39,192 nt of DNA from Acidobacteriota bacterium (GTDB taxonomy: Bacteria; Acidobacteriota; Terriglobia; Terriglobales; Acidobacteriaceae), in the NCBI GenBank assembly GCA_021818105.1, contig JAKAFB010000029.1, forward strand, positions 1-39,192, written 5' to 3'. The position numbers and the translations under genes were made by a program. Every line of letters starts with the position of its first letter. Position 1 is the first letter of the stretch. This document shows, piece after piece, positions 1 through 39,192 of the stretch. The notes below the pieces were generated by a model, which was not told where the DNA came from, made no database searches, and worked only from the letters and a program-made list of their open reading frames with translations.

Positions 1-110
1 ACGACGTCCTTTGGAAAACGATTCGCGTATTTGCCTCGAACCGCATGCGTAAAGTCGTATTCTTTGCGCATGTCTTCGCCCTTCGCCACCTGCTTACGGC
101 TGCTGCTCAT
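1..110 (-). CDS. Antitoxin of a BrnT-type toxin-antitoxin pair (3' end missing)
   Basis: Partial gene: the start lies at 110 and the C-terminus is beyond the window edge, leaving 36 codons. The visible protein reads MSSSRKQVAKGED, then MRKEYDFTHAVRGKYANRFP. From memory of the family, the MRxEYDF..AVRGKYA pattern is typical of small proteins encoded just after DUF497 (BrnT) toxins and treated as the antitoxin. The start codon overlaps the toxin gene's 3' end by 17 bases (94-110), so translation is probably coupled. An internal ATG (MRKEYDF) is an alternative start. Its expected role is to neutralise the toxin and autorepress the pair, but the DNA-binding part is not visible here. Confidence 0.7.
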   Translation of the reverse strand, partial: MSSSRKQVAKGEDMRKEYDFTHAVRGKYANRFPKDV

Positions 111-381
111 AGCGTCTCCTTTCCCTGGGCTCAGCCTTGCGGGCGCTGATGATGCGGATAGTGTTTTCATTCTCAGTATGCACCACAACCAGCAGAAGTT
201 GCCGGGCTGACTTTCCGAGGGCAATCCAGCGCTCCTCATCAAGAGAATGCACCACATCAGGCTGAACCAGCAAGAGTGGATCGCGAAAAACCGTCGCCGC
301 CTCTTCGAAAGCCACGCCGTGCTTCTCCTTATTGAGAAGGGCTTTCACGGGGTCCCAGACAATCGATTGGGGTTGATGCAC
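94..381 (-). CDS. brnT: BrnT family (DUF497) type II toxin
   Basis: A 95-residue protein with the full BrnT/DUF497 layout: an N-terminal WDPVKALLNKEKHGVAFEEA segment, the central FRDPLLL..PDVVHS.DEERWIALG stretch, a LLVVVHTE strand and a C-terminal IRIISARKAEPRERRRYE helix. BrnT proteins are small RNase-fold toxins of RelE type that inhibit translation and are held inactive by a partner from the same operon. The next gene (1-110) overlaps its end and looks like that partner. The start is a GTG at 379-381, immediately before the stop of the upstream glycosyltransferase gene (382-384), so the pair may be read partly from that gene. Family assignment is strong; activity is inferred. Confidence 0.85.
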   Translation of the reverse strand: MHQPQSIVWDPVKALLNKEKHGVAFEEAATVFRDPLLLVQPDVVHSLDEERWIALGKSARQLLLVVVHTENENTIRIISARKAEPRERRRYEQQP

Positions 382-1947
382 CTACACTCCCACCGGGAAC
401 GGCTTGGGGCTGGATTCCTCGTCGGTGTTTGCGCCGGTGCGCCAGCGCTCAAAGCGGCCTTGCAGCAGGCTCATCAGGCCGGTGTACCAGTAGCCCACGA
501 CAAACAGGATGAGAAACGGTGCGGTGAAGTAGTTCTGATTCGAGAAGGTGTAGAGGATGCACAGGAAGAAGTAAGCGCCGATGATCAGCTCAATCCATGG
601 GGCGAGGACAAGGCGCTTGCGATATTTGGCGGCCTGGGACTTTTCGCCCTTCTGCGCCACCCGGTATTTGGGCGTGCGCACAAACGCGCTCTTGATGCCG
701 AGCAGGGCTTCCATCACGGCCTTGGTATTGGTCACAGTGAGCCCGATGCCTAGTGCCATCAGGAGCGGCAGATAGAGGATGGTCTTCATCCAGGTTTTAG
801 GGAATAACTCGCGCTGGCTGACGACATAAAAAACGGCGATGGAGAAGCTGGAGGCGGTAAAGAGCGGCACGTCTATAAGCAGCATCTGGAACCAGCCCTG
901 GTAGAAGCGCACGATCATGGCCGGCATCAGCAGTGCAGTCATGATGACCATGAGCGGATAGCTGAGGTTTGCGGTGAGGTGGTAGACAGCCTCAACCTTG
1001 ATGCGCCGCGGCACGTTGGACCTGAACATCATGGGCAGCACTTTAATGCTGGTCTGGATGAGGCCCTTGGCCCAGCGTGCCTGCTGGGTCTTGAAGGCCG
1101 TCATCTCGATGGGCAGCTCAGAGGGGCATTCAATCTCCGGCAGGTACTTGAACTTCCACCCCGCCATCTGCGAGCGATAGCTCAGGTCGGTGTCCTCGGT
1201 GAGCGTGTCATGCTGCCAGCCGCCGCCGTCAGTGATGGCCTGCCTGCGCCACATGCCCGCAGTGCCATTGAAGTTGAAGAAGTCGCCTGTGCGGGCGCGC
1301 GCGCCGTGTTCGAGCACAAAATGCCCGTCCAGGAGGATGGCTTCAATCTTTGTGAGCAGACTGTAATTCCGATTCAGGTGCGACCAACGCGTCTGCACCA
1401 TGCCGATTTCCGGCTCGGCAAAGTGGTGGATGACCTTCATCAGCCAGTCAGGCGGCGGCACAAAGTCGGCGTCAAAGATGGCGACAAACTCGCCCTTAGC
1501 AACCTTCAGGCCGGCATCCAGTGCTCCTGCCTTGAAGCCGTGCCGGTTGGTGCGATGGATATAGACGATGGGATGCCCCATTGCGGCGTAGCGCTCCACG
1601 ATGGCAGAGGCCACTTGCTGCGTTTCGTCGGTTGAGTCGTCAAGAACCTGGATTTCCAGCTTTTCGCGGGGATACTCCATGGAGCAGACGGCCTCAATGA
1701 GGCGGTCAATCACAAACTGCTCATTGAAGATGGGCAGCTGCACCGTGACGCGCGGCATCTCCTCAAACTGGCGCGGCGGGTGAGGATTGTAGTTTTTCCG
1801 GTATTTGAAGTAGAGATAGCAGAGCGTGTAGCGGTGAATGCCGTAGATCGAAAGCACGATCATGACGGCGAAGTAGGGAATGAGCAGCGCCAGATCAAAC
1901 CAGTTCCAGTGGTAGAGGCCCTTGAACGTGGTGTCGGCATACTGCAT
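382..1947 (-). CDS. Membrane GT2 glycosyltransferase, cellulose/mannan synthase-like
   Basis: Processive-type family 2 glycosyltransferase, 521 residues from the chosen ATG. It has an N-terminal membrane segment (about residues 15-39) and a cytoplasmic GT-A domain with the expected signature: a DDS motif (about 103), DAD (about 159), TED (about 250) and QQARW (about 288). Several C-terminal transmembrane helices follow. This D,D,D,QxxRW pattern defines beta-polysaccharide synthases that polymerise sugar from nucleotide donors and move the chain across the inner membrane. Overall it resembles CslA-type glucomannan synthases more than BcsA, and no PilZ domain is visible. The frame stays open to a TTG at 2196, but the extra 83 residues are uncharacteristic and would run into the divergent gene's start; I chose the ATG at 1947, although it lacks a strong Shine-Dalgarno. 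The polymer made is unknown. Confidence 0.85.
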   Translation of the reverse strand: MQYADTTFKGLYHWNWFDLALLIPYFAVMIVLSIYGIHRYTLCYLYFKYRKNYNPHPPRQFEEMPRVTVQLPIFNEQFVIDRLIEAVCSMEYPREKLEIQVLDDSTDETQQVASAIVERYAAMGHPIVYIHRTNRHGFKAGALDAGLKVAKGEFVAIFDADFVPPPDWLMKVIHHFAEPEIGMVQTRWSHLNRNYSLLTKIEAILLDGHFVLEHGARARTGDFFNFNGTAGMWRRQAITDGGGWQHDTLTEDTDLSYRSQMAGWKFKYLPEIECPSELPIEMTAFKTQQARWAKGLIQTSIKVLPMMFRSNVPRRIKVEAVYHLTANLSYPLMVIMTALLMPAMIVRFYQGWFQMLLIDVPLFTASSFSIAVFYVVSQRELFPKTWMKTILYLPLLMALGIGLTVTNTKAVMEALLGIKSAFVRTPKYRVAQKGEKSQAAKYRKRLVLAPWIELIIGAYFFLCILYTFSNQNYFTAPFLILFVVGYWYTGLMSLLQGRFERWRTGANTDEESSPKPFPVGV

Positions 1948-2095
1948 CTTCAGGTAGTGGCGCAGGCCATTCTGAGGCGCAAAAGCCATCCATGCGGCGA
2001 ACCGCATGGGCAAACCGCTGAGCAGGCTGGCGGAGAAATCAAGGCTGGCGTCAAGCGCGGCGAACAGAATGTGGCCTCCACAACCGTGATATCGA

Positions 2096-2101
2096 AATTG
2101 T
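2096..2101 (-). promoter_or_regulatory. Possible -10 box for the glycosyltransferase gene
   Basis: The minus strand carries TACAAT here, 148 bases before the preferred start at 1947, in the gap between two divergent genes. No convincing -35 hexamer lies 16-18 bases upstream, so this is only a candidate. Confidence 0.25.
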
Positions 2102-2195
2102 ACGCGATGCAGCATGGTCGCGCGTGGCAGTGCATGAGTTGCCGCGGGCTGAGCCACAGGCGTAAGGTGGGCAGAGTCAGGAGGCTGTTGCTGCA

Positions 2196-3995
2196 ATGCC
2201 TACGCTTTCATCCTCTTCTGTCCTTGCTGCTACGGGGGGCAGCTTTCTGCTTGAAATACGGGACCCATCCGACGTCTTGACTCCGGAGGACCTGACCGAG
2301 GAGCAGCGCCAGATTGCCGCCACGGCGGCCGAGTTCGCCCGCGAGGAGATTCTGCCAGCCGCGGCCGATATTGAGACCAAGAAGCCCGGCGTGGTGAAAG
2401 CGCTGCTGCGCAAGGCCGGCGAGCTGGGCCTGACCTCGGTGGACGTTCCCGAGGAGTACGGCGGCATGGGGTTGGACAAGGTGAGTTCCACACTCATCAC
2501 GGACCACCTCAGTGTGCTCGCCAGCTTCTCCACGGCCTTCGGCGCGCATATCGGCATCGCCACGCTGCCGTTGGTGTGGTATGGCACGCCGGAACAGAAG
2601 CAGCGCTATCTGCCGCGGCTGGCTACGGCGGAGTGCGTGGGTGCATACGGATTGTCCGAGGCAAGTTCCGGCTCGGACGCCATGAACATCCGCACGCGTG
2701 CCACGCTTACTGCCGACGGAACGCACTACGTCCTGAACGGCGAGAAGATGTGGATCACCAACGGCGGCATTGCAGGGCTTTACACCGTCTTCGCGAAGAT
2801 TGACGGCGAGAAGTTCTCCGCCTTCCTCATAGAGCGCGATACTCCGGGGCTGACCGTGGGAGCGGAGGAGCACAAACTGGGCATCCGCGGTTCGTCCACC
2901 TGTCCGCTCGTGCTCCAGGACTGCAAAGTGCCCGCCGCAAACCTGCTGGGAGAGCCCGGCAAGGGGCACCACATCGCCTTTAACGTGCTCAACATGGGCC
3001 GCTTCAAACTGGGCGTGGCCTGTGTGGGCGGGGCTCGGCACACGCTGGCGGAGATGATTCACTATGCCAAGCAGCGTATGGCCTTTGGCAAACCCATCGC
3101 GGAGTTTGGCCTGATCCAGCGCAAGATTTCCGCCGGCGCCACACGGCTGTTTGCTACGGAGAGCATGGCCTATCGCACCGCCGGCATGATGGACGCGAAC
3201 CTCGCGCAGCTTGCCCCCGGCCAGGCACACGATGCGCGCGCCATTCAGCGGAGCATTGAAGAATACGCGGTCGAGTGCTCCATTCTGAAGATCTACGGCT
3301 CAGAGATGCTGGCACTGATAGCAGACGAGCTGGTGGCAACCATGGGTGGTTACGGCTATGTGGAGGATTATCCGGCCGAGCGCACCTATCGCGATGCACG
3401 CATCAACCGCATCTTTGAAGGCACCAACGAAATCAATCGCCTCATCATCACCGGTTGGCTGATGAAACGCGCCATGAACGGCCAGTTGCCGCTGCTTGGC
3501 GCGATCAAAAAGCTCATGGACGAGGTGATGCAGCCCCCCTCCTTTGGCAGCGCGGAGAGCGCAGGGGAGCCGCTTGAGCGTGAGGCTGGGGTGCTGGCCG
3601 CGCTGCGCAAGGTCACGCTCTTTGCCGCGGGCGTGGCGAGCCAGCGCTACATGACGGAGCTGCAGGACCAGCAGGAGGTGATGGCCGACCTTGCCGACAT
3701 GATCGGGCAGGTCTTCGCGCTGGAGTCCGCGCTGGTGCGTGCGCAGAAGTTGGCCGCCGCGCGCAAAAGCTCCGCGGAGGTGGCCGCCGTCATGACGGCA
3801 CTGCTGGCAGATGAAGGCATGGCGCTGGCAGAGCAGGCGGCGCGGCGCGTGCTGGCGGCCTGCGGCGAGGGCGACGAACTGAGTACGCAACTCGCCATCC
3901 TGCGTCGGCTAGCGCGCTTCACGCCGGCGGATACTGTTGCCCTAAGCCGGACCGTGGCCCGGCACTGCATCACTGCGGAAAAGTATCCGCTGTAA
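2196..3995 (+). CDS. Acyl-CoA dehydrogenase, VLCAD/ACAD9-like
   Basis: FAD-dependent acyl-CoA dehydrogenase (599 residues) for the first step of fatty-acid beta-oxidation, forming a trans-2-enoyl-CoA. It shows ACAD signature 1 (GLSEASSGSDA, about 152-162), signature 2 (MGGYGYVEDYPAERTYRDA, about 383-401) and the catalytic glutamate in RIFEGTNEINR (Glu408). The protein is about 200 residues longer than short-chain family members; the extra C-terminal helical region (about 420-599) and the RIFEGTNEI motif match the VLCAD/ACAD9 branch, which favours long-chain substrates. The ATG is preceded by AGGAGG at 2179-2184, a strong Shine-Dalgarno that fixes the start. No electron-transfer flavoprotein or other beta-oxidation gene is adjacent, so the exact substrate is open. 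Confidence 0.93.
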   Translation: MPTLSSSSVLAATGGSFLLEIRDPSDVLTPEDLTEEQRQIAATAAEFAREEILPAAADIETKKPGVVKALLRKAGELGLTSVDVPEEYGGMGLDKVSSTLITDHLSVLASFSTAFGAHIGIATLPLVWYGTPEQKQRYLPRLATAECVGAYGLSEASSGSDAMNIRTRATLTADGTHYVLNGEKMWITNGGIAGLYTVFAKIDGEKFSAFLIERDTPGLTVGAEEHKLGIRGSSTCPLVLQDCKVPAANLLGEPGKGHHIAFNVLNMGRFKLGVACVGGARHTLAEMIHYAKQRMAFGKPIAEFGLIQRKISAGATRLFATESMAYRTAGMMDANLAQLAPGQAHDARAIQRSIEEYAVECSILKIYGSEMLALIADELVATMGGYGYVEDYPAERTYRDARINRIFEGTNEINRLIITGWLMKRAMNGQLPLLGAIKKLMDEVMQPPSFGSAESAGEPLEREAGVLAALRKVTLFAAGVASQRYMTELQDQQEVMADLADMIGQVFALESALVRAQKLAAARKSSAEVAAVMTALLADEGMALAEQAARRVLAACGEGDELSTQLAILRRLARFTPADTVALSRTVARHCITAEKYPL

Positions 3996-4100
3996 GAGCT
4001 GTGTGGTCCGGCGTGCACTGGTTTCCTGACAGCAGGTGGAAAAGATTGCCTTGCAGGGCCCCCTGCATTGGTAACATGGCTAGCGGTTCAGGAGAAACCG

Positions 4101-6647
4101 ATGACACCTCGCTGTACCCATTTGTTCATTTGCATCACTGCATTCGCCGCAATCACACTCTCTGCCTCCACGGCGGCCCAGCCGCCCACAACCTCTGCGC
4201 CTACGCGAGTTGAGCTTGATGCCGTTACCGGCGCAACCCCCCTCGAAAACGGAATTCAGATTCAGGCCGGGGAAGCGCAGATGCGTATCACGGCTCTGCA
4301 GGATGACATTGTGCGTATCCGCGTGGCGCCGGGAGCGCAGTTGCCCGAGGACGCCTCGTGGGCTGTGCTGCCGGCCGCGCGAACCGCATCCGTTCGTGTG
4401 CAGCCCGTGCATGATGCGGATGCAGTGGGTTTTCGCACGGCTAAGCTCGACGTGCGCGTGGAGCGCAAGCCGCTGCGGCTGGTGATCAGCGATCTTACAG
4501 GCCATGTGCTCTGCGCTGACGCCGTGGGCCGGCCTACGGACTTTAAGCTTGGCGGCTTTTCGGTGCACAAGCAGATGCCAGGCGACGAACAGTTCTACGG
4601 CCTTGGCGATAAGGCCGGCCTCTTCAATCGCCGTGACCAGGCTTACACGCTTTGGAATACCGATGTAGGCCCGCAGGAGGCTACGGACCCGCTCTACAAA
4701 AGCATTCCGTTCTTTCTTGCCATTACGAACGGGCGCACGTATGGGCTGTTTCTCGACAACACCTGGCGCACATGGTTCGACTTTGGCAAGCAGACACGCG
4801 ATGCTTATGCCTTCGGCTCCGAGGGCGGCCCGCTGGATTACTACTTCATCTATGGACCCTCGACCAAGCAGGTGGTGGAGCGGTACGCCTATCTTACGGG
4901 CAAGCCGCCTCTGCCGCCGATGTGGGCGCTCGGCTTCCAGCAGTCGCGGTACAGCTACTCGCCGGAATCGCAGGCACGCGAGATTGCAGACCGCCTGCGC
5001 ACGGACAAGATTCCGTCGGACGTTCTGTATCTTGACATCGACTACCAGTACCGCAATCGGCCGTTCACCGTGGACCCTGAGCGTTTTCCAGACTTTGCCG
5101 GTTTCGTCGCAGACCTGAAGAAGCAGCACTTTCACCTGGTGACCATCACGGATCTGCATATTGCGCATGTGGCTAATCAGGGCTACATGCCCTATGACAC
5201 GGGCCACTCCGGCGATAACTTCGTCAAGAATCCCGATGGCAGCGAATTTGTTGGCATTGTCTGGCCCGGCCCCGCGGTTTTTCCGGACTTTACCCGTGCC
5301 AGCACACGCGCGTGGTGGGGAGGGCTCTATAAGCAGTTCGTGAAAGATGGAGTTGCTGGCTTCTGGAATGACATGAATGAGCCCTCGGTCTTTGACGGAC
5401 CGGGCAAGACCATGCCTCTCGACACGGTGCACCGCATCGAGGAGCCGGGATTCAAAACGCGTACTGCTTCTCACGCCGAGATTCACAACATTCTTGGTAT
5501 GGAGAACGAACGAGCCACGTTCGACGGGCTGCTCAAACTGCGTCCTGATGAGCGGCCTTTTGTGCTCACACGTGCCACCTTCGCCGGCGGTCAGCGCTAC
5601 GGCTTCACGTGGACCGGCGACAACTCGTCTACGTGGAATCACCTGCGGCTTGCCACGCAGATGCTTCTGAACCTGGGCATGAGCGGTATATCCATGGTAG
5701 GTGATGACATTGGCGGCTTTAACGGCTCGCCGCAACCTGACCTGCTGACGCGCTGGATCGAGATGGGCGCGTTCAATCCCATGTTCCGCGACCACACCAC
5801 GCTTGGCTCGCTGCCGCAGGAAGTCTGGGTGCATGGGCCCGCGCAGGAGGCCATTCGCCGCCGGTACATCGACACACGCTACCGCCTGATGCCGTATATC
5901 TACACGCTTGCCGAGGAAGCCTCACGCACGGGCCTGCCGATGGTGCGGCCGTTGTTCATGGAGTTCCCTAACTTCTTCGACGCCGCGGACTCGGAGTTCC
6001 TACTGGGCCGAGATCTGCTGGTTGCTCCCGCTTCCCTCCCGGACACGATGGACGACTACGCCGTGGCCTATCCGCCGGGCCCGTGGTTCGACTTCTGGAC
6101 CGGCGAGAAGATGCAGCCACAGCCGCGCCAGCCGGACATCGTGGAGATTGCGACTGCGGTCAGAAAAGGCGAGTCGATGTCGAAGTTCCCGCCGCCGCAT
6201 CTGATCCACCCCAGGCTCGACACGCTGCCCGTATACGTGCACGGCGGCAGCATCCTCCCGATGCAACCGCTGGTGCAGAATACGGAAGAGACACCCAATG
6301 GGCCGCTCGAACTGCGAGTCTACCCGGGGCCGCAGTGCGAAGGCTCGCTCTATCTTGACGACGGGCACACCTTCCGCTACAGGCAGGGCGACTACCTGCG
6401 CCAGTCGTTCACCTGCAACGAAACGGACCACGCTGTGACGGTGAACTTCAGCGCGCGGCAGGGGAGCTGGACGCCGTGGTGGAAGAATATCGAGGTTGTC
6501 GTGTACGGCTGGCCCTCTGCCCAGGCCAGGGCAAAGGTTGCCGGCTCTGCGCAGATGTTGCAAACCACCTACGATGCACAGGCACATGCGCTGCACGTTG
6601 TCATTCCCGATGCGGTAGACAAGCAGCAGTTGCAGATCGTCGAATAG
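4101..6647 (+). CDS. Secreted GH31 alpha-glucosidase
   Basis: Glycoside hydrolase family 31 enzyme, 848 residues, predicted to release glucose (or xylose) from the non-reducing end of alpha-glucosides. A signal peptide covers about the first 30 residues (TPRCTHLF, a hydrophobic stretch, then STAAQ). It is followed by an N-terminal beta-sandwich, a GH31 barrel with nucleophile Asp424 in GFWNDMNEPSVF and acid/base Asp507 in WTGDNSSTWNH, and a C-terminal beta domain of DUF5110 type (LYLDDGHTFRYRQGDY). The open frame begins at 4068, but AGGAGA at 4090-4095 sits 5 bases before the ATG at 4101 and the signal peptide starts there. It lies alone between the acyl-CoA dehydrogenase gene and the convergent translation operon. 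Specificity within GH31 cannot be settled by eye. Confidence 0.93.
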   Translation: MTPRCTHLFICITAFAAITLSASTAAQPPTTSAPTRVELDAVTGATPLENGIQIQAGEAQMRITALQDDIVRIRVAPGAQLPEDASWAVLPAARTASVRVQPVHDADAVGFRTAKLDVRVERKPLRLVISDLTGHVLCADAVGRPTDFKLGGFSVHKQMPGDEQFYGLGDKAGLFNRRDQAYTLWNTDVGPQEATDPLYKSIPFFLAITNGRTYGLFLDNTWRTWFDFGKQTRDAYAFGSEGGPLDYYFIYGPSTKQVVERYAYLTGKPPLPPMWALGFQQSRYSYSPESQAREIADRLRTDKIPSDVLYLDIDYQYRNRPFTVDPERFPDFAGFVADLKKQHFHLVTITDLHIAHVANQGYMPYDTGHSGDNFVKNPDGSEFVGIVWPGPAVFPDFTRASTRAWWGGLYKQFVKDGVAGFWNDMNEPSVFDGPGKTMPLDTVHRIEEPGFKTRTASHAEIHNILGMENERATFDGLLKLRPDERPFVLTRATFAGGQRYGFTWTGDNSSTWNHLRLATQMLLNLGMSGISMVGDDIGGFNGSPQPDLLTRWIEMGAFNPMFRDHTTLGSLPQEVWVHGPAQEAIRRRYIDTRYRLMPYIYTLAEEASRTGLPMVRPLFMEFPNFFDAADSEFLLGRDLLVAPASLPDTMDDYAVAYPPGPWFDFWTGEKMQPQPRQPDIVEIATAVRKGESMSKFPPPHLIHPRLDTLPVYVHGGSILPMQPLVQNTEETPNGPLELRVYPGPQCEGSLYLDDGHTFRYRQGDYLRQSFTCNETDHAVTVNFSARQGSWTPWWKNIEVVVYGWPSAQARAKVAGSAQMLQTTYDAQAHALHVVIPDAVDKQQLQIVE

Positions 6648-6656
6648 CCAAAGCAA

Positions 6657-6691
6657 ATTGGCCCGCCTCTCATTACGAGGGGCGGGCCAAT
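6657..6691. terminator. Bidirectional hairpin terminator between GH31 and infB
   Basis: Perfect 11-base inverted repeat: ATTGGCCCGCC (6657-6667) pairs with GGCGGGCCAAT (6681-6691). Four further base pairs, one of them G-U, extend the stem inward and leave the loop ATTAC. It lies between the convergent stops at 6647 and 6714. Flanking A/T-rich bases are present, but there is no long T run, so efficiency is uncertain. Confidence 0.8.
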
Positions 6692-6713
6692 CTTAGCTGC
6701 CTGTTGTTGAGGT

Positions 6714-9700
6714 CTATGCTTTGGCTGAAGTCAGCGCGCCGAGGTCGGCGGCCATCTTCTCCGTGGAGAATGCTTCGAGGATGTCGCCCTGCCTGATGTC
6801 ACTGAAGCTGGCCACGCCGATGCCGCACTCCATGCCGTTGGTGACTTCGCGCACGTCATCCTTGAAGCGCTTGAGCGAAGCAATCTTGCCCTTGAAGATC
6901 TGCTCTCCGTCGCGCATCACCTTAATCTCCGAATCCCGGCGGATGACGCCATCCTGCACGCGGCAGCCGGCGATGGTGCCCACCTTGGGAATCTTGAAGA
7001 TGTTGAGCACCTCGGCGCGTCCCACGTAGTTCTCCTTAAACGTGGGTTCGAGCAGGCCCATCATGGCCATGCGGATTTCATCCTGCAACTCGTAGATGAT
7101 CGAGTGCAGGCGGATTTCCACGCCCTCCTGCTGTGCCAGTTCGGCGGCCTTGCGCTCGGGGCGCACATTGAAGCCGATGATGATGGCGTTGGAGGCGGTC
7201 GCCAGCAGCACGTCGCTTTCGGTGATGGAGCCGACGCCGGAATGGATGACCTTGATGCGCACCTTCTCCGTGGACATCCTCGCCAGCGAGTCGGCCAGCA
7301 CTTCCACCGATCCGGTGACGTCGCCCTTGATGATGATGGGCAGGTCCTTCACGCCAGCCTGGCGAATCTGCTCTGAGAGTCCTTCCAGTGACACGCGTGA
7401 GCTCTTGGCCAGTTGTGCTTCGCGTTCCTTCATCTTGCGATACTGCGCAATGCCCTTGGCCTTGTCGCGATCGGCAACGACGAGGAAGGTGTCGCCAGCA
7501 TCGGGCAGTGCCTCGAGGCCCAGCACCTCCACAGGCGTCGAAGGGCCGGCTTCCTGGATGGCGCGACCACGATCGTCGAACATGGCGCGTACTTTGCCGA
7601 AGGTGTTGCCGACGATGTAGCTGTCGTTGAGCCGTAGCGTGCCGTCCTGCACCAGCACGGTGGCCACAGCACCGCGTCCTCGGTCCAGTTTGGCCTCCAG
7701 CACGGAGCCAACGGCCTTACGGCCGGGCGTTGCCTTGGGAGCTTTGATGTCCGAGACGAGGCAGATCATTTCCAGCAGCAAGTCAAGGTTCAGGCGCTTC
7801 TTGGCCGAGACTTCAACGAATACGGTGCTGCTTTCGCCGCCACCTGCCCACTCCTCAGGAATGAGGCCGCGATCGGCAAGCTGTTTCTTCACGCGGTCGG
7901 GATTAGCTTCGGGCTTGTCAATCTTGTTGACAGCCACGATGATCGGCACTTCGGCTGCCTTGGCGTGGTCGATGGCTTCCAGCGTCTGAGGCATCACGCC
8001 ATCGTCCGCAGCAACCACAATGACAACGATATCCGTGACCTTGGCACCGCGGGCACGCATGCGGGTAAATGCTTCGTGGCCCGGCGTATCGAGGAAGACA
8101 ATCTCGCGGCCCGAGGCTGGTGAGCCTTCCTTGGCAAAGCGCACCTTGTAGGCGCCAATGTGCTGCGTAATGCCACCGGCTTCGCCTGCCGCCACGTCTG
8201 TCTCGCGAATGGCGTCGAGCAGTGAAGTCTTGCCGTGGTCCACGTGGCCCATGACGGTAACCACGGGCGCGCGCGGCACCTCGAGCTCGTCGGCGTTTTC
8301 CGCCTCCAGCACTTCTTCAATCGCCTCGTTGGCCAGTTCTTCTTCGTAGCTGATGACACTGGCTGCGGCGCCGAATTTGGCGGCCACATCTTTCACCATC
8401 TCGGCGTCGAGAGACTGGTTGACGGTGACCGGCACGCCGCGCATCAGCAGCGTGGCAATCAGGTCCTTGGCGCGAATGCCAAGCTTTTCAGCAAGGTCCT
8501 TCACGCTGATGCCTTCGGTGACCGTAATGTCACGTGTGATGGGCAGCGGCTCGTTGCTGATCTGTGCTCCGCCAAAGCGCGGCGGAGGCACAAATCCCTT
8601 CATCGGGCCTTCCTTGGTTTTGGGGTACTGCTGGCGGTTTCCACGGCCTTTGGCGGGGGTGCGGGAACGCGGAGCCTCGCCCGGGGGCGGCGGTGCCGCG
8701 CCTATGCCGGGGCGTGCGCCAAAGCCGGGGCGCGGAGCACCAAAGCCAGGACGCGCACCAAAGCCGGGACGGGCACCCGGAGCGCCGGGAGCGCCTGCGC
8801 CGGGGAAACCGCCGGGTGCAGAGCGCGTTGGGTGCTTGGGCCTGGGACCGCCGGGGAACTGGCCGGTAGTGCCGGGCGTGCGTTGGACAAAGCCGCCGGG
8901 CGCGCTGGGTGGCCTACGGTCAAAAATGGGGCGTCCGCGTTGCAGACCGCCGGCCTGTGCCGTGGGAGCGGGCGCGCCGGGGGCGACGGGTGGCGCCTTG
9001 TACACAGGACGCGGGCCAGTCTGCGGCATGACGACGCGACGCACAGGCGCGGCGGGAACGGCCGTCTCTGCCGCGGGCTTTTGCGCAGGCGCTTCGACCG
9101 CAGCTGCGGGCTTCTGCTCGACAGCTTCCGCCGGCGCCGGTTTCTTTTCTTCCACCGCGGCAGCTGCCGTAACGGCAGGCACTGGATGTTCTGCGGGTGG
9201 CGCGGCAGGAGCTGGTTGGGCGGCCTCGGCTGGAGCCGCAGGTGCAGCTGCGACAGGCGCGGGCGGTGCCGCAGGCTTGGCAGGCGGTTGCTCGGCGGCA
9301 GGCGGCTGGGCCTCGCGCGCGGGCGGCTTGACCACAACGGCCACGGCAGGCGGAACGACTGCCACCGCAGGCCGCGCGGGGGACGCTCCCACAGGGGCCT
9401 TGGCCACCACGGGTCCCGCCGGGGGCTTGCTGGCGATGGCCGGGGCATGTGGTACGGAAATAATGGGTGGAGCGGGCCGAACAGGCGGAACTATCTTGCG
9501 CGGCTCCGGCTTGGCGGGTGCCGCTGGAGATGCCGCCTCCGGGGCGGGAGCTGCGGTCTTTGCCGGGGCCTTGGCTACAACCGTGGCAGAGGGCTTGGCA
9601 GGCGCATGGCTCTTGCGCGCCTCAGCCTCTGCTTCCTGCTTCTTGGCCAGAACAGCTTTGAGTACGTCACCGGGCTTGGAAACGTGAGAGAGATCAATTT

Positions 9701-9917
9701 TGGGCGTAATCGTCTGCGCACTGCGCGAAGGCGCAGCGCCTGCCGCTGCACGCGACCCGCGCGCAAAGTGTGCGCGCACCCGGTCGGCCTCATGCTCCTC
9801 AATTGAGCTGGAGTGCGTCTTACCTTCACCCAGGCCAAGCTCTACCAGCACATCAAGAACCTGGCGGCTCTTGACCTCCATCTCGCGCGCGAGATCATTG
9901 ATTCGAACCTTGCTCAT
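6714..9917 (-). CDS. infB: Translation initiation factor IF-2
   Basis: The GTPase that places initiator fMet-tRNA on the 30S subunit and promotes subunit joining; 1067 residues, long for the family. It has an N-terminal IF2_N helix domain ([20 protein letters not shown]). A low-complexity Ala/Pro-rich linker (about 110-450) follows, including RPGFGA-type repeats, then a second IF2_N domain (about 460-515). The G domain shows GHVDHGKTS (about 557), DTPGHEAF (about 610) and NKID (about 663). Domains II to IV follow, with the fMet-tRNA-binding end. The ATG at 9917 is preceded by AGAGGCGG. It is the last gene of rimP-nusA-infB; the ylxR gene often found before infB and the rbfA gene often found after it are absent here. 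Confidence 0.98.
8701..8780 (-). repeat. Tandem RPGFGA codon repeats inside infB
   Basis: In the linker of IF-2 the protein repeats [19 protein letters not shown] about four times in a row, giving a short imperfect DNA repeat. It lies between the N-terminal domain and the second IF2_N domain and is likely a length-variable flexible segment. Confidence 0.6.
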
Positions 9918-10030
9918 CCGCCTCTTTTCAAAATGCTACCCAAAGCCCTTAGTCGCGCATAGCTACCTCATGGCAATGGCTGCGTATGTTTCTATTATCC
10001 TCTGAATGGGCTTGAAGAGGGCAGCGCATG

Positions 10031-11590
<1,560 letters not shown>

Positions 11591-11742
11591 ACTCTGCTTG
11601 CTCTCTCGTAGGTTCAGTCGGCGCGGCCTTCTGGGCCATGCCGTTGGGTTCAAATCGTTGTCCTGCAGCGGTGCCGGACTTGCTCGGCATTGCTTCGGCG
11701 CAGGCCGATGCCGGGCCTTCGTCTGCCTGCCTTCTGGAGCAC

Positions 11743-12333
11743 CTAAATCTCCGGAATTAGTTGCGCCTTTTCGATATTGCTCAGCGCAATCTCCACTGCG
11801 CTTACGCCGGTTTTCCGGCTCTTGCTGTTCTGCCGCACCGCAGCCAGATCCAGCGTGATGGTCTCGCCTGATGCGGCCCTCAGTCGCCCCTGCCAGTGGC
11901 GGTTATTACGGATCGGCTCGAAGGTCTGCACCTTCACGAGGCTCCCCGCAAATCGTTCAAAATCAGCGGGCTTGGTCAACTTGCGATCCAGACCCGGCGA
12001 ACTGGCCTCCAGCGTGTACTCCCCACCGGGAACCAGGTCTTCCACATCCAGCAGCACGCCAAAATCGCGGCTGAAGGCCTCACAATCCTCGTGGGTGACC
12101 CCGGAAAGCTGCTCCACCCGCAGCTTGCCCTCGGCCAACCGCTCCGGCAAACCCTCGGCTCCGGCTGCGATTTCGGCCTTCAGGCGCTCTCGCCCTTCGG
12201 CATTCTTCTCCAGATACACCCGGAGAACGCGTTCCTTTGCCGGGCCAGCCAACTCAACATCCACCACGTCCAGACCATGCGATGCGGCCACCCGCTCCGC
12301 CGCCTGCCGGATTTGGTCCAGATGCGTCGCCAT
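11743..12333 (-). CDS. rimP: Ribosome maturation factor RimP
   Basis: Assembly factor for the 30S ribosomal subunit; 196 residues. The N-terminal domain shows GLDVVDVELAGPAKERVLRV and the centre has the family hallmark SRDFGVLLDVEDLVPGGEYTLEASSPGLDR. The C-terminal SH3-like domain follows and ends near NIEKAQLIPEI. The ATG at 12333 is preceded by AAAGGAAGA on the minus strand. It is the first gene of the rimP-nusA-infB operon, an order seen across bacteria. It has an insertion relative to short RimP proteins (about 40-75, charged, Glu/Ala/Arg-rich). Regulation probably involves the leader terminator at 12396-12422. Confidence 0.96.
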   Translation of the reverse strand: MATHLDQIRQAAERVAASHGLDVVDVELAGPAKERVLRVYLEKNAEGRERLKAEIAAGAEGLPERLAEGKLRVEQLSGVTHEDCEAFSRDFGVLLDVEDLVPGGEYTLEASSPGLDRKLTKPADFERFAGSLVKVQTFEPIRNNRHWQGRLRAASGETITLDLAAVRQNSKSRKTGVSAVEIALSNIEKAQLIPEI

Positions 12334-12395
12334 TCTTCCTTTGCCACCAGTCCAAGGTGCAGATTTCAGGCTGGTTAATCTTGAGAATTACACCC

Positions 12396-12422
12396 AAATA
12401 AAAAGTGGGCTGTAAGCCCACT
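12396..12422 (-). terminator. Intrinsic terminator-like hairpin in the rimP leader (candidate attenuator)
   Basis: On the minus strand a perfect 8-base stem AGTGGGCT/AGCCCACT with a 3-base loop (12404-12422) is followed directly by TTTTATTT (12403-12396). This is a classic intrinsic terminator shape, pointing toward rimP and lying 63 bases before its ATG. Read the other way it has no T tract. It could attenuate the operon, or end a short transcript from upstream. Confidence 0.6.
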
Positions 12423-12483
12423 CATCTCTCCGCCAGCCGGCTAACTCACAGCAACTCAGGCGAACAAACGTGTCTGCCTTCTT

Positions 12484-12513
12484 AGAATACCTCCAAATTG
12501 GGGCAGAATTCAA
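12484..12513 (-). promoter_or_regulatory. Candidate sigma70 promoter for rimP-nusA-infB
   Basis: On the minus strand TTGAAT (12513-12508) and TATTCT (12489-12484) are separated by 18 bases. Transcription would start near 12477, giving a leader of about 145 bases before rimP that contains the terminator-like hairpin. Confidence 0.5.
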
Positions 12514-12586
12514 CGTGAGGCCCGGCAAGTGGTTTTCGAAGTGCGGGATGGAAGGGAGTTGGCCAGCCATCCCATCCTGGCACCGA

Positions 12587-12595
12587 TGCTACACT
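12587..12595 (+). promoter_or_regulatory. Extended -10 promoter close to the decarboxylase ATG
   Basis: TGCTACACT is an extended -10 box ending only 5 bases before the ATG at 12601, and no Shine-Dalgarno lies between. If used, transcription would begin at or beside the start codon, giving a leaderless mRNA. No clear -35 box is present. Confidence 0.45.
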
Positions 12596-12600
12596 CAGCC

Positions 12601-13998
12601 ATGACAGCAGTGGCTATACCTCCCTCCTCATCGAACGCCCAAGTCGCCGGCTCCCGCACACATGGACTCAAGGATGCGGCCCGCGCCGCCCTCCATTATC
12701 TGGAAACGGTGGATGGCCGCGCTGTTGCCCCCTCGGCGGAGGCTGTCGCTGCCCTGCACCAGCTTTGCGGCCCACTGCCTGCGGCGCCCGCGAGCCCTGA
12801 GGAGATCGTCCACCTGCTGGATGCTTACGGATCCCCGGCCACGGTGGCCAAGAATAATGGCCGATTCTTTGGCTTTGTGAACGGCGGCTGCCTGCCCGCC
12901 GCGCTGGCCGCGTCCTGGATGGTGAGCGCCTGGGACCAGAACGCCGCCCAGTGGGTACAGTCGCCCGTGGCCGCAGCGCTGGAGGAGACCGCCCTCGAAT
13001 GGACGCGGCAACTGCTCAACCTGCCCGCAGGAACAGGCGGCGCGGTGGTGACCGGGGCCACCATGGCGAACTTCACGGCTCTTGCCGCAGCCCGACACGC
13101 CCTCTATGAGCGCCTTGGCTGGGATGTGGAGAACGACGGCCTTGTCGGCGCGCCGCCCATCACTGTGGTGTTGGGCGAAGAGGCGCATCCCTCCGTGAGC
13201 AAGGCGCTGGGCCTGCTGGGACTGGGGCGCAATCGCGTGCTGCGTGTGCCTGCGGACAGCCAGGGCCGCATACGTGCCGACGCGCTGCCGCATTTGGACG
13301 AACGCACAATCCTTTGCCTGCAGGCGGGCAATGTGAATACGGGAGCGTTTGATCCCGCAGCGGCCATCCTCCCTGAGGCGCGGAAGAGCGGTGCGTGGAT
13401 TCACATAGACGGTGCATTCGGTCTATGGGCCGCGTCCTCGCCTGCCTATAGCCACCTGACGCGCGGCTTTGAGCAGGCTGACTCCTGGGCGACGGACGGC
13501 CACAAGTGGCCGAACATTGGCTATGACTGCGGCATTGCACTGGTGCGTCAGCCGCAATCTCTGCGCGCGGCCATGTCCATTCAGGCGCCGTACCTGGTGC
13601 AGGGCGAGCGTCGCGAGCCTTCTGACTACAACCCTGAGCTCTCGCGCCGCGCGCGCGGCGTGGAGCTATGGGCAGGGCTGCGTTCGCTGGGCCGCGCAGG
13701 CATGGCAGCCATTGTCGAGCGCACATCCAGCCATGCTCAGCGCTTTGCCGCAGGCCTGCGCGCCGCAGGCTACGAGGTGCTGAACGAGGTTGTCATCAAC
13801 CAGGTGCTTGTCTCCTTTGGTTCGCCTGAAAAGACGCTGCGCACTATCGCGCGCCTGCAGCAGGACGGCACCTGCTGGTGTGGATCCACCGTTTGGCAGG
13901 GCCGCACCGCCATGCGCATCAGCGTCTCCTCATGGGCCACTACGGAAGACGACGTTGACCGCAGCCTGGGTGCGATGTTGCGTGCCGCGCAGGATTAA
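12601..13998 (+). CDS. PLP-dependent group II decarboxylase (aromatic amino acid decarboxylase-like)
   Basis: Fold-type I pyridoxal-phosphate enzyme of 465 residues. PLP-site features are visible: TGATMANFTAL (about 151-161, phosphate binding), HIDGAFG with Asp270, and TDGHKWPNIGYDCG with Lys302, which should form the Schiff base. These match the group II decarboxylases (aromatic-L-amino-acid, glutamate and histidine decarboxylases and relatives), most simply an amino-acid decarboxylase making an amine and CO2. The amino acid cannot be told from sequence alone. The frame is open from 12529, but an extended -10 element ends at 12595, so the ATG at 12601 is preferred over the ATG at 12586. It stands alone, divergent from the rimP operon and upstream of an M24 peptidase. 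Confidence 0.88.
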   Translation: MTAVAIPPSSSNAQVAGSRTHGLKDAARAALHYLETVDGRAVAPSAEAVAALHQLCGPLPAAPASPEEIVHLLDAYGSPATVAKNNGRFFGFVNGGCLPAALAASWMVSAWDQNAAQWVQSPVAAALEETALEWTRQLLNLPAGTGGAVVTGATMANFTALAAARHALYERLGWDVENDGLVGAPPITVVLGEEAHPSVSKALGLLGLGRNRVLRVPADSQGRIRADALPHLDERTILCLQAGNVNTGAFDPAAAILPEARKSGAWIHIDGAFGLWAASSPAYSHLTRGFEQADSWATDGHKWPNIGYDCGIALVRQPQSLRAAMSIQAPYLVQGERREPSDYNPELSRRARGVELWAGLRSLGRAGMAAIVERTSSHAQRFAAGLRAAGYEVLNEVVINQVLVSFGSPEKTLRTIARLQQDGTCWCGSTVWQGRTAMRISVSSWATTEDDVDRSLGAMLRAAQD

Positions 13999-14048
13999 CG
14001 GCGAGCTCCGACGCAAAATCTGCTTTTACGACAGGCAGCCTCAGGCGC

Positions 14049-14054
14049 GACAAT
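14049..14054 (+). promoter_or_regulatory. -10-like box close to the M24 peptidase ATG
   Basis: GACAAT lies 6 bases before the ATG at 14061, with no Shine-Dalgarno between them. It resembles the arrangement at 12587-12601 and 31775-31787 and may give a leaderless transcript. It matches TATAAT at 4 of 6 positions. Confidence 0.35.
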
Positions 14055-14060
14055 AGCGGA

Positions 14061-15407
14061 ATGATTGCGCTCCGCTCCGTAGTGCTCACCTTCTTGTCTG
14101 CGCTTGTTCTACTTCCTGCTTTGCAGGCTCTTGAGAAGCAGCCCGCCAGTATGTATCACGCGCGGCGCGTTGCGCTGGCGGCGGAGTTACACGGCGGAGT
14201 GGCAGTGCTATTTGCCGCGCCTGAGCCGCTGCTGGACTTCATGCCCTATCGCCAGGACTCGGACTTCTATTATCTGACCGGCTGGGATGAGCCCGGCGCA
14301 GCGCTGATGCTTGTAGGGCCCACTGACAACTCCAGCGCGATGCGCGACTACAAAGAGATCCTTTTTCTGCCCACACGCAACCTGCGCATGGAGTTGTACA
14401 CCGGAGTAAAAATAGATGCCGCTACGCCCGGCGTAACGCAGGCCACCGGCGTGGATGCCGTGGAGCCCATGACGGCGCTGCCCACCGAGCTGAATAAAGT
14501 CATAGCAGCGGACCGCAAGCTAGCCTCGAACCTGTGGACACAGCCTGACTTGCAGCCTGCTGCTGCGCTGGTGCGCTTCAACTCTGTGACGCTTGGCATG
14601 GATTCCACTCCATCGGCGCACGATGTGACGCAGCTGACCATGCCCCTGCGCGAGGTAAAGGATGGCGGAGAAATCGAGCTGATTCGTAAGGCAACAGAGG
14701 CGTCTATCGCCGCGCAGCGCGCCATGATGCTGGATGTGCACCCTGGCAAGACTGAGCGGGCCATCGCGGGCGAGATGACTGCGGTCTGGATGGAGGACGG
14801 CTGCGAGCGGCCATCCTATGCGCCGATTGTGGGTGCGGGCATCAACTCCACCACACTGCACTACGCCGAGAACTCCGCGACCATCAAGGACGGTGACGTT
14901 GTGGTGGTGGACGCAGCATGCGAATACTCCATGTATGCCGCTGACATCACCCGTACGGTCCCGGCGAACGGCCACTTCACCCCGCGCCAGCGCGAGATTT
15001 ACGACCTCGTGCTCGGTGCGCAGCAGGCGGCCATCAAGGCCTTCGTCGTGGGCAAGTCCACCATCAACGATCTCTATCGCAAGGACCCCAACTCGCTGGA
15101 CACCGCGGCCTACAACTACATCAACACGCACGGCAAGGACCTGCACGGCCAGCCGCTTGGCAAATACTGGCTGCACGGCCTCGGCCATATGGTTGGCATT
15201 GATGTGCACGACCCAGCGGACTATCCCGCCGTGCTGAAGCCGGGCATGGTCTTCACCATCGAGCCCGGCGTCTACATTCCCGAAGAGAAGATTGGCGTGC
15301 GCATTGAGTGTGACTTTCTCGTTGGGCCGGACGGCAATCTCATAGACCTGGACGCCGCGCTGCCCCACACTGCCGACGAAGTGGAAGCCGCCATGCGCGC
15401 CCACTAA
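14061..15407 (+). CDS. Exported Xaa-Pro aminopeptidase, M24 family
   Basis: Metallopeptidase of the M24B (PepP) type, 448 residues, removing N-terminal residues that precede proline. A signal peptide is visible (residues 1 to about 23: IALRSVVLTFLSALVLLPAL), so it should act in the periplasm or outside. The N-terminal AMP_N domain has YRQDSDFYYLTGWDEPGA. The pita-bread catalytic domain holds all five metal ligands: Asp284, Asp295, His376 (LHGLGHMVG), Glu401 (TIEPGVYIPE) and Glu416 (GVRIECD). Most PepP enzymes are cytoplasmic, so the signal peptide suggests a role in degrading extracellular peptides. The start follows a -10-like element by 6 bases and no Shine-Dalgarno is visible. Confidence 0.92.
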   Translation: MIALRSVVLTFLSALVLLPALQALEKQPASMYHARRVALAAELHGGVAVLFAAPEPLLDFMPYRQDSDFYYLTGWDEPGAALMLVGPTDNSSAMRDYKEILFLPTRNLRMELYTGVKIDAATPGVTQATGVDAVEPMTALPTELNKVIAADRKLASNLWTQPDLQPAAALVRFNSVTLGMDSTPSAHDVTQLTMPLREVKDGGEIELIRKATEASIAAQRAMMLDVHPGKTERAIAGEMTAVWMEDGCERPSYAPIVGAGINSTTLHYAENSATIKDGDVVVVDAACEYSMYAADITRTVPANGHFTPRQREIYDLVLGAQQAAIKAFVVGKSTINDLYRKDPNSLDTAAYNYINTHGKDLHGQPLGKYWLHGLGHMVGIDVHDPADYPAVLKPGMVFTIEPGVYIPEEKIGVRIECDFLVGPDGNLIDLDAALPHTADEVEAAMRAH

Positions 15408-15449
15408 CAGAATCCGAAATCCGCCAAGGAACACGCCCAAGGAACATAT

Positions 15450-15818
15450 ATGGACCCGCGCGACATAATCGACCCCGCGCAGCTTGAGGTGCTGAGCCGT
15501 GTCTTTGCCGATCAATTGCTCGCCTGCCTGGAGGAGTGCGCGCGCGGCCGCCGCGGGCTCTTCTCAGACGTTGAGTTGTTGAGCGAGGACGGCGCGGCCT
15601 GGCCCGAGGCCGCGCGCCTGCGCGAGTTGGCCTTTGCCCTGCAGGCACTTGCGTATCAGGCAGGCGAGCCGAATGTGCTCTGCAATGAGTTTCTTGATCT
15701 CTGCACCATGCACGGCGAAAGCCACCCCGGCGAGCCGCGGCTGGCGCGGGTCTTTCTCAGCCGCATTGAACGAGGTGAAGTGGGCGCGCCCACGGAAGCG
15801 GAGAAAAAGCCTTGGTGA
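15450..15818 (+). CDS. Small hypothetical protein, translationally coupled to the next gene
   Basis: A 122-residue, mostly helical, acidic protein with no signal peptide or membrane helix. It has three cysteines (LACLEECARG, VLCNEFLDLCTMHGE) and no motif I recognise. The start is well supported: AAGGA at 15439-15443 lies 6 bases before the ATG. Its TGA stop overlaps by one base the ATG of the membrane protein gene at 15818, so the two are probably made together. It follows the M24 peptidase by 42 bases and may share its transcript. I cannot assign a function; a cytoplasmic partner of the membrane protein is one reading. Confidence 0.75.
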   Translation: MDPRDIIDPAQLEVLSRVFADQLLACLEECARGRRGLFSDVELLSEDGAAWPEAARLRELAFALQALAYQAGEPNVLCNEFLDLCTMHGESHPGEPRLARVFLSRIERGEVGAPTEAEKKPW

Positions 15819-16201
15819 TGCTGCACACTTTCGTGGCGCTGGGCGCGGGCTTTGCCGCAGTGATGCTGTTCGTGCTGGCTCTGCGGGCCGTGCTGCGTGG
15901 GCTTGCTCCGAGCCTTGCCGCAGACACTGGAAAGCTGACTGCCAGCTACACCATTGTGAACCTTGGCGCGTCGTTCCTGGCAGGAGGAGCAGGCGGCTAC
16001 ATCACCGCGTGGATTGGCACGGCCGATCCGCTCGTCCATGTGCTCGCGCTGGGCATCATTGTGCTCGCGCTGGCCGCACTCAGTGCCCTGCAGGCTCGCG
16101 GGCAGCAGCCCATCTGGTATCAGCTTGCGCAGGTGGCCATTGCGCCGCTTGGCGTGCTGGCGGGTGGGCTGATCAGGCTACGCGTGCTCGGCATCCTCTA
16201 G
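15818..16201 (+). CDS. Small four-helix membrane protein, unknown function
   Basis: A 127-residue hydrophobic protein with about four predicted transmembrane helices: FVALGAGFAAVMLFVLAL, then a GASFLAGGAGGYITAWI helix, VLALGIIVLALAALSAL and a C-terminal AIAPLGVLAGGLI helix. Small-residue patches (GGAGG, GAGF) suggest tight helix packing. The frame also permits TTG at 15812 or GTG at 15815, but the ATG at 15818 overlaps the upstream TGA by one base, a common coupling arrangement. Similar small proteins are often left as hypothetical; no transporter motif is evident. It ends just before an inverted repeat that separates it from the convergent outer-membrane protein gene. Confidence 0.75.
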   Translation: MLHTFVALGAGFAAVMLFVLALRAVLRGLAPSLAADTGKLTASYTIVNLGASFLAGGAGGYITAWIGTADPLVHVLALGIIVLALAALSALQARGQQPIWYQLAQVAIAPLGVLAGGLIRLRVLGIL

Positions 16202-16210
16202 AAACACATT

Positions 16211-16267
16211 GCCCCCGGCCTTCTTGCCCACTCCGCTAGTTGCCGGAGCGGCAGAACCGCCGGGGGC
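16211..16267. terminator. Nested inverted repeat between convergent genes
   Basis: GCCCCCGGC (16211-16219) pairs perfectly with GCCGGGGGC (16259-16267), and the 39-base interior contains a second hairpin (CCGCT/AGCGG). It lies between stops at 16201 and 16289 and may act as a terminator in both directions, but no T tract follows. Confidence 0.45.
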
Positions 16268-16288
16268 CTCTATGCTGCCTGCACAGAA

Positions 16289-17149
16289 TTACCACCGCAC
16301 CCCGAAGGTCACGGGAATCACTTTGGTGCCAGCGCCGACTGAGGTAGTGCCCAGTCCGTTGGGTGCCGTCGTCATTGCCGGCGAAAGCACATCCAGGAAG
16401 CGAGCCTCGGCAAACAGCTTTACCTTGCTATCGCCATACTGGCCACCCATGCGATGGCTGAAGCCGCCGCCAATGTTCCATCCACCCTGGTTGCTGGAGA
16501 AGTGACCCACCACCTGGTTTGCGTAGCCGTAGCCGCAGTAGAAATACGTGCAATACTGCGTCGGCACAGGATTGGTGAAGTTTGTCACTTTGCGATAGAA
16601 GCCGCCGCCGCCGGTGATGTAGACGTCATTCGTGTGCGACGGGAACAGCTCATACACCGGAGCCAGAGTGAACGACCAGATGTGAGCGTTGCCACCCGTG
16701 GCGCCGGTCTGCGCAATGATGGCTCCCGGCAGCTTGTCGTCCATGAACTGGTACTCGATCAAAGTGCTGAAGTGTGGGTTGAAGCGGTAGCCCGCACCGA
16801 GGTTGAGTTGGCCGCCCCAGGTAATGTACCTGGAGGACTCGCTGGTAGGCGCATTGAAGCCGCCGCCCACTTCGAAGGTCATGCGGCTCCAGATGCTCTG
16901 TGACTGGTAGCCGCCGCTCTGTCCACCCGAAGCGGCACCCTCTGGTGAGGGCGCGGCCGGCAACGCATCTGAGCTGGTGTTGGCTGCCAGTTCCCATGCC
17001 GTGGAGCTGGACTCATTCGCCGACGGTGTTCCATCACTGGTGCTGGAAGGCGGTGCAAACTGGGCACTCGATGAGCCGGCTGCAAGAAGCACTGCAGCCG
17101 CAAGCAGGGTTACATGCCGCAATAACCGGCTCGAACTCGAAAATGACAT
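16289..17149 (-). CDS. Outer-membrane beta-barrel protein
   Basis: A 286-residue secreted protein with a signal peptide (SFSSSSRLLRHVTLLAAAVLLAAGSSSAQ), a Ser/Thr/Gly-rich linker to about residue 90, then alternating amphipathic strands typical of a small OmpA/OprF-like barrel (FEVGGGFNAP, LNLGAGYRFNPHFSTLIEYQF, FGVRW). It ends in an aromatic residue (VTFGVRW), as expected for a barrel C-terminal signal read by the BAM machinery. No OmpA peptidoglycan-binding domain is present. The frame opens at 17224, but GAGGTAA just before the ATG at 17149 and the signal peptide fix the start. The terminator at 17267-17295 separates it from RNase E/G. The ligand or role is unknown. Confidence 0.8.
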   Translation of the reverse strand: MSFSSSSRLLRHVTLLAAAVLLAAGSSSAQFAPPSSTSDGTPSANESSSTAWELAANTSSDALPAAPSPEGAASGGQSGGYQSQSIWSRMTFEVGGGFNAPTSESSRYITWGGQLNLGAGYRFNPHFSTLIEYQFMDDKLPGAIIAQTGATGGNAHIWSFTLAPVYELFPSHTNDVYITGGGGFYRKVTNFTNPVPTQYCTYFYCGYGYANQVVGHFSSNQGGWNIGGGFSHRMGGQYGDSKVKLFAEARFLDVLSPAMTTAPNGLGTTSVGAGTKVIPVTFGVRW

Positions 17150-17266
17150 ATTGTTACCTCGTGGGTCGAAATTTTCTTCTTTACCTGCGCGCTTCCATAT
17201 AAAGCTTCTGAACTCTTTAGACACTGGATACCCTTTGCGGGTTGTGTTGAAGTTCCTCTAATGAGC

Positions 17267-17295
17267 AAAAGGCCGGAGTCACCCTCCGACCTTTT
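17267..17295 (-). terminator. Hairpin terminator downstream of RNase E/G
   Basis: AAAAGGCCGGAG (17267-17278) and CTCCGACCTTTT (17284-17295) form a 12-base stem with one mismatch and a 5-base loop. On the minus strand it starts 24 bases after the RNase E/G stop (17319) and ends in CCTTTTGC. It also separates that gene from the outer-membrane protein gene. Confidence 0.75.
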
Positions 17296-17318
17296 GACGT
17301 TACTACAAAAGCAATGCC

Positions 17319-20159
17319 TTAGCCCTGGATGTCGAACTGCTCCGGGTGGAGGCTCGGGTCGCTCTTCACCAGAATGTTCTTGCCCACAAGCTCCTCGAAC
17401 TCCACCAGCCAGCGGGCATTATTGGCTTTCAACACCTTCACGGTCTCCGGGTTCACGCGCAGCAGCACGTCAGCGCTTTCAAAGTGCCGGCGCATCTTGC
17501 GCAGCTCGATGTAAATCTCGTTGCACACCGTCGTTGGGCTCTTGACCATGCCCGTAGCCTGGCACACGGGACACGGCACACTCAGCGTCCGCTCCAGACT
17601 CTGCTTTACGCGTTTGCGTGTGAAGGCCACCAGGCCGAAATCATTGAACTGCAATACCTTGGTGGGCGCGCGGTCACTCTTCAGCGCCTCCTCAAGAGCC
17701 GCCATCACCTTGAAGCGGTTCTTGCGCTCATCCATATCAATGAAGTCGACGATGATGATGCCGCCCAGGTCGCGCAGGCGAATCTGGCGCACGATCTCGG
17801 GAATGGCGTCCAGGTTCGTTTTGACGATGGTGTCCTCAAGCCGCGCCGTCTTGCCCACGTACTTACCGGTGTTGATGTCGATGGCCACCAGCGCTTCGGT
17901 CTGGTTAATCACAATCGAGCCACCGCTCTTGAGCCACACCTTGGAACGCAGTGCCTTGGAGATTTCGTCTTGAATGCCGAAATGCTCGAAGAGCGGCGTC
18001 TCCTTGGTGTAGAGCTTAACGCGGCGTACCAGCGAGGGCGAGAAACGGTTGAGGAAGCGCACAATCCGCTCGTAGTCCTGCTCGGAATCCACCCAGATGC
18101 TCGAGAAGTCCGCGCTCACCTGATCGCGGAGGATGCGCTCAATCAGCGACAGGTCGTGATAGATCAGAGCCGGAGACTTTGAGCTCTCCGAGCGCTGCTT
18201 AATCTCATCCCACAGATGAATCAGGAAGCGCAGGTCTGCGCGCAGTTCCTCCTCTGACGCGCCTTCGGCCGCCGTACGCACAATAAAGCCGCCCGAGGCC
18301 TCGCCGCGCTCGCTGATCAGGATTTTCTTGAGTCTCTGGCGCTCCTCATCGGATGCAATCTTGCGGCTCACGCCCACATGCGAAACCGTGGGCATGAACA
18401 CGAGGAACCGGCCCGGCAGTGCGATGTGGCTGGTGATGCGTGCGCCCTTTTTGGCGATGGGCTCCTTGGCAATCTGGACGAGAATTTCCTGCCCCGGCTT
18501 CAGCAGATCGCTGATGATGGGCAGGTCGGTGGTCTGTGCCGAACGGCGCGAGGGTCCGCGACGGCCTGGCTGGCCGCCACGCTCACGTCCGCGACGCCCA
18601 CGGCCGCCACGTTCCCGGCGCGGCTGGCCCTCGGCAGCGGGTTCCTCCTCCGGTTCTCCCTCCATGGCTTCTTCTTCAACAACCTCTTCAACGCCCTTCT
18701 CGTCAAAGTCCATCTGGATGCGGTGGTCGAGATGAGCCTCATGGAGTAGCTCGCCCAGATCGCCGGAGCCGATCTGCGTCTGTATCGTCTCCTCTTCATA
18801 CTCATCCAGATCATGCTCTTCCATCCGCGCGTGGATAGGGTGTCCTGGTGTCTCGAACTCCTCGCCCTCAATCACCTCTTCTTCCACCAGCCCGGCTCCT
18901 GGAGCAAAAGCGGAGACGGAGGAGACGGATGCCACTTCGCGCTCACCCGCTGCTGTTTCTACCCCGGTAGAAGCCTGCGCGGGCTCATCCCCGGCTCTCT
19001 TCTTCTTGCCGCCCAGGCCGAACAAACGGAACGTGCTCGGGGGCAATGGGTCTACGTGATGCGAGGCCTTCGCGTTGGGTTCCGGCTCATCGGAGGCCTG
19101 CTCTTCTGCCGCGGCCTCTGCTTCCTCCGTGTGCTTGGCTTCCCCGGGAGCCATGCTGCTTTGCTCAGTCCATTCCTCTTCCACTGCCGGGTCTTCCGCC
19201 GGGGCCAGCTCCGGGGCGGGCTCAGGTTCGGGTTGCGGCTCCACCAGTTCTTCCACAAAGGTGGCTTCCGCGGGAGTTGTCTCGACTGCGTCGGCAAACG
19301 TACCTTGCGGCTCTGCGTGCACTTCAACCGGCGCACGATACCGCGAGAGCGATTCGCCGGGGAGCGGGCCGGTCCCGTCCCACACAATGGGTGTTTCGAT
19401 CAGCGTGGAGGGCTTGGTCGTCCTTGTCGGCGCGGTTGGCTGCGTTGGCCTTTCTGCCCTGGCAGGCTCCTCCGCCAGCTTGCCGCCGTATTTGGACAAT
19501 TGCTCGCCCGGCAACACAAAGGGTGACGGCGCGTGTTCCGCGTGCCGGGCCGGCACCGCAGTTGCCTGAATTTCATGCGTTTCCTCGGGCTGCACTTCCG
19601 CTGTCTCTGCGGGCTCGGCCTCAGCAGACTCAAATGCCTGCGGCTGGTCCTCGCGAGTTCCTGCGCCGCCGCGGCCGCGGCGACGGCGGCGGCCGCGCCA
19701 GCGCTTCACGCTCGGTTCGCCAGGGGCCTCCGGCCCAGCTTCAGTCAGTTCCTCGGCTTCGGTGAGCGGCTCCAGCGGAGCGGCTGCCACCTCTTCAGCC
19801 TCAATCGCGGCTGTCTTTGTGCGCTCGCGGGTGGGCCGCTCACGCCGCTGGCCGCCACGCACCTCCCGCGGCGCCTGCGCGCCGCCACTGGTCGCGGCCT
19901 TCTCTAGTTCCTCGGCCTCTTCCTGGTCTTCAAGTTCCAGAAAGTCTGTGACATAGAGGAACGCATCGCGCTCCAGTCCAATGTCCACAAAGGCTGACTG
20001 CATGCCGGGAAGCACGCGCGTGACGCGTCCGTTGTAAATGGAGCCTGCCAGCGTGTATTCGTTTTCGCGTTCGTAGTAGATTTCCGCGAGCTGGTCGTCT
20101 TCCAGAATCGCAAGCCGCGTCTCATGCGGCGTGCTGGAAATACAAATCTCTTTTGCCAT
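17319..20159 (-). CDS. Ribonuclease E/G with a large insertion in the S1 domain
   Basis: Endoribonuclease of the RNase E/G family (946 residues; E. coli RNase G is about 490) that cuts single-stranded A/U-rich RNA in mRNA decay and rRNA/tRNA processing. The N-terminal RNase-H-like/S1 start is intact to about residue 78 (NGRVTRVLPGMQSAFVDIG). About 465 residues of acidic, Pro/Glu- and Arg/Gly-rich low complexity follow, then the S1 domain resumes (KPGQEILVQIAKEPIAKKGA, about 553). Catalytic Mg ligands Asp761 (VAIDINTG) and Asp805 (IIVDFID) and the zinc-link CPVC (863-866) are all present with E. coli-like spacing. There is no C-terminal scaffold. The ATG follows GGAAAGG. It lies downstream of rodA with a leader of about 570 bases. 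Confidence 0.93.
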   Translation of the reverse strand: MAKEICISSTPHETRLAILEDDQLAEIYYERENEYTLAGSIYNGRVTRVLPGMQSAFVDIGLERDAFLYVTDFLELEDQEEAEELEKAATSGGAQAPREVRGGQRRERPTRERTKTAAIEAEEVAAAPLEPLTEAEELTEAGPEAPGEPSVKRWRGRRRRRGRGGAGTREDQPQAFESAEAEPAETAEVQPEETHEIQATAVPARHAEHAPSPFVLPGEQLSKYGGKLAEEPARAERPTQPTAPTRTTKPSTLIETPIVWDGTGPLPGESLSRYRAPVEVHAEPQGTFADAVETTPAEATFVEELVEPQPEPEPAPELAPAEDPAVEEEWTEQSSMAPGEAKHTEEAEAAAEEQASDEPEPNAKASHHVDPLPPSTFRLFGLGGKKKRAGDEPAQASTGVETAAGEREVASVSSVSAFAPGAGLVEEEVIEGEEFETPGHPIHARMEEHDLDEYEEETIQTQIGSGDLGELLHEAHLDHRIQMDFDEKGVEEVVEEEAMEGEPEEEPAAEGQPRRERGGRGRRGRERGGQPGRRGPSRRSAQTTDLPIISDLLKPGQEILVQIAKEPIAKKGARITSHIALPGRFLVFMPTVSHVGVSRKIASDEERQRLKKILISERGEASGGFIVRTAAEGASEEELRADLRFLIHLWDEIKQRSESSKSPALIYHDLSLIERILRDQVSADFSSIWVDSEQDYERIVRFLNRFSPSLVRRVKLYTKETPLFEHFGIQDEISKALRSKVWLKSGGSIVINQTEALVAIDINTGKYVGKTARLEDTIVKTNLDAIPEIVRQIRLRDLGGIIIVDFIDMDERKNRFKVMAALEEALKSDRAPTKVLQFNDFGLVAFTRKRVKQSLERTLSVPCPVCQATGMVKSPTTVCNEIYIELRKMRRHFESADVLLRVNPETVKVLKANNARWLVEFEELVGKNILVKSDPSLHPEQFDIQG

Positions 20160-20727
20160 CTTGCCTTTCCGTCCAGCGGCCTGTAGCGGCTGGAGCCTGC
20201 GGCGGGGTCAGATGGAGCCAAACGAAACCGGGCGGGATGGAGATGGGCAAAAGGGATAACCTGCGCGTCGCTGGTACGCCGGTGGCCGCGCGGCTGCCCG
20301 CCCGTGCGGGCGGCAAACCGAGGCGGATGTCCTGCTGAACAAGCTGTCCGAAAGAGGGATCCAATTGCAGAGAGTTTGTGGCCAACCATGCCCTCACACT
20401 GGGCGAGGCCGTTACCCCGCTGGCATCTGCGCGGCCTGCCTGCGGCACGGGGGCGGGGTCTCGGTGCCCCACTGCATTCCACTCCCGCAACCAAGTCCAG
20501 TCGCCGGAGCCCCCGGATGCTCTCACGCATGCCGTGCAAGTTGTACGCTGCCAACGGTCTTCCCGTCTCTGCGTGCTCATGAACTCAATCCTGCCGGACT
20601 CGGTTCCCATCGGATACCGGCCGACTATCTGCTTGAAAATATGTCTCTCGTGGTCCAGGAAACCCTGCGGCGCACAAGAGGTAAACCTGTGCTCTGTCTG
20701 ATCCGCGGCCTTTACGGGCCGGGGACC
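20160..20727. other. 568-base non-coding stretch between rodA and RNase E/G
   Basis: No credible gene on either strand: the open frames here have non-protein-like composition or are shadows of the neighbours. It probably contains the promoter and a long 5' leader of the RNase E/G gene. A GC hairpin with 6-base arms GCCCGC/GCGGGC (20296-20311) and a weak CGGCC/GGCCG hairpin (20706-20721) just after rodA are visible. I looked for RNase P RNA, tmRNA, SRP RNA, tRNA and common riboswitch cores and found none. Confidence 0.6.
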
Positions 20728-21840
20728 TCAGTTTACGAACCGGCGCATGCGCACGTTCATCGCCACGCCAAGCGCCAGGTAGGTAAACAGTACCGAAGAT
20801 CCTCCGTAACTCATTAACGGTAAAGGGATTCCGGTGACGGGCATAAACCCGATGACCATGCCCACGTTGACCGCAATCTGGAAGGTCAACACAGCCACAA
20901 TCCCCATAATAATCAGGGATCCGGGCAGGTCCGCGGCTGTCTGTGCGTTCTGAATCAAACGCATCAATATTAGAAAGTATAGCAGCAGCACAAAAATTGC
21001 GCCCACAAAGCCATGCTCCTCGCTGTAGGCGGCAAAGATGAAGTCCGCATGCGGGATGGGCAAAAAGTCGCCTTGTGTCTGTGTACCCTTTTCTGCGCCC
21101 TTGCCCCAGATGCCACCCGACCCCACCGCAATGAGCGACTGGCGAATCTGGTATCCGCTGCCACGCGGGTCGCTGTCCGGGTTGATGAAACTTGTAAGCC
21201 GAGCCTTCTGGTAGGGCTTGAGCACCTTGCCGCTGGACCATGCTCCCACAACCAGCACCAGGCCGGCTGTTATCAGAATGGCTGCCTGTCGCCAGTTGAT
21301 GCCGCCCAGAAAAAGCCCGGCAAACAGGATTGGCGCATAAGTGAGCGTCGTGCCCAGATCGGGCTGCTTGAGCACCAGGAGCATGGGGACGCCCACCAGC
21401 GCAAAGGCCTTGAAGATCTCCTTCCACGTCAGGCTCTTTGCCCCAAGGTTGGCAAAGTAGCGCGCCACAGCCAAAATCAGCACCACTTTGACCCACTCCG
21501 ACGGCTGAAAGAGCAGCGGCCCGATCTTGATCCAGCGTCGCGCACCCAGGGCCTTGTGCCCAATGCCCGGAACCAGCACCGCCGCCAGCGAGAGCACGCA
21601 AAAACCATAGGCCCACGGCACCCAGTCCAGCAGACGGTGGTAGTCAATTCTGGAGAAGACGAACATCGCCACCAGCCCGCCCGCAATCCAGAAGACCTGT
21701 TTGCTGTGAAAGCCTGTGTACTTGGTGTGCAGGGTGGCAGAGTAAATCTCAAAAACTGACAGAGCGCATAGCAGCAGCACCATGCCCAGCAGTGTCCAGT
21801 CAAAGTCTCGAAAGCTGAGGAAGCGCCGCATCTGGCTCAT
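20728..21840 (-). CDS. rodA: Rod-shape-determining SEDS glycosyltransferase RodA
   Basis: Polytopic inner-membrane peptidoglycan polymerase of the SEDS family (370 residues, about ten helices), working with PBP2 (mrdA) in the elongasome. Family marks are visible: the GARRWI(K)IGPLLFQPSEWVKV segment, KQPDLGTTLTY, the extracellular loop FINPDSDPRGSGYQIRQSLIAVGSGG, PHADFIFAAYSEEHGF, and the C-terminal TGIPLPLMSYGGSSVLF. The start overlaps the mrdA stop by 4 bases (ATGA), so the two are translationally coupled. The NPDSDPRGSGYQ and KG(T)QTQGDFLP motifs favour RodA over FtsW, as does the mre operon context. Confidence 0.95.
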   Translation of the reverse strand: MSQMRRFLSFRDFDWTLLGMVLLLCALSVFEIYSATLHTKYTGFHSKQVFWIAGGLVAMFVFSRIDYHRLLDWVPWAYGFCVLSLAAVLVPGIGHKALGARRWIKIGPLLFQPSEWVKVVLILAVARYFANLGAKSLTWKEIFKAFALVGVPMLLVLKQPDLGTTLTYAPILFAGLFLGGINWRQAAILITAGLVLVVGAWSSGKVLKPYQKARLTSFINPDSDPRGSGYQIRQSLIAVGSGGIWGKGAEKGTQTQGDFLPIPHADFIFAAYSEEHGFVGAIFVLLLYFLILMRLIQNAQTAADLPGSLIIMGIVAVLTFQIAVNVGMVIGFMPVTGIPLPLMSYGGSSVLFTYLALGVAMNVRMRRFVN

Positions 21841-23930
21841 GGCTTCTTCCAGTTCCAGGGCAGTTCAGGCAGGGCCACGCCCAGCGTGGTGGGTCCTGGT
21901 GCCGGCTGTGGCCGGTGTGCCGGCAGATTCACTGTGTCCTTCCGGGACAACACCGGCCTGGAGTCGGACAAGGCGCCCGGCCCCGGATTCACAAAGAAGT
22001 GTCCGGCGCGGATACGCGTTGTCCTGCCGCTGTCCTGCGGGTCCGGAACGGACCATACAGCACCCACCTCCACCGGTGGCGGAGGTGCCTTTGTAGGTTG
22101 TAGGTTGTGTGCCAGCTTCCGCTGCTTCTCCACGTAAGCCTCTACCACCTTTGCCCCGATGCGAGCGGGATAGTAGCTGAACTCGCCGTTCTGCCATAGC
22201 ACGGCCACCACCAGCTCCGGGTTGCGCCGCGGTGTCACGCCCACAAACCACACGTTGGGGTTCGTGGAGCGCGTCTTGGCCACATGGCTCAGCGCCTCAT
22301 GACTCATCACCTGCGCGGTACCGGTCTTGCCGGCCAGGTCAATGCCATCCAGGTGCGCAGAGCCTGCGGTATGAAACGCTCCGGGCTCCGTCACCTGTGC
22401 CATGCCATCGGTGATCGTGATCCAGTCCTCCGGCGGAATGGGGATGTTTGCCTCGCCCGATCCGGGAAAGCTGTCCTGGATTGCATGGCGAAAGTCCGGG
22501 GGAAGCTGGTCCGGGAAGACGACATGCGGCCGCACCAGATGCCCGTCCGATGCGATGCCTGCGATGATGCGCGCCAGTTGCAACGGCGTGGCTTCCACCG
22601 CGCCCTGGCCAATGCCCACTGAGATCGTCTCGCCGGCATACCACTTTCGGTGGTAGTTCTTCATCAGCCACTGCGGTGAGGGCATCAGCCCGGCCTGTTC
22701 GCCCGGCAGATCAATGCCCGTTTTTTGCCCGTAGCCAAAGCGCTGCGCGTAGGCGGCGATGCGATCAATGCCCAGCTTGTCGGCCAGCGTGTAATAGAAC
22801 GTGTCACAGGAGTCAGGAATGGCGTTGTGGATGTCCACCGCGCCGTGCTTCGCGTCGCAGTGGTAGTAGTGGCCATAGAAGTCCGCGCCGCCGTTGCAGT
22901 AGACGTGCAGGTTCTGCGCGATGCCTTCTTCCAGTCCTGCGACCGACATCAGAATCTTGAACGTGGATCCCGGCGCCAGTTGCGCCTGAATCGCCTTGTT
23001 CAGCAGCGGATGCGAGGGGTCCATAACGAGCTTGTTCCACGCGGCGCGATCGATACGCACGGCAAAGGCGTTGGGGTCGAAACTGGGCCGTGACACCAGG
23101 GCCAGAATCTCGCCGTTGCGCGGGTCCATGGCCACAATGGCGCCATCGCGGTTGCCCAGCGCCAGCTCCGCGGCACGTTGCAGGTCGTTGTCGATGGTCA
23201 GGCGCAGGTCCTGGCCGGGGATGGCATGCTGAGTGCGCAGGTAGCCCACCTCACGCCCATGGCTGTCCACAACCACATCGCGCGAGCCGTCCTGACCGCG
23301 CAGGACCTGGTCGTAGCTCTCCTCCACGCCTGATTTGCCCACCACATCGCCCGGCTCGTAGGCGGCATAGCGCGGATCATTCAGCATCTCTTCGCTGACC
23401 TCGCCTACGTAGCCGATCAGGTGCGAGGCAAAGCCATCCCGCGGGTAAAGGCGGCGTTCCTCGTCGATGGTTTCCAGCTCCGGCAGCTCATTGCTGTGCG
23501 CGGCAATGAAGGCCTGCTCGTCGGCCGTAATGTCCTGCTTGATGGGGATGGGCTGGTAGCCCGGCGCTCTGCGATAGCGCTGCAACGTGGCGCGCAACTG
23601 GTCGAGATCAAGGTGCAACCCGCGCGCAATCAGCGGCAGGTCGACGTCCACGTCGTGTCTCTGCTCGCGCACCAGGAAGCACGAAACGGACGGGTAGTTG
23701 TCGACGATCAGCCGGTTTTCGCGGTCAAACAGCTTGCCGCGTCCGGCGAGGATGGGCACCTTGCGGATGCGGTTCTGCTCAGCCAGCACACGGAAATTGT
23801 CTGCGCCCAGCACCTGCAAGCGCCACAGCCCGGCGGCCAGAGCCAGCATCATCAGCAGAATGGCGTACTGCACCGAGGCCAGCTTGACGCTGGGTAGCTT
23901 TTCGCCTCGTGTGACCTTGTCAAAAACCAT
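21837..23930 (-). CDS. mrdA: Penicillin-binding protein 2 (elongation transpeptidase)
   Basis: Class B penicillin-binding protein that cross-links peptidoglycan during rod elongation; 697 residues. One N-terminal anchor (about 20-42) is followed by the PBP dimerisation domain (RGKLFDRENRLIVDNYP) and the transpeptidase domain with the three active-site motifs: Ser322-x-x-Lys325 (APGSTFK), SCD at 374-376 (SxN position) and KTG at 535-537 (AGKTGTAQ). A Pro-rich tail of about 85 residues (from about 610, TKAPPPPVEV) exceeds the usual length. It lies in mreB-mreC-mreD-mrdA-rodA, overlapping rodA by 4 bases. A TATTCT box with TGGACA upstream on the minus strand (around 23950-23975) might be an internal promoter. 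Confidence 0.96.
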   Translation of the reverse strand: MVFDKVTRGEKLPSVKLASVQYAILLMMLALAAGLWRLQVLGADNFRVLAEQNRIRKVPILAGRGKLFDRENRLIVDNYPSVSCFLVREQRHDVDVDLPLIARGLHLDLDQLRATLQRYRRAPGYQPIPIKQDITADEQAFIAAHSNELPELETIDEERRLYPRDGFASHLIGYVGEVSEEMLNDPRYAAYEPGDVVGKSGVEESYDQVLRGQDGSRDVVVDSHGREVGYLRTQHAIPGQDLRLTIDNDLQRAAELALGNRDGAIVAMDPRNGEILALVSRPSFDPNAFAVRIDRAAWNKLVMDPSHPLLNKAIQAQLAPGSTFKILMSVAGLEEGIAQNLHVYCNGGADFYGHYYHCDAKHGAVDIHNAIPDSCDTFYYTLADKLGIDRIAAYAQRFGYGQKTGIDLPGEQAGLMPSPQWLMKNYHRKWYAGETISVGIGQGAVEATPLQLARIIAGIASDGHLVRPHVVFPDQLPPDFRHAIQDSFPGSGEANIPIPPEDWITITDGMAQVTEPGAFHTAGSAHLDGIDLAGKTGTAQVMSHEALSHVAKTRSTNPNVWFVGVTPRRNPELVVAVLWQNGEFSYYPARIGAKVVEAYVEKQRKLAHNLQPTKAPPPPVEVGAVWSVPDPQDSGRTTRIRAGHFFVNPGPGALSDSRPVLSRKDTVNLPAHRPQPAPGPTTLGVALPELPWNWKKP

Positions 23931-24026
23931 CTGCCTGCTTGTCCCAGAATACCGCGTTGTCCATTGCCATCCGAGCGCGCCCGCGGCCTGGGAGCGCCCT
24001 CAAAGGTTTAAGACGGCCCGCCGCGT

Positions 24027-24548
24027 TCAATCGCTTATCTTGAACCGGTCGAGCAGGGGGAACAGCACCAGCGCGATGACCGTATTGCCCAGCGCGCGCA
24101 ACAGTTCCGTGAGGGGGGCCCATGCCAGACTCAAGCCCAGCAGTATCTGGAAGACGAAGACATAAAGTACGCTGGCAATCAGCGACAACAGAAACGTGAG
24201 GACGACACGAATCGTGTGATTTTCCACGTCAATGCGAACGCCCAGGGATGCGGCGAGGAAGCCCACCACCGTTTTTGCGATGCCGTTGATGCCGATGGCA
24301 TGCTGCGTCAGTGCATCCTGAAAGATGCCCAGAGCCGCGCCCAGCAGCGTTCCCTGGATGGGGCTCTGCCGCCCCAGCGCGAAATACACCGTCACCACCA
24401 GCGGCAGATCAAACCATGCAAATCGGCCCAGCACGCGCGGCAGCCATGCCTGCAGCACCAACGCCACCAGTGGCACCAGGGCATACACGAGCATAGGGAA
24501 GCGGTGCACCTCCACGTCGCGGCGGGTATGAGCCATCAGCACCGGCAT
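24027..24548 (-). CDS. mreD: Rod-shape-determining protein MreD
   Basis: Small inner-membrane protein (173 residues, about five helices) of the elongasome that contacts MreC. Helices are visible at VYALVPLVALVLQAWLP, LPLVVTVYFALG, GTLLGAALGIFQDAL, IAKTVVGFLAASLGV and VVLTFLLSLIASVLYVFVF. The GxxxGxxxD pattern GAALGIFQDAL is the most family-like segment. The start is two bases after the mreC stop, with GGAGGA inside the end of mreC 10 bases upstream, so it is coupled to mreC. A second ATG four codons in (MAHTRRD) is possible but further from the Shine-Dalgarno. A 96-base gap leads to mrdA. Confidence 0.93.
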   Translation of the reverse strand: MPVLMAHTRRDVEVHRFPMLVYALVPLVALVLQAWLPRVLGRFAWFDLPLVVTVYFALGRQSPIQGTLLGAALGIFQDALTQHAIGINGIAKTVVGFLAASLGVRIDVENHTIRVVLTFLLSLIASVLYVFVFQILLGLSLAWAPLTELLRALGNTVIALVLFPLLDRFKISD

Positions 24549-24550
24549 GC

Positions 24551-25717
24551 TCAGGGATTCCTCCGCTGCGGCGTATTGGGAGATTGGCTCGTGGCATTTC
24601 CTGTGCTGCTTTCAGGAGCAGGGTCGGCCCCCGGCGTGAATCGGTCCGGGTGGGTGGGCAGCGGCGTATGCGCAACGGGCGGAGGTGGCGTGCTGTCCAG
24701 CAGCGGCTGTTGTTCAGGAGGCAGCTTGGGGTCAATCAACCCCGGCAGGCGCTCGGCCATAATCTCAGAGGCCTTCTTCTGTGCCTCTTCCGCCTGCACC
24801 TCGGCGCCTTTTAGCGTCTCGCTGGTGGCCATGTCCTGCTGCTGCTCCGGCGGGAAGCGCGGCTCTGTGGAGGTAATCACCAGGACCTCGTCCAGTCGGT
24901 CCAGCGCCACGGCAGGCTTCACAATCACGTGAATGTAGGAGTCACGCTCCGGGTCAGGCACCACCTTCTCCACCACGCCCACTGGCAGCCCGCGCGGATA
25001 TATCTCGTCGCCTCCCGCCGTCAGCACCTTCTCGCCCGGCTTGATGCGGTTGTCGGCCATGATGTTCACCACCTGCGGCTGGCCTGCCGCGTTGCCGCGC
25101 AGAATGCCGCGAATCCGTGTCGTCTCCAGAATCACGCCTGCGCCGCTGGTCTGGTCATTCATCAGCAGCACCTGTGCGGAGTGGGGAAACACCTCGCGCA
25201 CCTTGCCTACAATGCCGTCCGGTGTAATCACTGCCATATCGCGTGCAAGGCCTTCCGCAGCGCCTTTGTCCAGGTACACCACGTGTGACTGCGGACTGCC
25301 GCTGGTACCGATAATCTGCGCCGCCAGCGTCTTGTAAATGTACTTCTCCTGGAAGTGCAGCAGACCTTGCAGCCGCTGGCCCTGCCGCGCGTCTTCCAGC
25401 AGGGCGGCCTGCTCCAGGCGCAGCCGGTCGACGGTTTGCGCAAGCTGCCGGTTCTGCTCGCGCACGTGGCGCAGGTCAATGTAGTTTTCCCACAGGCCGG
25501 CGATACCCTGGCTGGTTGCGTGGAAGATGCGTTCCGGGGGCGACACCAGCGCCTCTGCCCATAACCGGAGGAGCCGCACTCCGCGGCCATCGTGCCGGTC
25601 CATGCTCATACGTCCGCTGTCCGTCTGGTGCACCTGCATGGCCAGACCGAGAATCTGCACCACCAGCACGGCCAGCAGCACCACAAGATTCCGGTAGCGG
25701 GCGAAGAATGTTTCCAT
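24551..25717 (-). CDS. mreC: Rod-shape-determining protein MreC
   Basis: Periplasmic scaffold of the elongasome that links MreB/MreD to PBP2; 388 residues. One N-terminal membrane helix (about 11-27, LVVLLAVLVVQILGLAM), a coiled coil (about 82-115, LRHVREQNRQLAQTVDRLRL) and the double beta-barrel MreC core with VYLDKGAAEGLARDMAVITPDGIVGKV and GEKVLTAGGDEIYPRGLPVGVV. The C-terminus carries about 85 extra residues, a charged helix then a Pro/Thr-rich tail, which many MreC proteins lack. It sits 82 bases after mreB. No strong Shine-Dalgarno is visible before the ATG. Confidence 0.95.
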   Translation of the reverse strand: METFFARYRNLVVLLAVLVVQILGLAMQVHQTDSGRMSMDRHDGRGVRLLRLWAEALVSPPERIFHATSQGIAGLWENYIDLRHVREQNRQLAQTVDRLRLEQAALLEDARQGQRLQGLLHFQEKYIYKTLAAQIIGTSGSPQSHVVYLDKGAAEGLARDMAVITPDGIVGKVREVFPHSAQVLLMNDQTSGAGVILETTRIRGILRGNAAGQPQVVNIMADNRIKPGEKVLTAGGDEIYPRGLPVGVVEKVVPDPERDSYIHVIVKPAVALDRLDEVLVITSTEPRFPPEQQQDMATSETLKGAEVQAEEAQKKASEIMAERLPGLIDPKLPPEQQPLLDSTPPPPVAHTPLPTHPDRFTPGADPAPESSTGNATSQSPNTPQRRNP

Positions 25718-25799
25718 GGCGCGTAGGGCTCAGGGTTTAAAAGTCAACAGGTACAGGGTCGCAGCGGCTGACCCCAGCCTGCGAGCCCCTGCTTCCTGC

Positions 25800-26882
<1,083 letters not shown>

Positions 26883-26890
26883 TCATTCGT

Positions 26891-26896
26891 ATTGTA
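26891..26896 (-). promoter_or_regulatory. Candidate -10 box for the mreB operon
   Basis: TACAAT on the minus strand, 26 bases before the mreB ATG, with a GAGG between them. No good -35 is seen at 17 bases. The position suits the operon's main promoter. Confidence 0.35.
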
Positions 26897-26982
26897 CGGC
26901 CAGCGGGCCCTTGCTGCCTGTGCAGTTAGCGCCTCGAATTTGAACTTTTGTCCTGTCACAAAGCCGTCCCCGCCGGTTGCGA

Positions 26983-26988
26983 TACACT
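26983..26988 (+). promoter_or_regulatory. Candidate -10 box for the aldehyde dehydrogenase gene
   Basis: TACACT on the plus strand, 67 bases before the ATG at 27056. A -35 is not clear. The same hexamer occurs before the decarboxylase gene at 12590-12595. Confidence 0.3.
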
Positions 26989-27055
26989 CATGTGGTTGCA
27001 CCGGGCAGGGCATCCGGCTGAACTCCCGGGCTTTGCACTTATCCAGAGGACCGTT

Positions 27056-28546
27056 ATGAGCTATCCCACATACCACAATTTGATTGGCGGCGAATGGCTG
27101 CCTGCCAGGAGCGGCAAGACCATCCTGAATTTGAACCCGGCCGACCACTCCGACATCGTCGGCGCTTTTCCTTCCTCCAGCGCGGAGGACGTAAACCTGG
27201 CTGTAGCTGCGGCCAAAAAGGCTTATGCCAGCTGGCGCCTTGTGCCTGCGCCCAAGCGGGCGGAGGTGCTGCTGCACGCCGGCCTCATCCTACAGCAGCG
27301 CAAGGAGCAGTACGCGCGCGACATGACCCGCGAAATGGGCAAGGTGCTGGCCGAGACGCGCGGCGACGTGCAGGAGGCCATTGACGAGGCCTTCTACGTG
27401 GCTGGCGAAGGCCGCCGCCTCTTCGGCCAGACCACCCCCAGCGAGTTGCAGAATAAGTTCGCCATGAGCGTGCGCATGCCGCTCGGAGTCGTGGGCCTCA
27501 TCACGCCGTGGAATTTTCCCATGGCTATTCCCAGTTGGAAGCTCTTCCCGGCCATCGTCTCCGGCAACGCCTGCGTCATCAAGCCCGCCACGGACACACC
27601 GCTTTCCACCTACAACCTGGTACAGGCTCTTGTGGATGCGGGCCTTCCGCCCGGCGTGGTCAACATCGTTAGCGGCAGCGGCGGGTCCACGGGTACGGCG
27701 CTCATCGAGCACCGGGACGTGCGCGCCATCAGCTTCACCGGCTCCAGCGAGGTGGGTTCCTTTGTGGGCCAGCGCGCCGCTGCGACCTTCAAGCCCGTCT
27801 CGCTGGAGATGGGCGGCAAAAACGCGCAGATCGTGCTCAACGACGCCAACCTTGACCTCGCCTTGGACGGCGCGCTGTGGGGCGCTTTTGGCACCACTGG
27901 TCAGCGCTGCACGGCCACAAGCCGCATCCTGCTGCAAAAGGGTATTGCCGCCGAGTTCACTGAGAAGTTCGTTGCCCGTGCCAAGTCGCTCAAGGTGGGC
28001 AACGGCCTCGATGAATCTGTGGAAGTGGGCCCGCAGGTGAACGCCGGTCAGATTGAGACATCAAAGCAGTACGTCGAAATCGCTCTCGGCGAGGGCGCCA
28101 AACTCCTTGCCGGAGGCCACCCACTCACCGACGGTGACTACAGCAAAGGCACCTTCTTTGAGCCCACGATTTTCGGCGGAGTTACGCCTTCCATGCGTAT
28201 CGCGCGCGAAGAGGTCTTCGGCCCCGTGGTCTGCCTCATTGAGTTCGATACCTTCGAGCAGGCCATCGAGATCGCCAACTCCATTGACTACGGCCTCTCC
28301 ACCGCGCTGTACACCAAGAACGTGAACCGCGCCTTTGCCGGGATCCGCGATCTGGAGGCGGGTATCACCTACATCAACGCGCCTACCATCGGCGCGGAGG
28401 TGCACCTGCCCTTCGGCGGCGTCAAGCACACCGGCAATGGCCATCGCGAGGGCCTCGGCGCCATCGACTTCTTCACCACCTGGAAGGCGGTGTATGTCGA
28501 CTACTCCGACAAACTGCAGCGCGCGCAGATAGACAACGCCGAGTAA
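27056..28546 (+). CDS. NAD(P)-dependent aldehyde dehydrogenase
   Basis: Aldehyde dehydrogenase superfamily enzyme of 496 residues that oxidises an aldehyde to the acid. Catalytic residues are visible: Asn153 (TPWNFP), Lys176 (VIKPATDTP), Glu251 (SLEMGGKNA) and nucleophile Cys285 ([12 protein letters not shown]). FTGSSEVG marks the nucleotide fold. The end ([27 protein letters not shown]) resembles alpha-ketoglutaric semialdehyde or ALDH7-type enzymes, but the substrate cannot be fixed. The frame is open from 26948; AGAGGA just before the ATG at 27056 and the [13 protein letters not shown] start support the shorter form. It is a single-gene unit, divergent from mreB, closed by the terminator at 28570-28603. 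Confidence 0.93.
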
Positions 28547-28569
28547 GTGCGCAGCGGGCCCAAACGCAC

Positions 28570-28603
28570 AAAGGGGCAAGGTCGCCTGACCTTGCCCCTT
28601 TTT
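28570..28603 (+). terminator. Intrinsic terminator after the aldehyde dehydrogenase gene
   Basis: AAAGGGGCAAGGTC (28570-28583) and GACCTTGCCCCTTT (28588-28601) form a perfect 14-base stem with loop GCCT, running into a T tract. The A-rich 5' side means it can also serve the convergent gene on the minus strand. Confidence 0.92.
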
Positions 28604-28636
28604 CCTTGCAGCTTGGAAACCTGAAAGGCTGCTTGC

Positions 28637-29728
28637 CTATTCGTTCAGCTTGCCGTAAATAAAGCTCGTCGAACCTGCATGCATCAGGGAGCAGTTGGCA
28701 TGCTGGTCACACTTGTAGTGAATCAGCGACGACTCAGCAGCCCAGGCGATGGCCGTGCCCTGGTCAGCTTTGCGGGGGATGTAAAAGCTCTTCCCATCAT
28801 TCATCGCTAGCAGCTCACGAGAGGCGTCGAATAGAGAGGCGCGGTCTTCGCCCAGTATGTAAAACGCCGAGTTGCCCCGCGCGGCCTTCTTGCGGTTCGC
28901 TTCCCGTCGCGCCTCCAGTTCCCTGGCTTGCTCACGATGATGTAGCAGCGCATCCTGCTCTTCCACCGTGGGGAAGTTTGTGGCGAAGTCCCAATAATCA
29001 ATCTTCTTATACTGGTCGCGCGAGCAAGGTAGCGCACCCTGCACGTTCACCGCCACCACGCTGCCATCATCGCCCAATTCATTCTGGAAAATGTCCTGCC
29101 CGCTCTCGCGCGCCTGCTCCTGCGCCTGAGCGGAGGCCAGGGCGGCCTTTTGTGCGGCCTGCTCGCGCGCAATGCGATCGGCCACAGCTTTCTTTGCGTG
29201 CGGGCCCGCATCCGGAATCGGTGCAGCGGCATTCTTTGCCGGATTGTAGACAAAGAGCACTTGTTTGCCGCACAGCGCAAATCCCGCCTGGTCCAGCATG
29301 CGGATGTTTACGTAAACCGGTCCCGGCAGATTCGCCGTCGCATAGGCAAACTGCGCCTTTTCCCGCGGGTCGACCGTGTCGATCTTCAACTGATATTGCG
29401 CTGTTCCATTCCAACGCGTCACCAGGTGCCCGCGCAAATCAGACGCATGGAACACCGCCATGCCGCGGTCATCCGCGTCGGTCTTCGGACTGGTGTGCGT
29501 CATCATGACCAGCACGATGAGCCCCACCACCAGCAGCACAAAGCCAGCCAGCAGCATCAGCATGCCGCTCTGCGGCGCCTTCTTCTTCTGCTTTTGCTTT
29601 GTGGATCCTTGAGGGTTGACGTCAAGCCCCGGCAACTCCAAGGCACGGTAAGCCGTCGAATCGAATCCGCCGCTGGGGCGGTTGCCACCCCCGTCGCTTC
29701 GGGCAAACTGTTGTCCAATCCCCCCCAT
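28637..29728 (-). CDS. Single-pass membrane protein of unknown function
   Basis: A 363-residue protein with a Gly/Ser-rich cytoplasmic start, a Lys/Gln-rich patch (KQKQKKK, about 44-50) and one transmembrane helix (about 55-76, GMLMLLAGFVLLVVGLIVLVMM). By the positive-inside rule, a large periplasmic domain follows. That domain has an Ala/Gln/Glu-rich helix (about 185-215), a charged helix (HHREQARELEARREANRKK, about 265-285) and a C-terminal part with four cysteines in all (ALCGKQ, LPCSRD, YKCDQHANCS). I do not recognise the family. The ATG is preceded by GAGG about 11 bases upstream. It converges with the aldehyde dehydrogenase gene and follows the Lrp-type regulator on the same strand after a 149-base gap. 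Confidence 0.75.
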   Translation of the reverse strand: MGGIGQQFARSDGGGNRPSGGFDSTAYRALELPGLDVNPQGSTKQKQKKKAPQSGMLMLLAGFVLLVVGLIVLVMMTHTSPKTDADDRGMAVFHASDLRGHLVTRWNGTAQYQLKIDTVDPREKAQFAYATANLPGPVYVNIRMLDQAGFALCGKQVLFVYNPAKNAAAPIPDAGPHAKKAVADRIAREQAAQKAALASAQAQEQARESGQDIFQNELGDDGSVVAVNVQGALPCSRDQYKKIDYWDFATNFPTVEEQDALLHHREQARELEARREANRKKAARGNSAFYILGEDRASLFDASRELLAMNDGKSFYIPRKADQGTAIAWAAESSLIHYKCDQHANCSLMHAGSTSFIYGKLNE

Positions 29729-29877
29729 GACTGCTGAACCTCTTCCCCTGCTTCTTTCTCAGTTTCCTCGCGGAACCTGTGCTCATTGGAGCATGCGCAT
29801 CCGGGGCTGACAATGCGAAAGTGCTTCCGCGCACGCCAATCGCCTCAGCCTCGTCAATTGAAATCGCGTTTGCGTGC

Positions 29878-30390
29878 TCAGTTGTGCCCGTCCAGCACGT
29901 CGCGCAGCGCAAAGCTAGTCTCCAGCCGGATTACCCCCGGCAGCCTGGACAGCTCTGTCTGATGCAGCCGCCCATAGTCGTCAATGTCGCTCACGCGCGC
30001 AACCAGCATGTAGTCATATTGGCCCGCCATCAGGTGGCAGCTCACAATTTCCTGGCAATGGCGCACCGCTGTTTCAAACGCGCTCAGCACGGCTGCCGAT
30101 TGTCGCTCAAGTGTGATGCGGATGTACACCGTCATACGCTTGCCCAGCATCCGGTCGTCAATTACGGCGCGGTAGCCGCGAATGGCCTTGCACTCCTCCA
30201 GCGCCTGGATGCGCCGCGAAGCTGCGGAAGCGGACAGCCCCACCGCCTCACCGACCTCGTAATTGGTGGCTCGCCCATGACTTTCCAGGTAACGCAGGAT
30301 GGCGCTGTCTAGTTCATCCAGGACGACGGTTGGCGGCGGAGCGAATATATCTTGCGAAAGGTGGTTGTCCTGCTCACGTTTTGTTCCCAT
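29878..30390 (-). CDS. Lrp/AsnC family transcriptional regulator
   Basis: A 170-residue regulator with an N-terminal winged helix-turn-helix (about 25-75: [42 protein letters not shown], shown here only by its landmarks [12 protein letters not shown]) and a C-terminal ligand-binding RAM domain (about 80-160, [24 protein letters not shown]). Lrp/AsnC proteins form octamers and sense amino acids. It is divergent from alanine dehydrogenase with 189 bases between the starts, so control of ald is the obvious hypothesis, as for AldR- and BkdR-like regulators. No Shine-Dalgarno precedes its ATG; TAAAAC lies 6 bases upstream, so the mRNA may be leaderless. About 20 extra residues precede the usual start of the domain. 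Confidence 0.92.
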
Positions 30391-30579
30391 AGGGGAGTTT
30401 TACCACGATCTTTGCACACATCGGTAGCTGCCTCCGCCGTAGCATGGCACACAGTTGGAAGTGCTCCATTTGGCCGCAGCCCGGCAGCCCTCCTTGCAAG
30501 CAATAACTGCCGGCGCGGCCACTTTCTCGCGGCTGAGCCCGCCGGGCGCGCATCCAACCCCCGAAGAGGAGCAGCTCCC
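30391..30579. promoter_or_regulatory. Divergent regulatory region between Lrp-type regulator and ald
   Basis: 189 bases between two divergent starts. It contains the palindromic CTTGCAAG at 30493-30500, within TTGCAAGCAA (30494-30503), a possible Lrp-type operator, 77 bases before the ald ATG. A -10-like TAAAAC for the regulator lies at 30397-30402 on the minus strand. Assignment of the operator is a guess from position and symmetry. Confidence 0.35.
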
Positions 30580-31695
30580 ATGATCATCGGCGTTCCCAGA
30601 GAAATTAAGGACAATGAAGCTCGCGTAGGCGTCACACCCGCGGGCGCCAAGGCGCTCGTCGAGGCCGGCCACACCGTGCTGGTGGAAACCCAGGCCGGTA
30701 TGCAATCCGGCTTTCCTGATGCCGAGTACCAGAACGCCGGCGCGGAGATTGTCGGCGATGCCGGCTACGTCTGGGGAAAGTCCGAGATGGTCGTCAAGGT
30801 TAAGGAGCCCATCGAGCAGGAGTATGTCTACTTCCGCGAGGGCCTCGTTCTCTTCACCTATCTGCACCTTGCGCCCCTGCCCGTGCTGACCAACAAGCTG
30901 CTGGAGTCCAAGGTAATCGGCATCGCGTATGAGACGGTGCGCGACCGGCATGGCATGCTGCCCCTGCTGATGCCCATGAGCGAAGTCGCAGGCCGCATGA
31001 GCGTGCAGGTGGGCGCCAGCTATCTTGAGAAGGAGCGGGGAGGCCGCGGCATCCTGCTGGGCGGCGTACCCGGCGTTCCCCCCGCGCATGTCACCATCAT
31101 TGGCGGAGGCATTGTGGGCACCAATGCAGCGCGCATCGCGCTGGGCTTCGGCGCCAAAACCACGCTGATTGACGTGAACATGAACCGCTTGCGCGATCTG
31201 GACGACATCTTCAATGGACGGCTACACACGCTGGCATCTAATAGCTACAACATCAACCAGGCCACACGCGAGGCTGACCTTGTTATTGGTGGCGTGCTGA
31301 TTCCCGGCGCCACAGCTCCAAAGCTCGTTACGCGCGCTATGGTATCGCAGATGAAGCAGGGCGCGGTCATTGTGGATGTGGCCATTGACCAGGGCGGTTG
31401 TGTGGAAACGGCCCGGCCCACGTCGCACTCCAACCCGAGCTATGTGGTGGATGGCGTGGTGCACTACTGCGTGACCAACATGCCGGGCGCGGTGCCGCAT
31501 ACGTCAACGCTGGCGCTCACCAACTCTACCTTCCCTTACGTGATGCGGTTGGCGCATCTGGGCGCGCGCGAGGCGCTCAAGCAGGATGCAGGGCTGGCGG
31601 AGGGACTGAATACCTGGCTCGGCACGCTCACCCATCAAGGCGTGGCCGAAAGCCAGCAGCGCGCATGGACGGCGGCGGCAAGCGTGCTGGCGTAA
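30580..31695 (+). CDS. ald: Alanine dehydrogenase
   Basis: NAD-dependent enzyme interconverting L-alanine with pyruvate and ammonia; 371 residues, exactly the usual length. Substrate and catalytic residues known from the family are in place: Arg15 (NEARVGVTP), Lys75 (VVKVKEP) and His96 ([10 protein letters not shown]). The Rossmann fold is at [22 protein letters not shown], cut here to its [10 protein letters not shown] core, and [16 protein letters not shown] is the family signature near the C-terminus. The frame is open from 30352, but GAGGAG at 30566-30571 lies 8 bases before the ATG at 30580. It is divergent from an Lrp/AsnC gene, a common pairing in which alanine levels control ald. Confidence 0.97.
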
Positions 31696-31774
31696 GCGCA
31701 CAGAACGGCACAGCAACGCAGCCCCGGCGGCTTTGCCGCAGTTCTGGTAGCAGACCGTAAACCCTGCCCGGCAC

Positions 31775-31780
31775 TATAAT
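31775..31780 (+). promoter_or_regulatory. Consensus -10 box directly before the histidine kinase gene
   Basis: A perfect TATAAT ends 6 bases before the ATG at 31787. A weak -35 (cAGACc, 31751-31756) lies 18 bases upstream. No Shine-Dalgarno fits between, so transcription would begin at about the start codon, giving a leaderless mRNA. Confidence 0.6.
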
Positions 31781-31786
31781 CGCCGC

Positions 31787-34072
31787 ATGCTTTCCAGGGA
31801 CGATGGGCGGCGGCGGTTGATGGTCCTGCTAGGTGTAGGCGCGCTGCTGGTTTTTGCCCTGCTCGGCGCGCTGCAGGCCTTCAACACCTCCAACGTGCCC
31901 TTCCTGAATCCCGACACTGCCGGGGAGACGCTGGTCTTTACCGGACTTACGGTTGTCGTCTTTCTCCTCCTGCTTCTGCTTCTCATCCTGCTGCTTCGCA
32001 ATGTACTCAAGGTCTACGCAGACCAGAGCAGCAGCGCTCTTGGCGCGCGGCTGCGCACGCGCATGGTGCTGGGTGCGGTGCTCATCGCGCTCACTCCTGC
32101 GGTCTTCATGTTTCTTTTCAGTTTCCAACTGATGAACCGCTCCATTGATCGCTGGTTCTCGCCCAACACATCCGAGCTGCGCGAGGATTCCACCCGCGTG
32201 GTGCTGGAGTTGGCGCAGTACGTGACCAACAATGCCCGCGTGGAGGCAGAATCCATTGCCGCCTCCGGCTCGCCCGACCTGCCCGTACCCGAGATTGAGA
32301 GAGCGCTCACCGCGCATAGCATTACGCTCGCCGGAGGCTTTGCTGTTGTCTACAACAGGGATATGCAGAAAATCGCCGGTTTCCAGGCGCCGCCGGAGAA
32401 CACGCCGGTGAGCCTGCTGCCCTGGCTCAACGACAACGGAGACAGCGAAGAAAGGCTGCTGAGCGGGCCGTTCTCTGTAAGCGTGTTGGCCACTGCGCAG
32501 CGCAGCGGCCTGCCGGTGCTCAAGATCGCCGGGCAGGAGTACGCGCTGGGCATGGCCTCCGCTCCTTCCGGCAAAACGGTCGTCGTCGGTCTGCTGATGC
32601 CAGAAGGCCTCAACCAGACGGCCCGCCGCATCCGTTCCGGCGCCGCGGCCTACTGGGATCTCTTTCGCTCGCGCAACCGCATTCGCTCCACTTTCTTCCT
32701 CATGCTGCTGCTTATCACCGTGGCTGTTTTTTTTGCCAGCGTGTGGCTTGCGCTTTTTCTCTCCAAGCAGATCACGCGGCCCGTGGAAGCGCTGGCCGAT
32801 GCGATGAATGAAATTGCGACAGGCAAATATGAACACCGCGTCTCGCTCGTCAGCAGCGGCGAGATGGCTGAGCTCGTGCGCTCTTTCAACCACATGGCCG
32901 CTGACCTTGACGCCAGCCGGCAGCTTGCCGAGAGCTCTTCCGCGCAGCTCACCGCCGCCAACCTGGCTCTGCAAGAGCGCCGCCGCGAGCTGGAAACGAT
33001 TCTGGAAACCATTCCCAGCGGTGTGGTCACGCTGGATAGCGCTGGAAATGTGTTGCAGGCCAATCGCGCCTTCGCCGCGCTCATTGGCCGGCAGGAGGGC
33101 TCCGCGCTGCGCGGACAGGCCATCGCGTCACTGCTTCCCGCAGAGTGCGTTGAGGATGTGACGGGCGTCATTCGCCGCGGACAGCGCATGGGCGCGGCGT
33201 CTACTGAGCTGGAGTGGCACCTTCCCGGCCGCGTGGTGCATCTCTCCGTCACCAGCGCGCGCCTGGAGTTTGCGCACAATCAGGTCGGCACCGTGCTGGT
33301 CATCGAAGACACCTCTGAGCTGTTGCGCGCGCAACGCCAGACGGCGTGGAAGGAAGTTGCGCAACGGGTTGCGCATGAAATCAAGAACCCGCTCACCCCC
33401 ATCGCACTCTCTGCTGAACGCATCGCGCGGCATCTTGACCGCGGCACGCCGGACTCGCCCGCGATTATTCGCAAATGCAGCGAGGTAATTCTGGGCTGCG
33501 TGGGCACGATGCGCACGCTTGTCGATCAGTTCTCCGCGCTGGCGCAGTTTCCCACGCCGCAGCCGCGCGCCTGCGACATGAATCAGGTTGCCGAAGAAGC
33601 GCTAGCACTGTTTACGGGCCGTCTGGAGGGCATCACGGTTACGTGCAAACTTGAGGCCGGCCTGCCGCTCGTGCTTGCTGATCCGGACGCAATGCGCCGC
33701 GCGCTTGCCAACCTCATCGACAACGCCGCTGAGGCCATGCAGGGCAGCCTGTTGCGCGTGCTCGACGTGAGCAGCAGTCTCAGTGAGGATGGAACGGCCG
33801 TCGAAGTGATCGTCTCAGACACCGGTCACGGCCTAACACCGGAGATTCGCGAGCGGCTTTTTCTGCCCTTCTACTCCACCAAGCAGCGCGGCACGGGCCT
33901 CGGCCTTTCCATCGCCTCCAAGATCGTGCAGGAGCATGGCGGCACCATTCGCGCTGAAAGCAACATTCCCAAGGGCGCGCGCTTCCTTGTACGCCTGCCG
34001 ATCATGGATCAGGTGCCGCTGCAAACGGTTGAAGCCGGCGCTTCTACGCCACTTACGGGAGCAGGTTCATGA
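31787..34072 (+). CDS. NtrY-like membrane sensor histidine kinase
   Basis: A 761-residue sensor kinase. Three N-terminal helices (about 11-29, 50-70, 93-113), an extracytoplasmic sensor region (about 115-300), a fourth helix (about 301-325), a HAMP domain, a PAS domain (about 400-510), the phosphorylated His530 in VAHEIKNPLTPIALSAER, and the ATP-binding domain with NLIDNAAEAM (N box), SDTGHGL (G1) and GTGLGLSIASKIV (G2). This layout is that of NtrY, which responds to nitrogen or redox conditions. Its stop overlaps the start of the response-regulator gene by 4 bases. A perfect TATAAT 6 bases before the ATG suggests a leaderless transcript. Confidence 0.93.
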   Translation: MLSRDDGRRRLMVLLGVGALLVFALLGALQAFNTSNVPFLNPDTAGETLVFTGLTVVVFLLLLLLLILLLRNVLKVYADQSSSALGARLRTRMVLGAVLIALTPAVFMFLFSFQLMNRSIDRWFSPNTSELREDSTRVVLELAQYVTNNARVEAESIAASGSPDLPVPEIERALTAHSITLAGGFAVVYNRDMQKIAGFQAPPENTPVSLLPWLNDNGDSEERLLSGPFSVSVLATAQRSGLPVLKIAGQEYALGMASAPSGKTVVVGLLMPEGLNQTARRIRSGAAAYWDLFRSRNRIRSTFFLMLLLITVAVFFASVWLALFLSKQITRPVEALADAMNEIATGKYEHRVSLVSSGEMAELVRSFNHMAADLDASRQLAESSSAQLTAANLALQERRRELETILETIPSGVVTLDSAGNVLQANRAFAALIGRQEGSALRGQAIASLLPAECVEDVTGVIRRGQRMGAASTELEWHLPGRVVHLSVTSARLEFAHNQVGTVLVIEDTSELLRAQRQTAWKEVAQRVAHEIKNPLTPIALSAERIARHLDRGTPDSPAIIRKCSEVILGCVGTMRTLVDQFSALAQFPTPQPRACDMNQVAEEALALFTGRLEGITVTCKLEAGLPLVLADPDAMRRALANLIDNAAEAMQGSLLRVLDVSSSLSEDGTAVEVIVSDTGHGLTPEIRERLFLPFYSTKQRGTGLGLSIASKIVQEHGGTIRAESNIPKGARFLVRLPIMDQVPLQTVEAGASTPLTGAGS

Positions 34073-35424
34073 ATCACATTCTGGTGGTGGATGACGAGGC
34101 GGAGATTCGAAGTTCGCTCGAAGAGATTCTGCACGAGGAGGGCTACGGGGTGGCCAGCTCTGCCACGGCGGCGGAGGCCATGGTATTGCTGGACGACGCG
34201 CAGTATGACGTGGTGCTGCTCGACATCTGGCTGCCCGATCGCGACGGCCTCGATGTACTGGCGGATATTCACGCGCAGGCAGCCGAAACACGCCCCGAGG
34301 TGATCATCATTTCCGGGCACGGCACCATCGAGTCTGCAGTAAAGGCCACCAAGCTCGGCGCGTATGACTTTCTTGAGAAGCCGCTCTCGCTGGAGCGCAC
34401 GCTCATCGTACTCAAGAACGCAGTGGAAGCGCGCCGCCTGCGCGCGGAGAACATCGAATTCAAGCGTCAATTTGCCGCTGCCAGTGTGCTCACCGGCGAA
34501 AGCATCCCCATGAAGGCGTTGCGCCAGCAGATTCGCCTGATGGCGCCCACGAATGGCCGTGTGCTCATCTACGGCGAGTCGGGCACGGGCAAGGAACTGA
34601 TCGCGCGCTCCATCCATGCTGAGAGCCTGCGCCGCGACCGCGTCTTTGTCGGGCTCAACTGCGCCGCCATCCCCGAGGCGTACATTGAGGCGGAGCTCTT
34701 CGGCTATCGCCATGGCGCGCACCACGGCGGGCCACCGGAGCAGCGCGGCACGCTGGAACGCGCCGACGGCGGCACACTCTTCCTGGATGAAGTGGGAGAC
34801 ATGAGCCTGAAGACGCAGGCCAAGGTGCTCTCCGCTCTCGACGAGCAGCTCTTTACGCCCGTCGGCGGTACACAACCGCTGCGTGTGGACGTGCGCCTCA
34901 TCGCCTCCACCAACAAGAACCTTGAGGAGGAGATTGCGAAGGGCAACTTCCGCGAGGATCTGTTCTATCGCCTCAACGTTGTGCCGTTCTTTGTGCCGCC
35001 GTTGCGCGAGCGCAAGGAGGACATTCCGCTGCTGGTGCGCGATTTTCTCAACGAGTTCGGCCGCCAGTACGGCCGCGCGCGCATGGAAATCAGTGACGAG
35101 GCCCTTGCCGCGCTGGCGCACTACCACTGGTCTGGCAACGTGCGCGAGCTCAAGAACGTCATCGAGCGCGTGCTCATCCTCAACCCGCGAACAGTGCGCA
35201 TTGAACGCAAGCACCTGCCTCCGCTTACCCACAAGGCCGGCACGCGATCCACTGAGGAGTTCTCCACGCTGCAGCAGGCACGCGACGCCTATGAGCGCGA
35301 GTACATTCTGAAGAAGATTGAGGAGGCGCGCAACAACGTGAGCCGTGCCGCTGAACTGCTCGGCCTGGAGCGCAGCCACCTGTATCGCAAGATGAAGGCC
35401 CTCGGCATCAGCGTGCGCGAGTAG
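34069..35424 (+). CDS. NtrX-like response regulator with AAA+ domain lacking GAFTGA
   Basis: A 451-residue regulator of NtrC/NtrX layout: receiver domain with phospho-acceptor Asp52 (VVLLDIWLP) and Lys104, AAA+ domain with Walker A GESGTGKE (169-176) and Walker B GGTLFLDEVGDM (about 234-245), the arginine-finger region FREDLFYRLNVVP, and a C-terminal Fis-type helix-turn-helix (NNVSRAAELLGLERSHLYRKMK). The sigma54-contact loop, normally GAFTGA, reads GAHHGG (216-221), so activation of sigma54 RNA polymerase is doubtful and the protein may act by DNA binding alone. The start overlaps the kinase gene by 4 bases, giving a coupled two-component pair. It converges on the next gene with only 6 bases between the stops. 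Confidence 0.93.
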   Translation: MNHILVVDDEAEIRSSLEEILHEEGYGVASSATAAEAMVLLDDAQYDVVLLDIWLPDRDGLDVLADIHAQAAETRPEVIIISGHGTIESAVKATKLGAYDFLEKPLSLERTLIVLKNAVEARRLRAENIEFKRQFAAASVLTGESIPMKALRQQIRLMAPTNGRVLIYGESGTGKELIARSIHAESLRRDRVFVGLNCAAIPEAYIEAELFGYRHGAHHGGPPEQRGTLERADGGTLFLDEVGDMSLKTQAKVLSALDEQLFTPVGGTQPLRVDVRLIASTNKNLEEEIAKGNFREDLFYRLNVVPFFVPPLRERKEDIPLLVRDFLNEFGRQYGRARMEISDEALAALAHYHWSGNVRELKNVIERVLILNPRTVRIERKHLPPLTHKAGTRSTEEFSTLQQARDAYEREYILKKIEEARNNVSRAAELLGLERSHLYRKMKALGISVRE

Positions 35425-35430
35425 CACACA

Positions 35431-36495
35431 TCATTGCAGAATGGGCGCCATCGAGCCCGGATTGTCGCCCAGCGTCGGGTCCACGCGAAAGTCCCAGATG
35501 GATTGGTTGATATCCGTGGGCGAGAGGATTTCCACCAGTGCGTATTCGCCAATTTTGAGCGGCTCCTGCGGCGTGAGCTTGAGCCAGTGCTTGCCGGGCA
35601 GCACTTCGACTTTGGTAGCAACTACGTCTTCGCTCTGCGTCACCTTGCCCAGCGGGCTCACCTGGATTGCGCCTACAATGCGCACGGCGCGCCGCTCGTC
35701 CACACGTACAATCGCAAACCCTGACGATACGGACTGTGCGCCGCGTTTCGCATTCGCCACCTGCTTCGCGCCGCCAGTCTGCACGGTCAGCGCGTCGCTC
35801 GCCACGGCGGGCACGTTGTCTTGCCCATCCAGTGAGAGATAAATCTCCGGATCGTTCACGTGCAAATGCACCCTGGCATGCGCGCCATCCAGCTCAAGAT
35901 TGGCGCGCGAGCCAGCCATTGGATTGAACGTGTTCAGGCCGCGCCAGAGATGCGTCTTGGTGTGTACGTCTGTGGGCTTCAGCTCCACCAGCTCCGGCGT
36001 ACCCCGGAAGGTGTCCAGCACAAACACGCCGTCGGAGTCGGGCAGTTGCAATCCCTTGGCCACCTCCGGCATGCGGTTGCGCTCATCGGCGCGCGCGGCG
36101 GCCTCTTCCTTGTCCAGTTCCTCGGCTTCCTTCATCGCCGGCGAAGATTCCATCGCGCTTGTGTGATCGCGCTCCCACTTGCGGGTTGCGTCCCAGTCCA
36201 CCAGGTCTACAGGCAGCTCTTCCCATCCGTCGGCACGCTCAATGGAGAGGTAGCGCACACGGTCGCCGACAATCTCATACTGACGCACGAGCTGGTAGCT
36301 GCCGTCCTTCAGAATCAGCCGGTGATTCGTGCCCATGCCCGGCAAATCCGGTTTCAGCACCAGCGGCTTGCCGTGCTGGCTTTCGTCCTGTCCAGTTTGT
36401 TGCGCGGAGTCCTGCGCCGCCGCCAGGACGCCTGCAAGCACGGCACATGCCAGCGCCGCAGTTCCCAGCCGCCACACCTGTCGCCAATGCCTCAT
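35431..36495 (-). CDS. Secreted protein of unknown function
   Basis: A 354-residue protein with a signal peptide (RHWRQVWRLGTAALACAVLAGV, cleavage near AAAQD), then a Gln-rich linker and a beta-rich segment LILKDGSYQLVRQYEIVGDR followed by ERADGWEELPVDLVDWDATR. An acidic helical stretch (about 120-145) leads to a larger beta-rich domain ending LGDNPGSMAPILQ. I recognise no catalytic motif; the LKDGSYQLVR..VGDRVRYLS pattern is, from memory, recurrent in acidobacterial secreted proteins. The frame is open to a TTG at 36516; the ATG at 36495 gives a cleaner signal peptide. TAAACT lies 8 bases before it. It converges on the response-regulator gene. Confidence 0.75.
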   Translation of the reverse strand: MRHWRQVWRLGTAALACAVLAGVLAAAQDSAQQTGQDESQHGKPLVLKPDLPGMGTNHRLILKDGSYQLVRQYEIVGDRVRYLSIERADGWEELPVDLVDWDATRKWERDHTSAMESSPAMKEAEELDKEEAAARADERNRMPEVAKGLQLPDSDGVFVLDTFRGTPELVELKPTDVHTKTHLWRGLNTFNPMAGSRANLELDGAHARVHLHVNDPEIYLSLDGQDNVPAVASDALTVQTGGAKQVANAKRGAQSVSSGFAIVRVDERRAVRIVGAIQVSPLGKVTQSEDVVATKVEVLPGKHWLKLTPQEPLKIGEYALVEILSPTDINQSIWDFRVDPTLGDNPGSMAPILQ

Positions 36496-36597
36496 GGGTC
36501 CATAGTTTAGACGCAATTTATGCTCAGGGGTCGCTGCTCCTTGCGTTCAAATCCGCCGTCTCACTGCGACCTCGCGCGCCTTTTCGCGTCCAAGTTT

Positions 36598-36945
36598 ATG
36601 TATCCTAAGAGGACAGAGGTCGATTTGATCACCGGATTCCAGGCACATTTCCACCGCAGCCGTCGTCCCGCAAGGCCTGTCGCCTTTGCGGTCATGATGC
36701 TCGTGTGCCTGGCTCTGTTGCTGCTGCTCTCCGTGGTACAGGTGGCGCACGTCCATGCCTCCGCACAGGGCGCAGACCACTGCCCGCTGTGCATGGTGCT
36801 GCACACGGCGGCTCCCGTGGCGGCTACGGCCGGCATTATCATTCTGGTACAGCTGACCACAGCAGCGCCGGTGTTGCAGGCGCGCGCAGCAGCGCGTCCG
36901 TGGCATGCGCAGCTTTTCATTCGTCCTCCACCCGCCTCCTTGTAA
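36598..36945 (+). CDS. Small membrane protein with His/Cys cluster (HCPLC)
   Basis: A 115-residue protein: Arg/His-rich cytoplasmic start, a strongly hydrophobic helix (FAVMMLVCLALLLLLSVVQV), then AHVHASAQGADHCPLCMVLH, a second hydrophobic segment (AAPVAATAGIIILVQLTTAAPV) and a short Pro-rich tail (FIRPPPASL). The two histidines followed by H-C-P-L-C look like a metal- or redox-active cluster at the outer membrane face, somewhat like DUF2946 proteins, but this is an inference. The frame is open from 36520; the ATG at 36598 lacks a Shine-Dalgarno, and a TTG at 36625 preceded by AGAGG is a real alternative. It lies 164 bases before a TonB-dependent receptor gene on the same strand. Confidence 0.6.
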   Translation: MYPKRTEVDLITGFQAHFHRSRRPARPVAFAVMMLVCLALLLLLSVVQVAHVHASAQGADHCPLCMVLHTAAPVAATAGIIILVQLTTAAPVLQARAAARPWHAQLFIRPPPASL

Positions 36946-36966
36946 ACTGCGTTTCCACCCCCGCCT

Positions 36967-37080
36967 GCTTCTGCATTTTCAGTTTGTGTTTGCGAAGCAA
37001 GCGACCTGGTTTCACGCATCAGACGGGCCTTTGAACGCAAGCAGAAGCGCCATGGCATATTCGCCAACACTGGCTTGCTT
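36967..37080 (+). repeat. Interleaved inverted repeats before the TonB receptor gene
   Basis: GCTTCTGC (36967-36974) pairs with GCAGAAGC (37041-37048), and AAGCAAGC (36995-37002) pairs with GCTTGCTT (37073-37080). The order A-B-A'-B' is pseudoknot-like. Each is only 8 bases, so chance is possible. Confidence 0.25.
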
Positions 37081-37109
37081 GCATGTCCGTCAGCCAATCG
37101 GAGGCATTT

Positions 37110-39192
37110 ATGCCGTTCAAACGCGGCACAATATTCGGCTTTCTTCCCGCTCTCGCACTGCTGCTTGCCGCTGCAGGCGCCTGGGCGGCACAGGGCGGCA
37201 ATGCCGCCTCGGTGCGCGGCACCGTCACTGACCCCACGGGCGCCGTCATTCCCGGCGCGGTAGTGCATCTGTCCAATGCGGCCAGTGGCCTTGACCGCAG
37301 CGCGACCACAGATGCCACGGGCCATTTTGAAATCAACAATCTTCCCTTCAATAACTACAAGGTGAGCGTCACGGCCGCAGGCTTTGCGTCGCTCAACCAG
37401 AACATCGTGGTCCGCTCCGCCTTGGCTACAACACTTAACCCGGTCCTGCAGGTTGCCGCTGCAGCCTCGACCGTTACCGTGGAGGCTGCGGGCGATCTGG
37501 TCGAAGACGACCCCACCTTCCACACAGACGTGGACCGTGACCAGTTTATGAAGCTGCCGCTGGAGAGCCAGTCTTCGTCGCTCAGTTCGCTGGTTACGCT
37601 TACCTCGCCCGGCGTCTCGGCTGATTCCAATGGCCTCTTCCACGGCCTCGGCGACCACGCCTCCAACTCATTCTCCGTTGATGGCCAGGCTATTACCGAC
37701 CAGCAGAGCAAGGTTTTCTCCAACCAGCTTCCGTCCAACGCCATCCAGTCCATTCAGGTGATCGCCGGCGCGCCCCCGGCGGAGTACGGTGACAAGACAA
37801 GCCTTGTCATCGTGGCCACCACGCGCTCGGGCCAAGGCGTTACGAAGCCTACAGGCAGCATCTACTCGTCCTATGGATCCTTTGGCTCAGCGGCGGGCGG
37901 GGTGGACCTTTCTTACGGCAGAGCTAACTGGGGCAACTTCTTTGAGGCGGATGGCCTGAACACAGGCCGCTTCCTCGATCCGCCGGAGTTCAAGGTCTTC
38001 CATGCCAAGGGCAACGAGGAGAACTTCTTTGACCGCATGGACAAGAGCTTCACCTCGGCCGATTCCGTGCACCTGAACCTGAACTACAGCCGCTCCTGGT
38101 TCCAGACGCCGAACTCCTACGACAACCTGAACGTGATGAACGTGGTGAGCGGCGGCACTACGGCCAGCCCTACCTTTGCCAACGTGGGCAACGCCGACCA
38201 GCGCTCGATGATTAACACTTACAACATCGCGCCAACGTATACGCGAGTTATCAATAATGATTCCGTGCTGAACGTGGGAGCGTACGCGCGCAAGGACTTC
38301 TACCACTACTACCCCAGCGGCAATTCGCTGGCAGACCTTGGCCCGGCGAATCTGCAGACTTCGTCCATCGGGCAGTACCGCACGCTGCTGAACACGGGCG
38401 TCCACGCGGATTTGACCTATGCGCGGGGCATCCACAATGCCAAGGCCGGGGTTACTTACGAACATACATTCCTGCGCGAGCATGACAGCCTGGGCATTGT
38501 GGACGCGACGTACAACGCGCCGTGCATCGATGCGAGCGGCAATCCACTGGCGGGCTACTCTGCCCCGTCGGACTGCATCAACAACGGCGCGGCGGTGAAT
38601 CCCAGCTACTTTGCAGTGCTGCGGCCCTATGACCTGACGCGCGGAGGCGGCTTCTACAACTACTTCGGCCATGCGGACATCAAGGAGATCTCGGCCTACA
38701 TCGAGGACCAGATCAAGGCAGGCAACTGGCTGTTCAGTGTGGGCCTGCGCGGAGACGTCTACAACGGCCTGACGGCGGCCAGCCAGGCGGAGCCGCGGCT
38801 GGGCATCGCTTACAGCGTAAAGCAGACCGGCACGGTGCTGCGCGTGAGCTACGCACGCACGCTGGAGACGCCATTCAATGAGAACCTGGTGCTTTCCAGC
38901 GAAGGATGCCTGAACGCGGTGCTCTCACCGCTGCTAAGCTGCACGCCGGGCGTCTCCGGCGTGGAGGTGCCGGGCTTCCGCAACGAGTTCCATGCGGGAT
39001 TGCAGCAGGCACTGGGGCAACACGTCGTCATCAGCGGCGAGTACATATGGAAGTACACGCACAATGCCTTTGACTTTGCCGTGCTGGGCAATACGCCCAT
39101 CACCTTCCCCATTGACTGGCACAACTCGAAGATTCCCGGGTATGCGATCAATGTGCAGGTGCCGCAGTGGCACAACTTCTCAGCCTATGCGG
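37110..39192 (+). CDS. TonB-dependent receptor with carboxypeptidase-regulatory-like domain (3' end missing)
   Basis: The gene runs off the window after 694 codons with no stop. GGAGG at 37100-37104 lies 5 bases before the ATG. A signal peptide (PFKRGTIFGFLPALALLLAA, cleavage after AWA) is followed by a CarboxypepD_reg-like beta domain (about 33-115: VRGTVTDPTGAVIPGAVVHL), a plug domain with FSVDGQAITDQQSK and AGAPPAEYGDK, and outer-membrane barrel strands. This domain order is that of the acidobacterial Oar/SusC-like receptors, which take up large substrates, probably glycans or peptides, using TonB energy. No SusD-like partner is visible inside the window. The substrate is unknown. Confidence 0.92.
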   Translation, partial: MPFKRGTIFGFLPALALLLAAAGAWAAQGGNAASVRGTVTDPTGAVIPGAVVHLSNAASGLDRSATTDATGHFEINNLPFNNYKVSVTAAGFASLNQNIVVRSALATTLNPVLQVAAAASTVTVEAAGDLVEDDPTFHTDVDRDQFMKLPLESQSSSLSSLVTLTSPGVSADSNGLFHGLGDHASNSFSVDGQAITDQQSKVFSNQLPSNAIQSIQVIAGAPPAEYGDKTSLVIVATTRSGQGVTKPTGSIYSSYGSFGSAAGGVDLSYGRANWGNFFEADGLNTGRFLDPPEFKVFHAKGNEENFFDRMDKSFTSADSVHLNLNYSRSWFQTPNSYDNLNVMNVVSGGTTASPTFANVGNADQRSMINTYNIAPTYTRVINNDSVLNVGAYARKDFYHYYPSGNSLADLGPANLQTSSIGQYRTLLNTGVHADLTYARGIHNAKAGVTYEHTFLREHDSLGIVDATYNAPCIDASGNPLAGYSAPSDCINNGAAVNPSYFAVLRPYDLTRGGGFYNYFGHADIKEISAYIEDQIKAGNWLFSVGLRGDVYNGLTAASQAEPRLGIAYSVKQTGTVLRVSYARTLETPFNENLVLSSEGCLNAVLSPLLSCTPGVSGVEVPGFRNEFHAGLQQALGQHVVISGEYIWKYTHNAFDFAVLGNTPITFPIDWHNSKIPGYAINVQVPQWHNFSAYA

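Follow-up and report, generated by a model that had tools for sequence, protein, structure and literature searches.

Regulators of the NtrC family that lack the GAFTGA motif are a kind already known. The accessible text of one report describes NtrX of Caulobacter as being without the motif (PMC10274813). The same text covers the GAFTGA-less NtrC proteins of Caulobacter and Rhodobacter capsulatus, which reportedly act at sigma-70 promoters and need their phosphorylated Asp; Caulobacter NtrC requires both ATP binding and hydrolysis, while R. capsulatus NtrC is reported to require binding rather than hydrolysis (PMC10274813). As far as the accessible texts go, the GAFTGA-less cases that we found published are proteobacterial. 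According to the available portion of PMC7240162, operons for the cell wall and for division are direct activation targets of R. sphaeroides NtrX, which also binds DNA upstream of the operon that encodes it, and NtrYX of Paracoccus is the subject of the available portion of PMC9409073. With regard to the motif itself, the accessible part of PMC2941729 reports that the Thr of GAFTGA is critical in PspF and that the Phe can be replaced only by Tyr, and also that some NorR variants substituted in GAFTGA still activate sigma-54. The glutamate switch with its Asn, and the loops L1 and L2, are described in the accessible parts of PMC7175178 and PMC2941729. Our literature search, in which subscription papers were outside the scope, found no paper joining GAFTGA with Acidobacteria and none titled on acidobacterial NtrX.

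An NtrX-like regulator and its kinase

The window, namely the whole stretch of 39,192 nucleotides that was analysed, belongs to a genome of 3.64 Mb that is 97.9% complete. Its 451-aa open reading frame (Table 1) matches the Pfam families Response_reg, Sigma54_activat, AAA_lid_14 and HTH_8 over their cut-offs, with 208.3 bits for Sigma54_activat against a cut-off of 20.2, and has the NtrC-type order of a receiver domain (REC), a Sigma54_activat AAA+ domain and a Fis-type HTH. NCBIfam NtrX (NF051870) is the top family of 115, at 476 bits. Since this score lies below the curated cut-off of 600, we use the name 'NtrX-like'. As expected of NtrX, an NtrY-type kinase gene lies directly upstream: this ntrY-like gene overlaps ntrX by 4 bases, and its product scores 27.2 bits for NtrY_N (cut-off 23.2) and contains the H-box HEIKNPL at 530 and both the N and G boxes. 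The predicted structure of the NtrX-like protein has a mean pLDDT of 84.5 and a pTM of 0.60, with residues 214-224 forming a loop.

Table 1. Features of the ntrY-ntrX locus, in window positions
Feature	Position	Strand	Details
TATAAT-N6-ATG, housekeeping-type -10 element before ntrY	31775..31789	+	perfect TATAAT
ntrY-like sensor histidine kinase	31787..34072	+	761 aa; NtrY_N, HAMP, PAS, HisKA, HATPase_c
ntrX-like response regulator	34069..35424	+	451 aa; REC 4-110, AAA+ 142-306, lid 313-396, Fis-type HTH 409-444
Asp52, receiver domain	34222..34224	+	D in 170/170 orthologues
Walker A GESGTGKE, residues 169-176	34573..34596	+	intact; K175 in 170/170
L1 loop, residues 216-221	34714..34731	+	GAHHGG in place of the usual GAFTGA
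Walker B LFLDEV, residues 237-242	34777..34794	+	intact; D240 and E241 in 170/170
Arginine-finger segment FREDLFYRLN, residues 294-303	34948..34977	+	R295 and R301 in 170/170

The sequence-only reading of this DNA had described an NtrX-like regulator with intact Walker A and Walker B motifs and GAHHGG in place of GAFTGA. Both observations are borne out: the two Walker motifs read as given in Table 1, and the codons of residues 216-221 read G-A-H-H-G-G. A sequencing error at the loop, which had been named as a possible source of the change, is ruled out, since orthologues of 82-94% identity from other genomes are likewise without GAFTGA.

Distribution of loop types among orthologues

Orthologues were drawn from 60 genomes (the window's own included), from a named genome collection and from genomes of the phylum. 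The 60 genomes gave an ntrX match at E <= 1e-100 in 57 cases; the named collection contributed the best 80 of 508 related loci; and in the phylum, where 360 of 396 genomes had a match, 60 regions were taken from the better-scoring matches listed, with the lowest-scoring phylum families falling outside the ntrX sample. The counts leave out 21 loci of less than 50% identity (paralogues), two partial ones (L075 and L142) and 26 whose protein is identical to one that was kept, and loci without a tblastn match at 1e-10 never entered the sample. This leaves 170 distinct rows. Two genus-mates of the window's genome have NtrX-like proteins identical to those of Terracidiphilus gabretensis (L145 = L043) and Occallatibacter savannae (L110 = L038), so that the genus is probably Terracidiphilus of GTDB, in the Acidobacteriaceae.

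Loops were classed by pattern, namely: A, with an aromatic residue and Thr; B, with an aromatic residue or Leu but no Thr, at the usual length; and C, eroded. The 170 rows comprise 47 of class A, 32 of class B and 91 of class C. Outside the window's taxonomic class, the aromatic residue and Thr are present in 36 of the 38 acidobacterial orthologues sampled from the better-scoring matches listed, the two exceptions reading GAFSGA and GAFNGA. Within it, A, B and C loops are all present, and Thr has been lost in several lineages (e.g. GSFPGA and GAFAGA).

These states were placed on a quick tree, built with the L1 columns removed and midpoint-rooted, in which 61 of 167 inner branches are poorly supported. 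On this tree, Thr status must change seven times, with well-supported branches requiring at least five of these changes, and the C state four times. A single clade with support 100 holds 87 of the 91 C rows, the window protein among them. Its neighbour group within the family is of class B and consists of nine rows, with loops such as GSFPGA, GSFAGA and GALPGA. From the tree, and assuming loss rather than regain and a midpoint root, the Thr was probably lost before the Phe, and the Phe before the length. L1 deletions are also seen elsewhere in the taxonomic class, outside the window's clade, in L068 and L069 (family f2, genus g7) and in L074 (family f4).

The exact hexamer GAHHGG, which the sequence-only reading had suggested looking for in orthologues, occurs in 1 of the 170 distinct rows, i.e. 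in the window protein alone, and is thus ruled out as a conserved motif. GARPGG stands in its place in the sister rows L022 and L085, with CGC CCC where the window has the His codons CAC CAC.

Constraint on L1 and on the ATPase machinery

None of the 87 clade rows has both an aromatic residue and Thr: an aromatic residue stands at 218 in L119 and L122, and a Thr at 219 in L135. Position 218 holds 14 residue types in this clade, and of 254 AAA+ columns it is the one whose variability increases most between A and C. L1 (residues 213-227) ranges in length from 11 to 27, with the usual 15 residues in 67 of the 87 rows and a changed length in 20. Pro is found at 219 in 72/87, as part of a moderate Pro-Gly-Gly consensus. 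Counted by loop type, L1 indels occur in 24 of the 91 class-C rows; class B is defined by the usual length, such that its freedom from L1 indels is true by definition and the fair count is that by clade. Elsewhere in residues 142-375, indels are found in 0/91 rows of class C, 3/47 of class A and 0/32 of class B.

Constraint was estimated as pN/pS, a simple count that is uncorrected for multiple hits. At residues 216-221, the ratio is 0.115 in A, 0.312 in B and 0.377 in family C, vs. 0.366, 0.334 and 0.184, respectively, in the rest of the AAA+ domain; at 218-219 alone, it is 0.033, 0.296 and 0.599. Relative to its own domain, L1 goes from strongly to weakly constrained between A and C. It should be noted that many segments vary more than L1 within the genus, where its pN places it 80th among 445 windows of six codons.

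Eleven residues are invariant in all 170 rows, namely: K175, N197, D240 and E241, T281 and N282, R295 and R301, R359, and D52 and K104. We take these to be, respectively, the Walker A Lys, the switch Asn, the Walker B acids, the sensor I Thr-Asn pair, the finger arginines (by likeness to PspF and NtrC1), the sensor II Arg, and the receiver's phospho-acceptor Asp with its Lys. The ATPase residues and arginine fingers of a sigma-54-dependent enhancer-binding protein (bEBP) are therefore present in every row, but GAFTGA, taken as aromatic residue and Thr, is absent from the window protein. Absence of GAFTGA with REC and the ATP site kept is the combination seen in GAFTGA-less NtrC-family regulators. 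G266 of the L2 region is also kept, and the pN/pS values place both the ATP site and the HTH under strong constraint.

Sigma-54 in the genome and transcription of the ntrY-ntrX pair

The window's genome does have rpoN, a point that had been put forward for checking (Sigma54_DBD, E 2.7e-57), and the gene was found in 54 of the 60 genomes searched, this one included. Phe-Thr is kept in 11 of the 12 other strong Sigma54_activat proteins of the genome (E <= 1.3e-46), the exception being L015, and in all nine copies of a second bEBP paralogue (E <= 1e-100) from nine genomes of the genus. With rpoN present and 11/12 bEBP-type proteins keeping Phe-Thr, lineage-wide loss of sigma-54 is ruled out as the cause of the loop change. 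Six of the 60 gave no match. In two of these, G036 and G038, genomes of the same order that are 98% and 97% complete, rpoN was not found by searches with two different domains; as they nevertheless encode 13 and 15 strong Sigma54_activat proteins, an assembly gap is as likely as loss of rpoN, and the two genomes are not counted as evidence.

The exception within the window's genome, L015 (G000:C130:48119-48619), reads EIFGWESDDLCAAREC in place of GAFTGA. It adjoins L008 (G000:C130:46696-47190), which keeps GAFTGA, and the two possibly constitute a mixed pair.

In 76 of the 80 named loci (the best 80 of 508), the gene immediately before ntrX is a homologue of ntrY; of the remaining four, three have no ntrY match and one starts too near ntrX to tell. 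The TATAAT-N6-ATG arrangement recurs in 30/30 of the loci in this set that have at least 82% identity and a ntrY match starting within the first 10 residues. When all classes are taken together, an exact TATAAT falls within -80 to +8 in 35 of 37 such loci, vs. 0.21 expected from mononucleotide shuffling. In an upstream alignment of 18 rows, good conservation is limited to the TATAAT-ATG block and the beginning of the coding region, while the sequence farther upstream is not kept. Since the TATAAT stands six bases before the ntrY ATG in all 30 of these relatives, transcription of the pair probably depends on a housekeeping-type sigma factor and yields a leaderless mRNA. This element bears on the expression of the ntrY-ntrX pair and not on the targets of NtrX. 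A scan for -24/-12 elements that covered 300 bases before ntrY at 59 loci gave no match there, its single match being inside a gene; as only three class-A and four class-B loci were readable, the scan does not discriminate between the classes and says little about targets.

Farther upstream, the window contains genes for alanine dehydrogenase and aldehyde dehydrogenase, together with mreB, mreC and the gene of a penicillin-binding protein. The last three are mentioned because of the R. sphaeroides NtrX precedent, and are not counted as evidence. Downstream, a 361-aa open reading frame on the minus strand (35431-36516) has no Pfam match; a homologue follows ntrX in reverse orientation, at varying distance, in 25 of the 80 named loci (the best 80 of 508).

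Function of the GAFTGA-less protein

Taken together, these results make it very likely that the window gene encodes an NtrY-NtrX-type response regulator that has lost its contact with sigma-54 and is now a sigma-54-independent regulator. NtrY would phosphorylate the invariant Asp52, and phosphorylation and ATP together would drive assembly of the AAA+ domains, for which the residues are likewise invariant. The Fis-type HTH would then bind DNA at target promoters, where the assembled protein may activate or repress transcription by the housekeeping sigma factor through contact or occlusion, rather than through remodelling of the sigma-54 polymerase. Freed from its use with sigma-54, L1 would drift in both sequence and length, and GAHHGG is best explained as one momentary state of such a drifting loop, on which most of the former constraint is gone. 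The simplest reading is thus that of a phosphorylated, ATP-dependent DNA-binding oligomer that would work at housekeeping-sigma promoters, as its alphaproteobacterial relatives are reported to do. The sequence-only reading had offered two possibilities, a DNA-binding regulator of sigma-70 genes or contact with a different partner. Loss of the sigma-54 contact residues (0/87) with retention of the ATPase and oligomerisation residues makes a DNA-binding regulator without sigma-54 the best reading, and hence upholds the former, with action on sigma-70 genes as its prediction; the latter, as far as it concerns the loop, is less well supported (see below). Pro219 in 72/87 rows and a pN/pS that is below 1 (0.377) show that L1 is not wholly free, which counts against the drifting-loop explanation, as do the modest rank of L1 by pN within the genus and the three clade rows that keep either an aromatic residue at 218 or a Thr at 219.

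The loss of letters from GAFTGA does not in itself prove a loss of activity, given the NorR variants that still activate after changes in the motif (PMC2941729, accessible part). The protein could then still be a sigma-54 activator whose loop is non-canonical and which touches sigma-54 through L2 and the remainder of L1. The presence of rpoN in the window's genome and most of the others searched is consistent with this, as are the retained G266 and ATPase machinery. We nevertheless regard it as very improbable: the pair of aromatic residue and Thr is gone from the entire clade, in which the length and residue 218 vary as described above; L1 went from far tighter than the rest of the AAA+ domain to about twice as variable; and PspF depends critically on its Thr and tolerates no replacement of Phe other than Tyr (PMC2941729, accessible part). 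The result of the -24/-12 scan also points away from sigma-54, with little bearing on targets.

Alternatively, the loop may have become the contact for a new partner, such as a different sigma factor, a subunit of RNA polymerase or a regulator, and be kept across the family as a new motif. Besides Pro219, this would fit G221, present in 75 of the 91 class-C rows, and several residues that are newly common in class C: Y213 (75/91), E224 (81), R226 (84), T228 (85), E230 (87) and R231 (88). The Pro-Gly-Gly consensus keeps such a contact in consideration, but a loop of 11-27 residues with 14 residue types at 218 is unlike a newly fixed contact, these features differ even among close relatives, the window copy is without the Pro, and the pN/pS of L1 is near that of the REC-AAA+ linker (0.377 vs. 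0.405 in family C, uncorrected). A new contact through L1 is thus unlikely, if somewhat less so than a non-canonical activator. Finally, the gene might be decaying toward a pseudogene, with the loop as the first part to go. The window copy has two private changes at near-fixed sites, E195G (34651-34653) and P355S (35131-35133), where 85/91 and 90/91 class-C rows, respectively, share another residue. Its branch is longer than those of its sisters, and its pN/pS against its two closest relatives is 0.07-0.09, compared to 0.03 between those two, which points to a somewhat higher rate of change in the window copy. This faster change stands, but decay is ruled out, with next to no probability left to it, by a whole-gene pN/pS of 0.07-0.14 against six near relatives, by the strong constraint on the ATP site and HTH, and by retention: an ntrX match at E <= 1e-100 is found in 36 of 37 genomes that are at least 90% complete (the window's own included, the exception being G026, 96% complete), and the adjacent kinase gene is open.

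A more specific version of the sigma-54-independent regulator can be formulated, to which we give only a minor share of probability. Here, the invariant Walker B Glu, finger arginines and switch Asn would reflect strong selection for a hydrolysing AAA+ ring, one that remodels a target other than the sigma-54 polymerase and acts as an ATP-driven regulator at promoters of the housekeeping sigma factor, through L2 or another surface. The class-B proteins would be surviving intermediates: with the aromatic residue kept and Thr replaced by Pro or Ala, they may once have served, or may still serve, both polymerases.

Whichever version applies, one orthologous family in one phylum contains intact, Thr-less and eroded loops together, in genomes that mostly have rpoN and intact paralogues. 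Such a graded series makes it possible to test in which order a regulator leaves sigma-54 and why it retains its ATPase. It also calls for caution in annotation, as not every Sigma54_activat protein is sigma-54-dependent and the label is probably wrong for this Acidobacteriaceae NtrX.

Comparison with known systems

The closest protein of known structure is Brucella NtrX. Its three PDB entries (5m7n, 5m7o and 5m7p) give the best match in the sequence comparison, at 345 bits, and their chains take the first six places in the fold comparison, where the identity is 43%. It is likewise a full-length REC-AAA+-Fis protein, and its aligned L1 stretch is also without GAFTGA; however, four residues are missing from the aligned loop, whereas the loop of the acidobacterial clade is mostly full length and substituted. 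NtrX and NtrC of Caulobacter and NtrC of R. capsulatus resemble the window protein in being NtrC-family regulators without GAFTGA, but the loop has been deleted from the NtrC proteins of these alphaproteobacteria, according to the accessible text of PMC10274813. Betaproteobacterial NtrX, e.g. that of PlrSR, is also a response regulator of the NtrYX family, but is reported in the available portion of PMC13001219 to lack the whole AAA+ domain. Both the tree and an identity of 50-57% mark the NtrX proteins of Acidobacteria outside the window's taxonomic class as orthologues; they differ in that most of those sampled keep the aromatic residue and Thr in L1. Because these orthologues mostly keep GAFTGA, we infer that the acidobacterial change arose independently of the alphaproteobacterial one (the tree itself holds no proteobacterial row). 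As far as the literature searched goes, what distinguishes the present case from the known systems is the phylum, a loss that appears to be independent, and a graded series of loops, with intermediate states still extant, beside intact paralogues.
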